NCBI GenBank assembly: GCA_024280995.1 | Contig: JAMXLM010000007.1 | Coordinates: 1 to 64,000, forward strand | Reading direction: 5' to 3' | Length of the DNA: 64,000 nt | Origin: Candidatus Dormiibacterota bacterium | Lineage (GTDB): Bacteria; Chloroflexota; Dormibacteria; Dormibacterales; Dormibacteraceae | Program-made: the position numbers and the translations under genes | Shown: positions 1-64,000 of the stretch, piece after piece | Layout: every line of letters begins with the position of its first letter | Position numbering within the stretch: the first letter of the stretch is position 1 | The notes under the pieces: generated by a model | The model's input: the letters and a program-made list of their open reading frames with translations, nothing else | Told to the model about the DNA's origin: nothing | The model's database searches: none

Positions 1-35
1 TCGCCCTCGTCGACCATCTTGATCCGGTTCGTCAT
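1..35 (-). CDS. 5' end of an unidentified gene, cut by the window edge
   Basis: An ATG at 35-33 overlaps the TGA stop of the globin gene as ATGA. It opens a frame reading MTNRIKMVDEG before the window ends. Only 11 codons are visible, so the product cannot be named. The 4-base overlap suggests translational coupling behind the haemoglobin gene. Confidence 0.4.
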   Translation of the reverse strand, partial: MTNRIKMVDEG

Positions 36-483
36 CTCTCCAGGCCCTCCCAGGTCCAACGCGGCATGGGCATGTCTGGTTCCACACGGGACCCGACGGG
101 CGAGTAGTGGTTGACCTCCCGCGTCGCCCAGTGCATGTAGGCGCGCATGGCCTTGCGGAACTCGGGATCGTCCGGGAGGCCGGCGTCGTCCATGGCCGCC
201 ACGAAGCATGCCTCGAACCTGTCCCCCATTCGTCGGGCGCTCCCTGGGCCGCGTGGAGGGTCAGCATCGCCGAGTGACCGCCGAGGTCGCGGGAGAAGGT
301 GGCCGGCCCTCCGAGGACCTCCGCCAGGTAGCCGGCCAGGTGCTCGTTGTGGTTGTGGCTCAACCCATGGGAGAAGGCGTGGCCCAGCTCCGGATCTTCG
401 ATGCATCGCTCGGTGAGCGCGGCGGCCAGGGCAAGGAAGGCATCATGCCCGCCGGCGAACTCGTAGAGAGACGGCCGGCTCAC
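32..483 (-). pseudogene. Truncated haemoglobin (COG2346-like), interrupted by a one-base frame break
   Basis: Two reading frames together make one globin of about 150 residues. The first half starts at GTG 483, just after an in-frame TAA. It reads SLYEFAGGHDAFLALAAAL, then a LGHAFSHGLSHNHNEHLAGY segment and HSAMLTLHAAQGAPDE. The second half, in the next frame, reads MGDRFEACFVAAMDDAGLPD and ends at TGA 32. Truncated haemoglobins are small haem proteins that bind O2 or NO; the helix-E/F His-rich segment and the C-terminal motifs fit the family. The frames join near position 229, where one base appears to be missing (452 bases, one short of 151 codons). This is either a real inactivating mutation or a sequencing error. 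The downstream gene overlaps its stop by ATGA, which argues that the gene was recently intact. Confidence 0.75.
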
Positions 484-895
484 GCCTACCGGTTAGTTAC
501 CCGGCCGGTTGCGCCAGGTCCGGGGAGAACTCGAAACGTTTGGTCGACTGGGCGTCCGTTTCCGCAGGCGGGCTTGCGACCCGGGGCCTGACCGGTTCGG
601 CGGCGGACGAGTGTCGCAGATGCGATGAGCGGCCGGCCGCGGCGGCCCGGCATGCTTCGCAGCACCACCGTCTTTCCGAGGGTCGAGAGCTACGGACGAA
701 GAACACTTGCCTCCGGCTTTGAATCGGCTGTGAATCCAACAAGGTGACCCGCCACCACACCCCTTCCTCTGTGCGGCTTGGACCGGCGCGACCACCTGAT
801 TCGAGTGGCGGGTCAGGAAGGTCAACGGCGCCGCTCAAGGTTTCTTGATGGTCGAAACTGACCATTTTTCAGGCCGCCGCCGCGGCGCCCGCGCG
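484..895. other. Intergenic stretch without a recognisable gene
   Basis: About 410 bases between the globin start and the stop of the pterin dehydratase/VOC gene. Open frames here show no family motif or plausible composition. Nothing else recognisable was seen. Confidence 0.5.
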
Positions 896-1573
896 TCAGT
901 CCCGGCCTTTGACCGTCGCGATGTCCGCCTCGTTGCCGGCCGCGTCGGCCAGAGTCCACCACATCGGCGCGAACTGATCCCTCACCATCCGTCCGCCGGC
1001 GGCGAGGGCGGCGTCGACTCTTGCCTGCGCCTTCTCGTATGGCACCCAGACGGCGAGGTGGATCGCGCCGCCGCCGTCGGGGCGCGGCTCCTCCATCTGC
1101 TCGAACCAGAAGGCCGGCCCGCGCCCGTGCCTGTCGATCAGGTCTTCGGCGGGGCTGTCCTCGCGGGGCTCGTAGTCGAGCATCGCCTTCCAGAACGGCA
1201 CCACGTCGGCGATCCTGGTAGCTCCCGGGACCACGAGCAGGCTCTGGAGCTCGGAAGGCTCGGAGGAGATGCCAAGATCACGGGCGACCTCGGACACGCG
1301 CCGGGCGGTCTCGACGTCCCGACTGCTGATTCCGGCGTAGCTCCGGGTGATGGTCAGCAACCGCACCGTCACGCCGTCGCGGCGCACGTCGATGTCCGGC
1401 GGGTTGTCCTCGACCGCGGGTAGCGCGGCGATCGACTGCACCAGCCGGGCGCTGATCGCCAGCGAGTCGGTCGGGAAGAACGCGCAGGCGCCGTCGCTGA
1501 GAAGGCGCCAATCCTCCAGGTCCGGCATCTCCTCGAACTGGGTCGGGCTGATCCGGTCGATGTGTTCAGTCAC
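896..1573 (-). CDS. Pterin-4a-carbinolamine dehydratase-like domain fused to a VOC (glyoxalase-like) domain
   Basis: The protein has 225 residues. Residues about 10-95 resemble 4a-hydroxytetrahydrobiopterin dehydratase (ARLVQSIAALPAVEDNPPDI, then SSRDVETARRVSEVARDLG). Residues about 105-225 form a vicinal-oxygen-chelate domain ending HLAVWVPYEKAQARVDAAL...ADAAGNEADIATVKG. Proteins with this two-domain layout occur in high-GC soil bacteria; their substrate is unknown to me. The start is the second of two GTGs, because AGGAGG lies 5 bases before it. Upstream in-frame codons would run through the divergent gene at 1593. The two genes are divergent with 19 bases between starts and must share a control region. 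Confidence 0.75.
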   Translation of the reverse strand: MTEHIDRISPTQFEEMPDLEDWRLLSDGACAFFPTDSLAISARLVQSIAALPAVEDNPPDIDVRRDGVTVRLLTITRSYAGISSRDVETARRVSEVARDLGISSEPSELQSLLVVPGATRIADVVPFWKAMLDYEPREDSPAEDLIDRHGRGPAFWFEQMEEPRPDGGGAIHLAVWVPYEKAQARVDAALAAGGRMVRDQFAPMWWTLADAAGNEADIATVKGRD

Positions 1574-1592
1574 CACTACCTCCTTCAAGGGC

Positions 1593-2210
1593 ATGCTACG
1601 CACCAGCTTGCTGACGGCGACGCAGCGTGGGACCGCGGGGGAGGAGCTGTTCACCGCCTGCGTCACGCTGACTTCGAATGGCGACCTCGAGCTGTTCAGG
1701 CCGACCACGGACGATGACCACACCGACGTCACCATCGGCAAACGAGGGATGGTTCCGGCGCTCGCCATCCAGGTGAAGACCGCCTTGTCCCTGACGATCA
1801 AGGGATTCGCGGTCGCGCGGATGGCGTTTCCCGAGGGCAAGGCGCGCCAGCACCCCGCGTTCGTCTACGCAATCGTCTTCGTCCGCAACGCCGCGATCGA
1901 GTCCGCATGGATCGTGCCGAGCGCCGACTTCAACCGGCTCGCGTATCGCGGTGCGGGAAGGCGCGGGAAAGGCATCGAGCTGCAGTTCATGGCGAGCCCG
2001 ACCCGAACGGACAAGTGGTCGGGGTTCAGATGCGCCCGGCTGGAGGTGGGCCCGCGCCTGCTCCAGGTGATCGCCGGACTGCCGGCGTCCGCGCCGCCGC
2101 CCCGTCTAGAGGGCCTGGGCCTCGTGCTCAGGCGCACGCCGCCGGGCCGCGACCGCTCGGTCGTACGCAAGTCGAAACAGCCCGATCGCCGCGTCGACGT
2201 CCTGCGGTGA
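1593..2210 (+). CDS. Putative restriction-endonuclease-fold protein (DUF4365-like)
   Basis: The protein has 205 residues. The N-terminal half shows a PD-(D/E)xK-like pattern: an early Glu in RGTAGEELF, then TTDDDHTDVTIG, then ALAIQVKTA, where Asp, Gln-Val-Lys and a preceding helix Glu match a nuclease-type core. It may bind or cut DNA, but no partner gene is adjacent. The last 34 codons run antisense into the convergent gene ending at 2106 and look non-native (RRTPPGRDRSVVRKSKQPDR). A TAG lies one base out of frame at 2107, so the natural end may have been about there. Start ATG 1593 is preceded only by a weak AAGGG. Confidence 0.5.
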   Translation: MLRTSLLTATQRGTAGEELFTACVTLTSNGDLELFRPTTDDDHTDVTIGKRGMVPALAIQVKTALSLTIKGFAVARMAFPEGKARQHPAFVYAIVFVRNAAIESAWIVPSADFNRLAYRGAGRRGKGIELQFMASPTRTDKWSGFRCARLEVGPRLLQVIAGLPASAPPPRLEGLGLVLRRTPPGRDRSVVRKSKQPDRRVDVLR

Positions 2211-2459
2211 GGCGATCCGAAAGCTGACCCAGCCTGTGTCAGGCAGGACGTGATGCGGCTCCGCGCGGCCTGCCGCGATCAGCTCGTCCCGCACCTTCCG
2301 CGGAAACGGCAGATCGGCCAGCACGTCACCGTGCAGGTGCCCCAGCTCGCGTTTGCCCAGCCGGAACTCGACACCGCCAAACCGGTGCGGCGCCGATTGC
2401 ACGTCCGGCCATGCGCTGACCGCCGAGGTGATGCGCTGCCGGGCGCTCAATCTGCCCAT
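2106..2459 (-). CDS. DUF5519 / luciferase-like domain protein
   Basis: The 117-residue protein carries the highly conserved core of this family: WPDVQSAPHRFGGVEFRLGK, then ELGHLHGDVLADLPFPRKVR and a VLPDTGWVSFRI segment. The family is common in Actinobacteria and Chloroflexota and has no established reaction. I place the start at ATG 2459 because a TAGAGT -10 box sits 8 bases upstream and no SD is visible (leaderless). An ATG at 2486 is the alternative. The 3' end overlaps the convergent gene 1593-2210 by 105 bases. Confidence 0.7.
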   Translation of the reverse strand: MGRLSARQRITSAVSAWPDVQSAPHRFGGVEFRLGKRELGHLHGDVLADLPFPRKVRDELIAAGRAEPHHVLPDTGWVSFRIASPQDVDAAIGLFRLAYDRAVAARRRAPEHEAQAL

Positions 2460-2467
2460 CCAACCCA

Positions 2468-2473
2468 ACTCTA
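2468..2473 (-). promoter_or_regulatory. Leaderless -10 box of the DUF5519 gene
   Basis: TAGAGT on the minus strand, 8 bases before ATG 2459. It matches TANNNT. No -35 is obvious. Confidence 0.4.
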
Positions 2474-2485
2474 GAAGCGCCGGCA

Positions 2486-2491
2486 TAGACT
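2486..2491 (+). promoter_or_regulatory. Leaderless -10 box of the gene at 2499
   Basis: TAGACT followed by 7 bases and then ATG 2499. The expected transcription start coincides with the start codon. Confidence 0.5.
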
Positions 2492-2498
2492 CGCGTTC

Positions 2499-2768
2499 AT
2501 GGCGGCACCGGACGAGCTGGCAGGCTTGCTCGGCCGGACCGCCGAGGCGCATCACCAGGCGTACATCGCCACGGACGGGGTCGATCCGAACTGGACGGCG
2601 TGGTACGCGCGGTACCTGCTCGCGAACGGTTTCGAAGCCCTGAGTTTCTCAGTCGCCCAACTCACCGACGAGCTCATCAAGGTCGACCGGCAACATCGCG
2701 ACGAGGCGGTCGAGATACCGTGGGAGCGGTACTACGCCGAAAGACTCCTGGCCCGCGCCGCCGGCTAA
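2499..2768 (+). CDS. Small conserved protein of unknown function
   Basis: The protein has 89 residues. It reads as a soluble helical protein with HHQAYIATDGVDPNWTAWYA near the start and IPWERYYAERLLARAAG at the end. Similar short proteins with a HHxAYIxTxGxDPxWxxWYA pattern occur in other high-GC bacteria; none has a known role. It starts 7 bases after a TAGACT -10 box, with no SD, so the mRNA is probably leaderless. It overlaps the stop of the convergent ABC permease by 4 bases. Confidence 0.65.
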   Translation: MAAPDELAGLLGRTAEAHHQAYIATDGVDPNWTAWYARYLLANGFEALSFSVAQLTDELIKVDRQHRDEAVEIPWERYYAERLLARAAG

Positions 2769-3544
2769 ACCCGGCGCGTGTCGCGCCTGAACAGGACCAT
2801 CGCGCCGCCCGCCAGGATCAACGTCCACACGACCAGATTGAGAAGCCAGGTCGGATCGAAGGTCCCACCGAGCAGCGGATAGCGGGCGATCGCCGCCACT
2901 CCATAGGTCGGCATGTACGGTCCGATGCTCTGAATCGCCGATGGAAGCAGCGACAGCGGCACGAACAGGCCGCCGAAGAAGGCGAACACTCCAAGCAGCG
3001 GCCCGATGATCTGCATCACGTTCTCGGTGGGAAGCACGTAGCCCATGAAGAGCCCGAAGGAGGCGAACACAAGCGCGGTAACCCACGCCAGCAGCGCGGA
3101 GAGCACCCACGTGCCGGCGGACATCTGGACGCCGGTGATTCCTCCGGCGACGAACACGACGAGAACCGAAACCAGGCCCAGGAGCATCGCGGTGATGAGC
3201 TTGATCGCCACGTAAGCGGCGGGGCGCAAGGGAGTCAGCCGCAGCTGCCGGCTCCATCCGAGGGCGCGCTCGACCGACACCATCGCGCCGCCGGAGGTGG
3301 CGGCGAGCATGGCCCCGTAAACGGCGATCCCGACCATGGTGACCGCCTCGAAATTCGCACCTTCTGCCGCCGGCAAACGCCTTGCGCTGCGGAACAGGAA
3401 GAAGAGCGCCACAGGGACAACCACCGAAAGCAGCACCGTCCGGCGGTTGCGGAGCAGTCGCCGGACCTCGAGGTAGAGAAACGTGAGATTGAACCCGCCG
3501 AAGGCCGGTACCGGGCGCGCGTCGAAGTTGGCCGTTGGAATCAA
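2765..3544 (-). CDS. ABC-2 type transporter permease
   Basis: The 259-residue membrane protein has about six hydrophobic segments, beginning with TVLLSVVVPVALFFLF near residue 40. A long C-terminal pair surrounds FGGLFVPLSLLPSAIQSIGP, the typical ABC2_membrane pattern for DrrB/NatB-like exporters. Its ATG overlaps the stop of the ATPase gene by 4 bases (ATGA), so the two proteins are made together. Substrate unknown; drugs, lipids or antibiotics are usual for the family. Confidence 0.85.
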   Translation of the reverse strand: MIPTANFDARPVPAFGGFNLTFLYLEVRRLLRNRRTVLLSVVVPVALFFLFRSARRLPAAEGANFEAVTMVGIAVYGAMLAATSGGAMVSVERALGWSRQLRLTPLRPAAYVAIKLITAMLLGLVSVLVVFVAGGITGVQMSAGTWVLSALLAWVTALVFASFGLFMGYVLPTENVMQIIGPLLGVFAFFGGLFVPLSLLPSAIQSIGPYMPTYGVAAIARYPLLGGTFDPTWLLNLVVWTLILAGGAMVLFRRDTRRV

Positions 3545-4464
3545 GCCGCACCTCCCACCGGGTTGGCTTTGGCTCCGTCCTCGCCGGTGAGCGTGAGAAA
3601 TGCCTCTTCCAGGTTCTGGGCGACGATCTCGACATCGCGCGCGGCGGTTGCGGTCAAGAGATACCGGGCGACCGCGTCCGAGTCGGTGGTCTGGATCAAG
3701 ACCCGATCACCGCGGACCTCGATCGAACGCACTCCAGGAAGCCCGCTCAACTTCGCCTCGTCGGCGTTGGGCAGCGTCGCGCGAACCGACCGGCCGGCCG
3801 AAAGGCTCCGGACCTCGACCGGGGTGCCGTCGGCGACGATCTTGCCCTGTCGCAGCAGGATCACCCGATCTGCGTAGGCGTCCGCCTCCTCGAGGTAGTG
3901 GGTCGCGAAAAGGACCGTTCTGCCGCGCGCGGCATCGCTTCGGATCGCGTTCCAGAAGTCGCGGCGGCCCTCGACATCCATGCCGGCGGTCGGCTCATCG
4001 AGCACCATCAGCACCGGATCCGGCAGGAGCGCGAGCGCAAAGCGCAGCCGCTGCTGCTCGCCGCCAGATGCCTTTCGGACCATCCGACCCGCGATGCCGT
4101 CAATTCCCGCGCGTTTGAGCACCTCGTCGACCGGCTGTGATTTGGCGAACAGGGTCGCGGTCAATTCCACGGTTTCGCGGATGGTGAGGTCCTTGAGCAG
4201 CCCGCCGGTCTGCAGCACGGCCGCAACCAGGCCCCGCTCGATGGCGTTTTGCGGCGACATGCCGAGCACGGCAACTCGCCCGTGGTCGGGACGGCCCAGG
4301 CCCAGGATGATGTCGAGCGTCGTGGTCTTGCCCGCGCCGTTCGGCCCGAGCAGCGCGGCGATCTCGCCCTGCTCGAGCTTGAAGCTGACGCCGTCGACCG
4401 CATGCACGGAGCCGTAGCTGCGATCGATGCCGTCCAGCTCTACGGCGGGAAGATGCTCTTGCAC
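3541..4464 (-). CDS. ABC exporter ATPase (DrrA/NatA-like)
   Basis: 307 residues. Walker A is G40-PNGAGKT-47. The signature is ASGGEQQRLRFALALL and Walker B is VLMVLDEPTAGMD. A C-terminal regulatory region of about 80 residues is typical of exporters that pair with ABC-2 permeases. The start is GTG 4464, with CAGACT 7 bases upstream and no SD, consistent with a leaderless message. It forms a two-gene operon with the permease at 2765-3544. Confidence 0.9.
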   Translation of the reverse strand: MQEHLPAVELDGIDRSYGSVHAVDGVSFKLEQGEIAALLGPNGAGKTTTLDIILGLGRPDHGRVAVLGMSPQNAIERGLVAAVLQTGGLLKDLTIRETVELTATLFAKSQPVDEVLKRAGIDGIAGRMVRKASGGEQQRLRFALALLPDPVLMVLDEPTAGMDVEGRRDFWNAIRSDAARGRTVLFATHYLEEADAYADRVILLRQGKIVADGTPVEVRSLSAGRSVRATLPNADEAKLSGLPGVRSIEVRGDRVLIQTTDSDAVARYLLTATAARDVEIVAQNLEEAFLTLTGEDGAKANPVGGAA

Positions 4465-4534
4465 GTCAGGCAGTCTGCATCAATCAGGTGTACACAGGCA
4501 TGCCTGCGCCGGATGCTCGGAGATGCGGTTTTGG

Positions 4535-6349
4535 TCAGGTTGCGGTCTGCACCAGCACGCCTCCGAACGCGAAGGGATCGTTCGATTCGAAGCCGATCGC
4601 GCCCGCGGTCCAACTGGTGTCGACGGCGTTCAGCATCTGGCTTCCGTCGAGCGACACGCTGATCGCACCCGTCCGCGTCCAACGAATCTGCACCCTGTAC
4701 CAGTGGTTCGGGTTGCAAGCGAAGGCTGCGCTTGCAAGCTGCGTGGATGTGGCTCCGGCCTTTCTCGTGAGCACGACGCGGGTGCCGCCCACGATGTCGA
4801 GACTGTATCGACCCGAGTCCTGGACCCCGAACAACACCCGGTCCGACTCACTGCCCCAACAGCTGGGGAGCACGGCTGTGGTCAGCACGTAGTCGGACCA
4901 GGTGGGGCTTCCAGTCGTCAGATCTCCCGACCAACCGCCGTGAGTGATGTAATCGGCCGTCGTCGCCTGATTCACCGTCCAGGTCGAGTTGAATCCCGAC
5001 GACCTCCAGCCGAAGGGCGTGGACCCGATCGGGTCGGAGACGAACGTGTCGGAGAAGATCGTCGGTCCAGAGTTGAAGACGGGCCCGGGCGTTGGCGAAG
5101 GGCTTGGCGATGGCAACGGGGACGGGCTGGGAGGTGGCGGCGTTGGAGACGGCGAAGGCTGTGGGCCCGGAGTCGGTGATGGTCTCGGGCTGGGCGAAGG
5201 CGACGTGAGCGGCGACGATGACGGGCTCGGCGGCGGATCCGGAGCCCCGCGAAGCAGCGACTGCATCGTCGAGTAACTTGCCTTCGCGCTGAAGTTGCTG
5301 TTGAGGAGGCCCCATGTGGCGCTGGCGCCCAACGCTGGCGGACAGCAGTTCCAGGCACCGGTGTCTCGGAGGTTGTACCACTGCGCCATCGCAAGAGGCC
5401 CGACAGTGGTCAGGGTGCTGTTGATGAGCTGCGACTGGCAGTCGGAGCCCGCGGCGCAGCTCGAAGACTGAGCGCCGTACTCGCCGAGCCAGATCGGCTT
5501 CGAAGTGATCCGTGCGTAGGCGATCGCCTCGGACAATCCCGTGCCGACGTAGTTGTGAAACGCGGCGATGTCGAAATTGCCGCCGTCGGCGATGACCGCC
5601 GACAGGAATGGACAGCACGTGCCCGCGTCGTTCGCCGGCCCGCCGAGCTCGACGCGGACGGAGGTGTCGACCGACTTGATTCCGGCATACGCCGGGTTGA
5701 GGATGCTGGCTACGTAAGTCGAAGCCGATCCGTTGAAGAGGTAGTTGCCGGAATCGGGTTCATTCCAGATCTCGATCACCGGCACGCGACCGTCATAACG
5801 CAGCGTGAAATCGTGGGCGAACTGGTGCATGTCAGCCGCTGCCGGAGGCTGATTTGGCGCAGCCGCCGTCCATGAGGGCGACCAGACGAGGACGGGCTGA
5901 ATCGTGATCCCGGTCGACGCTGCCTCAGACATGATCAGGTCCGCGCGGCTCCAGTCGTAAACGCCTCGCTGCGGCTCGATCAACCACCAAGGGAACTCGA
6001 GACGGACGTTGGTCGCCCCGGCGTTCTTGGCATCAGAGAGCTCCGTCTGGATTGTCGTGGACGGAGATGAGAAATCAGCCGTGCAGTTGGGCAGGACGCA
6101 CCACCATGACTGAGGATTGGCGCCGACGTATCTCCACGGCCGCATTGATGGCTCGACGTTCACGCCGCCTGGTCGCACCGCTCCGGCCGCGTTGATGGAT
6201 CGCCCGACAAGCACCACCGCGCTTGACGCGAGGATGAATGCCGGGATCACCGCCGTCGCCGCCAGAGCCCTCCTCCATCGCAAGACCCTCGTCCACGCAT
6301 AGACGTAGTCGAGTACCAGGTCGACGATGCCGCGCGCCAGTATTCCCAT
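4535..6349 (-). CDS. Membrane-anchored glycoside hydrolase (clan GH-A, GH39/GH5-like) with C-terminal lectin-like domain
   Basis: The protein has 604 residues. A basic region and one hydrophobic segment (about 28-50) form a signal anchor. Residues about 70-370 form a TIM-barrel glycosidase: the acid/base Glu is E197 in VIEIWNEPDSG and the likely nucleophile is E290 in IWLGEYGAQ. A low-complexity Pro/Ser linker (about 370-423) leads to a beta-sandwich of concanavalin/LamG type (430-604), likely carbohydrate-binding. Several Cys pairs (CC in TCCPF and NCCPP) suggest disulphides outside the cell. The start is ATG 6349 because GAGG lies 5 bases upstream; a TTG further out at 6418 has no support. 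The polysaccharide substrate cannot be read from sequence. Confidence 0.75.
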   Translation of the reverse strand: MGILARGIVDLVLDYVYAWTRVLRWRRALAATAVIPAFILASSAVVLVGRSINAAGAVRPGGVNVEPSMRPWRYVGANPQSWWCVLPNCTADFSSPSTTIQTELSDAKNAGATNVRLEFPWWLIEPQRGVYDWSRADLIMSEAASTGITIQPVLVWSPSWTAAAPNQPPAAADMHQFAHDFTLRYDGRVPVIEIWNEPDSGNYLFNGSASTYVASILNPAYAGIKSVDTSVRVELGGPANDAGTCCPFLSAVIADGGNFDIAAFHNYVGTGLSEAIAYARITSKPIWLGEYGAQSSSCAAGSDCQSQLINSTLTTVGPLAMAQWYNLRDTGAWNCCPPALGASATWGLLNSNFSAKASYSTMQSLLRGAPDPPPSPSSSPLTSPSPSPRPSPTPGPQPSPSPTPPPPSPSPLPSPSPSPTPGPVFNSGPTIFSDTFVSDPIGSTPFGWRSSGFNSTWTVNQATTADYITHGGWSGDLTTGSPTWSDYVLTTAVLPSCWGSESDRVLFGVQDSGRYSLDIVGGTRVVLTRKAGATSTQLASAAFACNPNHWYRVQIRWTRTGAISVSLDGSQMLNAVDTSWTAGAIGFESNDPFAFGGVLVQTAT

Positions 6350-6646
6350 CTGACCCTCGCAACCTTTCAATGGCTGACAGTCTTTCGCCAGCCGCCGCGG
6401 CCCGCGGTCCCCCGTCAACGAGCCGTTTTGTCTAACGCGCGCCTCGGAAGGAGTACCCGGCTGTCGAAGTCCGGATTAGAAATGGTGATCGCGCTTCATC
6501 CGCCCGAACGCGCGCGGCATCACGGTGTGTCATGCGGTTCGACCGGCCATGACGCAGCGGCGATCGCGTCGGGTGACGGAGTGCTGTTCCGTCTACGACG
6601 CGACCAGCACGCTAAACCTCTTGAGCTAAAACGGATACAAACGATC
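6350..6646. other. Intergenic region, no gene seen
   Basis: This 297-base spacer lies between the glycosidase start and the terminator of the phosphoesterase gene. It should hold the glycosidase promoter. One open frame (6428-6688, plus strand) has no recognisable motif and spans the terminator hairpin, so I do not call it. Confidence 0.5.
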
Positions 6647-6673
6647 GGGAGGCGGGGTCGTCCCCCGCCTCCC
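6647..6673 (-). terminator. Rho-independent terminator of the secreted phosphoesterase gene
   Basis: A perfect 11-bp stem (GGGAGGCGGGG with its complement) closes a 5-base loop, 12 bases past the stop at 6685. On the minus strand it is followed by a T-rich run. Confidence 0.75.
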
Positions 6674-6684
6674 AACGCGACTGA

Positions 6685-8388
6685 CTAGTCCTGGTCGAAG
6701 TTGAACAGGTTCATCAGGTCGCCCACCGCGGGGCCGTTTATCGGTACGTATGGGTTGCTCGACTTCACGATCGGGTCTGGCAGGCGGTCGAGACTGCGTC
6801 CTGAGAGCGGCTGCAGGCCCCAGTTCTTCTCGATGAACTTCACCACTGAGACGTGGTCGTAGTAGGTGTGGTCGATGAAGCCATGCCGCGCAAACGGCGA
6901 GATGGCGATCGTCGGGATGCGGGTGCCGTCGCCGAAGAACGACACGGGCTGGACATAGCCCGAGTCGTAGTAACCGCCGCCTTCGTCCATGGTGACGATG
7001 ATCGCGGTGTCGTTCCACACCCGCGGGTTGGCCTTGACGGCGTTGACGACGTTCTGTGTGTAGTCCTCGAACGCGGCGAGCTGCGATGAGGCGGGGTGGC
7101 CGTCATTGAGGCCGTTTGGCTTGACATACGAGACCGCCGGCAGGGTGTTGTTCGCGATGTCGGTGAACAGCTCCGGCATGCCGTGGATGTTCGACCGCAG
7201 TGGCGTCGTCATGATCGAGGTTGCGTACTGGAACGGGTTGCAGATCGGGCAGTAGGCCGGGTCCGGCCGGCCGTTGTCCCAGCCCTCGCCGAAGTAGCCC
7301 CACGTGACGCCCTTTGCGGAAAGCTCGTCGCCGATCGTGGGCATCGCTGACGGCGGAACGACGAACTGGCTCGACGTGTTTATCGTTCCGTCGCCGTTGT
7401 AGCCAGGTCCGTAGTTGTTCAGCAGGTAGTAGTGACCGGCGGCGCAGTCAGGGTTGGCCTTGTTGGTCGCGGCGAGGTAGGTCTCGACCGCGCTAACGCC
7501 CGGTTGTGTCGCGTCGGAGCAGTTGCTGTAGCTGCCTCCGGCGTAGCCGTCCTGAGTGAAGTTGTTGTTGGTCCCGGGCTTTGGATTCGGGTTCTCGATC
7601 TGATTGGACGGCGGGACCAGCGGATTGCCGTGTCCGTCCGAGTAGAAGACGTCGTCCGCGCTACCGAGCATCACGTGGTTGACGCCGGTGCCACCCATCG
7701 CCGCCTGGTGGTAGTTGTCGGCGAGCGCGTACTGGTCCGCCCACTGCTTGAGGAATGGGGCATCGCCTTGTTGCACGTTGTAGAAACCCATGGCGAGGCC
7801 GCCCTGGAAGATCGGCGCGGGCGGGTTGGCGCCGTTGTCGCGACCGGACGTGTTGGCGGTCCATACGAACAGGTCGTTCTTGCCGCCGTCGACCTGTTGC
7901 CACATCTGGTAGAAGCGGTGGATCGGGTCGCCGACGAAAGCGGCGTCGTAAGGGACGTTCTGATTGGTGATCTGGTACGGCCCGTTCGGGAGGTTGCTCG
8001 GATAGCGCGCGTCCGGCGAATTGAACGGCGCGAACCCGGTCGTCGTGTTGGGCGGCGGCAGCGTGCCGTATGCGCCAGTCTGTGCCGGACTCAGCTGGTA
8101 GGTCGTGGTGTCTGTGGCCGTGCGCTGCATGGCCTTCGCGAAGTTCGGACCCGGCGTCCCGTCGGCATTCACGATGCCCTCGGCGAGCAGGTTCCAGACG
8201 GTCTGGTGGCCCTTCGGTACGTAGGTCGCGAAGACGTTGTCGAAGGTGTGGTTCTCGCCGATGATCACGATCACGTGCTTGATAGGCGTTGCGGTCTGCG
8301 ATGATTCGCTCGCCTGACCCGGAAGGTTCATGGCCAGGCCCGCGACGAGCACGGTGGCAGTCGCAAGCGCGACTCGATGGAGTCTCAA
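6685..8388 (-). CDS. Secreted phosphoesterase (PF04185, acid phosphatase/phospholipase C family)
   Basis: From TTG 8388 the protein has 567 residues. A signal peptide (LRLHRVALATATVLVAGLAM) probably ends after GQA. The catalytic domain starts IKHVIVIIGENHTFDNVFATY, the hallmark metal/nucleophile segment of the family. It ends with VTMDEGGGYYDSGYVQP, ISPFARHGFIDHTYYDHVSV and FIEKNWGL. The family hydrolyses phosphomonoesters or phospholipids outside the cell, so a role in phosphate scavenging is likely. I prefer TTG 8388 over GTG 8421 because AGGAGGT lies 8 bases before it and the signal peptide then begins correctly. A strong terminator follows. A second family member lies at 15151-16572. Confidence 0.85.
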   Translation of the reverse strand: MRLHRVALATATVLVAGLAMNLPGQASESSQTATPIKHVIVIIGENHTFDNVFATYVPKGHQTVWNLLAEGIVNADGTPGPNFAKAMQRTATDTTTYQLSPAQTGAYGTLPPPNTTTGFAPFNSPDARYPSNLPNGPYQITNQNVPYDAAFVGDPIHRFYQMWQQVDGGKNDLFVWTANTSGRDNGANPPAPIFQGGLAMGFYNVQQGDAPFLKQWADQYALADNYHQAAMGGTGVNHVMLGSADDVFYSDGHGNPLVPPSNQIENPNPKPGTNNNFTQDGYAGGSYSNCSDATQPGVSAVETYLAATNKANPDCAAGHYYLLNNYGPGYNGDGTINTSSQFVVPPSAMPTIGDELSAKGVTWGYFGEGWDNGRPDPAYCPICNPFQYATSIMTTPLRSNIHGMPELFTDIANNTLPAVSYVKPNGLNDGHPASSQLAAFEDYTQNVVNAVKANPRVWNDTAIIVTMDEGGGYYDSGYVQPVSFFGDGTRIPTIAISPFARHGFIDHTYYDHVSVVKFIEKNWGLQPLSGRSLDRLPDPIVKSSNPYVPINGPAVGDLMNLFNFDQD

Positions 8389-8686
8389 GTACCTAGACCT
8401 CCTGTCTTCTTCGTGGTTCACAGGAGGGGCGCCCCCGTACGTCGACCGAGGCTAACGAACCCCGGTGATGGGCGGCCTAATCGTCTGGTCGGGTCATCTT
8501 AAGAAGCTGTTAAAGGTGATCGACCGGCGTGGCTACGCCATCTCACGACGGCGGGCGGCCTGCTGTTCCTGCTCGGTGGCCGGCGGCCGATCGAGTTCGT
8601 GAAGATCGATCGGTGCAGAAGGATCGCCTGGTGCAGCGCCTCGGTTCCCTCGCGGTTCTCGCGCCAGTCGTTCGGTAGACGCTTGC
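8389..8686. other. Promoter region and remnant DNA
   Basis: The right part holds debris next to the transposase fragment. On the minus strand at about 8530-8600 a frame reads PIDLHELDRPPATEQEQQAA and then stops. It may be the tail of a lost gene, but I cannot assign it. The SD AGGAGGT (8397-8403) belongs to the phosphoesterase. Confidence 0.4.
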
Positions 8687-8869
8687 TCAAGTTATCCAAT
8701 GGGCGTCGCCGAAGCCTTCCAGGCCGTCGCCTTTGTAGCGCGCCAGCCAGCGGTACATCGTCCGCCTGAAGACGTCCCATTGGCTGGCTACATCGCTCAC
8801 AGTCCGACCCTCGGCCAGAACACCCTGGACCGCTTTGTACCTTTGCTCGGTCACGCTCATCTCCCTCAT
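8687..8869 (-). pseudogene. N-terminal fragment of an IS481-like transposase
   Basis: Sixty residues: MSVTEQRYKAVQGVLAEGRT, then VSDVASQWDVFRRTMYRWLA and RYKGDGLEGFGD, followed at once by a stop. This is the helix-turn-helix DNA-binding start of IS481-type transposases, normally followed by a DDE core of about 250 residues that is absent here. The element is therefore a dead remnant. Repeated 12-mers just upstream may be what is left of one transposon end. Confidence 0.7.
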
Positions 8870-8880
8870 GCGCGGGAGAG

Positions 8881-8915
8881 TGACAAATCAGCCGAAGTAG
8901 CTGTGACACATCAGC
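8881..8915. repeat. Direct repeat, possible old transposon end
   Basis: TGACAAATCAGC (8881-8892) and TGACACATCAGC (8904-8915) differ by one base and start 23 bases apart, right behind the transposase start. Transposase-binding repeats near an IS end would look like this, but no matching far end was found. Confidence 0.4.
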
Positions 8916-9089
8916 AGATGGCCTTTGAGACGCGTCAGCCGAACTTCTACAGAGTTCATGGGGTCCCTACTGGGACGACTTAGCTCGACTGAGTACAAGT
9001 TGAGCATGCCGAGCTTGCGCAACCGCGGTCCCCGGGTCGCTGGAACCTAATTCCTTAGAAGGACGGGCACCGGCGTAATTAGCCACGGC

Positions 9090-9467
9090 CTAGGCTCCCG
9101 AGGCCCCGCCCGGGTAGTCGCCCGCCGCAACCGCCACAACAACGATGAACGGATCCAAAGGCTTCATCGACTCCATTCGTAACGGAATCGATTGTCCCGC
9201 CTCGACCAAGCTCGCACTCACATAGCTGTCCCACGACTCGTGTGGTTGAAGGCTTCGCATTGCCCATGGGTCTGGCCACAGCTCAAAGCCGGTTGCCGTC
9301 TTGTGCCAGCAGTCGACTCCGAGGATTGCCCAGCCGCGGTCAGCTAGGATTCCACAAACCTCAGCTGCGCGATCGCCCGGGATCGCCCACTCGTTAACAC
9401 CAAACGGGGAAAGATCCACCGCTAATCGAGCCAAACCTGGCGGAAGCAGATCGCGACCCGAGTTCAT
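9090..9467 (-). CDS. Hypothetical protein, Imm40-like
   Basis: The 125-residue protein is acidic and soluble. The core GVNEWAIPGDRAAEVCGILA followed by DRGWAILGVDCWHK resembles immunity protein 40, a family found beside polymorphic toxins. The match is by eye only. The start ATG 9467 lies 25 bases after the stop of the BrnA-like antitoxin on the same strand, so the three genes may form one operon. The last 30 residues are a poorly ordered Gly/Ala tail. Confidence 0.5.
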   Translation of the reverse strand: MNSGRDLLPPGLARLAVDLSPFGVNEWAIPGDRAAEVCGILADRGWAILGVDCWHKTATGFELWPDPWAMRSLQPHESWDSYVSASLVEAGQSIPLRMESMKPLDPFIVVVAVAAGDYPGGASGA

Positions 9468-9492
9468 CCCCTCAATCGGATCGGAAGTTTGA

Positions 9493-9762
9493 TCACGCAG
9501 CGCCGAGCCTGTCGAGCGACCTTTCCAGCAGGATCTTGATCAGCGTCTGGTAGGGAACGCCACGACGTTTTGCCTCTTCGCGCGTTCGCTCGAGTAGCGC
9601 TTCAGGCAACTTGATCGAGATGGCCTTCTGGCGCTGCCTGGCAGCATCGAGCGCTGCCATCACCTCGGCCTCGAATTCCTTCTTCGTCATCCCGTCGTAT
9701 GGATCGAACTGGTGGGGCTCCGGGCCGAACGGCTTGCCGATGATGCGCTTCCTACTCTTCAT
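9493..9762 (-). CDS. BrnA/CopG-type antitoxin
   Basis: 89 residues. The C-terminal part (KAISIKLPEALLERTREEAK, then RRGVPYQTLIKILLERSLDR) is a ribbon-helix-helix DNA-binding fold: a beta strand with alternating residues and then two helices. The N-terminal FDPYDGMTKKEFEAEVMAAL would wrap the toxin. Its ATG overlaps the toxin stop (ATGA), the usual toxin-first order of brnTA. It likely represses its own promoter at the inverted repeat upstream of the toxin. Confidence 0.8.
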   Translation of the reverse strand: MKSRKRIIGKPFGPEPHQFDPYDGMTKKEFEAEVMAALDAARQRQKAISIKLPEALLERTREEAKRRGVPYQTLIKILLERSLDRLGAA

Positions 9763-10028
9763 CTGCCGCGCCTCCCAATGGCATGTGCATGGACGGGATA
9801 GCGGCCGTCGTGGATTTCGACCCAGGCGACAAGCAGGCGTCGACCCGCGGTCGTCCTGCCCCTGACGAGCCAGTACCCCGAACGCTTCGGGTCAGGTGCC
9901 TCGTCGCGCCTCGGGTCAGTCATAGCCTGCTCGACCTCGCGGGCGGTAATTGCTCTCTCTGGGTGGTCATCCTTGATGTGCTTCCGGTTGGCACGGTCCC
10001 AGATGACCGGCCGATCGTCGACGTCCAA
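9759..10028 (-). CDS. BrnT-like toxin
   Basis: 89 residues. VIWDRANRKHIKDDHPERAI, then TAREVEQAMTDPRR, RSGYWLVRGRTTAGRRLLVA and a YPVHAHAIG end fit the compact beta-rich BrnT fold, a RelE-like ribonuclease. The candidate catalytic His and Arg residues (HIKDDHPER, RGRTTAGRR, HAHA) are kept. It starts at TTG 10028 with GAGG 7 bases upstream. It is co-translated with the antitoxin gene through a 4-base overlap. Confidence 0.7.
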   Translation of the reverse strand: MDVDDRPVIWDRANRKHIKDDHPERAITAREVEQAMTDPRRDEAPDPKRSGYWLVRGRTTAGRRLLVAWVEIHDGRYPVHAHAIGRRGR

Positions 10029-10054
10029 GAGTATACCTCAGTTTGGCTATACTC
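10029..10054 (-). promoter_or_regulatory. Operator candidate of the toxin-antitoxin operon
   Basis: GAGTATA (10029-10035) and TATACTC (10048-10054) form an inverted repeat with a 12-base spacer directly in front of the toxin start. A further GGTATATAC half-site lies at 10058-10065. AT-rich sites like these stand out in the GC-rich setting and suit a ribbon-helix-helix repressor. Confidence 0.55.
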
Positions 10055-10070
10055 TGGGTATATACGGAAG

Positions 10071-10144
10071 GGTGGCTGGCGGGATTTGAACCCGCGACAC
10101 CCAGATCCACAATCTGGTGCTCTGCCAGCTGAGCTACAGCCACC
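10071..10144 (-). tRNA. tRNA-His (anticodon GTG)
   Basis: A full cloverleaf on the minus strand. The acceptor GTGGCTG pairs with CAGCCAC, followed by discriminator C73, and a G is encoded before position 1 as in tRNA-His. The D-arm is GCTCAGCTGGCAGAGC. The anticodon stem CCAGA/TCTGG holds TTGTGGA, and the T-loop is GCGGGTTCAAATCCCGC. CCA is not encoded. Confidence 0.95.
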
Positions 10145-10227
10145 ACGGCGCGGCAGGAACGGCTGCCTGGGGGAGAAAGGATTCTACCGCCCGGCTTCCA
10201 GGCCCGGCTTCCGGCAGAATTGAACTC

Positions 10228-11172
10228 GTGCCGACCTCAGCCGAGTTCGACCAGATGATCAAGTCCGGGGAGCTCATCGAGAGCCCCGGCGAGATGACAC
10301 CCGAGTACCTGCGTGAGCTCAAGCACACCCTGATCGTCTCGGGCGACACCGAGCTCATCAGCGCCCCGGCCTACTACCTGGCGGCCAAAAGGGCGCCGTC
10401 CATCAACGCCTTCATGACCGGCATCGCCATCATCCAGGACGAGCTCGCCCACGCCCACATCGCCTACCACATCCTCGAGGAGCTGGGCGAGGACCAGGAG
10501 AAGCTCATCTTCAGCCGCGATCCGAAGAGCTTCCGTTATCCCTACGCCTTCGACGTCCCGCTCGAGAGCTGGACCGAGCTCGTGGTCGCCAACGGCTTCT
10601 ACGACCAGGCGGGGTTCTGCCTGCTCGGCGACATCCACGACAAGTGCTCGTACGGCCCCTGGAAGCGCGGCCTGAACAAGGTGATGCTGGAGGAGAACTT
10701 CCACCTCCGCAACGGCCGAACGTGGATGAAGCGGATCAGCGCCGCCGGTGGATCCGCAAAGGACGAGCTGCAGCAGGCCGTCGACTGGATGTTCCCGCTC
10801 AGCGTCGAGTGGTTCGGCCTCCCGGACTCGATGAAGATGCACTCGACCCAGCTCGACTACCGGCTCAAGGGTCTGACCAACGATCAGCTCCGGCAGTGGT
10901 GGCTCTCGACCGTCGTCCCCTACTGCGAGCAGATCGGCGTCAAGGTGCCTGCGCACAAAGAGACGAGAGACGGCAAGGACGTCTGGGAGCTCGACTATCC
11001 CTTCCCCTGCGAGTTCGACGCCGAGCACAAGCGCTGGGACTTCAAGAAGCCGATCACCTGGGACGACGTGCTCGCGCGGTGGCGCGCACGCGGGCCGCGC
11101 AACGCCGAGATGGTGGCGATGTTCCAGGAAGAGTTCCACAACTTCCGAAAGACGCACAAGAGAGAGTCATGA
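10228..11172 (+). CDS. paaA: 1,2-phenylacetyl-CoA epoxidase, catalytic subunit A
   Basis: 314 residues, the usual length. It is a ferritin-like di-iron protein with helices carrying NAFMTGIAIIQDELAHAHIA and MLEENFHLRNGRTWMK; the EExxH-type residues bind iron. With PaaC it forms the core that epoxidises phenylacetyl-CoA, using electrons from PaaE, which is not in this window. The start is GTG 10228: CAGAAT lies 7 bases before it and no SD is seen, so it is probably leaderless. Frames extending upstream would run through the tRNA. It heads a tightly overlapped paaA-paaD-paaB-paaC unit. Confidence 0.92.
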   Translation: MPTSAEFDQMIKSGELIESPGEMTPEYLRELKHTLIVSGDTELISAPAYYLAAKRAPSINAFMTGIAIIQDELAHAHIAYHILEELGEDQEKLIFSRDPKSFRYPYAFDVPLESWTELVVANGFYDQAGFCLLGDIHDKCSYGPWKRGLNKVMLEENFHLRNGRTWMKRISAAGGSAKDELQQAVDWMFPLSVEWFGLPDSMKMHSTQLDYRLKGLTNDQLRQWWLSTVVPYCEQIGVKVPAHKETRDGKDVWELDYPFPCEFDAEHKRWDFKKPITWDDVLARWRARGPRNAEMVAMFQEEFHNFRKTHKRES

Positions 11173-11474
11173 CCCAGCGCCTCTGGCAAGCGCTGACCGA
11201 GGTCGAGGACCCCGAGATGCCGGTGAACCTGGTCGACCTGGGGGTCATCTACGGCGTCACCGAGCAAGATGGTGTGGTCGACGTCGACCTCACGTTCACG
11301 GCCATGGGCTGCCCAGCGTCCGAGTTCATCCTCGACGACGTCCGCGAGCGATTGCTTCGCGAACCGGGCGTGAGCGAGGTCCGCATCAAGGTCGTGTGGG
11401 ACCCGCCGTGGACGGCGGCGCGGCTGACCGAAGCCGGGCGCGACGCACTCGAGGCGTGGGGTCTGGCGGTTTGA
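11169..11474 (+). CDS. paaD: PaaD N-terminal (MIP18/DUF59) domain, without its zinc ribbon
   Basis: 101 residues. VEDPEMPVNLVDLGVIYGVT, then LTFTAMGCPASEFILDDVRE and VRIKVVWDPPWTAARLTEAG are the DUF59 core, with the conserved Cys in MGCPAS. PaaD helps assemble or mature the epoxidase, probably as an Fe-S targeting factor. Ordinary PaaD is about 160 residues with a C-terminal CxxC...CxxC ribbon; here the protein ends before it. The ribbon sequence lies downstream of paaC at 12410-12538. ATG overlaps the paaA stop (ATGA). The position between paaA and paaB is not the E. coli order. Confidence 0.88.
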   Translation: MTQRLWQALTEVEDPEMPVNLVDLGVIYGVTEQDGVVDVDLTFTAMGCPASEFILDDVRERLLREPGVSEVRIKVVWDPPWTAARLTEAGRDALEAWGLAV

Positions 11475-11704
11475 GCAACAGCCACAACGGCTACAAGCGC
11501 GTGAGCGGCGACGCAGTGGAGTACGAGGTGTTTGCGCGCAAGGCCCGCGTCGACCCGCTCCACCTGGTCGGCAGCGTGGTCGCGCCCGACGCCGACCTGG
11601 CGATGGCGTACGCGCGCGCGACCTACGACGAGGAACGCTGGTGCGAGATGGCCATCGTGCGCAAGGAGGACGTCATCCGGTTGTGGTCGCCGGGCGAGTC
11701 TTGA
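11471..11704 (+). CDS. paaB: Phenylacetyl-CoA epoxidase subunit B
   Basis: 77 residues. VEYEVFARKARVDPLHLVGS, then DADLAMAYARATYDEERWCE and MAIVRKEDVIRL match PaaB, a small structural subunit that bridges PaaAC pairs. The start is TTG 11471, overlapping the paaD stop as TTGA; GTG 11501 is an alternative. The protein is slightly shorter than usual (about 95). Confidence 0.88.
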   Translation: MSNSHNGYKRVSGDAVEYEVFARKARVDPLHLVGSVVAPDADLAMAYARATYDEERWCEMAIVRKEDVIRLWSPGES

Positions 11705-12411
11705 GCGTCTCGGACCTCGTCCTGTCCCTCGCGGACAACAAGCAGATGCTCGGCCTCCGCTACGCAGAGTGGGCTACCCGCGCGCCCTCGCTCGAGGCGG
11801 ACATCGCGGCCGCCGCGATGGGCCTCGACGACCTCGGCCACAGCCGCGTGCTGTACGGGTGCCTCGAACCGCTTGGTGCCGATCCGCGCGAGCAAGAGCG
11901 CGAGAGCGACCCTTCGAAGATTCGCAACCTCGCCTACTTCGACGAGCCATGGACCGAGTGGTCGCAGTTCGTGGCCGCCAACGCCGTGCTCGACACCGCC
12001 TTCACCGTGGTGATCGAGGCATGCGTCAACGGCTCGATCGAGGTGCTGCGGCACAGGCTGCGCAAGATGCTGTTGGAGGAGCGCTACCACTTCCTCCATG
12101 GCCGCAGCTGGCTGCGCTCAGGCATCGAGGGCGCGCCGCTGCTGCAGGCGTGGCAGGAGGCGTTGGAGTTCTTCGGACCGCCGGGGTCGGAGCTCGAGGG
12201 ATTGAGCATGGGACCCGACGACATGCGCGCTCGCCTGGAGCAGCAGCTCGAGACCAGGGCTCCCGACGTCACGATCCACTGGGAGGTCTGGGATCCGCTC
12301 CGCCGGCGCGCGGCCGAAGGCGCGATGGACGAGCACACCTTCGGGATGCTGCGAGGGCTCGAGGAGAAGAAGTACGCGCCGCCCGCCGCCGCGCGACAAG
12401 CCGCGGGCTGA
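11701..12411 (+). CDS. paaC: Phenylacetyl-CoA epoxidase structural subunit C
   Basis: 236 residues. ADNKQMLGLRYAEWATRAPS, then AAAMGLDDLGHSRVLYGCLE and MLLEERYHFLHGRSWL are PaaC signatures of the degenerate ferritin-like partner of PaaA. It starts at TTG 11701, again overlapping the previous stop as TTGA. The stop TGA at 12409-12411 is followed at once, one frame over, by a zinc-ribbon coding segment. The C-terminal tail PPAAARQAAG is not conserved. Confidence 0.9.
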   Translation: MSVSDLVLSLADNKQMLGLRYAEWATRAPSLEADIAAAAMGLDDLGHSRVLYGCLEPLGADPREQERESDPSKIRNLAYFDEPWTEWSQFVAANAVLDTAFTVVIEACVNGSIEVLRHRLRKMLLEERYHFLHGRSWLRSGIEGAPLLQAWQEALEFFGPPGSELEGLSMGPDDMRARLEQQLETRAPDVTIHWEVWDPLRRRAAEGAMDEHTFGMLRGLEEKKYAPPAAARQAAG

Positions 12412-12538
12412 GCCCGCCTGCCCGCACTGCAGGGCGCGGGACGCCGAGGTCATCTCGCTCTTCGGGACTCAGGCGATGACGCTTCAGTACCGCTGTCGCA
12501 AGTGCGGCACCGTGTTCGAAGCGATCAAGTACGACTGA
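12410..12538 (+). CDS. Detached PaaD-type zinc ribbon with no visible start codon
   Basis: The frame reads EPACPHCRARDAEV, then ISLFGTQAMTLQYRCRKCGT and VFEAIKYD before TGA 12538. The two CxxC knuckles and the FGTxxxTLQYRC spacing are those of the PaaD C-terminal ribbon. Upstream in this frame there is no ATG, GTG, TTG or CTG back to a stop near 12202; the only ATG lies after the first knuckle. It can be made only by a +1 shift at the paaC stop, by an unusual start, or if one base is wrong in the sequence. A CTG overlapping the paaC stop (12408) would be in frame if one base were added before 12419. Confidence 0.6.
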   Translation, partial: EPACPHCRARDAEVISLFGTQAMTLQYRCRKCGTVFEAIKYD

Positions 12539-12541
12539 GCG

Positions 12542-13207
12542 TTAGGTCGAGCGCTCCGAGATTTCGGGCGGCACCGGCGGACGAGCTTGCAGGGCATGGA
12601 CTTCCGCAGCGACGGTCGCGCCGAGCAGCGGGCCGGCTATGTAGATCCACAGATCGGACCACCCGCCATGCGCGAACAAGGCAGCCCCAAGCGTGCCTCC
12701 AAAACCCACCGCGGGGTTGAACGCGGCGCCTGAGATCGGACCGACCACAAACGCGCCGGCCGCGACCGTGAACCCGATCGCGAGTCCGTAGTAGGAATTG
12801 CCCGACGTCTCCGGGGTCGCGGCCACGTTCAGAACGACGAGCACCAGCGCGAACGTGAACACCGCCTCGGCGGCGAGGGCCGAGTACCAGTACACGCCGG
12901 CGCCGGGATGGACCCCGGTGAGATGCGCGCCGATCAGAAACGCGAACGTGAACGCCAGGCTGCCCGCGACCAGCTGCGTGATCCAGTAGGCGACCAGTGT
13001 CGGGAGCGAGATGACGCGGCGGAGGAACAGGCCCCACGAGACGGCCGGGTTGTACTGGGCCCCGGACACGTGGCCGCCCATGTAGACGGTCGCGGTCAGG
13101 GCGAGGCCGATAGCGACCGGCGCCAGCGGACCGGCGCCGCCTGAGAGCCCGATGACCGAGAAGAAGACGAACGTGCCGACGAATTCGGTAAGAAGCTTGG
13201 CTCGCAT
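12542..13207 (-). CDS. Aquaporin / MIP family channel
   Basis: 221 residues with six hydrophobic segments. Both half-helix motifs are present as QYNPAVSWG (near 65) and AFNPAVGFG (near 180). It conducts water or small neutral solutes across the cytoplasmic membrane. The start is ATG 13207, overlapping the stop of the upstream paralogue gene (ATGA), so it is the last gene of a four-gene operon with a CPBP protease and two paralogous membrane-anchored proteins. It is convergent with the paa genes. Confidence 0.9.
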   Translation of the reverse strand: MRAKLLTEFVGTFVFFSVIGLSGGAGPLAPVAIGLALTATVYMGGHVSGAQYNPAVSWGLFLRRVISLPTLVAYWITQLVAGSLAFTFAFLIGAHLTGVHPGAGVYWYSALAAEAVFTFALVLVVLNVAATPETSGNSYYGLAIGFTVAAGAFVVGPISGAAFNPAVGFGGTLGAALFAHGGWSDLWIYIAGPLLGATVAAEVHALQARPPVPPEISERST

Positions 13208-13887
13208 CAGCGGCGCCTTCGGATGACCGCGATCGGCAGGCCGGCCAGCACGACCACCGCGATCAGGATCGCGACGATGATGGGCAGCGCCTGGCTGCCG
13301 CCGACGGTGACCGAGCCGGGCGGCGGCGAGCCGGCCGGATAGCCGGCGGCGAAGTAGCCGAGGGTCGCCGTCCGCGTCTCGACCGTGAAGGGCTGGCCCG
13401 GCTGCGTCGTCAGCGTGGTCCACGGCCCGTTCGGATCGGATGCCAGGTAGACGGTCGAGGGATTCGGCACCAGGTTCGAGAAGCGAAGAACGAGGTTTGC
13501 CGGCTTGGACGGATCGATCGTCGCGTCGGCGCTCACCTGGTAGACGTTGGTGACGAAACGGATGCCCGCAGGGGTTGGGCATGTGCCCAGCGGCTTGATG
13601 TCGACCGTGATCGACGTCTTGCCCGCCGCCATGAAGGCACCGGGCAGGAACCCGATCACGAGCTGGCCGTCGTCTGTGAACGCCGAGTTGGCGTCGCTGA
13701 CGCCGCCGATGACTTTGATCTCGAGGTGACCCGAGCTCGGCTTGGTGTTGGCGCCAGCCTGCGGCGGCGGGCACGTGAAGTTGTAGGGCTGCGGCGGGCC
13801 AAAGCCGTCATAAAAGCCCGGGGCGACCATCCACGCGGCGATCCCATAAGCGACGACCGCAAGCGCAAGAAGCGCGATTCGCTTCAA
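13207..13887 (-). CDS. Membrane-anchored extracytoplasmic protein, paralogue 2
   Basis: 226 residues, family unknown to me. One N-terminal membrane segment (about 4-20, ALLALAVVAYGIAAWMVAPG), a beta-rich ectodomain with PYNFTCPPPQAG at its start, and a C-terminal segment (ALPIIVAILIAVVVLAGLPI) end in RRRR. It is clearly a duplicate of the next gene upstream: both share GFYDGF, TDDGQLVIGFLPGAF, KTSITVDIKPL, GIRFVTNVYQV and DPSKPANLVL. It starts at TTG 13887 inside TTGA with that gene's stop. Confidence 0.7.
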   Translation of the reverse strand: MKRIALLALAVVAYGIAAWMVAPGFYDGFGPPQPYNFTCPPPQAGANTKPSSGHLEIKVIGGVSDANSAFTDDGQLVIGFLPGAFMAAGKTSITVDIKPLGTCPTPAGIRFVTNVYQVSADATIDPSKPANLVLRFSNLVPNPSTVYLASDPNGPWTTLTTQPGQPFTVETRTATLGYFAAGYPAGSPPPGSVTVGGSQALPIIVAILIAVVVLAGLPIAVIRRRR

Positions 13888-14558
13888 CGGCGGCGCGGGA
13901 TCACTGCCAGCGGAAGCCCTACCAGCACGACCACGACGATCAGCATGGCGACAACTATCGGCAGGATCTGACCGCCGCCGATCGTGAACGAACCAGGCGG
14001 TGGGGAGGTCGCGGGGTAGCCCCCGGCGAAGTAGCCGAACGTTGTGATGCGGCTCGCGATGGTGAACGGCTGGCCAGGTTGCGACGGCAGCGTGCTCCAC
14101 TGCCCGTTCGGGTCCGAAGCCTGGTACACGGTCGAGGGATTTGGAACCAGGTTCGAGAACTGGAGCACGAGGTTCGCCGGCTTGGACGGGTCGAGCATGG
14201 CGTCCGCGGTCACCTGGTAGATGTTGGTGACGAAGCGGATGCCGGTCGGGTTCGGGCACGTGTCGAGCGGCTTGATGTCAACCGAGATCGAGGTCTTGCC
14301 GCCGGCGATGAACGCCCCGGGCAAGAACCCGATCACGAGCTGGCCGTCATTGGTGAACGCCGAGTTCGCCTCGCTCACACCGCCGACCACTCTGATGTCG
14401 ACGTGGCCGGAGGTCGGCTTGGTGTCGCCTGCCTGCGGCGGCGGGCACGTGAAGGCGTATGGCGAGGGATTAAAGCCGTCATAGAAACCGGGCGCAACCA
14501 TCCACGCGGCAATCGCGTAAAAGATGACCCCTAGCGCGAGCAGCGCGCCTTGTTTCAA
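13884..14558 (-). CDS. Membrane-anchored extracytoplasmic protein, paralogue 1
   Basis: 224 residues with the same plan as its neighbour: N-terminal anchor (GALLALGVIFYAIAAWMVAP), a CPPP motif, the beta-rich ectodomain, and a C-terminal anchor ending in PRRR. The start is TTG 14558, overlapping the CPBP protease stop as TTGA. Two anchors with an outside domain and a pair of Cys (FTCPPP and LDTCPNP) suggest a disulphide-bonded envelope protein. No enzymatic motif is visible. Confidence 0.7.
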   Translation of the reverse strand: MKQGALLALGVIFYAIAAWMVAPGFYDGFNPSPYAFTCPPPQAGDTKPTSGHVDIRVVGGVSEANSAFTNDGQLVIGFLPGAFIAGGKTSISVDIKPLDTCPNPTGIRFVTNIYQVTADAMLDPSKPANLVLQFSNLVPNPSTVYQASDPNGQWSTLPSQPGQPFTIASRITTFGYFAGGYPATSPPPGSFTIGGGQILPIVVAMLIVVVVLVGLPLAVIPRRR

Positions 14559-15133
14559 AGCGCAAGGTCTGCGATCACGTGGCCGACAATCGGACCGATC
14601 AGGTCGTTGCAGGCCCACCGCCAGAGCGCGAGCAGCAAGCCCGCCGCGGCAACCGCACCTAGAAACGGAAGCGGATGCGACAGGGCGTGCGCGAGCGTCC
14701 ACATCACCGTCGACCCGATGATCGCCAGCGGTGCGCCGCCGGCGTCCTCGAGCGCCGCGTAGAGTGCGCCGCGGAACGCGACCTCCTCGCCGATCGACAC
14801 CGCAACGGCGGCGACCGCCAGGCCGGCCGGAAGCAGGGGCACCGCGCTGGAGCGGACCGCGGCAGGCAGGAGCAGAACGGCACCAAGCGCGAGGCCCCCG
14901 AGCACCCGCAGCCCGAACCGCGTCGTGCCGAGCCCAAGCTTAGCGGGAGGTATCCGCCAGGCCGCCAGGGCGAGCGCGGCACCGCCCAGAACGAGCCCAG
15001 GGATCGCGAGCCCGGGCTGCCGCATCGCGACCGCGCGCGTCCACTCGACCGCCAGCACGTATCCGCCGAGCAAGACGGCTCTTCCCCACTCGTGGGGAAG
15101 TACCCGGCGAAGCCGGGGGATGGGGCGGATCAC
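14555..15133 (-). CDS. CPBP-family intramembrane metalloprotease (CAAX protease-like)
   Basis: 192 residues with about six membrane segments. The three conserved motifs are visible: SIGEEVAFRGALYAAL (EExxxR), WTLAHALSH (the FxxxH position) and VGHVIADLAL (HxxxN/D position). Family members cleave within membranes and often process bacteriocins or membrane proteins. It is first in the operon that continues with two paralogous anchored proteins and an aquaporin. Those paralogues are plausible substrates, but this is inference. It starts at GTG 15133, 6 bases after GATAAT, leaderless. Confidence 0.8.
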   Translation of the reverse strand: MIRPIPRLRRVLPHEWGRAVLLGGYVLAVEWTRAVAMRQPGLAIPGLVLGGAALALAAWRIPPAKLGLGTTRFGLRVLGGLALGAVLLLPAAVRSSAVPLLPAGLAVAAVAVSIGEEVAFRGALYAALEDAGGAPLAIIGSTVMWTLAHALSHPLPFLGAVAAAGLLLALWRWACNDLIGPIVGHVIADLAL

Positions 15134-15139
15134 CGCTCG

Positions 15140-15145
15140 ATTATC
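15140..15145 (-). promoter_or_regulatory. Leaderless -10 box of the CPBP protease operon
   Basis: GATAAT on the minus strand, 6 bases before GTG 15133, lying inside the palindrome CTCGATTATCGAG (about 15136-15148). The palindrome could also bind a repressor. Confidence 0.55.
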
Positions 15146-15150
15146 GAGAA

Positions 15151-16572
15151 CTAGGGCGTTGAGGCCGGACCCGGGCTCGGGTTGGGATCGAGGATCACGA
15201 CTGGCCGAGGCGCCTGGCTGAAGTCGAAGTCGTTGACGAGGTCGCCGAGCTGGGATGCATCCTCGCGCACGTCGGGTCGCGAGTCGGCCCGGCCGTCCGT
15301 CTTGGGGTCGAGCCGCTGACCGCCGAGGAAAACGTCCTCGATGAACTTCGCGTACGCGTCGTGACTCAGCACCTGGTGGTCGATGTAGCCGCGCTTCGCG
15401 TAAGGGCTGATGACGATGCCAGGTACGCGCAGCCCATAACCCGCGCTGTCGACCGATGGAGGAACGACGTGGTCGTAAAAGCCGCCCCAGTCATCCCACG
15501 TGAGGAAGATCGCGGTCGAGGACCAGTCTGGGCCGGCCATCACGGCGTTGACCAGCGAGGTCACGTACGCCTGGCCCGCCGAGACAAGCCCGGGAGGATG
15601 CTCGCTCACCGCGCCGTTGGGGGTCACCCAGCTGACCGCCGGTAGATTCCCCGCTTTCGCGTCGGCGTAGAAGTGGTCGATCGTCTGCACGTTCCCCACC
15701 TGGCCGTCACTGCGCACGTCGGTGAAGCCCGGGAGCGGGTTCCAGATGTCAGGCGTGCCGACGCGCTGCTGCTTCGCGGGGCAGGTCATTGCGTCGTCCT
15801 CGCAGTCGGGGGTCGTCCCCTCGGCGACGTAGTACTTCCAGCTGACGTTGTGCGTGTAGAGGAGGTAGGTCAGCGAGGTCCAGGCGAAGTTCCGCGCCGC
15901 CTGGTCGTCGCCGTTGATCTTGCCCGCGCCTGCGCCGATCGCGTCGCCCGGCGCATCGATGTTGGTGACGCAGCTCATCGGATCCGCCTGTTTCGCGCAC
16001 TTCGCCGCCCACTCCGAGACGAGGTACAGGTGCTCGGGAAAGCTCCACGACGCGTTGGGTTGGAACATGTGGTCCTGGAGGACGAAGTCGCCGGCGTAGG
16101 TCCAGTAGTTGGGTATGTCGCGCGCGTCCTTGTAGCCCATCACGTCGGTCTTAACCGAGTTGGTGCAGTTCGGATCGACGGCCTCCTTGCAGCCTTTCTT
16201 GCCGCCTTCAGCCTGACCGATGAATCCGTCCATCTTGCCGCCGGCGATGTCCGCGGTCGCGCTCGAGCTCCCGTGCGGGCCGCCGCCGTTTCGGTCGGTC
16301 GCATCGTGGTAAGGACGGACGCAGCCGCCGTTGGCCGGATCGGGGACGCAGACCGTGAACTGCCCGTCCTGCCGCGGCAGGCCGTCGACGCCTGGATACA
16401 GGCCGAAGTACTCGTCGAAGCTTCGGTTCTCCTGCATGACCACGACCACGTGCTTGATCTTCTGCAGGCCGTTCGCCGCGCCCGAAGGCGACGGCGAGAT
16501 CTGCGCGGCGGATTGATTGCCGCACGCCACCAGCACGACCGTGGTGACCAGGCCGAGCGCAAGCCGTCTCAT
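15151..16572 (-). CDS. Lipoprotein phosphoesterase (PF04185 family)
   Basis: 473 residues. A lipoprotein signal peptide ends LVACG with the lipid Cys at C17. The catalytic domain starts [20 protein letters not shown], the canonical phospholipase C/acid phosphatase motif. It continues with [38 protein letters not shown] and [20 protein letters not shown]. It should be held on the outer face of the membrane and release phosphate from esters or phospholipids. The start is ATG 16572 with TAGTCT 6 bases upstream (leaderless). It is distantly paralogous to 6685-8388. Confidence 0.87.
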
Positions 16573-16578
16573 GGCCGG

Positions 16579-16584
16579 AGACTA
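16579..16584 (-). promoter_or_regulatory. Leaderless -10 box of the lipoprotein phosphoesterase
   Basis: TAGTCT on the minus strand, 6 bases before ATG 16572; TANNNT match. Confidence 0.45.
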
Positions 16585-16618
16585 CCCACCGGACCGGCGC
16601 GGTTTTATTCGCTAACCG

Positions 16619-17458
16619 TCAAGACTTTGTCAGCCGTTCGGGCGCCGAGTACACGTTGAACCGCTCGCCCCGGAGGAAGCCGACCAGCGTCTGGTTGAAT
16701 TCGCGGGACAGGGCGACCGCGAGGCTGGAGGGCGCCCCCACGGCGGCCACGACCGGGATGCCGGCGGTGATCGCCTTCTGCACGATCTCGTAACCCGCGC
16801 GGCCGCTGACCACGAGCACCATCTCGCCGGCGGGCAGCCTGCCGTCGAGCATCATCCGGCCGACGACCTTGTCGACGGCGTTGTGTCTCCCGATGTCCTC
16901 GCGGAGGCAGACGAGCTCGCCGGCCGCCGTGAAGAGACCGGCGGCATGCAGCCCGCCCGTGCGCTCGAAGACGCCCTGGCCGGAGCGCAGGACATCGACC
17001 AGGCCCGGCAGCAGCTTCGGATCGACTTGCGGACCGGCGCCCAGCGTCACCAGGTCACGCCGCAGGTCTTCGATCAGCACCGCGCCGCACACCCCGCATG
17101 CGGCGCTGGCGAGCATCGACCGCTGCGGCTTGCGCCGCGGCGCATGCGCGAGCCGGACGTCGACCTGGTTCGACTCCATGATCGAGGTGTCGACCTCGAT
17201 GGCCTTCTCGTCCTCGCCCGACTCCGCGCTGACACGCACGCGCTCGACGCCGGCCAGATCGCGCGCGATCCCCTCCGCGTAGAACAGCCCGAGCGCGAGC
17301 TCGACGTCGTTGCCGGGCGTGCGCATGACCACCGACAGCTCAGCGCCGTCGAGCAGAAGCTGCAGCGGCTCTTCGGTGACGACGGCGTCCGGCGCATCGC
17401 TCCACCGGCCGGCCTCCCACCTGCGGATCTGCAGTCCGGGCGCGGCGGGCTTGGCCAC
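16619..17458 (-). CDS. fdhD: FdhD-type sulfurtransferase for molybdenum enzymes
   Basis: 279 residues. EEPLQLLLDGAELSVVMRTP, then NDVELALGLFYAEGI, ACGVCGAVLI (C121 and C124), LREDIGRHNAVDKVVG and LVVSGRAGYEIVQKA are FdhD landmarks. The protein passes sulfur from IscS to the molybdenum cofactor of formate dehydrogenase. No formate dehydrogenase lies in the window. It starts at GTG 17458, sharing one base with the stop of the upstream FMN-barrel gene (TAGTG). Confidence 0.92.
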   Translation of the reverse strand: MAKPAAPGLQIRRWEAGRWSDAPDAVVTEEPLQLLLDGAELSVVMRTPGNDVELALGLFYAEGIARDLAGVERVRVSAESGEDEKAIEVDTSIMESNQVDVRLAHAPRRKPQRSMLASAACGVCGAVLIEDLRRDLVTLGAGPQVDPKLLPGLVDVLRSGQGVFERTGGLHAAGLFTAAGELVCLREDIGRHNAVDKVVGRMMLDGRLPAGEMVLVVSGRAGYEIVQKAITAGIPVVAAVGAPSSLAVALSREFNQTLVGFLRGERFNVYSAPERLTKS

Positions 17459-18342
17459 TACTCGCCTACTGCGCGCAGCCGGCGAGCGCCTCGCGGCACC
17501 GCCGTCGTGATCGCGAACCCGCGCCAGGAGGTGACGCGCTCGACCTTCAGGTCCACCACCGAAGGCACTTCCGCCGTCGCGATCCCGTAGCGCTCGGCGA
17601 TGCCGGCCCCGTCGGTCGAGGCGGCAAACGTGCCCCGGACGCAGGCGCCGACCATCTGCGACGGCCGGAAGCGGTGGTGCGACTCGACGACGAGCGCGCC
17701 CGGCGAACCCGCACGCGGCCCGCCGCTTGTCGGCGCAACCGTGACGCGGCCCCGATCGACCTCCCAGAACGCCGGGCGGATGAGCGGCATGCCGCCTTCG
17801 ATCCAGCATGCGTAGCCGCGCGAGACACCGGCAAGGCTCCGGCTGACCTCTGCGGGCACGGCGGGCACGCGCGCGGCCTGCGCGGACGGAAACGGCGCTC
17901 CCTCGACGAGGTCCGCGTCGCTCAGCTTCATGCGCAGGATGACCCTGTTGTAGGGCATCCACTCTCGCGGCAATCGCGTGAGATCGAGCGCGTAGCCGGC
18001 GATGAACGGCGCGTTGCGCAGTGCGTAGCCGGCCATGCCCATGAAGAACGACGGCCCTTCGAGCACGGCGCGGACATCGTTGGAGACGCTCAGCGGGTCG
18101 AACACCTCCAGCGCGCCGCGCAGCAGCACGGCCTTGTCGCCGCCGTCGACGAGGAAGGCGGCACGCGGGTCGCGCCGGGCGATGATCGTCTTCGCCGCGT
18201 AGCGCGACGTCGTCATCCACAGCGACCCGCCGGCGAAGCTGAAGACCGCCGGGTTGACAAGCGGAAGCCGGCCCGAACGCAGCGCGAGCATGCCGATCGA
18301 GGCTCGGCCGAGGATGGAGCTGGCGCTCTTAGTCAGCTTCAA
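17458..18342 (-). CDS. Pyridoxamine 5'-phosphate oxidase-like FMN split-barrel protein
   Basis: 294 residues. NPAVFSFAGGSLWMTTSRYA, then AKTIIARRDPRAAFLVDGGD and LRGALEVFDPLSV form the FMN-binding split-barrel pattern in the first 110 residues. The remaining 180 residues include RGYACWIEGGMPLIRPAFWE and are not assigned. It probably uses flavin (or F420) to reduce an unknown substrate. Start TTG 18342 is chosen from the conserved length; no SD is clear. It is co-transcribed with fdhD through a 1-base overlap. Confidence 0.65.
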   Translation of the reverse strand: MKLTKSASSILGRASIGMLALRSGRLPLVNPAVFSFAGGSLWMTTSRYAAKTIIARRDPRAAFLVDGGDKAVLLRGALEVFDPLSVSNDVRAVLEGPSFFMGMAGYALRNAPFIAGYALDLTRLPREWMPYNRVILRMKLSDADLVEGAPFPSAQAARVPAVPAEVSRSLAGVSRGYACWIEGGMPLIRPAFWEVDRGRVTVAPTSGGPRAGSPGALVVESHHRFRPSQMVGACVRGTFAASTDGAGIAERYGIATAEVPSVVDLKVERVTSWRGFAITTAVPRGARRLRAVGE

Positions 18343-18378
18343 CGACTCAACTCTAGAGGCTGGGTCGGGGGCCGAGCC

Positions 18379-18819
18379 TCAGGTCTCGAGGACCTCGCGA
18401 ATTCGCACCATGGCGCGTTCGAGGCGGGCACGGACGAGGCCGTCGAACCTGCGCGCCACCGCCGCTCCGAGCACAGAGGCCGGTGGCTCGTAGCCGATGT
18501 GAAGCTCGATGCGCACGCCCCCCGCGGTGCGGACGAACCGGAAACCTCCCTCCTGCTTGATGAGCCCGGACTCCGACACCCAGCCGATCGCCTCCGGCCG
18601 CCGCCAGGCGTTGAGCCGCAGCACGTTGCGCAGCGGAACGCCGAAGGTGACCATCTCCACGTCGTAGCGCGCGCCGGCGCCTCTGGTCTTGGCGCCGATC
18701 GGCTGCCAGCGCGTGACGCCCTCGACCACGTCGGCGACGTGGCGGTAGTCGGCGAAGTAGTCGAATGCGCGCTCGGGCGTCGCATTGACGTCGATCGCGG
18801 ACGAGAACTCCAGCTTCAC
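18379..18819 (-). CDS. SRPBCC-family (polyketide cyclase/START-like) protein
   Basis: 146 residues. KLEFSSAIDVNATPERAFDY at the start, AWRRPEAIGWVSESGLIKQE in the middle and a C-terminal amphipathic helix are typical of the helix-grip lipid-binding fold. Substrate unknown. GTG 18819 lies 14 bases from the divergent RDD gene, so both promoters overlap. Confidence 0.75.
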   Translation of the reverse strand: MKLEFSSAIDVNATPERAFDYFADYRHVADVVEGVTRWQPIGAKTRGAGARYDVEMVTFGVPLRNVLRLNAWRRPEAIGWVSESGLIKQEGGFRFVRTAGGVRIELHIGYEPPASVLGAAVARRFDGLVRARLERAMVRIREVLET

Positions 18820-18833
18820 CTTCGCACCAAGAT

Positions 18834-19568
18834 ATGTACGTGAACGAGTGGCAGGGCGACCGGGTCACGATCCGGGCCGAGGTCGCGGTGCCGGCACCGC
18901 TTTCCGGTGCGCGCCTTCGCGATGCCTATGCGAGCTTTCTACGGACGTTCACGCTCGGGCTCGTCAAGTGCCGCGGTCAGTCGTTGATGCTGGGGCCTTT
19001 TGAGATCTTGCGTTTCGGCAAGCCCACGGTGAATCGCACGACCGTGGACTGGCCGATCGAGGGCGGCATCCTGGCCGGCGGGGCCGGCGGGCGCTGGCGC
19101 ATTCAGTACCGAGGTGGCCACGTCGAGGCGAGCGTCGTCGGCTACCTCCCGAGGCTGCCGCGCCCCCTCTACGTCGTCAGCCAGCTCCAGGTCCACCTCA
19201 CCTTCACTCGGCTGTTCCTTCTCCGTCTGCGCGGGCGCGACCCTCTACCCACCGGAGTCGCCGCGCCTCCCGACCGCGTCCGCGCGGCGACCGTCGATGC
19301 CGCGTTGTGCATGACGCTGACAAGACTCACCGGCAGACGCAGCTTGCGCAGGTTCTTCGCGATCGCGGCCGTCTATCACGTCGCGTGCTGGAGCTCGACG
19401 GGCCAGACGCTTGGTGGGATGGTCTTGCGCCAGCGCGTCGTGTCGGTAGACGGGTCGCGCCTGGTGCCGGGGCAGGCGCTGTTGCGATTTGCGCTGCTTC
19501 CACTTTCATGGATCACATGGCAGCCGCTGCACGACCGGGTCGCGGGCAGCACGGTCGTCACGAAATAA
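18834..19568 (+). CDS. RDD-domain membrane protein
   Basis: 244 residues. The C-terminal half is an RDD domain: FFAIAAVYHVACWSSTGQTL, then GGMVLRQRVVSVDGSRLVPG and LHDRVAGSTVV, with the typical Arg and paired Asp residues. RDD proteins are membrane proteins, some linked to ion transport or to the fate of protein partners. The first 110 residues are unassigned. ATG 18834 and GTG 18840 are both possible; CAAGAT 6 bases before the GTG would suit a leaderless start there. A hairpin terminator follows at 19580. Confidence 0.65.
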   Translation: MYVNEWQGDRVTIRAEVAVPAPLSGARLRDAYASFLRTFTLGLVKCRGQSLMLGPFEILRFGKPTVNRTTVDWPIEGGILAGGAGGRWRIQYRGGHVEASVVGYLPRLPRPLYVVSQLQVHLTFTRLFLLRLRGRDPLPTGVAAPPDRVRAATVDAALCMTLTRLTGRRSLRRFFAIAAVYHVACWSSTGQTLGGMVLRQRVVSVDGSRLVPGQALLRFALLPLSWITWQPLHDRVAGSTVVTK

Positions 19569-19579
19569 GCATCGCCTTG

Positions 19580-19602
19580 GCGGCCGGGTTCACCCCGGCC
19601 GC
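19580..19602 (+). terminator. Hairpin terminator after the RDD gene
   Basis: GCGGCCGGG, loop TTCA, then CCCCGGCCGC: a 9-bp GC stem 11 bases past the stop, followed by a weak GACTTTGT run. Confidence 0.5.
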
Positions 19603-19755
19603 GACTTTGTCCTCTCCGCCGCCCAAACGTCGCGACGAGTGACTACTAAGACAAGTCCAAACGATATACCGGAAAGAGAGCAGGCTCGGCGCGCAGCGCG
19701 GTACCGCATAGGGCTCCCGCGCCGTGCGCGGGAACACCTCCGGGTTTCCTCTCAT
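19603..19755. other. Intergenic, no gene
   Basis: A hairpin (CCCGCGC with GCGCGGG, about 19713-19730) is visible, but no coding frame. It lies between two terminators. Confidence 0.4.
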
Positions 19756-19782
19756 AAAAAGAAAGGGCGGCACATGCCGCCC
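19756..19782 (-). terminator. Rho-independent terminator of the small membrane protein gene
   Basis: On the minus strand a 7-bp GGGCGGC/GCCGCCC stem with a 4-base loop is followed by TTTCTTTTT. It lies 30 bases past the stop at 19812. Confidence 0.85.
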
Positions 19783-19811
19783 TCTCGTTGAATCGACCTC
19801 TTAGGAAAGAG

Positions 19812-20207
19812 CTAAGCGCGCGCCCCAGTGGCGCCGGTCTGCATCCACAGAGCAGGCTTGTTCGGGTAGAGCACGAGCACGAGCACCGCGACGATGATCG
19901 CGATGATGAACGCGAGAATGTCGAAGACGCCGATCGTGATCTGCGTGAAGATGTTGTAGACGATCTCGAGGATCGCGTAGACGACGACCGCGCGGACCCA
20001 GCTCACGTTGGCGATCGGGTCGAAGCCCGCGATCATGATCCCCGCGCCGAATGCGATGCCCGCAACGGGGGCGGACGCCGCGCCGGCGATGCCGACGTTG
20101 GTCGGGAATACGGAAACGCCGATGAAGCTGGCGGCCGAGGCGACAACGAGCAGGACACCAACTACCCACAGCAGAAGCTTGAGCGCCAGAGGATTCCACT
20201 TTGCCAT
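19812..20207 (-). CDS. Small four-helix membrane protein of unknown function
   Basis: 131 residues, almost entirely hydrophobic, with four predicted membrane helices. The first is ALKLLLWVVGVLLVVASAAS and the last is LAFIIAIIVAVLVLVLYPNK. The second pair is separated by a short WVRA loop. I do not recognise the family; a YccF/DUF378-like small envelope protein is possible. The start ATG 20207 follows GGGA at 5 bases. It is a single-gene unit with its own sigma70-like promoter (20288-20316) and terminator (19756-19782). Confidence 0.65.
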   Translation of the reverse strand: MAKWNPLALKLLLWVVGVLLVVASAASFIGVSVFPTNVGIAGAASAPVAGIAFGAGIMIAGFDPIANVSWVRAVVVYAILEIVYNIFTQITIGVFDILAFIIAIIVAVLVLVLYPNKPALWMQTGATGARA

Positions 20208-20282
20208 TGATCCCACTAGTTGCCTTCCTCCATTTTCGACCGCGGTGGATTGGTTATTTCGTAGAGCGGCGGCCGTTTTCAG

Positions 20283-20316
20283 GTGCACTTATAGACCGAG
20301 TGCACGCTTTTAGCAA
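20283..20316 (-). promoter_or_regulatory. Promoter with overlapping GTGCAC repeats
   Basis: On the minus strand: -35 TTGCTA (20311-20316), a 17-base spacer, and -10 TATAAG (20288-20293). This leaves a 5' leader of about 75 bases before ATG 20207. Two GTGCAC palindromes (20283-20288 and 20300-20305) straddle the -10 box, 17 bases apart, and could be an operator. Confidence 0.65.
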
Positions 20317-20320
20317 CAAT

Positions 20321-21517
20321 TTAGGCGGCAAAAACTTGCTTGCCGCGGAGCCACACGATGCGGGGCTTCAGCCCGTAAGCCCACGCGAACGCCCCTTCGT
20401 GCTCAGCCTCCCAGAGGACGAGGTCGGCGAGCTTGTGCGGCGCCACCACGCCCCGATCTGAACGGGAGATCGAGAAGGCGCCCCCCAGGGTCGCGGCCAG
20501 CAGCGCGCGCTCGACCGACATCTTGAACACCGCGACTGCAAGCGCGATGACCGCGCTCATGCTCGTAAGCCCGCTCGTGCCGGGGTTGTGGTCGGTGCCC
20601 AGCGCGATCACGGCGCCTTCGTCGAGAAGCTCTTTGACCGGGGGCAGCTTTCCTATCGACAGGGCGGTGCCCGGCGCGAGCGTCGCGACAACGCCGGCGC
20701 GCGCGAGCGCGACCGCATCGCCGCGGTTCGCCCGCAGGATGTGGTCGGCGGAGACGGCGTGCAGCTCCGCCGCAAGGCGCGAGCCGCCGGTGTGCGCAAG
20801 CTCGTCGGCGTGGATGCGCGGGATGAGCTTCGCCTCGACCGCCGCCTTCAGGATCGACCGCGACTGCGGGACGGTGAAGTAGCCGCGATCGCAGAACACG
20901 TCGCAGAATCTCGCTCCCGCCTGGTGCGCGTCGTCGCACCATTCCGCGACCTGCCCCGCGTACGCGCTCATGCGCGCCCATCTATCGGGAGGCAGCGCGT
21001 GCGCGGCGAGAAATGTGACCTCGATTCGCGGCAGGTCTTCACGCGTGCCGAGTCGCGCGAGCAGACGTGTGGCTTCGATCTCGCCGTCGTGGTTGAGGAG
21101 ATATCCGGTTTTCGCCTCGACGGTCGTGGCGCCGCCCGCGAGCCACGACCACAGCCTGTGGGCGGTCGCATTCTCGAGCGCGCGAACGTCTTCCGCGCGC
21201 GTCGCTTTCACCGTGGCGCGGATTCCTCCGCCTGCCTTCGCCACCGCCTCGTACGTCGCGCCCGCCGTGCGCATCGCCACCTCGGCCATGCGGTCACCCG
21301 CGTACACGGGGTGCGTATGCGCGTCGATCAATCCGGCGGTGACCAGGCCGCCCGCGCAGTCGTGCTCGTCGGTGACGGACTCCATCAGCGCGCTCGGCTC
21401 GTCGCCGTGCTTGCCGCACCATGCGATCTCGCCGCCGTCGTAGATGACTGCCGCATCCTCGATCACTCCCGCCGGAGTGCCCGTGAAAAGGCGTCCGATG
21501 TTGCGAAGACGCCTCAC
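20321..21517 (-). CDS. hutI: Imidazolonepropionase
   Basis: 398 residues, the usual size. GLIDAHTHPVYAGDRMAEVA holds the metal-binding His pair. AGGGIRATVKATRAE, RIHADELAHTGGSRLAAELH and ALGTDHNPGTS are further amidohydrolase and HutI signatures. It opens the imidazolone ring to N-formimidoyl-glutamate, the third step of histidine breakdown. It starts at GTG 21517 inside GTGA with the hutF stop. It is last in hutH-hutU-hutF-hutI, and the -35 of the next promoter begins shortly after its stop. Confidence 0.95.
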   Translation of the reverse strand: MRRLRNIGRLFTGTPAGVIEDAAVIYDGGEIAWCGKHGDEPSALMESVTDEHDCAGGLVTAGLIDAHTHPVYAGDRMAEVAMRTAGATYEAVAKAGGGIRATVKATRAEDVRALENATAHRLWSWLAGGATTVEAKTGYLLNHDGEIEATRLLARLGTREDLPRIEVTFLAAHALPPDRWARMSAYAGQVAEWCDDAHQAGARFCDVFCDRGYFTVPQSRSILKAAVEAKLIPRIHADELAHTGGSRLAAELHAVSADHILRANRGDAVALARAGVVATLAPGTALSIGKLPPVKELLDEGAVIALGTDHNPGTSGLTSMSAVIALAVAVFKMSVERALLAATLGGAFSISRSDRGVVAPHKLADLVLWEAEHEGAFAWAYGLKPRIVWLRGKQVFAA

Positions 21518-22743
21518 TTCGACACCGCGGTGTTCCCGCCGACCACTACGTTGATGACATCACGCTTCGACAGGCCGTACACGACGTAAGCAGGCGTGAT
21601 CTCGCGCCACAGCCCGCTCGGCGGGTCGAGGGTTACGAAGTCGGCGAGCGCGCCGACGCGCAGCTCGCCGGCGTCCCAGCCGAGCGCCCGTGCGCCGTTG
21701 ATCGTCGCCGCCTCGAGCAGCTCGGCCGGTTGATGGAGCACGCGGCGGCCGGATGCACGCCGCTGGTCGAGCTCGAGCCCGCGCGCGTCTTCGAGCATGT
21801 CGATCACGGCGTTGGAGTCGCTGCCGACCGTCATCCTGCAGCCCGCCTGACTCAAGGCCTGGAGTGGCCCGACTTCGTCGCCGAGGTCGCGCTCGGTCGA
21901 CGCGCACGCGCAGATCGCGACCTGGTTCTGGCCGAGCAGGGCGACGTCGTGCTCGCTGAGGTTGATCGCATGAACGGCGGTGAGGTCGGCGCCGAGGATG
22001 CCCTCGCGGTCCAGAAGCTCGGTCGGTGTGCAGCCCTCGATCTGCATGCACTCGTCGACCTCGGCCTGCTGCTCGGCGAGGTGGATGTGGAGCGGGATCC
22101 CGCGGTCGCGCGCGTAGGTCGCGACAATGCGCATCGACTCGGGGTCGACCGCGCGCACGCTGTGGATGGCCGCGGCGATGCGCGCGCCGTCGCCTTCGGA
22201 GAGGTCCTCGACGCGACGCGCCCACGCGTCGGCGTCGCCATCGCTGAAGGACATCTGGTCCACATCGAGCGGCCTGCCGTCCAGGCCGCCGCGCAGGTAA
22301 CAGGCGTCGATCAGAGTGATCCGGATGCCCTCCTCGGATGCGGCGTCGATGAGCGCTTCGCCGAGCTCGTTGCCGTGCGAATGCAGGTAATGGAACTCAC
22401 CGACGGTGGTGATCCCGGCCTCGAGCATCTCGCGAAAGACGAGGCGCGCGTGATTGAAGTAGTCGGCCGGCTCCCACTGAGTGAAGCGGTACATGCGCTC
22501 GCGCCACTCCCAGAAATCGCCGCCGCCCGACTCGATCTCGCCACGCAGGAGCCGCTGGAAGGCGTGGCTGTGCACGTTGACGAGCCCGGGGATCGTCCAG
22601 CCTTTCAGGACCGTTGCGTCATGCGGCGCGAACGTGTCCTCCTCGATCGCGCTGATCCGCCCATCCTGGACCTCGATCAGGACGTTCTCAGCGCGGTGGC
22701 CGAGCCACGCCTGCTCGGCATGCCACTTGCCCGAGCCGTTCAG
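21514..22743 (-). CDS. hutF: Formimidoylglutamate deiminase (start codon uncertain)
   Basis: About 409 residues counted from CTG 22743. The visible protein begins LNGSGKWHAEQAWLGHRAEN. It continues with GWTIPGLVNVHSHAFQRLLR, SGGGDFWEWRERMYRF and PLHIHLAEQQAEVDECM, and ends with the GSDSNAVIDMLEDARGLELD metal-binding loop. HutF removes ammonia from N-formimidoyl-glutamate to give N-formyl-glutamate, which needs HutG (not in the window). Between the upstream in-frame TGA and the conserved start there is no ATG, GTG or TTG. An ATG that overlaps the hutU stop is out of frame and meets TGA after 12 codons; that TGA overlaps the CTG as CTGA. So hutF either starts at CTG or has a small frame break. 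Confidence 0.88.
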   Translation of the reverse strand: MNGSGKWHAEQAWLGHRAENVLIEVQDGRISAIEEDTFAPHDATVLKGWTIPGLVNVHSHAFQRLLRGEIESGGGDFWEWRERMYRFTQWEPADYFNHARLVFREMLEAGITTVGEFHYLHSHGNELGEALIDAASEEGIRITLIDACYLRGGLDGRPLDVDQMSFSDGDADAWARRVEDLSEGDGARIAAAIHSVRAVDPESMRIVATYARDRGIPLHIHLAEQQAEVDECMQIEGCTPTELLDREGILGADLTAVHAINLSEHDVALLGQNQVAICACASTERDLGDEVGPLQALSQAGCRMTVGSDSNAVIDMLEDARGLELDQRRASGRRVLHQPAELLEAATINGARALGWDAGELRVGALADFVTLDPPSGLWREITPAYVVYGLSKRDVINVVVGGNTAVSK

Positions 22744-22778
22744 CGCGCCACCACCGGAGGGTCGGGACGATCCGGCAT
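22740..22778 (-). other. 12-codon mini-frame between hutU and hutF
   Basis: ATG 22778 shares one base with the hutU TGA (TGATG). It reads [12 protein letters not shown] and stops at TGA 22742-22740, which overlaps the putative CTG start of hutF. It could be a coupling leader, or the true hutF N-terminus if one base was lost. Confidence 0.4.
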
Positions 22779-24424
22779 CAGCCGTTCATCGGAATGTGGA
22801 CGCCACGCTCGCGCGCGACCTCCTTCGCACGCTCGTAGCCGGCGTCGGCGTGGCGCATGACGCCGGTGCCTGGATCGTTCGTCAACACGCGCTCGAGCTT
22901 GCGCGCCGCGTCATCGGTGCCGTCGGCGACCACGACCATCCCTGCGTGGATCGACCTGCCGATGCCCACCCCGCCGCCGTGGTGAACGCTCACCCACGAC
23001 GCGCCGCTGGAAGTGTTCAGCAGCGCGTTGAGGATCGGCCAGTCGGCGACCGCGTCCGAGCCGTCCGCCATCGCCTCCGTCTCGCGATACGGGGACGCGA
23101 CCGAGCCTGAGTCGAGGTGGTCGCGGCCGATGACGATCGGCGCCTTCACCTCACCTTTCTTCACGAGCTCGTTGAACAACCGGCCCGCGCGGGCGCGCTC
23201 GCCGTAGCCGAGCCAGCAGATGCGCGCGGGCAGTCCCTGGAAATGCACGCGCTCGCCGGCGGCCTTTATCCAGCGCACGAGCGCCGGGTCGTCACCGAAC
23301 TCCTGGACCATCGCGCGGTCGGTGGCGGCGATGTCAGCGGGGTCGCCGGACAGCGCGACCCACCGGAACGGACCCTTGCCTTCGCAGAACAGCGGCCGGA
23401 TGTACGCGGGCACGAACCCGGGGTAGTCGAATGCGCGCGCGCTGCCGCCCAGCCGCGCCTCGGCGCGCAGGCTGTTGCCATAGTCGAACACCTCGGCGCC
23501 GCGGTCGAGAAACGCAACCATCGCGTCCACGTGCCGCGCCATGCTCGCGCGCGCGCGTCTTATGTATTCGTCCGGATCGTCGAGCCGCAGCTCGGCGGCG
23601 TCCTCCGGCGAAAGCCCCGTCGGGATGTAGCTCAGCGGGTCGTGCGCCGACGTCTGGTCGGTGACCACGTCGATGTGCGCGTCGCGCGCGACCAGGTCCG
23701 CGAAGACGTCGGCGGCGTTGCCGAGGACGCCGATCGACACGGCCTGCTTGTCACGACGCGCCTTCTCGGCGATGCGCATCGCGTCGTCGAGGTCGTCCGC
23801 GCGGACGTCGAGATAGCGATGCTCCAGCCGGCGCGCGATACGGTCGGGGTCGACCTCGACGCAGATCGCCACGCCGCCGTTCAACGTCACCGCGAGCGGC
23901 TGCGCGCCGCCCATGCCTCCGAGCCCGGCGGTCAGCGTGACCGTGCCCGCGAGCGAGCCACCGAACCGCTTGCGCGCGATGGCTGCGAAGGTCTCGTACG
24001 TCCCCTGGAGGATGCCCTGCGTGCCGATGTAGATCCACGACCCCGCCGTCATCTGGCCGTACATGGTCAGGCCCATCGCCTCGAGGCGGCGGAACTCGTC
24101 CCACGTCGCCCACTCGGGCACGAGCATCGAGTTGGAGATCAGCACGCGCGGCGCCCACTCGTGGGTGTCGAAGATGCCGACGGGCTTGCCGGACTGGACG
24201 AGCAGCGTCTGGTCGCCCTCCAATCCCTGAAGCTCGCGGACGATCGCATCGAACGCTTCCCACGACCGTGCGGCCTTCCCGGTGCCACCGTAGACGACGA
24301 GATCTTCGGGCCGCTCCGCGACCTCCGGGTCGAGGTTGTTCATCAGCATTCGCATCGCGGCTTCCTGCGGCCAGGCCTTGCAGGTGATGTCGGAGCCGCG
24401 CGGGGCGCGGACGGCGCGCGCTAT
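22778..24424 (-). CDS. hutU: Urocanate hydratase (probable ATA start)
   Basis: 548 residues from ATA 24424. The N-terminus reads [20 protein letters not shown], the conserved urocanase opening. [58 protein letters not shown] and [20 protein letters not shown] follow. The enzyme uses NAD+ to hydrate urocanate. No ATG/GTG/TTG precedes the conserved start. ATG 24355 would delete 23 conserved residues. The ATA overlaps the hutH TAG (ATAG) and has GGGGAGG 5 bases upstream, so it is the best start. Confidence 0.93.
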
Positions 24425-25953
24425 CTCAGCCTCCCCGCGACCGCTTCGGCGGCTTCGATGACGGCGCCGCTGCGGACGAGCTCCTCGGCGGCGGCGAGCT
24501 CGGGTGCCACCACGCGGTCAGGCCCCACGCCCTTCACGTGCTTGCGCAGCGCGATCCTCACGGCGTCCGTCGCCGGCGCCGCCTCGAGCGGCTGCCGCAT
24601 CTCCTGCGCCCGCGCCGCGGCGCAAAGCTCCACGGCCAGGATGCTCGTCAGGTTGTCGAGCACGGTGCGCAGCTTCAACGCCGCGCCCCATCCCATCGAG
24701 ACGTGGTCCTCCTGCATACCGGACGTCGGCACCGAGTCGACGCTCGCCGGCGCCGCCAGGCGGCGGTTCTCCGCGACCAGCGCTGCCGCCGTGTACTGCG
24801 CGACCATCAGGCCCGAGTTCACGCCGGGCTCCTCGGCAAGGAATGGCGGCAGGCCTTGGGAGCGGTGAGGGTCGAGCATGCGGTCGACGCGGCGCTCGGC
24901 GATCGAACCGACCTCGGCCGCGGCGATGGCCAGGAAGTCGGCCGCGAAAGCAAGCGGCTCGCCGTGAAAGTTTCCGTTCGACTCGACCTCGCCGCTCTCG
25001 AGGACGATCGGGTTGTCGATCGTCGAGGAAAGCTCGACTTCCGCGGTGCGGCGCGCGAAGTCCAGCGTGTCTCGCGCGGCGCCCGCGACCTGCGGGCTGC
25101 AGCGCACCGAATAGGAATCCTGGACCGCGTGCTGCGAGTGGCGGTGCGAGGAGACGATGTGCGAGCCGTGCATCAGCTTCGCGAGGTTGGCCGCGCTCGC
25201 GGCCTGGCCTGCATGCGGGCGCACCTCCTGCATCCGCGGCTGGAAGGCGCGGTCGGTTCCGAGCAGCGCCTCCGCGGACATCGCGGCTGTGACGTCTGCG
25301 GTGCGGAACAGCCGCTCGGCGTCGACGCACGCGAGCACGAGCATGCCCAGCATGCCGTCGGTGCCGTTTATCAGCGAGAGGCCTTCCTTGGTCTCGAGCT
25401 TGACCGGCTTCAGCTTGGCCGCCTTCATGGCCTGCGCCGCGTTCCTGCGAGCTCCGCCGGTCTCGAAGACCTCTCCCTCGCCGACCAGCGCGAGCCCGAT
25501 GTGCGCCAGAGGGGCGAGGTCGCCGCTGCAGCCCACCGATCCGTAGCGCGGCACCACCGGGGTGATGCCCGCGTTGAGCATGCCGAGCAGCGTCTCGGCG
25601 ATCAGCGGCCGCACGCCGGACATTCCCATCGCGAGCGTGCGCGCCCGCAGGAGCATCGTGGCGCGCACGACCTCGCGGTCGACCGGAGGTCCAACGCCGG
25701 CGGCATGCGAGCGGATGAGCGCCAGCTGCAGCTCGGGCTGGCGGAGAGGCGCAACCCGCGTGCCGGCAAGGGCGCCGAACCCGGTCGAGACGCCGTACAC
25801 CGGCTCGCGCGAGCTCGCGGCCCGCTCGACCCTGGCCCGGCTGCGCTCCATTCGGGTTCGCGCGGCGGGCGAAAGCGCGACCTTCTCGTCGTTGCGGGCG
25901 ACGGCGACTACCTGGTCCTCCGTCAGGCCAGGACCTCGCAGCGTCACCGTCAC
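24421..25953 (-). CDS. hutH: Histidine ammonia-lyase
   Basis: 510 residues. [20 protein letters not shown], then [20 protein letters not shown] and [20 protein letters not shown] are diagnostic. The self-forming MIO cofactor would arise from C142-S143-G144 rather than the common Ala-Ser-Gly; Cys at this place is, to my memory, also seen in actinobacterial HutH. It turns histidine into urocanate and ammonia. It is first in the hut operon. The start is GTG 25953, with TACCTT 9 bases upstream and no SD. Confidence 0.95.
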
Positions 25954-25980
25954 GGCGTGTTTAAGGTAGCGCCCCCGGTG

Positions 25981-26442
25981 TCAAGGCGCCGGCAGGTAAC
26001 GGGCCTTCACCGGCACCCCGTCCTGCGCGCGCAGGATCCACGTCGAACCCTTGTCGAATCCCCCGTCCCCGGCCCTGATCACGTGCCGAGTGACCAGCTC
26101 CTCGACCAGCTCCCACACGATGTCCCCGTGCGTGCTCAGCACGGCCTGGTCGAGCTTCGAGTTGCCGAGGAACTCGTTCAACCCGTCGAGCCCGTGGCCC
26201 TCCTCGAGCTCGCTGACCGACTTGACCGCGACTTTGCGGGCCCGGCCGAGCGGCTCGACCGTCTGCATGCACCGCAGGTAGGAGCTGGAGTAGATCGACT
26301 TGATCGGGAAGGATGCGAACAGGCCGACGAGGTCCTCGGCCTGCTTCTGGCCCTTCTTGGTCAGCGGTCGCAGCCGGTCGTCTCCGGTCCAGTTGCCCCG
26401 GCTGCCGGCCTTGGCGTGGCGGACGACGTAGAACGTGCGCAA
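25981..26442 (-). CDS. sixA: SixA-like histidine phosphatase
   Basis: 153 residues. FYVVRHAKAGSRGNWTGDDR carries the RHG-type catalytic His. LTKKGQKQAEDLVGLFASF, SIYSSSYLRCMQTVEPLG and a C-terminal LSTHGDIVWELV complete the phosphoglycerate-mutase fold. SixA removes phosphate from phosphohistidine. It starts at TTG 26442, one base after the stop of the CYTH-CHAD gene. With that gene and polyphosphate kinase it forms a phosphate-metabolism cluster. Confidence 0.85.
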   Translation of the reverse strand: MRTFYVVRHAKAGSRGNWTGDDRLRPLTKKGQKQAEDLVGLFASFPIKSIYSSSYLRCMQTVEPLGRARKVAVKSVSELEEGHGLDGLNEFLGNSKLDQAVLSTHGDIVWELVEELVTRHVIRAGDGGFDKGSTWILRAQDGVPVKARYLPAP

Positions 26443-26443
26443 C

Positions 26444-27955
26444 CTAGCCGTCCTTCGACGGGTCGGTTGAGGGCATCCAGTCGCGGAGCTTTTTCCGGTC
26501 GAGCGACTTCCACGCCTTCGGCCAGTCCCCGCGCGACTTGCCCGCGGCGATGTGCTCCAGCGCGATCAGCTCGCCGGCGACGAACGCGCGGCGTCCGGTG
26601 ACCCTCGCTCCGCGCAGCCACGCCTGCGCGGTGACGCTGTCCTGGTGCTCTCCCAGCACCGTCTGAAGCTTGGCCGCGGCGCGCGCGAAGGCGGCGGCGT
26701 CCGGCCCCGAGACCGGCGCGACCGCCTCGGCCGCGTAACGCGCTCGCTTGGCAAGGATGCGGATTCGGTGCAGCTCCGGGTCGGTCGGCGAATCGGGCAG
26801 GTTGCGCACGGCGGAGCGAAGTCGCCGCCACGGCGTGGTCGCCAGCGCCGGGAGCTGTCCCGCGGCGGCCTGGTCCGCGTCGGGCATGGTCCGCGGTTCG
26901 TGCGCGCCGAGGACCAGCCGCTCCAGCAGGTCGATGTAGCGGTCGGAGTCGAGGTCCTCGCCGAGCTTGCGGCGAAGAGCATCGATCTCGACCTCGAGCA
27001 GCTTGAGCAGCGCGGCGGCGGAGCGCCCATCGCTCGCGGGCAGTGACTTCGCGCTTTCTTGAAGCCGCTCGAGCAAAACCTCGCGGTCACGCACGGCCCC
27101 GAGGCTGCCCGCGAGCCACCCCAGCTCCGAACGAAGCGGCTCGGTCCATTCGGGGTCGAGCAAGGGACCGAACGTGCGCAGGTTGGAGCGCAGCTTGCGC
27201 GTCGCCACGCGCGCCTGGTGCACCGCCTCGGGGTCGCGGCCGGTGCGCACCAGCGGGTCGTGGTGGAGGAGGTTCGCGACCGAATCGGCGAGCGCGTTCT
27301 TGATCACGTCCATCGAGGCGGCGCCGGCGACCAGCGGCGTCGAGGCCACCTCGGGCGGCTCGACCGCTCGCGGCCCGATCGCGCGAATGTGCTTGGGCGT
27401 GAGGTCAGGCGCGCCCGCCCCGGCGCCGCGAAGGCGCGTGACCAGCGGGTCGATCACCGCGTCACTCGCACCGTTGCCGCCGATCACCTCGACCTCGATC
27501 TCGCGGAAGCGAGCGGCCACGCGCCGGCCGTCGCGCACCGATACCTCGTCGTCGACCACCTCGGCCACGCGCGTCCCGCTGGCGTCGCTCAAACGCACGC
27601 GCTTGCGCATCGTCGACAGCCTTGCCACCGGCACGAGCCCTGAGTTGCGCACGTACGCGCGCACGACCTCGAGCGCGGCCCGCGGCGGCTTGTTGCCCGG
27701 GCCCTGGAAGGTGAGCTCGTCGCGTTCGAGCAAGGCGCCACTTCTCGACGGTGCGAGCTTCAGCGTCCAGCCTTCGCCGGCCCGGCGGCGCAGCGACACG
27801 CCCCATCGCGCCAGTCGCAGGTCCGGCGTGTCGTAGTAGACGGTTTCGAGCCGCACCGTTTCGGGCGCGTCCGCCGTGATCCCGTCGACCACTCCACCAA
27901 GCTCGGGAAGGTGGAACGCGGGGCCGGCCCCGAGCTTCACCTCTCTTTCTTTAAT
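26444..27955 (-). CDS. CYTH-CHAD domain protein, polyphosphate-associated (probable ATT start)
   Basis: 503 residues from ATT 27955. The CYTH half (about 1-200) should open with the ExExK strand. Only an ATT start gives it: KEREVKLGAGPAFHLPEL. If GTG 27940 were used, both Glu residues of ExExK would be lost. The GGGG at 27961 lies 5 bases before ATT. A CHAD domain (about 215-500) has the paired-His helices HHDPLVRTGRDPEAVHQARV and RIRILAKRARYAAEAVAPVS. CYTH domains bind triphosphate/polyphosphate and CHAD domains bind polyphosphate granules. It lies just downstream of ppk. Confidence 0.85.
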   Translation of the reverse strand: MKEREVKLGAGPAFHLPELGGVVDGITADAPETVRLETVYYDTPDLRLARWGVSLRRRAGEGWTLKLAPSRSGALLERDELTFQGPGNKPPRAALEVVRAYVRNSGLVPVARLSTMRKRVRLSDASGTRVAEVVDDEVSVRDGRRVAARFREIEVEVIGGNGASDAVIDPLVTRLRGAGAGAPDLTPKHIRAIGPRAVEPPEVASTPLVAGAASMDVIKNALADSVANLLHHDPLVRTGRDPEAVHQARVATRKLRSNLRTFGPLLDPEWTEPLRSELGWLAGSLGAVRDREVLLERLQESAKSLPASDGRSAAALLKLLEVEIDALRRKLGEDLDSDRYIDLLERLVLGAHEPRTMPDADQAAAGQLPALATTPWRRLRSAVRNLPDSPTDPELHRIRILAKRARYAAEAVAPVSGPDAAAFARAAAKLQTVLGEHQDSVTAQAWLRGARVTGRRAFVAGELIALEHIAAGKSRGDWPKAWKSLDRKKLRDWMPSTDPSKDG

Positions 27956-28004
27956 GGGGTCCCCGCGAATTCACGGCCGAAGGCTCCGAATTCGTGGAGC
28001 GTTC

Positions 28005-30116
28005 TCACGCATTCGTGATGTGGTTCACCCCGTTGCCGTGAGCGCCTTCGATCGCCAGCTCCTTGAACCGGTTGTGCGAGTTGAGGCCGCGCACGGTCGG
28101 CACACGCCGCCACGAGCCGTCCGGGCCGAGCTCCCATGCGAGCACGTCGTCGGCCAGCGAGATGTCGAGGATCTCCTGCAGGCGCACCCTCAGCTTCGGG
28201 TCGGCGACGGGCACGACCGCCTCCACGCGGCGGTCGAGGTTGCGCGGCATCAGGTCCGACGAACCGAGGTAGTACTCCGGGCGGCCACCATTTCCGAACA
28301 TGAAGATGCGCGAGTGCTCGAGGAACTGGCCGACGATCGAGCGGACGCGGATGCGCTCCGACAATCCGGTGACGCCCGGCCGAAGTGAGCACATGCTGCG
28401 CACCAGGAGGTCGATCTGCGCCCCCGACTGGGACGCCGCGTACAACGCATCGATGATCTCCTGGTCGATCAGGTTGTTGACCTTGATGATCACCCTGCCG
28501 CCGACGACGGCCTCGCGCTCGATCAGCTGCGTGATGCCGGCGCGCAGGTTGGTGGGGGCGACCATCAGCTTGCGGTAGCGGCTCTGCCGGCTGTACCCGG
28601 TGAGGAGGTTGAAAAGCTCGGTCACGTCGGCGCCGAGGTCCGAGTCCGCGGACAGCAGGCTGACGTCCTCGTAACTGCGCGCGGTGTTCGGGTTGTAGTT
28701 GCCCGTGCCGACGTGCAGGTAGTGCTGGATGTGGCCGCCTTCGCGCCTGACCACGAGCGTGACCTTGGCGTGCGTCTTCAAGCCGAGCAGCCCATAGACG
28801 ACGTGAACGTTCGCCTCTTCGAGCGCCCTTGCCCAGCCGATGTTCGCCTGCTCGTCGCCGCGTGCCTTGATCTCGACCAGCGCGACGACCTGCTTGCCGC
28901 GCTCGGCGGCGCGGATGAGCGCACGGACGATCGGGCTTGCCGGACCGGACGTGCGGTACAGCGTCTGCTTGATGGCCAGCACGTCCGGGTCGCTCGCGGC
29001 CTGGTCGATCAACGCCTCCACCGAGGTCGCGAACGAGTCGTACGGGTGGTGCGCAAGCACGTCGCCTCCCCGCAGCACCGCGAACAGGTCCGGTGCCTCG
29101 GCGCCGATGCCGCGCAGGCGCGGCTGCGTGGTCGGGGTCCACGTCTCCGCTTTCAGGTCGGGTCGGTCGAGATGGGTGAGCACGCTCAGGCTGCCCATGT
29201 CGAGCAGGCCGTCGAGCTGGTACACGTCGGCGGACTGGAGCTCGAGCTCGCGGGTGAGCAGGTCGAGCACCTCGGCCGACATGCCGGGATCGACCTCGAG
29301 GCGGACCACGCGCGCGTGCCGGCGCCTGCGACGCAGCTCGGTCTGGATCGCGGCCAGCAGGTCCTCGGCGTCGCTGTCGACGTCGTCGAGGTCGCCGTCG
29401 CGCGTGACCCGGAACGGGTGGTGGGCGACGATGTCCATCCCCGGGAAGAGCAGATTGAGGTGCAGGGCGATGACGTCCTCGAGCGGCACGTAGCGCTCGC
29501 CCTCCGCGAGCGCGATGAACCGCGGCAGCACCGGCGGCACCTTGATGCGAGCGAACCGAATCTGGCGCCGCTGCGGGTCTCGCACCCTGACCGCGAGGTT
29601 CAGCGAGAGGTGGGAGATGTACGGGAACGGATGACCGGGATCGACGGCCAGCGGTGTGAGCACCGGAAAGATCTGCTCCCGGAACACCGTGTGCAGCTGC
29701 GTCAGCTCGCGCTTGCTCACGTCCTCTCCGCGGACGATCGCGATGCCCGCCTGCGCGAGGGCGGGCGCCAACTCGCGTGTGTAGAGGCCGACCTGCCTGC
29801 CGATCAGGCCTTCGACGCGGGTTCGAATCGCCTTCAGCTGCTCGGCCGGCGACATACCGTCGGGCGATGACACCGCGACCGCGGCCAGGACCTGCTCCTT
29901 CAAGCCCGCGACACGCACCTGGAAGAAGTCGTCGATGTTCTGGCTGAAGATCGCGAGGAAGCGGACGCGCTCGAGCAGGGGCAGCTTCGGATCCTCGGCC
30001 ATGGCCAGCACCCGTTCATCGAAGTCGAGCCTCGAAAGCTCGCGGTTGATGTAGCGGGAGCTGACAGGTGCGAGGACGGCCGACGACTCTGGCTCGGGGT
30101 GGGCTCCGACCGCCAC
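28005..30116 (-). CDS. ppk1: Polyphosphate kinase 1
   Basis: 703 residues. RYINRELSRLDFDERVLAMA begins the N domain. The catalytic His is H449 in GLLGLKTHAKVTLVVRR, and HYLHVGTGNYNPNTARSYED is the second phosphate-binding signature. DVTELFNLLTGYS and SLADDVLAWELGPDG finish the C domains. It builds polyphosphate from ATP. It starts at GTG 30116, 6 bases after TAAAGT, leaderless. The CYTH-CHAD and SixA genes follow on the same strand. Confidence 0.95.
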   Translation of the reverse strand: MAVGAHPEPESSAVLAPVSSRYINRELSRLDFDERVLAMAEDPKLPLLERVRFLAIFSQNIDDFFQVRVAGLKEQVLAAVAVSSPDGMSPAEQLKAIRTRVEGLIGRQVGLYTRELAPALAQAGIAIVRGEDVSKRELTQLHTVFREQIFPVLTPLAVDPGHPFPYISHLSLNLAVRVRDPQRRQIRFARIKVPPVLPRFIALAEGERYVPLEDVIALHLNLLFPGMDIVAHHPFRVTRDGDLDDVDSDAEDLLAAIQTELRRRRRHARVVRLEVDPGMSAEVLDLLTRELELQSADVYQLDGLLDMGSLSVLTHLDRPDLKAETWTPTTQPRLRGIGAEAPDLFAVLRGGDVLAHHPYDSFATSVEALIDQAASDPDVLAIKQTLYRTSGPASPIVRALIRAAERGKQVVALVEIKARGDEQANIGWARALEEANVHVVYGLLGLKTHAKVTLVVRREGGHIQHYLHVGTGNYNPNTARSYEDVSLLSADSDLGADVTELFNLLTGYSRQSRYRKLMVAPTNLRAGITQLIEREAVVGGRVIIKVNNLIDQEIIDALYAASQSGAQIDLLVRSMCSLRPGVTGLSERIRVRSIVGQFLEHSRIFMFGNGGRPEYYLGSSDLMPRNLDRRVEAVVPVADPKLRVRLQEILDISLADDVLAWELGPDGSWRRVPTVRGLNSHNRFKELAIEGAHGNGVNHITNA

Positions 30117-30122
30117 GAACGA

Positions 30123-30128
30123 ACTTTA
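30123..30128 (-). promoter_or_regulatory. Leaderless -10 box of ppk1
   Basis: TAAAGT on the minus strand, 6 bases before GTG 30116; a good TANNNT match with no SD in between. Confidence 0.5.
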
Positions 30129-30161
30129 CCGCTTGCCTCCGCCCCCTTGGTTAGCTCCGGG

Positions 30162-31754
30162 TTAAGAGGCTCCGGCGACAGGCATCTGTGGCCTGGCAAC
30201 CCGAAGTAGCCACGCCGCCGAGTTCGCCGGGAGATGGAGAATGCCCTCCTTTTCCGCAGCGAGCGGGGCGCTGGCCAGCTCGAGGCGGCCGCCCAGCCTT
30301 AACCTCGCCGCCCGGCTCAGGAAGTTGCAGGCCACGATCAGCGGCCCGCGCTCGTAGGCCAGGACTCCTTCAGGCGCCGGCAGCCAGGTGATTCGGTCGG
30401 GCAGGCGGCCCGAAAGCTCCTTGCGGGCGGCCAGGGCGCGCCGGAAGTGGGCGAGCGTCGAATTCGCGGCGGCCGCCTGGGCGTCCACCGCCAGGCGGTC
30501 CCAGCCCGCAGGCATTGGCAGCCACGGCGGCGCGGTGGAGAACCCCGCGTTGGGCTCGCCTCGGCGCCACGGCAGCGGCACGCGGCAACCGTCGCGCCCC
30601 TTCATCCGGCCGGCGGTGCGGAAGAAGATCGGGTCCTGGCGCGCGGGATCGGGCATGTCAGCCTCCTCCAGGCCGAGCTCCTCGCCCTGGTAGAGGAAGA
30701 CCTGCCCGGGCAGCCCAAGCACCAGCAGCAGAGCGGCCCGCGCCCGGGCCCTCCCGACCGAGCCGCCACCGAGGCGGGTCACAGGGCGGACGACGTCGTG
30801 GTTGGCGAGGGTCCACGTCGGCCCGGCGCCCGGTCCCTGGAGCGCGCGCCGGCTGCCGTCGATGGAGCGTTTCCAGAGCGCCGCGTTCCACCGCTGGTGG
30901 ATCAGGGCGAAGGCCATGTGCAGCTGGTCGGGGACGATGTACTGCGCGTGGTGGCGGGGGTCGAAGATCTCCCCGACGAGCACGCGCGCCGGCTCGTAGC
31001 CGTTCGCGATCTGGCGCCACCGCCGGTACACGTCGTGAAGCGGCGGCTGGTCGATGATCGCGAAGTCGGAGTCGAAGTGCGGCATGCCGGTGACCGGGCT
31101 TATCAGGAACGGCCGGTCCGCAAGATCGCGCCGCTTGAACAGGGCCGCTGCGACGTCGATCCGAAACCCGTCGGCTCCGCGGTCGAGCCAGAAATGGAGG
31201 ATGCGCTCGAACTCCTTCGGCACGGCCGGGTTCCACCAGTTCAGGTCCGGCTGCTCGGGCGCGAAGAGGTGGAGGTACCACTGCTTGCCCGACGGCTCCC
31301 GGCTCCACGCCGGCCCACCGAACGATGAGGTCCAGTTGTTCGGCGGCGCCTCCGCGGTCTTGGGGTTGGCAAAGTGGTAGCGCTCGCGAAAGGGGTTGTC
31401 GGGAGCCGTGATGGCGGCCTGAAACCACGGGTGCTGGTCGGAGGTGTGGTTCGGAACGATGTCGACGAGCACTTTCAACCGCAGCTCGTGAGCGCGGGCC
31501 AGCAGGCGGTCGAAGTCCTCGAGGTTGCCGTACTCCGGGTTGACGTCGCAGTAATCGCTGACGTCGTAGCCGTGATCTTTTTGGGGCGACGGATAGAAGG
31601 GCGTCAGCCAGATCGCGTCGGCGCCAAGGTCGCGGATGTGCTCGAGGTGGCTGGTGATGCCTGGCAGGTCGCCTATGCCGTCGCCGTCGGAGTCGGCGAA
31701 GCTGCGGACATAGACCTGGTAGAAGACAGCGTTGCGCCACCAGGGCTGGGGCAT
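30162..31754 (-). CDS. GH13 alpha-glucosidase (oligo-1,6-glucosidase-like)
   Basis: 530 residues. VFYQVYVRSFADSDGDGIGD, then the barrel motifs VDIVPNHTSD, DGFRIDVAAA (nucleophile D200), VLVGEIFD (acid/base E262) and LANHDVVRP (D320). The QHPWF and DLNWWNP segments are typical of alpha-glucosidases. It should cleave short alpha-glucans from the non-reducing end in the cytoplasm; no signal peptide is present. Start ATG 31754 has CATAGT 6 bases upstream. Confidence 0.9.
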   Translation of the reverse strand: MPQPWWRNAVFYQVYVRSFADSDGDGIGDLPGITSHLEHIRDLGADAIWLTPFYPSPQKDHGYDVSDYCDVNPEYGNLEDFDRLLARAHELRLKVLVDIVPNHTSDQHPWFQAAITAPDNPFRERYHFANPKTAEAPPNNWTSSFGGPAWSREPSGKQWYLHLFAPEQPDLNWWNPAVPKEFERILHFWLDRGADGFRIDVAAALFKRRDLADRPFLISPVTGMPHFDSDFAIIDQPPLHDVYRRWRQIANGYEPARVLVGEIFDPRHHAQYIVPDQLHMAFALIHQRWNAALWKRSIDGSRRALQGPGAGPTWTLANHDVVRPVTRLGGGSVGRARARAALLLVLGLPGQVFLYQGEELGLEEADMPDPARQDPIFFRTAGRMKGRDGCRVPLPWRRGEPNAGFSTAPPWLPMPAGWDRLAVDAQAAAANSTLAHFRRALAARKELSGRLPDRITWLPAPEGVLAYERGPLIVACNFLSRAARLRLGGRLELASAPLAAEKEGILHLPANSAAWLLRVARPQMPVAGAS

Positions 31755-31760
31755 GCGCTA

Positions 31761-31766
31761 ACTATG
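31761..31766 (-). promoter_or_regulatory. Leaderless -10 box of the GH13 gene
   Basis: CATAGT on the minus strand, 6 bases before ATG 31754. Confidence 0.4.
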
Positions 31767-31789
31767 CCCCAGCCCATTGCGGCGGAGCG

Positions 31790-31948
31790 TCAGGCGCCCA
31801 GTGCGGCGACCACGTTGGAGAAGACGTTGAGGATCTGGTTGCCCATGGTCAAAAGAATCACGATGACGACGATCGAAACGAGGACCAGGATCAATGCATA
31901 CTCGACCATTCCCTGACCGCTCTGTGCGCGGCGGGTTTCCCTTCGCAT
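31790..31948 (-). CDS. Flp/Fap-type pilin
   Basis: 52 residues. A short basic leader (RRETRRAQSG) runs into QGMVEYALILVLVSIVVIVI, the Flp pilin pattern with the Glu-Tyr pair. Cleavage by a prepilin peptidase would be expected after the Gly in SGQG. The start ATG 31948 lies 10 bases after a perfect AAAGGAGGTGA SD, the strongest in the window. No Tad/Flp assembly genes are nearby, so the rest of the machine must be elsewhere. Confidence 0.85.
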   Translation of the reverse strand: MRRETRRAQSGQGMVEYALILVLVSIVVIVILLTMGNQILNVFSNVVAALGA

Positions 31949-32074
31949 TTGTTTTGGCTCACCTCCTTTCACGGTCTGCCCGGCTGTGGAAAAGCTAGCC
32001 CGTACACCGCGAGTCGTCAGCTTTCATTAAGCATTTGGCCAGCAACGATTCGTGATGTTTTCGATAAGCGCGCC

Positions 32075-32080
32075 TAATAT
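32075..32080 (+). promoter_or_regulatory. Leaderless -10 box of the LysR gene
   Basis: TAATAT, 6 bases before GTG 32087; the -35 is weak (GTGATG 17 bases upstream). Confidence 0.55.
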
Positions 32081-32086
32081 GTGCGC

Positions 32087-33013
32087 GTGCGCCGGCCGGC
32101 GTTCACGCTCGAGCAGATCCGCTCCTTCGTCGAGGTCGCCGAGACGGAGCATGTCTCCCGGGCCGCGGCCAACCTCTTTCTGACCCAGGCGGCGGTCACC
32201 CAGCAGGTCCGCCACTTCGAGAAAGCCGTCGGCCTGCAGCTCCTGGAGCGCGACGGTCGCCGCATCCGGCTGACCGACGCGGGCCGCTCGCTGGCCGAGG
32301 CATGCCGAGGAGCGCTTCGCGCCGTGCAGGTCATGGACGACACGGCGAAGGCCATCCGGGAGCTCGCGGCCGGCTCGCTCCACGTCGGGGCCAGCCCGAC
32401 GTGCGCCACCTACTATCTGCCCGCCCACCTGGCCGAGTTCACGCGTGACCACCCTGCCGTGAAGCTCGAGGTCGCGGTGGCGGGGACGTCGGAGCTAAAC
32501 CGGCGCGTGCTGGCCGGGTCGCTCGACTGCGCGCTGGTCGAGGGCGAGCCCGACCCGGCGCTCGCATCCGCCGCGCTCGCGCTCGACGAGATGGTGCTCG
32601 TCGCCCACCGAGATCATCCACTGTCGCAGTTGAAGCGCGTCACCGCGGCCGACCTGGGCCGGCACCGCTACGTGACGCGCGGCCCCGAGTTTTCGGCGGA
32701 GCGTCACGTCCGCCAGTTGCTTGGAGACGCGTACGAACGCGTCGAGATGATGGTCCTCGGCCATCCCGAGTACGTGCGCGCCGCCACCATCGCAGGTCTC
32801 GGCTGGTCCGCGCTGCCCAGGCGCGCGGTCGCAGAGGACATCCGGCTCGGCACGCTGGCGACCCTGCCGACGCCGCCGATCGTGCGCACCATCCGCGTCG
32901 TTCGCCGGCACGCGCAGGGGGGCCCGGCGCAAGAGGCCTTCTGGACCATGCTCACCGGCGGTGCGGCGGCCGCTTCCGGCAAAATCTCGTCGGATGGATG
33001 GGGCAGGTCCTGA
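32087..33013 (+). CDS. LysR-family transcriptional regulator
   Basis: 308 residues. FTLEQIRSFVEVAETEHVSR, then AAANLFLTQAAVTQQVRHFE and the wing ending LLERDGRRIRLTDAG form the winged helix-turn-helix. GSLHVGASPTCATYYLPAHL starts the inducer-binding domain. The closest visible type is CysL/CbbR-like. I start it at GTG 32087, 6 bases after TAATAT; GTG 32081 is the other choice. It overlaps the start of the following ABC ATPase by 20 bases, so it may control that exporter. Confidence 0.9.
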   Translation: MRRPAFTLEQIRSFVEVAETEHVSRAAANLFLTQAAVTQQVRHFEKAVGLQLLERDGRRIRLTDAGRSLAEACRGALRAVQVMDDTAKAIRELAAGSLHVGASPTCATYYLPAHLAEFTRDHPAVKLEVAVAGTSELNRRVLAGSLDCALVEGEPDPALASAALALDEMVLVAHRDHPLSQLKRVTAADLGRHRYVTRGPEFSAERHVRQLLGDAYERVEMMVLGHPEYVRAATIAGLGWSALPRRAVAEDIRLGTLATLPTPPIVRTIRVVRRHAQGGPAQEAFWTMLTGGAAAASGKISSDGWGRS

Positions 33014-33965
33014 GGCGGTAATCGAAACACGCGGTTTGCGCCGCGTGTTCAAGTCACGACAGCGACAGGTCGAGGCGGTCGCGGGCGTCGATCTCAACGT
33101 CGTGCGCGGCGAGATCTTCGGCTTCCTGGGTCCCAACGGGGCCGGCAAGACGACGACGCTTCGCATGCTGGCGACTCTCCTGCCGCCGAGCGGAGGCACG
33201 GCGCATGTGGCGGGATGCGACCTCGCAACTCAGCCGGGGAAGATCCGGGAACGAATCGGCTACGTCGGCCAGGCCGGCGGCGCCGACCGCGAGATCACCG
33301 GACGCACCGAGCTCGTCTTCCAGGGCCGTCTTTATGGCCTGTCCGTTTCCGCGGCGCAAAAGCGCGCGGCGGAGCTGATTGACATGCTCGAGCTGGAAGG
33401 CGCGGCGGACCGCAAGGTCGGCACCTACTCGGGCGGCCAGAAGCGCCGCCTCGACATCGGGCTCGGCCTCGTCCACAATCCACAGCTCCTGTTCCTCGAC
33501 GAGCCGACGACGGGCCTCGACCCGCAGAGCCGCGCCCGCGTGTGGGAAGAGGTGCGCAAGATGCACGACCGCGGAACGACCGTCTTCCTCACCACGCACT
33601 ACCTGGACGAGGCGGACGCCCTTTGCGACCGCGTCGCCATCATCGACTACGGCAGGATCGTCGCCGAGGGCACGCCCGAGGAGCTGAAGCGCGCCATCGC
33701 CGGCGACGTGGTCACGTTCACCGTCGCGGGTGAGCCCCAGGTCGCGCTGAATCTGGTGAAGGACCAGCAGTTCGTCCGCGAGTCGAGCGTCGAGGACGGC
33801 GCCATACATCTATATGTGGATCGCGGCGAGGTTGCGATGCCCGCGATCCTCCGCCTGCTCGACGGCGCGGGCCTCCAGCTGATGACGGTCGAGCTGCACC
33901 GGCCGAGCCTGGACGACGTCTTCCTGCGCAGAACTGGGCGCTCGCTGCGGGAGGCGGCGGCATGA
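32994..33965 (+). CDS. ABC exporter ATPase (daunorubicin-type)
   Basis: 323 residues. Walker A is G46-PNGAGKT-53, the signature YSGGQKRRLDIGLGLV, and Walker B LLFLDEPTTGLDP. A C-terminal domain ends HRPSLDDVFLRRTGRSLREA, the DrrA-family tail. ATG 32994 lies inside the end of the LysR gene. Its stop overlaps the permease start by 4 bases. Substrate unknown. Confidence 0.92.
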   Translation: MDGAGPEAVIETRGLRRVFKSRQRQVEAVAGVDLNVVRGEIFGFLGPNGAGKTTTLRMLATLLPPSGGTAHVAGCDLATQPGKIRERIGYVGQAGGADREITGRTELVFQGRLYGLSVSAAQKRAAELIDMLELEGAADRKVGTYSGGQKRRLDIGLGLVHNPQLLFLDEPTTGLDPQSRARVWEEVRKMHDRGTTVFLTTHYLDEADALCDRVAIIDYGRIVAEGTPEELKRAIAGDVVTFTVAGEPQVALNLVKDQQFVRESSVEDGAIHLYVDRGEVAMPAILRLLDGAGLQLMTVELHRPSLDDVFLRRTGRSLREAAA

Positions 33966-34723
33966 AGCTCATCCGCGACACCTGGCTCGTCTTCGGCCGC
34001 TACTTCGGTCTTTTCATCCACAACCCACTCTGGGTGGCGGTCGGCGTGCTGCAGCCCGTGCTTTACCTGGTCCTCTTTGCGCCGCTGCTCAAGCCGCTCC
34101 AGAACATGCCGGGCTTTCCGCGCGGTGGGGCCTACAACGTCTTCGTCCCCGCGCTGCTCGTGCAGCTCGGGATGTTCGGAGCCGCCGGCGTCGGGTTCAG
34201 CCTCATCTCGGAGCTTCGCTTCGGCGTCATCGAGCGGCTGCGCGTGACCCCAGTGAGCCGAGTGGCACTGCTCTTCGGCCGCGCCCTGCGCGACATGCTC
34301 TCGATCGCGGTTCAGTCGCTGATCCTGATCCTGATCGCCTTGCCGTTCGGGCTGAGCATCAACCCCATCGGCATCATCGTCGTGCTGGGATTGATCGGGC
34401 TCATCGGCCTGCTCACCGCCTCGATCGCTTACGCCGTCGCGCTGGCGGTGAAGAGCGAGGACAGCTACGCGCCGATCGTCTTCACGTCGACGCTGCCGAT
34501 CCTGTTGACGTCTGGCGTGCTGCTGCCGCTGGGCCTGGCGCCACAGTGGCTGAAGAACATCGCCGCCTTCAACCCGCTTTCGTACGCGGTCGACGCCGCC
34601 CGCGCGATCTTCCTCGCGCACCTCAGCGATCCGAGCGTGCTGAAGGGCGTCGTCATCCTGGCCGTGCTCTCGGTCGTCGCCGTCGTCATCGGCGCGCGCC
34701 AGTTCGGCCGGGCTGTCGCCTAG
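33962..34723 (+). CDS. ABC-2 permease (DrrB-like)
   Basis: 253 residues and six membrane segments. It begins LIRDTWLVFGRYFGLFIHNP, and the core GVIERLRVTPVSRVALLFGR precedes the third helix. The FNPLSYAVDAARAIF motif near the end is typical of the DrrB family. It is coupled to the ATPase by ATGA. It is convergent with the flavin oxidoreductase (stops overlap by 4 bases). Confidence 0.9.
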   Translation: MKLIRDTWLVFGRYFGLFIHNPLWVAVGVLQPVLYLVLFAPLLKPLQNMPGFPRGGAYNVFVPALLVQLGMFGAAGVGFSLISELRFGVIERLRVTPVSRVALLFGRALRDMLSIAVQSLILILIALPFGLSINPIGIIVVLGLIGLIGLLTASIAYAVALAVKSEDSYAPIVFTSTLPILLTSGVLLPLGLAPQWLKNIAAFNPLSYAVDAARAIFLAHLSDPSVLKGVVILAVLSVVAVVIGARQFGRAVA

Positions 34724-35664
34724 CCGGACACCGATATCGGCTCATCGGCGACTTTCGGCATCACGTCGGCGGCGAGTCGCTCCATCTGCTCGGCGTGGTC
34801 GAAGAGCGGATTGAAGAGGATCATCTCGGCGCCCGCGGCCCGGACCTCGAGGAGCGCGTCGGCGCAATCGTCAGGCGTGCCGGAGACCCCGAGCAGGTCC
34901 AGGTTCCGCATCCGGAAGTAGCCGTACATGCGGACCATCGCCTCGTCCAGACGCTGTTTTGCGCGCCGGCGGTCGTCATCGACCGCGATGTACACGCGTT
35001 TGGCGATTCGGAACGTCGACGGATCGCGACGCTGATCCTCGAGCGCCTTGCGCACAACGCCGGCCTGCTCGACGAACTGCGCCGTCGTCTGCGAGCCCGC
35101 GCCCATGAAACCGTCGCCGAGCGCCACCGCCCGCTGCAGCGCTGCGGGCTGGCTGGCGCCGAACCATAGTGGCGGGCGCGGCTTCTGCACCGGCTTCGGC
35201 TCCATCGCCGCATCATGCAGCTGCCAGAAGCGCCCATCGAAATTCACGCGCGGTTGCGACCACAGCGCCTCCATCAGCTGGACCTGCTCTGTGAAGCGGG
35301 CGACGAGCGTGGTCGGGTCGACTGCGAACGCGGTGAACATGCGAAACCTTCCGCCCACAGTGATGCCGACCTCGAGCCGGCCGGCGCTCAGCTGGTCGAG
35401 CGAGCTGATGCTCTTGGCGAGATGGACCGGGCTGTAGAGAGGAAGGACGAACATCGCGCACCCCAGGCGGAGTCGCTCAGTGCACGCCGCGGCGTAGGCG
35501 AGTGTCTCCACCGGACCCAGGTCCGGCATGGTGCCGATGATCTGCTCGCCAACCCAGGCGCTCTCGAAAGGAAGCTCTTCAGCTCGCTTCAGAAACGAAC
35601 CAAATCCAACCGGGTCGAATCGTCCCTCTTCGGCAAACTGCGGAATCGAGATCGCAAACCGCAT
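34720..35664 (-). CDS. LLM-class (luciferase-like) flavin-dependent oxidoreductase
   Basis: 314 residues in a TIM-barrel pattern: AISIPQFAEEGRFDPVGFGS, then LGCAMFVLPLYSPVHLAKSI, SLDQLSAGRLEVGITVGGRF and PPLWFGASQPAALQRAVALG. Family members use F420 or FMN. The substrate is not visible. Start ATG 35664 follows GGGGGCACGTGAA, a distant SD. It lies just downstream of the tRNA-Pro on the same strand. Confidence 0.87.
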   Translation of the reverse strand: MRFAISIPQFAEEGRFDPVGFGSFLKRAEELPFESAWVGEQIIGTMPDLGPVETLAYAAACTERLRLGCAMFVLPLYSPVHLAKSISSLDQLSAGRLEVGITVGGRFRMFTAFAVDPTTLVARFTEQVQLMEALWSQPRVNFDGRFWQLHDAAMEPKPVQKPRPPLWFGASQPAALQRAVALGDGFMGAGSQTTAQFVEQAGVVRKALEDQRRDPSTFRIAKRVYIAVDDDRRRAKQRLDEAMVRMYGYFRMRNLDLLGVSGTPDDCADALLEVRAAGAEMILFNPLFDHAEQMERLAADVMPKVADEPISVSG

Positions 35665-35694
35665 TTCACGTGCCCCCGTTAGCCGGCTCGAAAC

Positions 35695-35771
35695 TGGTCG
35701 GGGAGGCGGGATTTGAACCCGCGACCCCCTGGCCCCCAGCCAGGTGCGCTTCCGGGCTACGCCACTCCCCG
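35695..35771 (-). tRNA. tRNA-Pro (anticodon GGG)
   Basis: Acceptor CGGGGAG pairs with CTCCCCG, discriminator A, and CCA is encoded. The anticodon stem CCTGG/CCAGG holds CTGGGGG. The T-arm is GCGGGTTCAAATCCCGC. Confidence 0.95.
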
Positions 35772-35818
35772 ACGAAGCAGTAATCGTAGCGGCCGAATGC
35801 TTGACGGCCTCCGGCGCC

Positions 35819-36199
35819 CTACATCCCCAACGTCCCGATCACGAACAGGTTGCCCTCGGTGTCCTTGACCCAGGCCTGCTTCGAACCGTCCGGCAGCTCG
35901 AGGATCCCGTCCACGGTCTTGAAGTCAGGCATGTCGTAGTCCTCGACCTTGACGCCTCTGCCCTTCAGCTCCTTGACCGTGCCCTCGACGTCATCGACGC
36001 TCACCCCCATCTGCGTGTGCGTGCCGGAGGCTTTGCCTGAGCTAGGGAAGACGTTGAAGGTCGTACCGCCGACCCGATACGTGACGCCGCCATCGGGCGT
36101 CTCGTGGTCAGGCTTGAACCCGAGCTTCCGCTCGTAAAAATCGCGCGCGCGTTTGATGTCCTGTGCCGGTAACGCCACTCCAACTCGCTTCGCATCCAC
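35819..36199 (-). CDS. VOC-family (glyoxalase/bleomycin-resistance-like) protein
   Basis: 126 residues. VGVALPAQDIKRARDFYERK, then GFKPDHETPDGGVTYRVGG, MGVSVDDVEGTVKELKGRG and ILELPDGSKQAWVKDTEGNL are the two beta-alpha-beta-beta-beta repeats of this metal-binding fold. Substrate unknown. The start is GTG 36199 with AAGGAGGG 9 bases upstream. It lies 16 bases after the Lhr gene. Confidence 0.82.
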   Translation of the reverse strand: MDAKRVGVALPAQDIKRARDFYERKLGFKPDHETPDGGVTYRVGGTTFNVFPSSGKASGTHTQMGVSVDDVEGTVKELKGRGVKVEDYDMPDFKTVDGILELPDGSKQAWVKDTEGNLFVIGTLGM

Positions 36200-36215
36200 A
36201 GTTGGTTGCCCTCCT

Positions 36216-39200
36216 TCAGTTGCGGGTTCCGTAAGCGACCAGGCTGCGATGCGTCGCCGAGAATCCGGCCTCGCGCAGCACACTTCGCAGGGGCGACTCC
36301 AGCACCGGTGCGCCGTCCACCTTCTGCAGCTCGACCTTTCCGGCGCTCGCGGCCAGCGCGACCAGCGCTTGCAGGTGCGCGAGCCCCACCTCACCGTTGG
36401 TGAGCAGCGACCGGCCCCCGCGCTCGAGGTACAGCACCAGCCTGCCGTCGTCGAGCACGCAGTAAGCGCCGGCGGCCCGGCTCATCCGCCCGTCCGACTC
36501 GGGCCAGGGGACGATGGTGCCGTAAGCGTTCGCCGGATCGGTGGCGGCCAGCGCAACCACGCCTCCCCCTGATTCGCGGAGTGACCGAAGCCTGTCGACA
36601 GCGCCGGGCAGCGCGAACTGCGACCCGCCGAGACCCTCGACGAAGTAACCGCGGCGGATCCGGCCCGACTCCTCCATCGCGCGGAGCACCGGGTAGAGGC
36701 TGGCGAAGCCGCCGGGCCAGCTCTCACCGGTGACGGCCTCGCGCGTCAGCACGCCATGGCGCTGCAGGAGGACGCCCGCCTCTGAGTGAAGGCGTTCGGT
36801 GGCGTTGGCTCCGCCGCCGATCAGGTCAGCGACAAGGGACCAGCGACCGGTCGCGCGTGGCTGGATGAGGCGCGGCATGCGTGGCTTTCGGGCGGGCCGG
36901 CGCGACGCCGGACCGAGCAGCCGCAGCGGCGCGAACGTGTCGTTGGTCACCTCCCCTGCCCAGACGAGGTCCCAGAGGGCATCGAGCATCACGTCTTGGT
37001 CTAGAAGGGCGCCCTGCGCGCGCCCGGCGTCCCCGCCGCCGCACGAGTTGTAGAGGTCGCGGAAGAAGCTCGCCCCGCGCGCCCCAAGATGTGCGCGCAA
37101 CCGCGCGTGCAGGTCCGTGTCGGGAACGTCGGCCGGCGGGCTGACCAGGCGTGGCGCATCCCCACGCAGGTAGAGGGCGACGCGGCCGTCGGTCGTGCCC
37201 AGCGATCCGCGGCCGACCCACACGACCTCGCCCATCGACACCAGCTCGTCGAGCAGGCGGGGGTTGTAGTTGGCCATCCGGGTGGCGATGACGTCTCGCT
37301 CGATGACCGAGGCGGGCAACCCCAGGCCCTGAAGCTGGAACACGACTTCCAGCAGGCGGTCCGTCCCCTGCGCGCGCACACCGACCCCGTGCCAGGCGGG
37401 CAGGAATCGGGCCAGGGCCTCCTGCGGGACGGACTCGACCTCGCGACGGAGCGCCGCGAGAGACCGGCGGCGAAGGGTGCGAAGGACGTCGGGATGGCAG
37501 TATTCACGTCCCTCCGCGGCCTTGCGGAACTCGCCGGCAACGATGTCTCCCCGAGCCGCGAGATGCGACAGCGCACCATCGACGGCCGTGGCCGGCAGCC
37601 CCCACCGCTTCGCCGGCTCGGCCGTCACGAACGGCACGTGCGTCCGTGCGTAGCGGCGAAGCAGGGCTTCGAGCGGCGACTGTCCAGCCTCGAGGAAGAC
37701 CTCGGGCAGGCCCACGGGAAGGCTCGCGCCCAGCGCGTCGCGATACCGGCCCGCATCCTCGGCCGCGATCCACCGTTCTTGGCCGGCGATGCGTGTGACC
37801 ACCGCGCGGCGCTCCTTGACCAGAAGGTCCAGCCAATCCATGCCGACGCCGCGCGCCGCCGCCTCGTCTGCGGAGAGATCGCCGAGCCGGGCGAGCAGGT
37901 CGTGCGCCTCGTCGACATCGCGCGGGAATCTTTCAGGCAGCAGGCCCTGCAGCTCGAGCTCGACGGCGGCGATCGCCTCCGGGTCCAGCAGCTCACGCAG
38001 ATCCTCGGAACCGAGGAGCTCGGCCAGCAGATCGCGATCCAGCGTCAGCGCCTGGGCGCGCCGTTCCGCGAGTGGCTGGTCGCCTTCGTACATGTACTCG
38101 GCGACATAGGAGAAGAGGAGTGACGACGCGAAAGGCGAAGCCCGTTCCGTGTCGACCGACACCACGCGGATCTCGCGCGACCGAATCGAGCGCAACAGAG
38201 ACGTGAGCGCCGGCATGTCGAAGTGGTCGCTCATCACCTCTCGCCACGTCTCGGCGAGGATCGGGAAGTCGTCGTATTGACCTGCGACCTGGAGCAGGTT
38301 GGCGCTCCGCATCCGCTGCTGCCACAGAGGCGTCCGCTGTCCAGGACGGCGCTTCGGCAGCAGCAGGGAGCGCGCCGCGTTGTCCCGGAACCGCGCCGCG
38401 AACAGCGCCGAGACCGGCAGTTGCGCGGACACCAGCGCGTTCACCTCCTCCGGGTCGAGGATCAGCTGGTCCAGCGACGGCGGGGCCTCGACCTCCGGCA
38501 GGTGCATCGCGATTCCGTCGTCGGTCCACAATGCCCGCGCGTCGACTCCGAGCGTCTCGCGCAGTCGCGCCTCCAGGGCGAATGCGAGAGGAGCGTGCAC
38601 CCGCCCTCCGAATGGGGTGTGCAGACACACACGCCAATCGCCGATCTCGTCGCGGAACCGCTCGACGACGATGGTGCGGTCGTCGGGCACCGATCCCGTG
38701 GCGGCGGCCTGGTCGTCCAGGTAGGTCAGCAGGTTCTTGATGGCGAGGTCGTCGAATCCGGCGCGCTCACGCAGGCGTTTGGCGGCGGCGTCGGGCGTCA
38801 TGCCACGCAGCTCACGCACCATCTTGCCGAGCGCCGCGCCCAGCTCGACCGGCCGGCTCGGAGCGTCTGCCTTCCAGAACGCGATCTTGCCCGGCTCGCC
38901 CGGAGCGGGCGAGACCAGGACGTGCGAGGGAGTGATGTCGACGATCCGCCAGGTCGACGCGCCCAGGACGAACGTCTCGCCCACGCGGGTCTCATAGACC
39001 ATCTCCTCGTCGAGCTCACCAACCCGCCGCCCGTCTTCGGCGAGGTTGACGCTGTAGAGACCGCGGTCGGGGATCGTGCCCGGATTGGTCACCGCCAGCC
39101 GCTGCGCACCGGCGCGTCCGCGCACCTTGCCGGTGACGCGGTCCCACACGATGCGCGGCCGCAGCTCGACGAACTGGTCGGACGGGTACCGCCCGCTCAG

Positions 39201-40586
39201 CATGTCGAGCACCGACTCGAAAGCGCGCGGGCCGAGGTCGCTGTAGGGATACGCCCGCCGGACGACGCGGCCGAGGGACTCCACCTCCCACTCGTCGAGC
39301 GCGCACATCGCGACCACGTGCTGGGCGAGAACGTCGAGCGGCTTGCGTGGTACGACGGTCGACTCGATCCGGCCTTCGAGCATGCCCTCGACCACGGCCG
39401 CCGACTCCAGCAGGTCGCCGCGGAACTTCGGGATGACCACGCCCTTGGAGATCTCGCCGACCGAGTGCCCGGCCCGGCCGACGCGCTGGATTCCGGCGGC
39501 GACGCTGGGCGGCGCTTCGATCTGGAGCACGAGGTCGACGGCCCCCATGTCGATGCCGAGCTCGAGGGTCGATGTTGCGACGAGTCCGCGAAGCTGTCCG
39601 GCTTTCAGCTGGTCCTCGATGAGCAGCCTCTGCTCACGGGCGATGGAACCGTGGTGCGCGCGCACGAGGTCGTCTTCCGCGAGCTCGTTGATGCGCGCGG
39701 CGATCCGCTCCGCGAGCCGGCGGGAGTTGACGAACACGATCGTCGAGCGATGGGCCTTGATCAGCTCGAGCAATCGCGGGTAGATCGCCGGCCAGATCGA
39801 GTTCTGCCCCTTCGCGCCGTCCTCGTCCTCGGTGGTCAGGCGCGTCATGTCCTCGACCGGGACCTGGACCTGGACGTCCATCGTCTTCAGACGGCCGGCG
39901 TCGACGATCGCCACTTCGCGATCCGAGCCGCCGAGGAAGCGGCCGACCTCCTCGAGTGGTCGCTGCGTCGCCGACAGCCCGATGCGCTGGGGCTCGACCT
40001 TCGTCAGCTCGCACAGCCGCTCCAGGCTCAGCGCGAGGTGGCTGCCACGCTTGGTCGATGCGACGGAATGAATCTCATCGACGATCAGCCAGCGGACGGA
40101 CGCGAGGATCCTTCGCGCCGCGCTCGTGAGGATCAGGAACAGAGACTCAGGCGTGGTGATGAGGATGTCGGGCGGGTGGCGCTCCATCGAACGCCGTACC
40201 TCTGTCGGCGTGTCGCCGGTGCGCAAGGCAACCTGGAGGTCGGGCGGCTTGAGACCCTGGGCCTCCATCTGCCGGCGCAGGCCGACCAGCGGCGAGCGCA
40301 GGTTGCGGTCCACGTCGTGGGCCAGCGCTTTGAGCGGCGACACATAAAGGACGCGACATCGCTCGGACTCGGGCGGCATGGGTTCGCCGGCCAGGCGATC
40401 GATGCACCACAGAAAAGCGGCGAGCGTCTTGCCACTTCCAGTCGGTGCGGCCATCAGCACGTGGCGGCCCGCCGCGACCTCGCGCCAGCCTCGCTCCTGC
40501 ACCGCCGTCGGCTCCGCGAAGGCTGCTCGGAACCAGTCGCGCGCGGGCGCCGAGAAGAGATCGAGAGCCTCCAAAACCTGTCCCAC
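36216..40586 (-). CDS. lhr: Lhr-type ATP-dependent DNA helicase (large)
   Basis: 1456 residues, near the usual 1500. Motif I is MAAPTGSGKTLAAFLWCIDR near residue 45, motif II WLIVDEIHSVASTKRGSH, then LSATQRPLEEVGRFLGG. The second RecA domain has AHHGSIAREQRLLIEDQLKA and QRVGRAGHSVGEISKGVVIP. The long C-terminal half matches the Lhr core and winged-helix/DUF4145-type parts. It moves on single-stranded DNA and acts in repair. The start is GTG 40586, 7 bases after TAACGT with TTGTTT at -35 (17-base spacer), so the mRNA is leaderless. Confidence 0.92.
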   Translation of the reverse strand: MGQVLEALDLFSAPARDWFRAAFAEPTAVQERGWREVAAGRHVLMAAPTGSGKTLAAFLWCIDRLAGEPMPPESERCRVLYVSPLKALAHDVDRNLRSPLVGLRRQMEAQGLKPPDLQVALRTGDTPTEVRRSMERHPPDILITTPESLFLILTSAARRILASVRWLIVDEIHSVASTKRGSHLALSLERLCELTKVEPQRIGLSATQRPLEEVGRFLGGSDREVAIVDAGRLKTMDVQVQVPVEDMTRLTTEDEDGAKGQNSIWPAIYPRLLELIKAHRSTIVFVNSRRLAERIAARINELAEDDLVRAHHGSIAREQRLLIEDQLKAGQLRGLVATSTLELGIDMGAVDLVLQIEAPPSVAAGIQRVGRAGHSVGEISKGVVIPKFRGDLLESAAVVEGMLEGRIESTVVPRKPLDVLAQHVVAMCALDEWEVESLGRVVRRAYPYSDLGPRAFESVLDMLSGRYPSDQFVELRPRIVWDRVTGKVRGRAGAQRLAVTNPGTIPDRGLYSVNLAEDGRRVGELDEEMVYETRVGETFVLGASTWRIVDITPSHVLVSPAPGEPGKIAFWKADAPSRPVELGAALGKMVRELRGMTPDAAAKRLRERAGFDDLAIKNLLTYLDDQAAATGSVPDDRTIVVERFRDEIGDWRVCLHTPFGGRVHAPLAFALEARLRETLGVDARALWTDDGIAMHLPEVEAPPSLDQLILDPEEVNALVSAQLPVSALFAARFRDNAARSLLLPKRRPGQRTPLWQQRMRSANLLQVAGQYDDFPILAETWREVMSDHFDMPALTSLLRSIRSREIRVVSVDTERASPFASSLLFSYVAEYMYEGDQPLAERRAQALTLDRDLLAELLGSEDLRELLDPEAIAAVELELQGLLPERFPRDVDEAHDLLARLGDLSADEAAARGVGMDWLDLLVKERRAVVTRIAGQERWIAAEDAGRYRDALGASLPVGLPEVFLEAGQSPLEALLRRYARTHVPFVTAEPAKRWGLPATAVDGALSHLAARGDIVAGEFRKAAEGREYCHPDVLRTLRRRSLAALRREVESVPQEALARFLPAWHGVGVRAQGTDRLLEVVFQLQGLGLPASVIERDVIATRMANYNPRLLDELVSMGEVVWVGRGSLGTTDGRVALYLRGDAPRLVSPPADVPDTDLHARLRAHLGARGASFFRDLYNSCGGGDAGRAQGALLDQDVMLDALWDLVWAGEVTNDTFAPLRLLGPASRRPARKPRMPRLIQPRATGRWSLVADLIGGGANATERLHSEAGVLLQRHGVLTREAVTGESWPGGFASLYPVLRAMEESGRIRRGYFVEGLGGSQFALPGAVDRLRSLRESGGGVVALAATDPANAYGTIVPWPESDGRMSRAAGAYCVLDDGRLVLYLERGGRSLLTNGEVGLAHLQALVALAASAGKVELQKVDGAPVLESPLRSVLREAGFSATHRSLVAYGTRN

Positions 40587-40593
40587 GAAAGCA

Positions 40594-40626
40594 ACGTTAG
40601 ACACTTGCCGAGCTACAAACAAGTGT
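40594..40626 (-). promoter_or_regulatory. lhr promoter with an inverted repeat
   Basis: On the minus strand: -35 TTGTTT (40617-40622), 17-base spacer, -10 TAACGT (40594-40599), then 7 bases to GTG 40586. ACACTTG (40601-40607) and CAAGTGT (40620-40626) form a 7-bp inverted repeat that overlaps the -35 and reaches the -10. It is a candidate repressor site, possibly stress-responsive. Confidence 0.65.
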
Positions 40627-40668
40627 TCTTTACAGGCTCGACTTCAAGGACGCAGCAAACTACTCGCG

Positions 40669-41142
40669 GTGCTGGACAGGAGCCGATTCCGCGAGGTCAT
40701 GGCGAGCTTTCCCAGCGGCGTCGTCGTGCTCACCGCGTTCGGCGAAGATGGCCGTCCTCGGGGCCTGACCGTGAGCGCGTTCTGCGCGGTTTCGCTCGAC
40801 CCTCCGCTTGCCCTCGTATGCATCGACAAGACCTCGAACACGCTGCCCGCCGTCCAGCACACCGGAGGATTCACGGCCAACATCCTCGCCGCCGGTCGTG
40901 AGCAGCTGGCGCGCCGAATGGCGACCAAGCTCAGCGCCAAGTTCGACGGTCTCGAGTGGCGGCGGCCTGAGAGCAAGGCCGGCGGCCCTATTCTCGACGG
41001 CGACGCCGCGGCCTACGCGGTCTGCGCGCTCCGCGACACGATCGAGGCCGGCGACCATTGGGTCCTGATCGGTCTGGTCATGGAGGGTGACCAGCGCGAG
41101 GGCATTGCGCCGATGGTCTTCACCCGACGGGTTTACCGATGA
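40669..41142 (+). CDS. Flavin reductase-like domain protein
   Basis: 157 residues. FREVMASFPSGVVVLTAFGE, then GLTVSAFCAVSLDPPLALVC, HTGGFTANILAAGREQLARR and an EAGDHWVLIGLV strand match the FMN-binding flavin reductase family. It reduces free flavin with NAD(P)H to feed a partner monooxygenase. GTG 40669 is chosen because CAAACT lies 7 bases upstream. It is divergent from lhr. Confidence 0.85.
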   Translation: MLDRSRFREVMASFPSGVVVLTAFGEDGRPRGLTVSAFCAVSLDPPLALVCIDKTSNTLPAVQHTGGFTANILAAGREQLARRMATKLSAKFDGLEWRRPESKAGGPILDGDAAAYAVCALRDTIEAGDHWVLIGLVMEGDQREGIAPMVFTRRVYR

Positions 41143-41222
41143 TGCGACATACATCCCCGCCGGCTGGCACGGCTACTCCGTCATGACCGGTGTACCTCGC
41201 CTGGATCCTGATCACCGAGGTC

Positions 41223-41915
41223 TCAGAGAGTCGGTGACGGCCACGAAGGGATGAGCTGAACCAGGCCCGCGGAAAGCCACGCCAGCCTGTTCGTCAGCAG
41301 CAGCACTCCCATCACAACCAGCACCGCAGCGGAAGCCAGGTCGATCGCCCGCCGGTGGGCGTTGACGTACATCACCAGGGGCCGCGTGTACTCGAGCCCG
41401 AACGCGAGCGCGAGGAACGGGACCCCCAGCCCCAGGCAGTAGGCGATCATCAGGCTCAAACCCTGCGGCGTGGTGCCGACGGTCACCGCGGAGCTCAAGA
41501 CCGCGCCCAGCGTGACCCCGATGCACGGCGTCCATCCGCTTGCAAAGCCCATCCCGAGCAGGAATCCGCCCGCCGCGCCGCCGCCCTGAGGCGCGGTCTT
41601 CATCACCCGGTACTCGGTGTCGAGCAGCGGAATGCGGATTAAGCCCGCGACGTGCAGGGCCATGACGATGACGAGAACGCCGGCCACGATCGGCACGTAG
41701 GCGCGGACGGGCTGGACGGCGAACGAGAACACGTAGAAGAAGAGGATGAAGATCACCGAGAGCCCCGCCACGAAGGCCGCTCCTGCCACCGCGATGGAAC
41801 TCTTGCGCGCCCCGAGATAAGCCAGGTACGCGGGGACCAGAGGCAGCACGCACGGCGACACGAAGGATGCGAGCCCGGCGAGGAAGGCGATCGCCGGGTT
41901 GAGGCCGCTCAGCAA
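41223..41915 (-). CDS. ccdA: CcdA-type cytochrome c biogenesis / thiol-redox membrane protein
   Basis: 230 residues, six membrane helices. The two redox Cys are in LASFVSPCVLPLVPAYLAYL (near 22) and ASGWTPCIGVTLGAVLSS (near 128), as in CcdA. It carries electrons from the cytoplasm to the outside for haem or disulphide maturation. It starts at TTG 41915, 7 bases inside the end of the hydrolase gene. No partner ResA/CcsB is nearby. Confidence 0.88.
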   Translation of the reverse strand: MLSGLNPAIAFLAGLASFVSPCVLPLVPAYLAYLGARKSSIAVAGAAFVAGLSVIFILFFYVFSFAVQPVRAYVPIVAGVLVIVMALHVAGLIRIPLLDTEYRVMKTAPQGGGAAGGFLLGMGFASGWTPCIGVTLGAVLSSAVTVGTTPQGLSLMIAYCLGLGVPFLALAFGLEYTRPLVMYVNAHRRAIDLASAAVLVVMGVLLLTNRLAWLSAGLVQLIPSWPSPTL

Positions 41916-42778
41916 GCGGTGGGGGCAGGTCGAGCAGGGCGGGCGGCGCCGGCCGGGCGGTCAGCCTGGCGGGCGAGGGCATCGATCGCGTCGGCGACCT
42001 GAGTCCACACGCGCTTGGGCACATCGTGGCCCATGCCCGGGACCTCGATCAGGCGCGCCCCCGGAATCGCGGCCGCGACGCGACGTCCGTTCTCGACCGG
42101 GATGAGAATGTCCGCGTCGCCGTGGACCACGAGGGTGGGGACGCGCAGCGAGCGCAAGCGCTCCAGCCTGCCGGGAGCGGCCAGGATCGCCTGCAGCTGA
42201 CGCAAGTAGCCCGAGGGGTGGAACGCGCGGTCGATCGCGGCGGCGGCGCGAGCGCTTTCGTAGGCCTCATCGAACGGATCGTCGGGGCCTAGCAGAGCCC
42301 GCTTGTTCCGCAAGCCCATGTCGATCCGCCCCTCTCGCGTCCCCGGGTCGGTTGCGAGCAGCACGGCCCGGCCTTCGTCCGTCGGCGGCACCTGGTCGTC
42401 GCCATTCGGCCCCGAGATGAGAGAGGTCAGGGTCAGGACACGCTCCGGATGGTTCAGGGCGAGGAGCTGGCCGATGAAGCCTCCCATCGACGCGCCGACG
42501 ATGTGCGCGGCGGGGATGCCCAAGGCGTCCAGCAGCCCCGCGGCGTCGTCGGCCATTTCCTCGAGGGAGTAAGCATCGTCGGGCCAGGTCGAGAAGCCGG
42601 AGTCGCGGTTGTCGTAACGGATGACGTAGAAACCGTGCGCCGCCAGCAGCCGGCAGAACTCCTCGTCCCAGCTGATCATCTGCGTGCCGAGCCCGCCGAT
42701 CAACAGCAGCGGCCGGGCCTTCAGGTCACCGAAGGTCTCGTACTCCACCTCGATCCCGTTGGTGCTGGCGCGCGGCAT
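41909..42778 (-). CDS. Alpha/beta hydrolase
   Basis: 289 residues. The nucleophile Ser is in IVGASMGGFIGQLLALNHPE. The acid is likely the second Asp of LVVHGDADILIPVENG and the His is in VPGMGHDVPKRV. NRDSGFSTWPDDAYS near residue 60 resembles aclacinomycin methylesterase-like hydrolases. Start ATG 42778 follows TAGCAT by 7 bases; ATG 42787 is the alternative. It has a Pro/Ala-rich tail where ccdA begins. Confidence 0.87.
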   Translation of the reverse strand: MPRASTNGIEVEYETFGDLKARPLLLIGGLGTQMISWDEEFCRLLAAHGFYVIRYDNRDSGFSTWPDDAYSLEEMADDAAGLLDALGIPAAHIVGASMGGFIGQLLALNHPERVLTLTSLISGPNGDDQVPPTDEGRAVLLATDPGTREGRIDMGLRNKRALLGPDDPFDEAYESARAAAAIDRAFHPSGYLRQLQAILAAPGRLERLRSLRVPTLVVHGDADILIPVENGRRVAAAIPGARLIEVPGMGHDVPKRVWTQVADAIDALARQADRPAGAARPARPAPTAC

Positions 42779-42785
42779 CGAGACC

Positions 42786-42796
42786 ATGCTACTAAT
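42786..42796. promoter_or_regulatory. Overlapping divergent leaderless promoters
   Basis: Minus strand TAGCAT (42786-42791) is 7 bases from ATG 42778. Plus strand TACTAA (42790-42795) is 6 bases from GTG 42802. The two -10 boxes overlap by two bases, so the hydrolase and oligopeptidase should compete for polymerase. Confidence 0.55.
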
Positions 42797-42801
42797 CGGC
42801 C

Positions 42802-44652
42802 GTGGCCAATTCCCTTCCCGCGCGATCAGAGGTCGACAAGCGGTTCACGTGGAACGCCGAAAGGGTTTTCCCGGAAGAGTCCGGATGGGATCAGGCCGTG
42901 GACGGCATAGTCGCCAGCCTGCCGGACCTGGCCGAGTTCAAGGGCCACCTCGGTGACGGGCCTGACACCCTGGCGGACTGGTTCGACGCCAACGAGCGGG
43001 CCCACCGCCTCATCACCAAGGTGGCCGTCTACACGACGATGTCGTACTCCGTCGACGTCGGCAACCAGCTGGCCTCGGCGCGCACCGACCGCTTGCGCAC
43101 GGTCGCCGCGCAGCTGAGCGCCGCGGCGTCGTTCGCTATCCCGGAGATGCTCGGGATCGGCTTGCCGAAGCTGCGCGAGTGGGTCGCCGGCTCGCCTCGC
43201 CTGGCGCATCTGGGTCACTACTTCGACCGGCTCGAGAAGCTGCAGGAGCACATCCGCAGCTCGGAGGTAGAGGAGCTGCTTTCGCAGGCGTCCGACCCAC
43301 TGGCAACGGCGCTCTCGGTGCACGGGGTTCTCGCCAACACCGACCTGAAGTTCGCGCCGGCGGTCGGCGCGGGCGGTGAGCTACACGAAGTCGCGCAAGG
43401 CACGATCGCCAACCTGCTGACCAACCCGGACCGCGAGGTCCGTCGCACCGCCTTTGAGAGCTACGCCGACCAGCACCTTGCGATGAAGCACGCGATGGCC
43501 GCGAGCCTGGCGGGTGGAATCAAGCGGGACGTCTTCTTCGCCCGAGCGCGCGGCTATTCGTCATCGCTCGCGGCGGCGCTCGAGCCGGCGCACATCCCGA
43601 TCGAGGTCTTCCACAACGTCGTGCGCACGTTCCGCGAAAACGCCGGCACCTGGCATCGCTACTGGCACATTCGGCGCCGGGCGCTGGGTCTCGAGGTGTT
43701 GAAGCCATATGACCTCCGCGCCCAGCTCAGCCCGAACGTGCTGAAGGTGCCGTACGGGGAGGCGGTCGACTGGATCTCGGAAGGCGTGGCGCCGCTGGGC
43801 GAGGACTACGTAGAGATCATGCGCCGGGGTGCGCTCCAGGACCGCTGGGTGGACGTCTATCCGAACAAAGGCAAGCGCATGGGTGCGTTCTCGACCGGGT
43901 CGATGGACACGCCGCCCTTCGTGTTCATGAGCTACAACGACGACATCTATTCGATGAGCACCCTGGCGCACGAGCTGGGGCACTCGATGCACTCGTACCA
44001 CACGCGCGGCACCCAGCCGTTCGTCTACTCCAACTACGGGCTCTTCCAGGCCGAGGTGGCATCGAACATGCACCAGGCGCTGACGCGCCGCCACCTCCTG
44101 GCGACCAAGACCGACCCTGCCTTCCAGGTCGCGGTGATCGAGGAGGCGATGGCCAATTTCTATCGCTACTTCTTGATCATGCCATCGCTGGCTCGATTCG
44201 AGCTCGAGGTGCATGAGCGGGTCGAAAGGGGCGAGGCGCTGACCGCGGAGACGCTGAACGGCTTGATGGCGGAGCTGCTGCTGGAGGCGTATGGCGACGA
44301 GGTCGACGTCAGCGATCGAGATCGGGAGCGCGTCGGGTCGACCTGGGCGCAGTTTCACACCCACCTGTACTCGAACTTCTACGTCTATCAGTACGCGACG
44401 GGGATCGCGGCGGCGGATCACCTTGTGCAGCGCGTCGCCGCGGGCGACCGGAAAGCGATCGACTCTTACCGCGCCTTCCTGAAGAGTGGCGGCTCGATGT
44501 ATCCGCTCGAAGGCTTGCGCATGGCCGGCGTCGACATGACCTCGCCCGAACCGGTGGAGGCGGCCTTCGCAACGCTCGCGTCAATGGTCGATCGGCTGGA
44601 GAAGCTGACGCTCACAGAACGATCCGCATCACGTCCGAGTCGCGAATCTTGA
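42802..44652 (+). CDS. pepF: M3-family oligoendopeptidase (PepF-like)
   Basis: 616 residues. The zinc site is H390-E-L-G-H394 in LAHELGHSMHSYHTRGTQPF; a downstream Glu in VIEEAMANFYRYF completes it. It cleaves peptides of about 7-17 residues in the cytoplasm. Start GTG 42802 follows TACTAA. The last 41 bases overlap the convergent acetyltransferase gene. Confidence 0.92.
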   Translation: MANSLPARSEVDKRFTWNAERVFPEESGWDQAVDGIVASLPDLAEFKGHLGDGPDTLADWFDANERAHRLITKVAVYTTMSYSVDVGNQLASARTDRLRTVAAQLSAAASFAIPEMLGIGLPKLREWVAGSPRLAHLGHYFDRLEKLQEHIRSSEVEELLSQASDPLATALSVHGVLANTDLKFAPAVGAGGELHEVAQGTIANLLTNPDREVRRTAFESYADQHLAMKHAMAASLAGGIKRDVFFARARGYSSSLAAALEPAHIPIEVFHNVVRTFRENAGTWHRYWHIRRRALGLEVLKPYDLRAQLSPNVLKVPYGEAVDWISEGVAPLGEDYVEIMRRGALQDRWVDVYPNKGKRMGAFSTGSMDTPPFVFMSYNDDIYSMSTLAHELGHSMHSYHTRGTQPFVYSNYGLFQAEVASNMHQALTRRHLLATKTDPAFQVAVIEEAMANFYRYFLIMPSLARFELEVHERVERGEALTAETLNGLMAELLLEAYGDEVDVSDRDRERVGSTWAQFHTHLYSNFYVYQYATGIAAADHLVQRVAAGDRKAIDSYRAFLKSGGSMYPLEGLRMAGVDMTSPEPVEAAFATLASMVDRLEKLTLTERSASRPSRES

Positions 44653-45043
44653 AGCCGATCCGCTCGTAGAGTCGGTGCGCGGCGTCGCGGTTGGGACCCC
44701 TGCCTGACTGCAGCTCGGCCACCTGCGCGCCTTTCTCGCGGCCGACGTCGAGGGCTGCCTTGACCAGTGCCTCGCCCACCCCCTTGCCCCGCGCCTCGGC
44801 GTCGACGACCACCTCGTCGAGACGCGCCTTGATCCAGAAGGGAGTGGTGTAGACGATGACCGTGGTCGTACCGACGACCTGGTCGCCGTCCCTCGCGATC
44901 AGCAGGGTCACGTCCGGATCGGCGATGAGCTGCTCGAGACGCGCCATGTCGGGGACCGGCAGAGCAGGGTTGAGCTGGGGCAGCAACCGCGCCAGCGCGG
45001 CGTGGAGGTCGGGCGTCGCGTTACTGACGGTCTCGATCCGCAC
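44612..45043 (-). CDS. GNAT-family N-acetyltransferase
   Basis: 143 residues. VVDAEARGKGVGEALVKAAL is the acetyl-CoA binding motif A, with VGTTTVIVYTTPFWIKARLD before it and RDAAHRLYERIGFKIRDSDV at the end. Acceptor unknown. I place the start at GTG 45043, 6 bases after TAGTGT; GTG 45049 is the other option. Confidence 0.87.
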   Translation of the reverse strand: MRIETVSNATPDLHAALARLLPQLNPALPVPDMARLEQLIADPDVTLLIARDGDQVVGTTTVIVYTTPFWIKARLDEVVVDAEARGKGVGEALVKAALDVGREKGAQVAELQSGRGPNRDAAHRLYERIGFKIRDSDVMRIVL

Positions 45044-45049
45044 TGCCAC

Positions 45050-45055
45050 ACACTA
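45050..45055 (-). promoter_or_regulatory. Leaderless -10 box of the GNAT gene
   Basis: TAGTGT on the minus strand, 6 bases from GTG 45043. It lies in the 17-base gap to the divergent mannosidase. Confidence 0.45.
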
Positions 45056-45060
45056 ACGCG

Positions 45061-47520
45061 GTGCAACTCGAGCTCCGCGCGCGGATTGGTTTGGCGGGAG
45101 AGTACCTGCCCTTTCATGTGGGTGACCCGTGGGGATCGCCGTGGAGCACGACTTGGTTCCACGTACGCGGCCGGGTGCCGGCTGAGTGGGCTGGCCGGCG
45201 GGTGGCCGCGATCTTCGACCTCGGATGGCAGGGGCCGACCGGGTTTACATGCGAGGCGCTGGCTTGGCGCAACGGCAAGCCATGGCGTGGTGTTGATCCG
45301 GACCATCCGTGGCTTCCGATCGAGGGCTCCGAGGTGGACTTCTACCTCGAGGCCGCTGCCAGCCCGCGCGCGACCGAGCAGGGAGAAGAGCCGGCGGCCT
45401 CGATGATCGCCCTGCGCGAATCCCGTGAGCCGGCGTTCGTATTCCGGCGCGCCGACCTTGTCATCCGCGACCCTCAAGTCGCGACCGCAGACCCGGCCGA
45501 TACCGGCGCACACCGCATCACGGCCGTCGGTCACGCCCACATCGACACCGCCTGGGAGTGGCCGCTGCGCGAGGCGAAGCGCAAGTGCGCGCGCAGCTGG
45601 TCGACGCAGCTCGAGCTGATGGACGCCTACCCGGATTACGTTTTCGCGTGCTCGCAGCCGGCGCAGTACGCGTGGATCAAGGAGTCGTACCCGGACCTGT
45701 GGGCGCGGATCAAAGAAAAGGTCGCGGGTGGGCAGTGGGAGCCCGTCGGCGCGATGTGGGTCGAGGCGGACTGCAACCTTCCCTCGGGTGAGGCGCTCGT
45801 GCGCCAGCTGCTGCACGGCAAACGCTTCTTCATGCAGGAGCTCGGCGTCGAGACGCGCGTCCTGTGGCTGCCGGACGTGTTCGGCTACCCAGGCAACCTG
45901 CCGCAGCTGATCAAAGAGGCGGGCTGCGACTATTTCCTGACCCAGAAGCTGTCGTGGAACGACACCAACAAGCCGGACCACCACACGTTCTGGTGGGAAG
46001 GGATCGACGGAACTCGCGTATTCACGCACTTTCCGCCGGCGGACACATACAACGGAAATTTCAGCCGCGAGGAGGTCGAGGCCAGCGTCCGGAACTACAA
46101 GGATGCGGGTCGGTCAGACAGGTCGCTCTACCTTTTCGGGTTCGGCGACGGCGGCGGAGGACCGACCGAGGAGATGATCGAGGCCGCGCATGCGTTGGGC
46201 GTGCCGATCGGTCACGCAAGCGAGTTTTTCGATCTTGCCGCGGCTGAGGCTCATGACCTGGCGACGGTTCAGGGCGAGCTGTACTTCGAGCTTCACCGCG
46301 GCACGTACACGACCCAGGCCCGTACGAAGTGGTTGAACCGCCGGGCGCAGACGGCGCTCCGCGAGGCTGAGATGTGGTCGGTGGCGGCCGGGGATTATCC
46401 GCGCGCCGAGCTCGATGAGCTCTGGAAGACGCTGCTGCTGAACCAGTTTCACGACATCCTGCCGGGCTCGAGCATCGACTGGGTCTACGAGGAGGCCGAG
46501 CGCGACCTCGAAGCGGTCGTCAGCGGCGCACATGCGATCGCTCTCAAGGCGGCAGAGAAGGTGGGCGTGCAGGTCGAAAAGCCATCGCGCACGCCGCCAG
46601 ATGCGTCATCGCTAGAGAACGAACTGCTCCGCGTCGAGCTGGGCTCCGACGGCGTGGTCACGTCGATCTGGGACAAGGAGGCCGGGCGTGAGGTGCTTAC
46701 GGGGCCGGGCAACGTGCTCGAGCTGCACGAGGACAACCCGCGGAGATGGGACGCGTGGGACCTGGACATCGAGCATCGCGCCGACTTCGTGACCGTCGGT
46801 CGCAGGTTCGGCGAGTCGTCCGTCCAGCAGCTCATCACGCTTGAAGGTCGGGTGTTGCGCTTCGACACCGAGGTCGACTGGCACGAACGACACAAGATTC
46901 TGAAGGTCGCGTTTCCGGTCGCGGTTAGGGCAGAAGAGGCGACCTACGAAGTTCAGTTCGGCCATGTCCGGCGCCCGACGCACATGGCCACCCCGCGTGC
47001 GCGCGCGATGTTCGAGGTGTGCGCGCAGCGGTGGGCGGACCTGGGAGATGAGACGTACGGGGTTGCGCTGCTGAGCGACTCCAAGCATGGGTATGACATC
47101 CACGACTCGGTGATGCGGCTGTCGCTGCTGCGGGCGCCCACTCACCCTGACCCGAGCGCCGACCAGGGAAGGCATCGCTTCACATACGCGCTGATGCCCC
47201 ACCCGGGCGACTTCCGCGAGGCCGGTGTGATCGAGGCGGCCGAGGAGCTCAACAGCATCCTTGGCTCGCCACGGTCTTTGGTGTCGGTCGACACTCGGCA
47301 GGTGAGGGTCGAGGCGATCAAGTTCGCCGAGGATTCGGACGCGGTGATCGTTCGGCTCTACGAGGCATGGGGCCGGCTGTGTCGGGCAACGCTGTCGACG
47401 ACGTTGCCGCATGCACGGGTGACGCTGTGCGACCTTCTCGAACGCGAGCGTTTGGAGTCATCGCTGACTCTCGACTTCAGGCCGTTCCAGGTCGTGACGC
47501 TAAAGGTGGAGGGCGCGTAG
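45061..47520 (+). CDS. GH38 alpha-mannosidase
   Basis: 819 residues. ITAVGHAHIDTAWEWPLREA holds the zinc-binding His and Asp. The nucleophile Asp is in VLWLPDVFGYPGNLPQLIKE (about residue 273). FWWEGIDGTRVFTHFPP, LLNQFHDILPGSSIDWVYEE and a C-terminal beta domain complete the family. It should remove mannose from glycans or mannosyl-glycerate. The N-terminal 150 residues form the usual ancillary beta domain. It has no signal peptide, so it acts inside the cell. Confidence 0.92.
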   Translation: MQLELRARIGLAGEYLPFHVGDPWGSPWSTTWFHVRGRVPAEWAGRRVAAIFDLGWQGPTGFTCEALAWRNGKPWRGVDPDHPWLPIEGSEVDFYLEAAASPRATEQGEEPAASMIALRESREPAFVFRRADLVIRDPQVATADPADTGAHRITAVGHAHIDTAWEWPLREAKRKCARSWSTQLELMDAYPDYVFACSQPAQYAWIKESYPDLWARIKEKVAGGQWEPVGAMWVEADCNLPSGEALVRQLLHGKRFFMQELGVETRVLWLPDVFGYPGNLPQLIKEAGCDYFLTQKLSWNDTNKPDHHTFWWEGIDGTRVFTHFPPADTYNGNFSREEVEASVRNYKDAGRSDRSLYLFGFGDGGGGPTEEMIEAAHALGVPIGHASEFFDLAAAEAHDLATVQGELYFELHRGTYTTQARTKWLNRRAQTALREAEMWSVAAGDYPRAELDELWKTLLLNQFHDILPGSSIDWVYEEAERDLEAVVSGAHAIALKAAEKVGVQVEKPSRTPPDASSLENELLRVELGSDGVVTSIWDKEAGREVLTGPGNVLELHEDNPRRWDAWDLDIEHRADFVTVGRRFGESSVQQLITLEGRVLRFDTEVDWHERHKILKVAFPVAVRAEEATYEVQFGHVRRPTHMATPRARAMFEVCAQRWADLGDETYGVALLSDSKHGYDIHDSVMRLSLLRAPTHPDPSADQGRHRFTYALMPHPGDFREAGVIEAAEELNSILGSPRSLVSVDTRQVRVEAIKFAEDSDAVIVRLYEAWGRLCRATLSTTLPHARVTLCDLLERERLESSLTLDFRPFQVVTLKVEGA

Positions 47521-47805
47521 CAGGGCGGCCGTCGCCGCGGCCACCGCCACCACGACGAGGAAGGGCGCCCGGAGAACGACCGCGACGATTGCGACCACGA
47601 GCGCAGCTGCGCGCACGTCGACCACCAGGTGCTGGCCGGTCGAGAAGGTTTGAGTGGCGACGAGGGCGGCGAGAAGGGCGATCGGTATCAGGGGCACGGT
47701 TCGCTGGACGCGTGGATCTTGCAGCCATCGCTGCGGGAGCGATAGGCCGGCGAGTTTGAGCCCATAGCAGGCGACCGAGGCCACTAGAACGCCGGCCCAC
47801 GTCAT
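47500..47805 (-). CDS. azlD: AzlD-like branched-chain amino acid exporter subunit
   Basis: 101 residues with three to four membrane helices. VACYGLKLAGLSLPQRWLQD is the conserved loop of the family. With AzlC it exports branched-chain amino acids. ATG 47805 overlaps the azlC stop by 4 bases. It overlaps the mannosidase end by 21 bases. Confidence 0.85.
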   Translation of the reverse strand: MTWAGVLVASVACYGLKLAGLSLPQRWLQDPRVQRTVPLIPIALLAALVATQTFSTGQHLVVDVRAAALVVAIVAVVLRAPFLVVVAVAAATAALLRALHL

Positions 47806-48533
47806 CGTCGGAAGACTCCGTAAAGCGTGACGAGCAACGCGACGACCAGGAGCGGCACGCCCGCGGGCACGAAGGGCAGGACCACGATCGCCACCACGGC
47901 GGCCGCCATCGCAATTGCCAGCGGCTCACGTGCCCGGAGTCGGGGAGCAAGCAGGGCCAGAAACGCAGCGGGGGGCGCGGCGTCGAGGCCGAGCACCTTC
48001 GGGTTCGACAGTGCATGGGTGGCGAGGGCGCCGATCAGCGTGCCCGCGTTCCACAGGATGAAAAGCGCAACGCCTGTCGACCAGAAAGCGAATCGGCTGA
48101 GTGCCGGATCGTCGCGCGCGATCGCCATCGCGGTCGTTTCGTCGATGACGAACTGCGATGCCGCGAACCGACGCCAGCCAATCGCGCCCAGGATCGACGA
48201 GAGGCGCAGCCCGTAAAGCGCGTTGCGCGAACCGAGCAGCGCCGCCGCTACCGCGCCCGCCCACACGGTTCCCCCGGCGCCCACCACGCCCACCAGCGCG
48301 AACTGCGATGCGCCCGTGAACATGACGATCGACATGACGCACGTCTGGGCAATGCTCAGACCCGCCGCGGTCGAAATGGCACCGAAGGAAATCGCGTACG
48401 CACCGCTCGCGATCGCGATGCCTAGCGCATCGCGGAGTATTCCTCTTCTCGGATCAGCCCCCGACCTTGTTGCCGTCCCGTCCGACGACGAACCATGCGG
48501 CTCCGAAGTTGTTGATGGCGTGTCCGCCGGCAT
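47802..48533 (-). CDS. azlC: AzlC-like branched-chain amino acid permease
   Basis: 243 residues. GIAIASGAYAISFGAISTAA, then MFTGASQFALVGVVGAGG, NALYGLRLSSILG and QFVIDETTAMA are AzlC landmarks. The first 27 residues (SSSDGTATRSGADPR) are not conserved, but ATG 48533 is the only canonical start and has CACAAT 7 bases upstream. Another frame in this stretch ends in a protein-like tail (see findings). Confidence 0.87.
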   Translation of the reverse strand: MPADTPSTTSEPHGSSSDGTATRSGADPRRGILRDALGIAIASGAYAISFGAISTAAGLSIAQTCVMSIVMFTGASQFALVGVVGAGGTVWAGAVAAALLGSRNALYGLRLSSILGAIGWRRFAASQFVIDETTAMAIARDDPALSRFAFWSTGVALFILWNAGTLIGALATHALSNPKVLGLDAAPPAAFLALLAPRLRAREPLAIAMAAAVVAIVVLPFVPAGVPLLVVALLVTLYGVFRR

Positions 48534-48540
48534 CCCCGGG

Positions 48541-48546
48541 ATTGTG
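48541..48546 (-). promoter_or_regulatory. Leaderless -10 box of azlCD
   Basis: CACAAT on the minus strand, 7 bases before ATG 48533. Confidence 0.4.
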
Positions 48547-48593
48547 ATCGGTGATGCCGTAGCAGAGCGGATGACCCGCGAACGCAGTCGGGG

Positions 48594-49697
48594 TTACCCG
48601 TCCGGACCTCTCGCCACTCCGAACTCGATCGTCGGTGCGACCGCGACGATTCGACCTTCGACCTTGACCAGCTTCCAGCCGCCCTCGTGGACCATGCGGT
48701 GGTGTCGCTTGCACAGCAGAATGCAGTTGTCGAGGTTGGTCTCCCCGCCCTCGATCCAATGCACGAGGTGGTGCCCATCGCACCACGACGCCGGACGCTC
48801 GCATCCCGGCCACTGGCAGTGCTTGTCGCGGACGACCAGAGCCTTGCGCAGCGCACCATCGACCAATCGCTTTGACCGGCCGACGTCGATGACCGTCGAG
48901 TCCTGGTCGAGAAGGACGCGGGTCACGTTGCAGTCGCACGCAATTCGCTGCACGCTGCGCGCCGAGATCGGAAGCGAAAACTCCACGTCGGCGGCGGGCG
49001 CCCCGGCCATTCCCTTCAAGGTCTCGATCGTCGCGGTCACCTGAAGCTCAGCCGGCTTGCCACCCTTGGAGAGATCCTCGAGCGCATCCGCCCAGCGCTG
49101 GTCGCGCGTCCGGTCGTCGTTCTGGCCGGACTTCTGCGCCAGAGGCTCCAGTGCGCTCCGCACCGCCGCGCCACCGGCCGGATCCAGCAGGCCGGTGACG
49201 ACCAGGCAGCCGTCCCGCGCCGTGTTCAGGCGAAGGTAGCGCCCTTCGCGCAGCTGTTCCTGGTCGCGGTTGTAGCCCTCGGCGTCGACCGCGTGCCGAT
49301 AGTGCAGGCACTGGTGGAAGAACTTGCCTGGCGTGTACGTCTTGGCCAGAGGAAGGAGCTTCGCCTCGTCGAACGCGCCACCCACCTCGAGCGCCGTCCG
49401 ACCCATCGTCGCCACGTGGGCGAACCCGACCTCGCCCGAGTGCATAGCCTCGATGGTCGCCGGCATCTCACGGGCGGCGCCGGCGACCGCAAACGCGTTC
49501 CACACATCGTGCGAGGTCATGTGGCAGTTGAAGCGGATCCAGTCCGCCGCGGTGTTGAAACCCTCGAAGTCCCACCACGTCGTCTTGTCGAACGCGGCGG
49601 CCTCGCGCGAGAACTCGAGCTCTAGCTCGTCAATCTGCCGGCGAAGATCGACGAGTCGTCGCGCGTTCTCCTCGCCGCTGGGCAGTGGATCGACCAC
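48594..49697 (-). CDS. HNH endonuclease with DUF222 domain
   Basis: 367 residues. A DUF222 N-terminal domain (about 15-250) is followed by the zinc-HNH core CQWPGCERPASWCDGHHLVH, then NLDNCILLCKRHHRMVHEGG. These proteins are abundant in high-GC bacteria, may be mobile (13E12-type), and nick or cut DNA. Start GTG 49697 follows GGAAGGTG by 6 bases. It stands alone. Confidence 0.88.
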   Translation of the reverse strand: MVDPLPSGEENARRLVDLRRQIDELELEFSREAAAFDKTTWWDFEGFNTAADWIRFNCHMTSHDVWNAFAVAGAAREMPATIEAMHSGEVGFAHVATMGRTALEVGGAFDEAKLLPLAKTYTPGKFFHQCLHYRHAVDAEGYNRDQEQLREGRYLRLNTARDGCLVVTGLLDPAGGAAVRSALEPLAQKSGQNDDRTRDQRWADALEDLSKGGKPAELQVTATIETLKGMAGAPAADVEFSLPISARSVQRIACDCNVTRVLLDQDSTVIDVGRSKRLVDGALRKALVVRDKHCQWPGCERPASWCDGHHLVHWIEGGETNLDNCILLCKRHHRMVHEGGWKLVKVEGRIVAVAPTIEFGVARGPDG

Positions 49698-49763
49698 CCC
49701 GACACCTTCCCAGCCCTCCGCCCGAAATAGAACCCTCTTTACACGACACGCCTGTACGCGCCG

Positions 49764-50504
49764 TCAGCCCGGGAGCCGCTGCGTCTCCCCGCCACGCGCC
49801 CGGCCCCCGCCAGCCGAGCGGCCCGACGTCCCGCCACGCGCCCGCGCCCGCGCCCGCCCGACGAATCGCTCGAACAGGCTCCGCGCCCAAGGCAGGTCGG
49901 CGGTCAGCTCCTCCGGGTGACACTGCACCGCGACGATCAAGCCGTCTTCGGACTCGACGCCCTCCACCGTCCCATCCTCTCCTTGCGCCGTCTGCCGCAA
50001 GCCTGGCGCCAGCCGGCTGACCGCCTGGTGATGGAAGCTGTTAACCCGTATCTCCCGCCCGCCCGCGGCCTGCCCGAGCTCCGACGAAGGATCGACCTCG
50101 ACGCGGTGCGCCAGATGGCTGCGCCCATGGTCCCGGACGTCGTGGTTGTCCAGGTGCTGCACCAGCGACCCGCCCAGGGCGACGTTGATGACCTGCTGCC
50201 CGCGGCATATGCCCAGCACGGGGACCTCGGCCGCCTGCGCCTCACGGACGAGGCGAACCTCGGTGTCGTCGAGCGGGCGGTCGATCGGTCCGACCCTCTC
50301 GTCCGCCACCTCGCCGTACAGCGCCGGGTCGACGTCCCAACCGCCGGGCAGCAACAGGCCCTCCAGGTCCGGCAGCGATGGGGTTCCCGGCGGCAGCTCG
50401 ATTGCCTCGGCCCCCGCCGCCTCAATCGCCCTTAGGTAAGGCACGTAGTAGCCCTCGCCCTTCCGCGGGCTGACGGTGACCCCGATTCTCGGCCGTTCCG
50501 GCAT
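49764..50504 (-). CDS. Class I glutamine amidotransferase-like hydrolase (C26, PuuD-like)
   Basis: 246 residues. The nucleophile Cys is in VPVLGICRGQQVINVALGGS, the His in QCHPEELTADLPWARSLF, and LLLPGGWDVDPALYGE precedes them. This fits gamma-glutamyl-gamma-aminobutyrate hydrolases. The last 28 residues are Gly/Arg-rich and not conserved. ATG 50504 follows TAACCT by 6 bases; this box lies in the end of the xdhC-like gene. Confidence 0.88.
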   Translation of the reverse strand: MPERPRIGVTVSPRKGEGYYVPYLRAIEAAGAEAIELPPGTPSLPDLEGLLLPGGWDVDPALYGEVADERVGPIDRPLDDTEVRLVREAQAAEVPVLGICRGQQVINVALGGSLVQHLDNHDVRDHGRSHLAHRVEVDPSSELGQAAGGREIRVNSFHHQAVSRLAPGLRQTAQGEDGTVEGVESEDGLIVAVQCHPEELTADLPWARSLFERFVGRARARARGGTSGRSAGGGRARGGETQRLPG

Positions 50505-50510
50505 GCCGCT

Positions 50511-50516
50511 AGGTTA
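50511..50516 (-). promoter_or_regulatory. Leaderless -10 box of the C26 hydrolase gene
   Basis: TAACCT on the minus strand, 6 bases before ATG 50504. It overlaps the TAA stop of the upstream gene. Confidence 0.45.
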
Positions 50517-51430
50517 CGTGGCGGCCAGAGTCTTCTCGAAGGCGGCCTTGCAGGCCGCGGAGCAAAACCAGTAGGTGTTTTCGCCGGCGACCAGCTTGTG
50601 AGGACTCGTCAGCGGATCGACCGTCATCCCGCACACAGGGTCGGTGACAAACGTGACCTGCGCCGTCTTGACCACCGCGCCTGCCGCTGCCTGATGTGGC
50701 CCCCGCTTTCGCCGCAGCGTCACGATCTCGGCCAGCGCCAATAGCGCGATCTCCTCCTGCGTGCCGCCGCGAACCCTCCCCGCCGGAGTCCGGACCCGCG
50801 CGATCGTCTCCTCGTCAAGGCCGCGCCGCGAAAGCTCCGCTCGAACGGCGGCTGCCCGCTTCGAGCTCGCGATGAGGCTCACATCCAGCGAGGCGTGGCC
50901 AAGCGCCGCCTCCAGCGCGTCCTCGTCGAAGTGGCCCATCGTCGCGACGACTGCGTAACCCTCGCCCGGAGCGACCTGCAGGGTCGCCACCTCCGCCTGG
51001 CCCACGCTGCGCGCCCGGAACCCCGTCAGCTCGCCAATCCTGGCCAGCGTGGTCGCGGCCGGTCCGTCCCCGAATACGAGCAGTAGAGGCTTTGGCAATC
51101 TCGGCTCGATGAAGATATCGAGCGAGCCGCCGCTTGGGCACGTGGTGGCGATCATCAGCTCGGCTTGCCTGCGTGTCTCCTTGACCTCTTCCCCGCCCAC
51201 GATGTGGACCAGCTGAGGGGATCCCTCTGCCAGCGCCCTGAGCGCCTCGCGTCTGACCACAGGCTCGGAGCACGTCCCGCCGATCCATCCGCGCAGCCGG
51301 CCGTCGGCGGTGATCACCGCCTTGTCCCCGGGCTTCGCCGAGGTCGGCGCCTGCACCCGCACCACCGTGGCCAGGGCACACGGAGTGCCCGAGTCCTCGA
51401 GCTCCTTCAGCAGGTCGTATAGGTCGTCGC

Positions 51431-51434
<4 letters not shown>
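50514..51434 (-). CDS. XdhC/CoxF-like molybdoenzyme maturation protein fused to a YHS domain (probable ATA start)
   Basis: 306 residues. ALATVVRVQAPTSAKPGDKA, then GRLRGWIGGTCSEPVVRREA and a Rossmann-like half with LLVFGDGPAATTLARIGELT are XdhC/CoxI traits. Such proteins load the molybdenum cofactor. The last 45 residues (DPVCGMTVDP, then YWFCSAACKAAFEKTL) form a YHS/TRASH metal-binding domain, an uncommon fusion. The only start that gives the family length is ATA 51434 in ATAG with the coxL stop, with GGGGGTGA 4 bases upstream. GTG 51467 would add eleven non-conserved residues. Confidence 0.83.
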
Positions 51435-53785
<2,351 letters not shown>

Positions 53786-54298
53786 CTACTCGCCTCCCGT
53801 CGCGGCCGCGGCCGTTTCGCGCGGCACGACCTCGCTCGACTCACGCAAAGCCGCCGCGTGCTTGATCGCCTTGACGATGTTCATGTAGCCGGTGCAGCGG
53901 CAGATGTTGCCGCTGATCGCCCAGCGGATCTCTTCCTCGGTCGGGTTCGGGTTGTGCTCAAGGAGCGCGGTGCCGACCAGCATCATGCCCGGGGTGCAGA
54001 ACCCGCACTGCAGGCCGTGCTCCTCGTGGAACCCGATCTGCATCGGCGACAGTCCGGCCGCCGTCGCGAGGCCCTCCACCGTGGTGATGGCCCGGCCATC
54101 GGCCTGGACCGCCAGCTGGGTGCATGACTTGACCGGCTCGCCGTCGATGAGCACGGTGCAGGCTCCGCAGCTCGAGGTGTCGCAGCCGATGTGCGTGCCG
54201 GTGAGACGGAGGTTGGTGCGCAGGAAGTCGACGAGCAGGACACGAGGCTCCACGTCCCCGCTCCGCTCGGAGCCGTTGACGGTCATCGAAACTTTCAT
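53786..54298 (-). CDS. coxS: CO dehydrogenase small subunit (2Fe-2S)
   Basis: 170 residues. The plant-type cluster Cys are in [20 protein letters not shown]; the second cluster Cys are in [13 protein letters not shown] and [18 protein letters not shown]. It carries electrons between CoxL and CoxM. ATG 54298 overlaps the coxM stop (ATGA). A short Ala-rich tail is unusual but not disruptive. Confidence 0.93.
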
Positions 54299-55170
54299 GA
54301 GCGCCCCTCCTTCGCCCGCGCGACCGCGGCCTTCAGCCCGCGCTGGACGAAGACCCGCACCACGTCCTTCTTATATGCGGCGCTGCCGCGGATGTCGTCC
54401 TTGGGCTCGGCCGCGTCAGACGCGATCCGCGCAGCCTCCGCGATGACCTCGTCCGTCGGCTCCTTGCCGCGCAGGAAGTGCTCCGCCTCCGTTGCCTTGA
54501 TGTTGTTCGGCCCGACCGCCGTGAGCCCGATGCCCGCGGCCTCGACCTTGTTCCCGTCGAGGTGCAGGTGGACGGCTACCGCCACCGTCGCGAAGTCCCC
54601 CACCTTGCGCTCGAGCTTCAGGTAGGCGCCACCACCGCGGCCCTTGCCGACCGGGATCCGGACCCCAGTGACGACCTCGTCCGGCTTGAGGGCCGTCTCG
54701 AACGGGCCCTTGAAGAAGTCGGCGGCGTGGATGACGCGCTCACCACTTGCGGAGCGGGCAACCAGGTCGGCGTGCATGGCCAGGATCACCGAGCCCCAAT
54801 CGCCCGCCGGGTCGGCGTGGCAGACCGAGCCGACCAACGTCCCCCGGTTGCGTACGAGCGGATCGGCGATCCAATGCGCCGCTTCAGCCAGCATCAGGGC
54901 CGAGGCCGCCACCTCCGGGCTGTTCTCGATGTCGACGTGGCGCGCGAGCGCACCGATCACCAGGTGCCCGTCGTCGCGCCCGATCGCATTGAGGTGTGGC
55001 AGGCGGCCGATGTCGACCACCAGCTCGGGGCGAGCGAACCGGAGCTTGAGCAGGGGGATCAGGCTCTGGCCGCCGGCCATCACCTTTGCCTCGTCGCCAC
55101 GCTCCTTGAGCACGGAAAGCGTCTCGTCGAGGCTCGCAGGGGCGCGGTAGTCAAATGCGGTGGGATACAT
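54295..55170 (-). CDS. coxM: CO dehydrogenase medium subunit (FAD)
   Basis: 291 residues. [20 protein letters not shown], then [40 protein letters not shown] and [20 protein letters not shown] are the FAD-binding landmarks of the xanthine-oxidase medium subunit; AGGQSL and the [14 protein letters not shown] loop are intact. Start ATG 55170 follows GGGAGG by 6 bases. It is first in the cox operon. Confidence 0.93.
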
Positions 55171-55249
55171 TCGCTTCCTCCCAGAAAGAACCCAGCGCGA
55201 CCCGCTAATAACAACACCGGCCGAAAGGGAAGTCAAACAGGCGGGCGAG

Positions 55250-55255
55250 TACGAT
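55250..55255 (+). promoter_or_regulatory. Leaderless -10 box of the aminotransferase operon
   Basis: TACGAT, 6 bases before GTG 55262. It lies in the 91-base gap to the divergent coxM gene. Confidence 0.5.
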
Positions 55256-55261
55256 TCGATC

Positions 55262-56596
55262 GTGGTGACTCAGGCGGTAAAAGCCCTCTCCGCCGAAGAG
55301 ATCACCGAGCTCTGCCTGCGCCACACGCTGTACGACTGGTCGGTCCAATCGGGCCTCAAGCCCATGGCCGTGGCGAGCGCCAAGGGCGTCCATTTCACGA
55401 CTGTCGAGGGCCAGCGCTTCCTCGACTTCAACAGCCAGCTCATGTGCGTCAACGCCGGTCACGGCGACCCCCGCATCGTCGATGCCATCAAGCGCCAGGC
55501 CGAGCAGCTGCCCTACGTCAGCCCCTTCATGGCGACCGAGGTCCGAGCCCGCCTGGGGGCCAAGCTCGCGGAACTGCTGCCGGGTGACATCGACAAGGTC
55601 TTCTTCACCCTGGGCGGAGCCGAGGCCAACGAGAACGCGATCAAGATCGCCCGCGTCGTCACCGGCCGGCAGAAGATCCTGGCCCGGTATCGGTCATATC
55701 ACGGCTCCACCGCGGGCGCCATCGCCGCCACCGGCGATCCGCGGCGCTGGCCGAACGAGCCCGCCGCTCCCGGCGTCGTCCACGTGCTCGACCCCTACCA
55801 CGGCATCCAGCGCGGCTGGGACACGGTCGAGCAGTCGCTCGCCGACCTGGAGGAGACCATCCAGCTCGAAGGCCCCGACACCATCGCGGCGTTCATCCTC
55901 GAGCCCATTCCCGGCACGAACGGCATCCTGGTGCCACCGGACGGCTACCTCCAGGGCGTGCGCGCGATCTGCGACCGCCACGGCATCCTGATGATCTGCG
56001 ACGAGGTGATGACCGGCTTCGGCCGGACCGGCCGGTGGTTTGCGGTGGACCACTGGGGCGTCGTCCCCGACATGATCACCATGGCCAAAGGCCTCACGTC
56101 GTCGTACGTGCCGCTCGGAGCGGTCGGGCTGCGGCCGTCGGTGTATTCGTACTTCGACGACCACGTCTTCTACGGCGGACTGACCTACAACAGCCACCCG
56201 CTCGCGTGCGCCGCCGCCCTGGGCACGATCCAGGCGTACGAGGAGGACGACATGGTCGGCAACTCGCGCCGGATGGGCCAGGCCCTGGCGCGCATTCATC
56301 GCCGGCTCCGCGACCGTCACCCCAGCGTGGGCGCCGCCCGCTCGATCGGCCTGTTCGGCTGCCTCGAGCTGGTGCGCGACCGCCAGACCCTGGAGCCGAT
56401 GGCGCCCTTCAACGGCACGTCGCCGGAGATGAAGGCGATCGCCGCGGCGCTCCTGGAGGCAGGCATGTACACCTTCACCAGGTGGAACACGGTCATGACC
56501 AACCCACCCCTTTGCATCACCGAGGCCGAGCTCGAAGAGGGCTACGAGATCCTCGATTCCGCGCTTGAGATCGCGGACAGAGCCCTCCGCGACTGA
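55262..56596 (+). CDS. Class III PLP-dependent aminotransferase
   Basis: 444 residues. FFTLGGAEANENAIKIARVV binds the cofactor phosphate, and GILMICDEVMTGFGRTGRWF holds the Asp that contacts pyridine N. The PLP Lys is in DMITMAKGLTSSYVPLGAVG. The family transfers amino groups from omega-amines or beta-amino acids to keto acids. GTG 55262 follows TACGAT by 6 bases (leaderless). It opens the plus-strand unit of aminotransferase, ligase, amidohydrolase and transporter. Confidence 0.9.
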   Translation: MVTQAVKALSAEEITELCLRHTLYDWSVQSGLKPMAVASAKGVHFTTVEGQRFLDFNSQLMCVNAGHGDPRIVDAIKRQAEQLPYVSPFMATEVRARLGAKLAELLPGDIDKVFFTLGGAEANENAIKIARVVTGRQKILARYRSYHGSTAGAIAATGDPRRWPNEPAAPGVVHVLDPYHGIQRGWDTVEQSLADLEETIQLEGPDTIAAFILEPIPGTNGILVPPDGYLQGVRAICDRHGILMICDEVMTGFGRTGRWFAVDHWGVVPDMITMAKGLTSSYVPLGAVGLRPSVYSYFDDHVFYGGLTYNSHPLACAAALGTIQAYEEDDMVGNSRRMGQALARIHRRLRDRHPSVGAARSIGLFGCLELVRDRQTLEPMAPFNGTSPEMKAIAAALLEAGMYTFTRWNTVMTNPPLCITEAELEEGYEILDSALEIADRALRD

Positions 56597-57809
56597 CGCC
56601 GCCCAGCGCGTCGACGAGCTGCGCGCGATCCAGCTCGCCAAGCTCCGCGCGGGTGTGACGCAAGTGCTCGCCACCAACGCCTTCTGGCGTTCGCGCCTGC
56701 ATTCGGTGACCGGCTGGGACGACTTCGAACGCCTGCCGCTCACGAGCAAGGTGGAGCTGGTGACCGACCAGGCGTCCCACCCGCCGTTCGGGACCAACCT
56801 CACGCACCCCGTCGATCGCTACGTGCGCCTGCATCAGACATCCGGTTCGAGTGGCGACGTGCCCCTCCGTTGGCTTGACACCGAGGAGTCCTGGGAGTGG
56901 TGGGAGCGGATATGGGCCGAGCACGTCTACCCGGCGGCCGGCGTCACCGCCGAGGATCGCGTCTTCTTCGCATTCTCGTTCGGCCCGTTCATCGGCTTCT
57001 GGTCCGCGTTCGGCGGCGCTCAGCGCCTCGGGGCTATGTGCATCTCCGGCGGCGCGATGACGAGCGAGCAGCGCGTGCGCAACCTCCTCGACCTGGGCGC
57101 TACCGTGCTCCTCTCGACCCCGACGTATGCACTGAGGCTGGCGGCCGTCGCCGAGCAGATCCGTGTGAACCTGTCCGCCGGCTCGGTGCGCAGGACCGTC
57201 CACGCCGGCGAACCCGGCGCCTCGATACCGGCAACTCGCGCGGCGATCGAGGCCGCCTACTCGGCGGAAGCCTTCGACCACACCGGCATGACCGAGCTCG
57301 GGCCGACGGGATTCAGCTGCTCCGCCCGAGATGGCGTGCACCTGGTCGAATCGGAGTTCATCTTCGAGGTGGCCGACGACGGTGAGCTCATCGCGACGAA
57401 CCTCGGCCGCTGGGGCATGCCCTTGATCCGCTACCGCACCGGCGACCGCGTGACCGCGTCACGCGAGCCGTGCCCGTGCGGCAGCCCGTTCATCAAGATC
57501 CGCGGTGGCATCCAGGGCCGCGTCGACGACATGTTCACGGTCCGCGGAGTGAACCTCTATCCCTCGCAGGTCGAGGACATAGTCCGCCGCCACCCCGAAG
57601 TCACCGAGTTCGTCATCGAGCACCGCCGAGAACGCGAGATGGACGAGGTCACGCTGCTGGTCGAGACGGCGGATCACGGCTTCACCGCTGACCGCCTCGA
57701 AGCCGACCTGCGTCAGGCGCTTGGTGTCAGGCTCGGCTGCCGTGTCGTCGCCGGCGGCACCCTGCCCCGCTCGGAGCTGAAGTCCCGGCGGATCGTCCGC
57801 ATCACGTGA
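56565..57809 (+). CDS. PaaK-like acyl-CoA ligase (AMP-forming)
   Basis: 414 residues. LHQTSGSSGDVPLRWLDTEE is the ATP-binding loop (TSGSSG); HAGEPGASIPATRAAIEAAY, DHTGMTELGPTGFSC and MPLIRYRTGDRV are the PaaK core. PSQVEDIVRRHPEVTEFVIE starts the C-terminal lid. It should activate an aryl or alkyl acid to its CoA ester. TTG 56565 is the only canonical start giving a full N-terminus and overlaps the aminotransferase by 32 bases; no SD supports it. The paa genes lie 45 kb away. Confidence 0.83.
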   Translation: MRSRTEPSATDAAQRVDELRAIQLAKLRAGVTQVLATNAFWRSRLHSVTGWDDFERLPLTSKVELVTDQASHPPFGTNLTHPVDRYVRLHQTSGSSGDVPLRWLDTEESWEWWERIWAEHVYPAAGVTAEDRVFFAFSFGPFIGFWSAFGGAQRLGAMCISGGAMTSEQRVRNLLDLGATVLLSTPTYALRLAAVAEQIRVNLSAGSVRRTVHAGEPGASIPATRAAIEAAYSAEAFDHTGMTELGPTGFSCSARDGVHLVESEFIFEVADDGELIATNLGRWGMPLIRYRTGDRVTASREPCPCGSPFIKIRGGIQGRVDDMFTVRGVNLYPSQVEDIVRRHPEVTEFVIEHRREREMDEVTLLVETADHGFTADRLEADLRQALGVRLGCRVVAGGTLPRSELKSRRIVRIT

Positions 57810-58501
57810 GGACGGTGGACGTGCCGGCGGAGCCGTCCGAGCTCTCGCTCGACCTCGACCGCACCGCCCTCATCGTCGTCGACATGCAGAACGCCTTTGC
57901 CTCGCCGGGCGGGATGCTCGACCTCGCCGGCATCGACGTACGACCCGCCGGCGACGTGATCGCGAACGCGCGAATGGTGTGTGAGGCCGCACGACGGAGC
58001 GGTGTGCCTGTCGTGTATCTGACCATCGGCTATCCGCCGGACCTCTCGACCGCGGGTGGTTCCGACTCGCCAAACCCGCAAAAGGAGCTCGCGTTGTGCC
58101 TCATGCGCGAGCGACCGGAGCTGCGCGGCAAGCTCCTCACGTTCGGCACGTGGGATTTTCAGATCGTCGACGAGCTCGCGCCTCATGACGGCGATACCGT
58201 GCTCGTGAAATCGCGTTACAGCGGGTTCGCCGGCACCAATCTCGACGCGATGCTGCGCAGCCGCGGAGTGCGGAACCTGCTGATGCTGGGCATCGCGTCC
58301 AATGTCTGCGTCGAGTCGACCCTCCGGGACGCCTACTTCCTGGAGTACTGGCCGGTGATGATCGCCGACGCCACCATGGCCGCGGGGCCGGAGGAGATCC
58401 AGCGCGCCACCCTGTACAACGTGCGCACTTTTTTCGGCTGGGTGGCGAGCTCCGAAGACGTGGTCACGTCGCTTCGCGGCGCGGTTCCAGATCGTTCTTG
58501 A
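57806..58501 (+). CDS. Isochorismatase-like amidohydrolase (RutB-like)
   Basis: 231 residues. The Asp of the catalytic triad is in ALIVVDMQNAFASPGGMLDL, the Lys in VLVKSRYSGFAGTNLDAMLR, and the Cys in GIASNVCVESTLRDAYFLEY. The SRYSGFAGT and NVCVEST pattern is closest to RutB, which releases carbamate from ureidoacrylate. GTG 57806 overlaps the ligase stop (GTGA). Substrate is inferred only; no other rut gene is present. Confidence 0.85.
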   Translation: MRTVDVPAEPSELSLDLDRTALIVVDMQNAFASPGGMLDLAGIDVRPAGDVIANARMVCEAARRSGVPVVYLTIGYPPDLSTAGGSDSPNPQKELALCLMRERPELRGKLLTFGTWDFQIVDELAPHDGDTVLVKSRYSGFAGTNLDAMLRSRGVRNLLMLGIASNVCVESTLRDAYFLEYWPVMIADATMAAGPEEIQRATLYNVRTFFGWVASSEDVVTSLRGAVPDRS

Positions 58502-58619
58502 CAGCCGTCCGGGCGCTGGTCAGGATTTCTTTAATCAGTCCACTGACGAGTTGGACCGTGGGCCCGAGACGCCCGCAAGTGGCGATCACGATGGCCCTCC
58601 ACAAAGAGGTAGAGAGGAA
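58502..58619 (+). promoter_or_regulatory. Leader before the liv operon
   Basis: 118 bases with no coding frame. AGAGG and GAGGAA elements (58604-58619) form the SD of ATG 58620. No clear -10/-35 was found, so transcription may continue from upstream. Confidence 0.35.
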
Positions 58620-59945
58620 ATGTCGGAGCTCGAGGATCGGCTGAACCTTTCCATCACGCGCCGGACGGCGCTCAAAGTGGCCGGCGCGGGTGCACTGAGC
58701 CTCAGCGCCGCGGCTTTTCTCGAGGCGTGCGGCCTCGGCGGTCTCAAAGGCACGAGCTCGGGCAGCGCCGGCACCATCACGATTGGCTACGTCAGCCCGC
58801 AGACGGGCCCACTCGCCGGCTTTGCCACCGGGGACAACTACGTCATCAACGGGGTGAGGGGTTCCGACCCGTACAAGAACGGGTTCAAGGTCGGCAGCAA
58901 GACCTACAACGTCAACATCGTCGTCAAGGACTCGCAGTCCGACCCCAACCGCGCTTCCCAGGTCGCGCGTGAGCTGATCCTGAACGACAACGCGGACATC
59001 GTCCTCTGCTCGTCCACTCCCGAGGTGACGAACCCGGTGGCGGACGTGTGCGAAGCGAACGGCGTGCCCAACGTGGCGACGATCGTGCCGTGGGAGTCGT
59101 GGTACTTCGGGCGCGGCAAAAAGCCGGGGGAGAAGTTCAACTGGAACACGATGTTCTTCTTCGGCCTCAACGAGTTCAAGGGTTGCTTCTTCCCGATGTG
59201 GGACCGCATGAACACCAACAAGGTCGTCGCGGGCATGTACCCGAACGACGCCGACGGCAACGCCTTCAGAGGCAACTTCATCCCGCTCGTGACGGGCGGC
59301 GGCTTCAAGATGGTCGACGGCGGAGCGTACACGGACCTGACCTCGGACTACACGTCGATGATCTCGAAGTTCAAGGCCGCCGACGCACAGCTCTTCTCCA
59401 ACTGCCCGCTGCCGCCCGACTTCAACACGTTCTGGAAGCAGGCCGCGCAGCAGGGATACAAGCCCAAGCTCGCCACCGTCGCCAAGGTGCTGCTGTTCCC
59501 GGCCGACACGACAGCGCTCGGCGACCTGGTGACCAACATCGCGACGGACTGCTGGTGGTCGCCCTTCCACCCCTATCACTCGACCCTGACCGGGCAGACC
59601 GCCAAGCAGCTCGCGGACGGCTTCGAGTCGTCGTCGGGCCAGCAGTGGCTTTCATCGCTCGGCTCGGTGCACTCACTGTTCGAGGTCGCGCACGCCGCCA
59701 TGACCTCGGTCGACAATCCGAAGGACAAGAGCCAGGTGATGTCGAAGCTGCAGGCGCTCAGCTATACGGGGATCAGCGGCACGCTCGACTGGACCAAGGG
59801 GCCGATGCCGGGCGTGGCCATTCAGCAGCCGGTCGGCGTCCAGTGGCGAAAGGGCACCAAGTATCCGTACAGCATGGTCGTGGTCGACAACGCTCTCAAC
59901 AAGGACGTGCCCACCAACGGGGACCTGCTGCCGACCAACGCGTGA
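58620..59945 (+). CDS. Liv-type ABC transporter, substrate-binding lipoprotein
   Basis: 441 residues. A Tat-like signal (SITRRTALKVAGAGALSLSA, with R14-R15) leads to a lipobox LEAC with C37. ITIGYVSPQTGPLAGFATGD begins a type I periplasmic-binding fold (Peripla_BP_6). It should catch an amide, amino acid or urea-like solute outside the membrane and feed LivHM. ATG 58620 follows GAGG at 4 bases. livG begins inside its stop. Confidence 0.87.
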   Translation: MSELEDRLNLSITRRTALKVAGAGALSLSAAAFLEACGLGGLKGTSSGSAGTITIGYVSPQTGPLAGFATGDNYVINGVRGSDPYKNGFKVGSKTYNVNIVVKDSQSDPNRASQVARELILNDNADIVLCSSTPEVTNPVADVCEANGVPNVATIVPWESWYFGRGKKPGEKFNWNTMFFFGLNEFKGCFFPMWDRMNTNKVVAGMYPNDADGNAFRGNFIPLVTGGGFKMVDGGAYTDLTSDYTSMISKFKAADAQLFSNCPLPPDFNTFWKQAAQQGYKPKLATVAKVLLFPADTTALGDLVTNIATDCWWSPFHPYHSTLTGQTAKQLADGFESSSGQQWLSSLGSVHSLFEVAHAAMTSVDNPKDKSQVMSKLQALSYTGISGTLDWTKGPMPGVAIQQPVGVQWRKGTKYPYSMVVVDNALNKDVPTNGDLLPTNA

Positions 59946-60688
59946 CAGAAGCTCCGCTCCTCGAGCTCGACGGGGTTTCGAAACGCTTCGGGAGCATCGT
60001 CGTCGCGGATTCGCTCTCGCTGTCGCTCGGCCGCGCTGACGCCGTCGGCATCGTCGGCCCGAACGGCGCGGGCAAGACCAGTCTCTTCTCGCTGATCTCC
60101 GGAGACCTGCGGCCCAATGCCGGCGACGTCCGGCTCGACGGCAGGTCGATCACTCGGCTTGACCCCGCATCGCGCTGCCGCCTGGGTATCGCGCGCACCT
60201 ACCAGGTGCCTCGCTCCTTCGAGCACATGACGGTGTTCGAGAACGTGCTCGTCGCGGTTCACCGAGGAGCCGGCCTCCGAGGCAGGGAGGCGTTCGGCCT
60301 CGCGGCGCAGGTGCTCGACGAGACCGGGCTGGCGGATACCGCGAACGAGCGGGCTGGACGGCTGGGCCTTCAGCAGCGAAAGCGGCTCGAGCTGGCCCGC
60401 GCGCTCGGCGCCCGCCCGCGACTGGTCCTGCTCGACGAGGTCGCCGCCGGACTGACCGACCCCGAGGTGGAGGGCCTGGTCCAGATCGTGGCCGGGGTCC
60501 GCGCCCGGGGCGTGGCGGTGGTTTGGGTCGAGCATGTCGTCCGGGCCCTGTTCGGCGTGGTCGAGCGGCTGATCTGCCTGGCGGCCGGGAAGATGATCGG
60601 CGACGGCGAGCCGCGGGCCGTGCTGGCCAGCGACGCGGTCCGCGACGTCTTCCTGGGCACGGATTACGGCGAGGTGGCGCCAGGCTGA
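59942..60688 (+). CDS. livG: Liv-type ABC transporter ATPase
   Basis: 248 residues. Walker A is G39-PNGAGKT-46, the switch and Walker B are RPRLVLLDEVAAGLTDPEVE. The signature is RLGLQQRKRLELARALG, where the usual LSYGQQ is LGLQQ, an unusual form that keeps the following QQR. It works with LivF on the LivHM channel. GTG 59942 overlaps the previous stop as GTGA. Confidence 0.88.
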   Translation: MTEAPLLELDGVSKRFGSIVVADSLSLSLGRADAVGIVGPNGAGKTSLFSLISGDLRPNAGDVRLDGRSITRLDPASRCRLGIARTYQVPRSFEHMTVFENVLVAVHRGAGLRGREAFGLAAQVLDETGLADTANERAGRLGLQQRKRLELARALGARPRLVLLDEVAAGLTDPEVEGLVQIVAGVRARGVAVVWVEHVVRALFGVVERLICLAAGKMIGDGEPRAVLASDAVRDVFLGTDYGEVAPG

Positions 60689-61410
60689 GCGGCACGCTCC
60701 TGACGGTCGACGGCCTGACGGTGCGTTACGGCCAGCTGCAGGCGCTCACCGACGTGACCCTGTCGGTCGCCGCCGGCGAGGCGGTGGCGATCATCGGCGC
60801 CAACGGCGCCGGAAAGTCGACCCTGCTCCGCACCATCGCCGGCCTGCACCGACCCGCGGCGGGAAAGATCCAGCTCGACGGACGGGAGATCACCGCGCTG
60901 CCGGCGCACGAACGGGTAAGGGCCGGCGTCGTGCAGGTGCCGGAAGGCCGGCGTCTCTTTCCCTCGCTGACGCTCGAGGAGAACCTTCAGATCGGCGCGA
61001 CGCGTGGCCGCGCCGGCGAGTGGAACCTGTCTCGCGTCTACGAGCTTTTCCCATGGATGCCGGCGCGCCGTCACATGACCACGGTCTTCCTGTCCGGCGG
61101 CGAGCAGCAGAGCGTCGCCATCGGCCGGGCGCTGATGGCAAACCCGCGCATCCTTCTTCTCGACGAGCTCTCGCTCGGACTTGCGCCCGCCGTCGTCCAG
61201 CGCCTGTATGCGCTGCTGCCCGACCTGCTCGAATCCGGGCTTGGTGTGCTGCTGGTCGAGCAAGACGTGACGCAGGCGCTTCGAATCTCCGGCCACGCGC
61301 ACTGCCTGCTCGAGGGCCGCATCACACTTTCGGGACGTCCCGCGGACCTCGCGCCAGCGGATGTCGAGGCCGCCTACTTCGGCTTCGAACGGCGCGGGCG
61401 GAGAGGTTAG
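60685..61410 (+). CDS. livF: Liv-type ABC transporter ATPase (probable CTG start)
   Basis: 241 residues. LLTVDGLTVRYGQLQALTDV, then Walker A IIGANGAGKSTLLRTIAGLH, VFLSGGEQQSVAIGRALMAN and ILLLDELSLGLAP. The canonical GTG 60721 would remove the first beta strand. CTG 60685 restores it, overlaps the livG stop as CTGA, and has GAGGTGG 7 bases upstream. No other ATG/GTG/TTG lies between. Confidence 0.9.
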   Translation: MSGTLLTVDGLTVRYGQLQALTDVTLSVAAGEAVAIIGANGAGKSTLLRTIAGLHRPAAGKIQLDGREITALPAHERVRAGVVQVPEGRRLFPSLTLEENLQIGATRGRAGEWNLSRVYELFPWMPARRHMTTVFLSGGEQQSVAIGRALMANPRILLLDELSLGLAPAVVQRLYALLPDLLESGLGVLLVEQDVTQALRISGHAHCLLEGRITLSGRPADLAPADVEAAYFGFERRGRRG

Positions 61411-62283
61411 ATGTCCTGGGTCAACGCGGTCGTGCAGGGCATTCTGCTCGGCGGCCTGTACGCGCTGTTTGCGTGCGGCCTCTCGTTGATGTTCGGCGTG
61501 ATGAAGGTGGTCAACCTGGCGCACGGCGATTTCGCGGTGCTCGCCGCGTACCTTGCGCTGGTGATCGTCTCCGGCTTCGAGGTGCCCATCCTGTGGTCGG
61601 TGCTGTTGGTCGCGCCACTGTTCGGGTTGGTCGGCTACGTGGTTCAGAGATTCATCATTCAGCGCAGCCTGGACGTCAGCCCGCTCACGACATTGCTCGT
61701 GACGTTCGGCCTTTCGATCGTCATCCAGAACGCGCTGTTGGAAGCCGCATCCGCGAACAGCGAATCGCTCCAGTCCGGCATCCTCGCCTCGGGCTCGTTT
61801 CAAGTCGCCGGCCTGCACGTCGGCTATCTGTCGGTGCTGATCTTCGTCACCGCGACGGCGGTCATCGTGGGGCTCCAGCTGTTCTTGTCGCGGACCAGCC
61901 TCGGACGGCAGCTCCGCGCAGCCTCCGACGACCAGGAGACCGCGAGCTCGGTGGGCGTGAACGTGCGCCACGTTTTCGGTGTCGCCGCGGGAATCGCATT
62001 CGGGACGGTGGCCCTCGCGGGGGTCGCGTTCGGGATGTACTCGTCCTTCGACCCCGCGGCCGGACCGCAGCGGCTGATCTTTGCTTTTGAGGCTGTCGTC
62101 ATCGGCGGTATGGGCTCGCTGTGGGGCACCCTGCTCGGTGGGATCGTGCTCGGCCTTGCCCAGGTGCTGGGCTCTCAGATCGATCCCGGCTTTGGCGTGC
62201 TGGCCGGACACATAGTGTTCCTGGCCGTGCTTGCCTTCCGACCCTCGGGCTTGATCCCGCAGGTCGCGCAGGCGGCCCAATGA
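61411..62283 (+). CDS. livH: Liv-type ABC transporter permease H
   Basis: 290 residues, eight membrane helices. GILLGGLYALFACGLSLMFG, then VMKVVNLAHGDFAVLAAYLA and FEAVVIGGMGSLWGTLLGGI are the LivH motifs. With LivM it forms the channel. ATG 61411 directly follows the livF stop, with GAGG 4 bases upstream. Confidence 0.92.
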   Translation: MSWVNAVVQGILLGGLYALFACGLSLMFGVMKVVNLAHGDFAVLAAYLALVIVSGFEVPILWSVLLVAPLFGLVGYVVQRFIIQRSLDVSPLTTLLVTFGLSIVIQNALLEAASANSESLQSGILASGSFQVAGLHVGYLSVLIFVTATAVIVGLQLFLSRTSLGRQLRAASDDQETASSVGVNVRHVFGVAAGIAFGTVALAGVAFGMYSSFDPAAGPQRLIFAFEAVVIGGMGSLWGTLLGGIVLGLAQVLGSQIDPGFGVLAGHIVFLAVLAFRPSGLIPQVAQAAQ

Positions 62284-63284
62284 GCGAATCCACCGCACCC
62301 TCGGTGCGCGTCAGCCGCTCCCGCCGCTCCTCGATCTGGATGCTGGTGGCCGGCGTGGTCCTGCTCGCGGCCCTGGCCTCCTTGCCCTACGTCGTCTACG
62401 CGAACGTCACCGACCTGTTCGTGAACTTCTTCATCCTGCTGACTCTCGGCGTGACGTGGAATCTTCTCGCCGGCTACGCCGGCCTGGTGTCAGTCGGCCA
62501 GCAGGCTTACATCGGGGTCGGGGCATACGCGGTTTTGGTGCTCGCGGGCGACGGGATGTCGCCGTTCCTGGCGATCCCGCTCGGCGCTCTGACCGCCGCC
62601 ATCGTCTCCATACCGGTGTCCTTCATCGTGCTTCATCTCCGGGGCGCGTACTTCGCGATCGCGACCTGGGTGGTGGCCGAGTCGTTCCGGCTCGCCGTGC
62701 TCCGAGCCCCATCGCTCGGCGGCGGCACCGGCGCCACCCTGTATGGGCTTGCCGGCGTCGATCCTGCGGTCCGTGAGGCGTTCACGTACTGGGCCGCGCT
62801 GGCCGTCGCCGCCGCGACGTTGATCGGCTGCTACGTCCTGCTGCGCACCCGGTTTGGTCTCGACCTCACCGCCATCCGCGACAATGAGGTGGGCGCGCGC
62901 AGCGTCGGCGTCAGGATCATGCAGGCCAAACGGATCGTCTATGTCGTCGCCGCCGCGGGAGCGGGAGCCGCCGGAGCGTTGCTGATCGTCAGCCAGCTCA
63001 ACGTCCAGGCGGCGTCGATCTTCAGCGTGCAGTGGTCCGCGTACATGATCTTCGTTGCGCTCATAGGAGGCATCGGCACCGTCGAGGGGCCGATCCTAGG
63101 AACGCTGGCGTTCTTCCTCCTGCAGCAGTCGCTGGCTGAGCGCGGTGCGTGGTACCTGATCGTCGTTGGAGCCGTCGCCGTGCTGATGGCGATGTTCGTG
63201 CCGCGCGGGCTGTGGGGCCTGGTCGGCGACAGGTTCCGCTTGCGACTCTTCCCGACTGGGTACTGGGTCAGGCCCGCTCGCTAG
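62280..63284 (+). CDS. livM: Liv-type ABC transporter permease M
   Basis: 334 residues, about nine membrane helices. AGYAGLVSVGQQAYIGVGAY, then VLHLRGAYFAIATWVVAESF, TAIRDNEVGARSVGVRIMQA and MIFVALIGGIGTVEGPILGT are LivM landmarks. ATG 62280 overlaps the livH stop. It is convergent with the MarR gene by a 4-base overlap of stops. Confidence 0.92.
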   Translation: MSESTAPSVRVSRSRRSSIWMLVAGVVLLAALASLPYVVYANVTDLFVNFFILLTLGVTWNLLAGYAGLVSVGQQAYIGVGAYAVLVLAGDGMSPFLAIPLGALTAAIVSIPVSFIVLHLRGAYFAIATWVVAESFRLAVLRAPSLGGGTGATLYGLAGVDPAVREAFTYWAALAVAAATLIGCYVLLRTRFGLDLTAIRDNEVGARSVGVRIMQAKRIVYVVAAAGAGAAGALLIVSQLNVQAASIFSVQWSAYMIFVALIGGIGTVEGPILGTLAFFLLQQSLAERGAWYLIVVGAVAVLMAMFVPRGLWGLVGDRFRLRLFPTGYWVRPAR

Positions 63285-63724
63285 CGCCGCTCGTTCGCCC
63301 GCACCACTGACGTCAACAGGCAGAGCAGCTCGTCGCGCTGCTTGGCGTCCAGCGGTCCGACCAGCCGTTCGGTCATCGCGTGCGTGCGCGGGATGAGCTG
63401 GCGAACGGTGCTCACGCCTTTCGGCGTGAGGCCGATCACCTTGCGCCTCCCGTCCCGCGCATCCCGCTCGCTGCGTATGAGGCCTCGCGCGGCCAGCCGC
63501 GACACGACCTCGGCCATCGTCGAGCGGTCAAGCGAAACCCGCTGTCCAAGGGTGCGCTGGTCAAGGCCCGGCTCGCCATACAGCGCGTTGAGCGCCGCGA
63601 ATTGAGGGGACGTGATGGTGCGCGAGACCTCCTCGTCCCAGAGCTGGTTCATGGCCTGGAGCGCGCGCCTCAGAAGGTGGCCTGGGTGCCGCATCAGGTC
63701 CTCCGGCTGCATTTCGCTGTTCAC
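63281..63724 (-). CDS. MarR-family transcriptional regulator
   Basis: 147 residues. ITSPQFAALNALYGEPGLDQ, then RTLGQRVSLDRSTMAEVVSR and LAARGLIRSERDARDGRRKV form the winged helix with its DxRxxR wing. An aromatic acid ligand is common for the family. It could control the adjoining liv operon or the divergent gene at 63768. Start GTG 63724 has no clear SD. Confidence 0.9.
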   Translation of the reverse strand: MNSEMQPEDLMRHPGHLLRRALQAMNQLWDEEVSRTITSPQFAALNALYGEPGLDQRTLGQRVSLDRSTMAEVVSRLAARGLIRSERDARDGRRKVIGLTPKGVSTVRQLIPRTHAMTERLVGPLDAKQRDELLCLLTSVVRANERR

Positions 63725-63729
63725 GTTGC

Positions 63730-63757
63730 GGAGTCCATTTTGAGTGACTCCTAAACT
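63730..63757. promoter_or_regulatory. Inverted repeat between marR and the divergent gene
   Basis: GGAGTC (63730-63735) and GACTCC (63746-63751) form an inverted repeat with a 10-base gap. TAAACT (63752-63757) is a -10 candidate for the plus-strand gene. A MarR dimer site is plausible. Confidence 0.45.
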
Positions 63758-63767
63758 GTGTTCGCGG

Positions 63768-64000
63768 ATGAACGTCGCCCTGCCGCTTTTGTCTTCGCTG
63801 CTCAGCCTCCTGTTCGCGGGGATGGTTTTCGATCAGTGGTGGCAGCGCCGCCACGCGTTCCAGCTCGTCTGGGCGATCGGCCTCGTGTGGTACGGCATCG
63901 CCACGGGCACCGAGTTCCTCGGCGGCGCCTTCGGTTGGTCTGTGCCGCTTTACCGAACCTGGTACCTCATCGGCGCTTTCCTGGTCCCGGCGTACCTCGG
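63768..64000 (+). CDS. Hydrophobic membrane protein, cut by the window end
   Basis: The visible part is MNVALPLLSSLLSLLFAGMV, then DQWWQRRHAFQLVWAIGLVW and a third hydrophobic stretch around YRTWYLIGAFLVPAYL. At least three membrane segments are present. The family is not recognised. It is divergent from marR. Only 77 codons are seen. Confidence 0.6.
   Translation, partial: MNVALPLLSSLLSLLFAGMVFDQWWQRRHAFQLVWAIGLVWYGIATGTEFLGGAFGWSVPLYRTWYLIGAFLVPAYL

Follow-up and report, generated by a model that had tools for sequence, protein, structure and literature searches.

The classical weak start is that of infC, an AUU in E. coli. In Staphylococcus aureus, AUA starts have been mapped by ribosome profiling at infC, ccpN and citZ; the infC and ccpN sites carry extended Shine-Dalgarno (SD) sequences, and AUA reporters of ccpN and citZ gave about 10% of the AUG level in poor medium, according to the accessible part of that report (PMC13009471). 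AUA starts are already known, and what is new in the locus described here is the fusion of such a start with a stop codon, as AUAG. Searches of an open-access library turned up no account of such an AUAG fusion, and nothing relevant on the start codon of hutU or on the start codons of Dormibacterota.

The hutU gene studied here resembles the three S. aureus genes in its apparently natural AUA start, and infC and ccpN in its strong extended SD; a reduced output is reported there (PMC13009471, accessible part). The S. aureus starts were established by profiling and reporters, whereas the AUA of hutU is proposed from sequence; it also overlaps an upstream stop, an arrangement that the accessible text does not describe for the S. 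aureus starts. The weak AUN start of infC (AUA in S. aureus, PMC13009471), with its self-control by IF3, offers a further likeness, as proofreading by IF3 would be expected to act on the AUA of hutU too, but hutU, unlike infC, is a metabolic gene with no feedback on IF3. Coupling at ATGA and TGATG overlaps, as far as the accessible text describes it (PMC6728339), involves a 4-nt start/stop overlap in an operon, as at hutH-hutU; the present overlap differs in being ATAG, with a TAG stop and a non-NTG start. From the comparison of related genomes, we consider it highly probable that the ordinary initiator tRNA begins translation of hutU at AUA 24424, aided by a strong SD and by coupling to hutH.

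The hutH-hutU junction in the window, the genus and the class

The stretch of DNA analysed here (64,000 nucleotides, hereafter the window) belongs to a 46-contig draft genome of 3.02 Mb, apparently that of an uncultured member of the Dormibacterota. On its minus strand the list of open reading frames, together with matches to domain and family models, gives the gene order hutH, hutU, hutF, hutI. The hutH gene (histidine ammonia-lyase; 24421..25953) has a GTG start and a TAG stop at 24423-24421; hutU (urocanate hydratase, or urocanase) would occupy 22778..24424, that is, 548 codons counted from ATA plus the TGA; hutI (20321..21517) begins with a GTG that overlaps the stop of hutF (21514..22743). 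The frame of hutU extends from just past an in-frame TGA (24520-24518) to the TGA at 22780-22778, 579 codons in all, and holds no ATG, GTG or TTG before 24355. Its first NTG is codon 55, the ATG at 24353..24355, which would be the expected choice of a standard gene caller and is residue 24 of the protein counted from the ATA. Eighteen codons of the conserved motif stand 5' of this ATG. No standard start for hutU was found within 35 codons before RAPRG, and between the upstream TGA and RAPRG the sole codon of NTG or ATN type, read by eye, is ATA 24424 (24422..24424, minus strand; residue 32 of the frame). The urocanase models TIGR01228 and PF17391 have their first positions at residues 34 and 36 of the 579-residue frame, just after the ATA and well ahead of ATG 24355.

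The ATA has two bases in common with the hutH TAG, the whole forming ATAG (24421..24424), and lies 5 nt beyond an SD-like GGGGAGG (24430..24436) within the 3' end of hutH, the spacer being CTGAG (24429-24425, all on the minus strand). The sequence-only reading had described this overlap with its GGGGAGG, and also a conserved urocanase N-terminus in frame ahead of the first ATG with no ATG, GTG or TTG before it; direct reading of the bases and of the frame agrees on both points.

Sixteen of the 17 genomes of the genus have hutU, starting with GTG in 10, ATG in 4 and ATA in 2, the window genome and G016. The ATA of G016 falls in the same alignment column as that of the window, the column where the AUG or GUG of most relatives in the genus overlaps the hutH stop. 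Thus the ATA, whose conservation in relatives had been proposed as a check, recurs in one genome, and the 14 others have ATG or GTG, either in the ATA column or, in loci L013, L014 and L016, further upstream. A wider reading ruled out L013, L014, L016/L017 and L020 as start-less loci: in each, an ATG or GTG lies farther 5', beyond some additional sequence. Palindromic GC-rich inserts of the CCCTCCCC...GGGGAGGG type lie within the coding region of hutU, between start and conserved motif, in L013 (G005), L016 (G012) and L020 (G028). The HutU matches of G012 (contig C231) and G013 (contig C196) are split in two, with about 22 query residues absent between the parts and no internal stop, and may reflect in-frame deletions.

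Across the class, HutU was matched in 99 of 110 genomes; a search at the level of the order had given the same 42 genomes as one at the level of the family. The 103 loci holding the N-terminus, minus three duplicates (L017, L018, L124), give 100 distinct junctions, to which some genomes contribute two HutU copies; genomes whose match is without the N-terminus (e.g. G060, G105) were left out, and 80 contig loci, among them L041, L050, L104 and L105, which have no anchor, were inspected and kept out of the tally. The start was assigned as the overlapping NTG closest to the motif, else as another NTG, else as CTG or ATA. By this rule the starts are ATG in 53 junctions, GTG in 38, TTG in 6, ATA in 2 and CTG in 1, with a TGA overlapped by ATG, GTG or TTG in 86 of the 100. 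Only three junctions have no ATG, GTG or TTG within 35 codons: those of the window, G016 and G041. The last (L222) has an apparent CTG start in a CTGA overlap behind GGGGAGG. Locus L155 (G092) is ambiguous, with a CTGA at -7 or a GTG at -2, and was tallied as GTG; six candidate CTG starts were rejected, the sequence being CTGATG and the ATG being used. Distant second copies of HutU, sharing 49-53% identity with that of the window, occur at G036:C10:19615-21135, G037:C49:40332-41954 and G088:C73:23475-25082.

The HutU N-terminus and the competing explanations

The junctions of the window and G016 read GGGGAGGCTGAGATAG and GGGGAGGTTGAGATAG, with the same GGGGAGG...ATAG. The HutU proteins are 91% identical, and the genes show a dS of 0.74 and a dN of 0.059, with third positions 62% identical; the low dN/dS speaks against a dead gene. 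The two group together in three HutU trees. Of the two protein trees, a quick one supports the pair at SH-aLRT 86 and a careful one at 72/84; a careful DNA tree gives 50/38. None of these values reaches the starred level, so that the sister relation, favoured and weakly supported, is not established. At synonymous sites the hutU of the window is nearer to those of the GTG species G015 (0.53) and G002 (0.58) than to that of G016. Taken together, the trees and these distances make one origin of the ATA likely without securing it. Two separate origins, if true, would be more striking still.

Several lines of evidence suggest that the residues ahead of ATG 24355 are part of the protein. Over codons 2-23, the window and G016 differ at 11 of 66 bases, third positions accounting for 7 (of 22) and the other positions for 4 (of 44; Fisher test, p = 0.026), and the differences in all are fewer than drift at the third-position rate would give (p = 1.5e-4, sites treated as independent), a comparison that presumes the ATA to be as old as the split between the two genomes. 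As these codons lie past the end of hutH, hutH does not explain the constraint. Residues G10, W18, E21 and A22 are invariant across 32 HutU sequences, and the alignment with solved urocanase sequences starts at query residue 2, 3 or 5 in 10 of the 11 matched. An AlphaFold2 model of HutU (mean pLDDT 86.2) has block means of 95 and 91 over residues 11-30, and predicts a helix at 18-29 that would be cut if HutU began at residue 24. Within the open frame, base composition at the three codon positions has a coding character in the block of codons 31-60, which includes the ATA (codon 32), and lacks it in codons 1-30. From sequence and model alike, the N-terminus before ATG 24355 looks translated.

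These observations bear directly on a first alternative, that in the window species and G016 hutU starts at ATG 24355 and yields a protein 23 residues shorter. No standard start codon comes before this ATG in the frame, but such a protein would lose the four invariant residues and part of the predicted helix, the 22 preceding codons differ between the two genomes in a protein-like way, and the other 98 of the 100 junctions start before the conserved motif; we regard this start as improbable. The frame of hutU is open 5' of the ATA, for 31 codons in the window genome and over a much longer stretch in G016, which might point to a frameshift at the end of hutH producing a HutH-HutU fusion. By eye, no slippery site of the form X XXY YYZ is found near the end of hutH in either genome, and almost all relatives have a plain start/stop overlap, so that a fusion of this kind seems very improbable.

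Equally slight is the probability that another nearby non-canonical codon is used, or that tRNA-Ile initiates at the AUA. ATC 24388 (24388-24386) is an in-frame near-cognate, but it falls within the conserved motif, and G016 has GTC in its place; against tRNA-Ile, an initiator tRNA with a CAT anticodon and a GGG/CCC stem is present in both genomes. An error of sequencing, assembly or binning hiding a true ATG or GTG would be slightly less probable again. Both genomes are draft assemblies, but the same ATAG and GGGGAGG are found in two genomes whose hutU third positions differ by 38%, which makes sequencing error very unlikely, and a G at the third base, the single-error case, would also abolish the hutH stop. 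Initiation at ATA 24424, as originally proposed, is thus supported by there being no other NTG before the conserved N-terminus and by an N-terminus that appears to be translated.

Proposed AUA initiation: infC, Shine-Dalgarno strength and probable mechanism

The earlier description of AUA as an extremely rare initiation codon holds for bacteria in general, but in the present genus infC also appears to start with ATA. We found infC in 15 of the 17 genomes (loci L193-L207), and in all 15 there is no ATG, GTG or TTG from the upstream in-frame stop to the IF3 N-terminus; the codon in that place is ATA in 14, including the window genome and G016, and ATT in G013, in keeping with the classical weak start of infC. 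AUA initiation is thus very likely at another gene of the genus, as judged from sequence. IF3 sequences are alike across the genus (by eye), and the initiator-tRNA pattern, with CAT anticodon and GGG/CCC stem, was found in 14 of the 17 genomes, again including the window genome and G016. A change in trans was sought; with IF3 alike and the initiator tRNA normal, the ATA-start feature is placed in cis.

We computed how strongly the 22 bases upstream pair with a standard anti-SD: a 16S gene was found neither in the window's own genome by pattern nor in the 17 genus genomes with the Rfam model. On this standard anti-SD, G016 (-11.9 kcal/mol) and the window (-11.3 kcal/mol) rank first and second among the 16 junctions of the genus. 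Among the 100 junctions of the class, a pairing of -9.5 kcal/mol or stronger is found for all 9 TTG, CTG and ATA starts and for 15 of the 91 ATG and GTG starts, 4 of which match the window in strength. Weaker starts have stronger pairing (Mann-Whitney test, p = 1.3e-5, standard anti-SD), a p-value that overstates independence since the species are related to each other. In E. coli, mutating an SD-less AUGA junction to AUAA left no downstream product, in the accessible part of that report (PMC9955659); by analogy, the SD may be essential at an AUA junction. Re-initiation is reported to be more than threefold higher with a 4-base SD (PMC2268962), and IF3 to exclude weak third-base pairs in vitro (PMC10158994). 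The AUAA result and the IF3 result weigh against the proposed start at AUA 24424, as do the 4 ATG and GTG junctions whose pairing equals that of the window.

We infer that the initiator tRNA, through its CAU anticodon, reads AUA 24424 and places fMet at residue 1 of HutU. The ancestral overlap would have been AUGA or GUGA, the simplest path to AUAG being ATGA, then ATAA, then ATAG. The weak codon would be tolerated because of the strong GGGGAGG 5 nt upstream and because ribosomes ending hutH at the UAG are delivered to the site. Compared with an AUG start, hutU would probably give a reduced output, a fraction of the AUG level, and this should drop as IF3 rises. A direct change of ATA to ATG turns the hutH stop TAG into TGG and, by frame reading, adds 26 residues to HutH; this loss of the stop may help to retain the AUA. 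The AUAG is a latch at most, as a two-step return through ATAA would be possible.

hutF and the meaning of the junction

A second gene of the window operon has an apparently unusual start. In the window, hutF has a CTG at its apparent start (22743-22741), and the first ATG, GTG or TTG is codon 71 of its frame. The comparison covers 32 loci listed of 40; five of the 32 come from genomes that other loci already represent, and L016/L017 belong to a single genome. Leaving out the window and the five repeats, 24 of the 26 listed loci have ATG, GTG or TTG in the column of the proposed CTG, and L011 and L030 have theirs one and four codons earlier. In G016 the start is TTG. Between 9 and 36 kb there are 18 open reading frames with coding-like composition (one of them is antisense to hut), and by eye hutU and hutF are the only two with no ATG, GTG or TTG at the onset of the coding signal. 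The hutU-hutF gap contains a mini-ORF beginning ATGCCGGAT (22740..22778, minus strand), with 12 codons in the window and 26 in G016 (L002); in the window it forms a TGATG overlap with the hutU stop, and in both genomes the TGA that ends it overlaps the start of hutF. This mini-ORF may serve as a mini-gene for coupling, or may be what is left of a palindromic insert. Palindromic inserts between hutU and hutF were seen in several relatives (L002, L005, L028).

Gene finders limited to ATG, GTG and TTG would trim 23 residues from HutU and probably shorten further genes in the same way. The hutH-hutU junctions form a natural series of AUG, GUG, UUG, CUG and AUA near one column, with a stronger SD for the weaker starts, so that compensation between start and SD is directly testable. 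In the AUAG junction, start and stop each constrain the other. Regulation of hutU through IF3 is possible. One might speculate further, as an unlikely extension, that infC, hutU and, in the window species, hutF make up a small set of AUA- or CUG-started genes in this clade whose translation tracks the level of IF3, so that the initiation machinery throttles histidine breakdown, and that the AUAG acts as an evolutionary latch, since the hutH stop would be lost if the ATA reverted directly to ATG.
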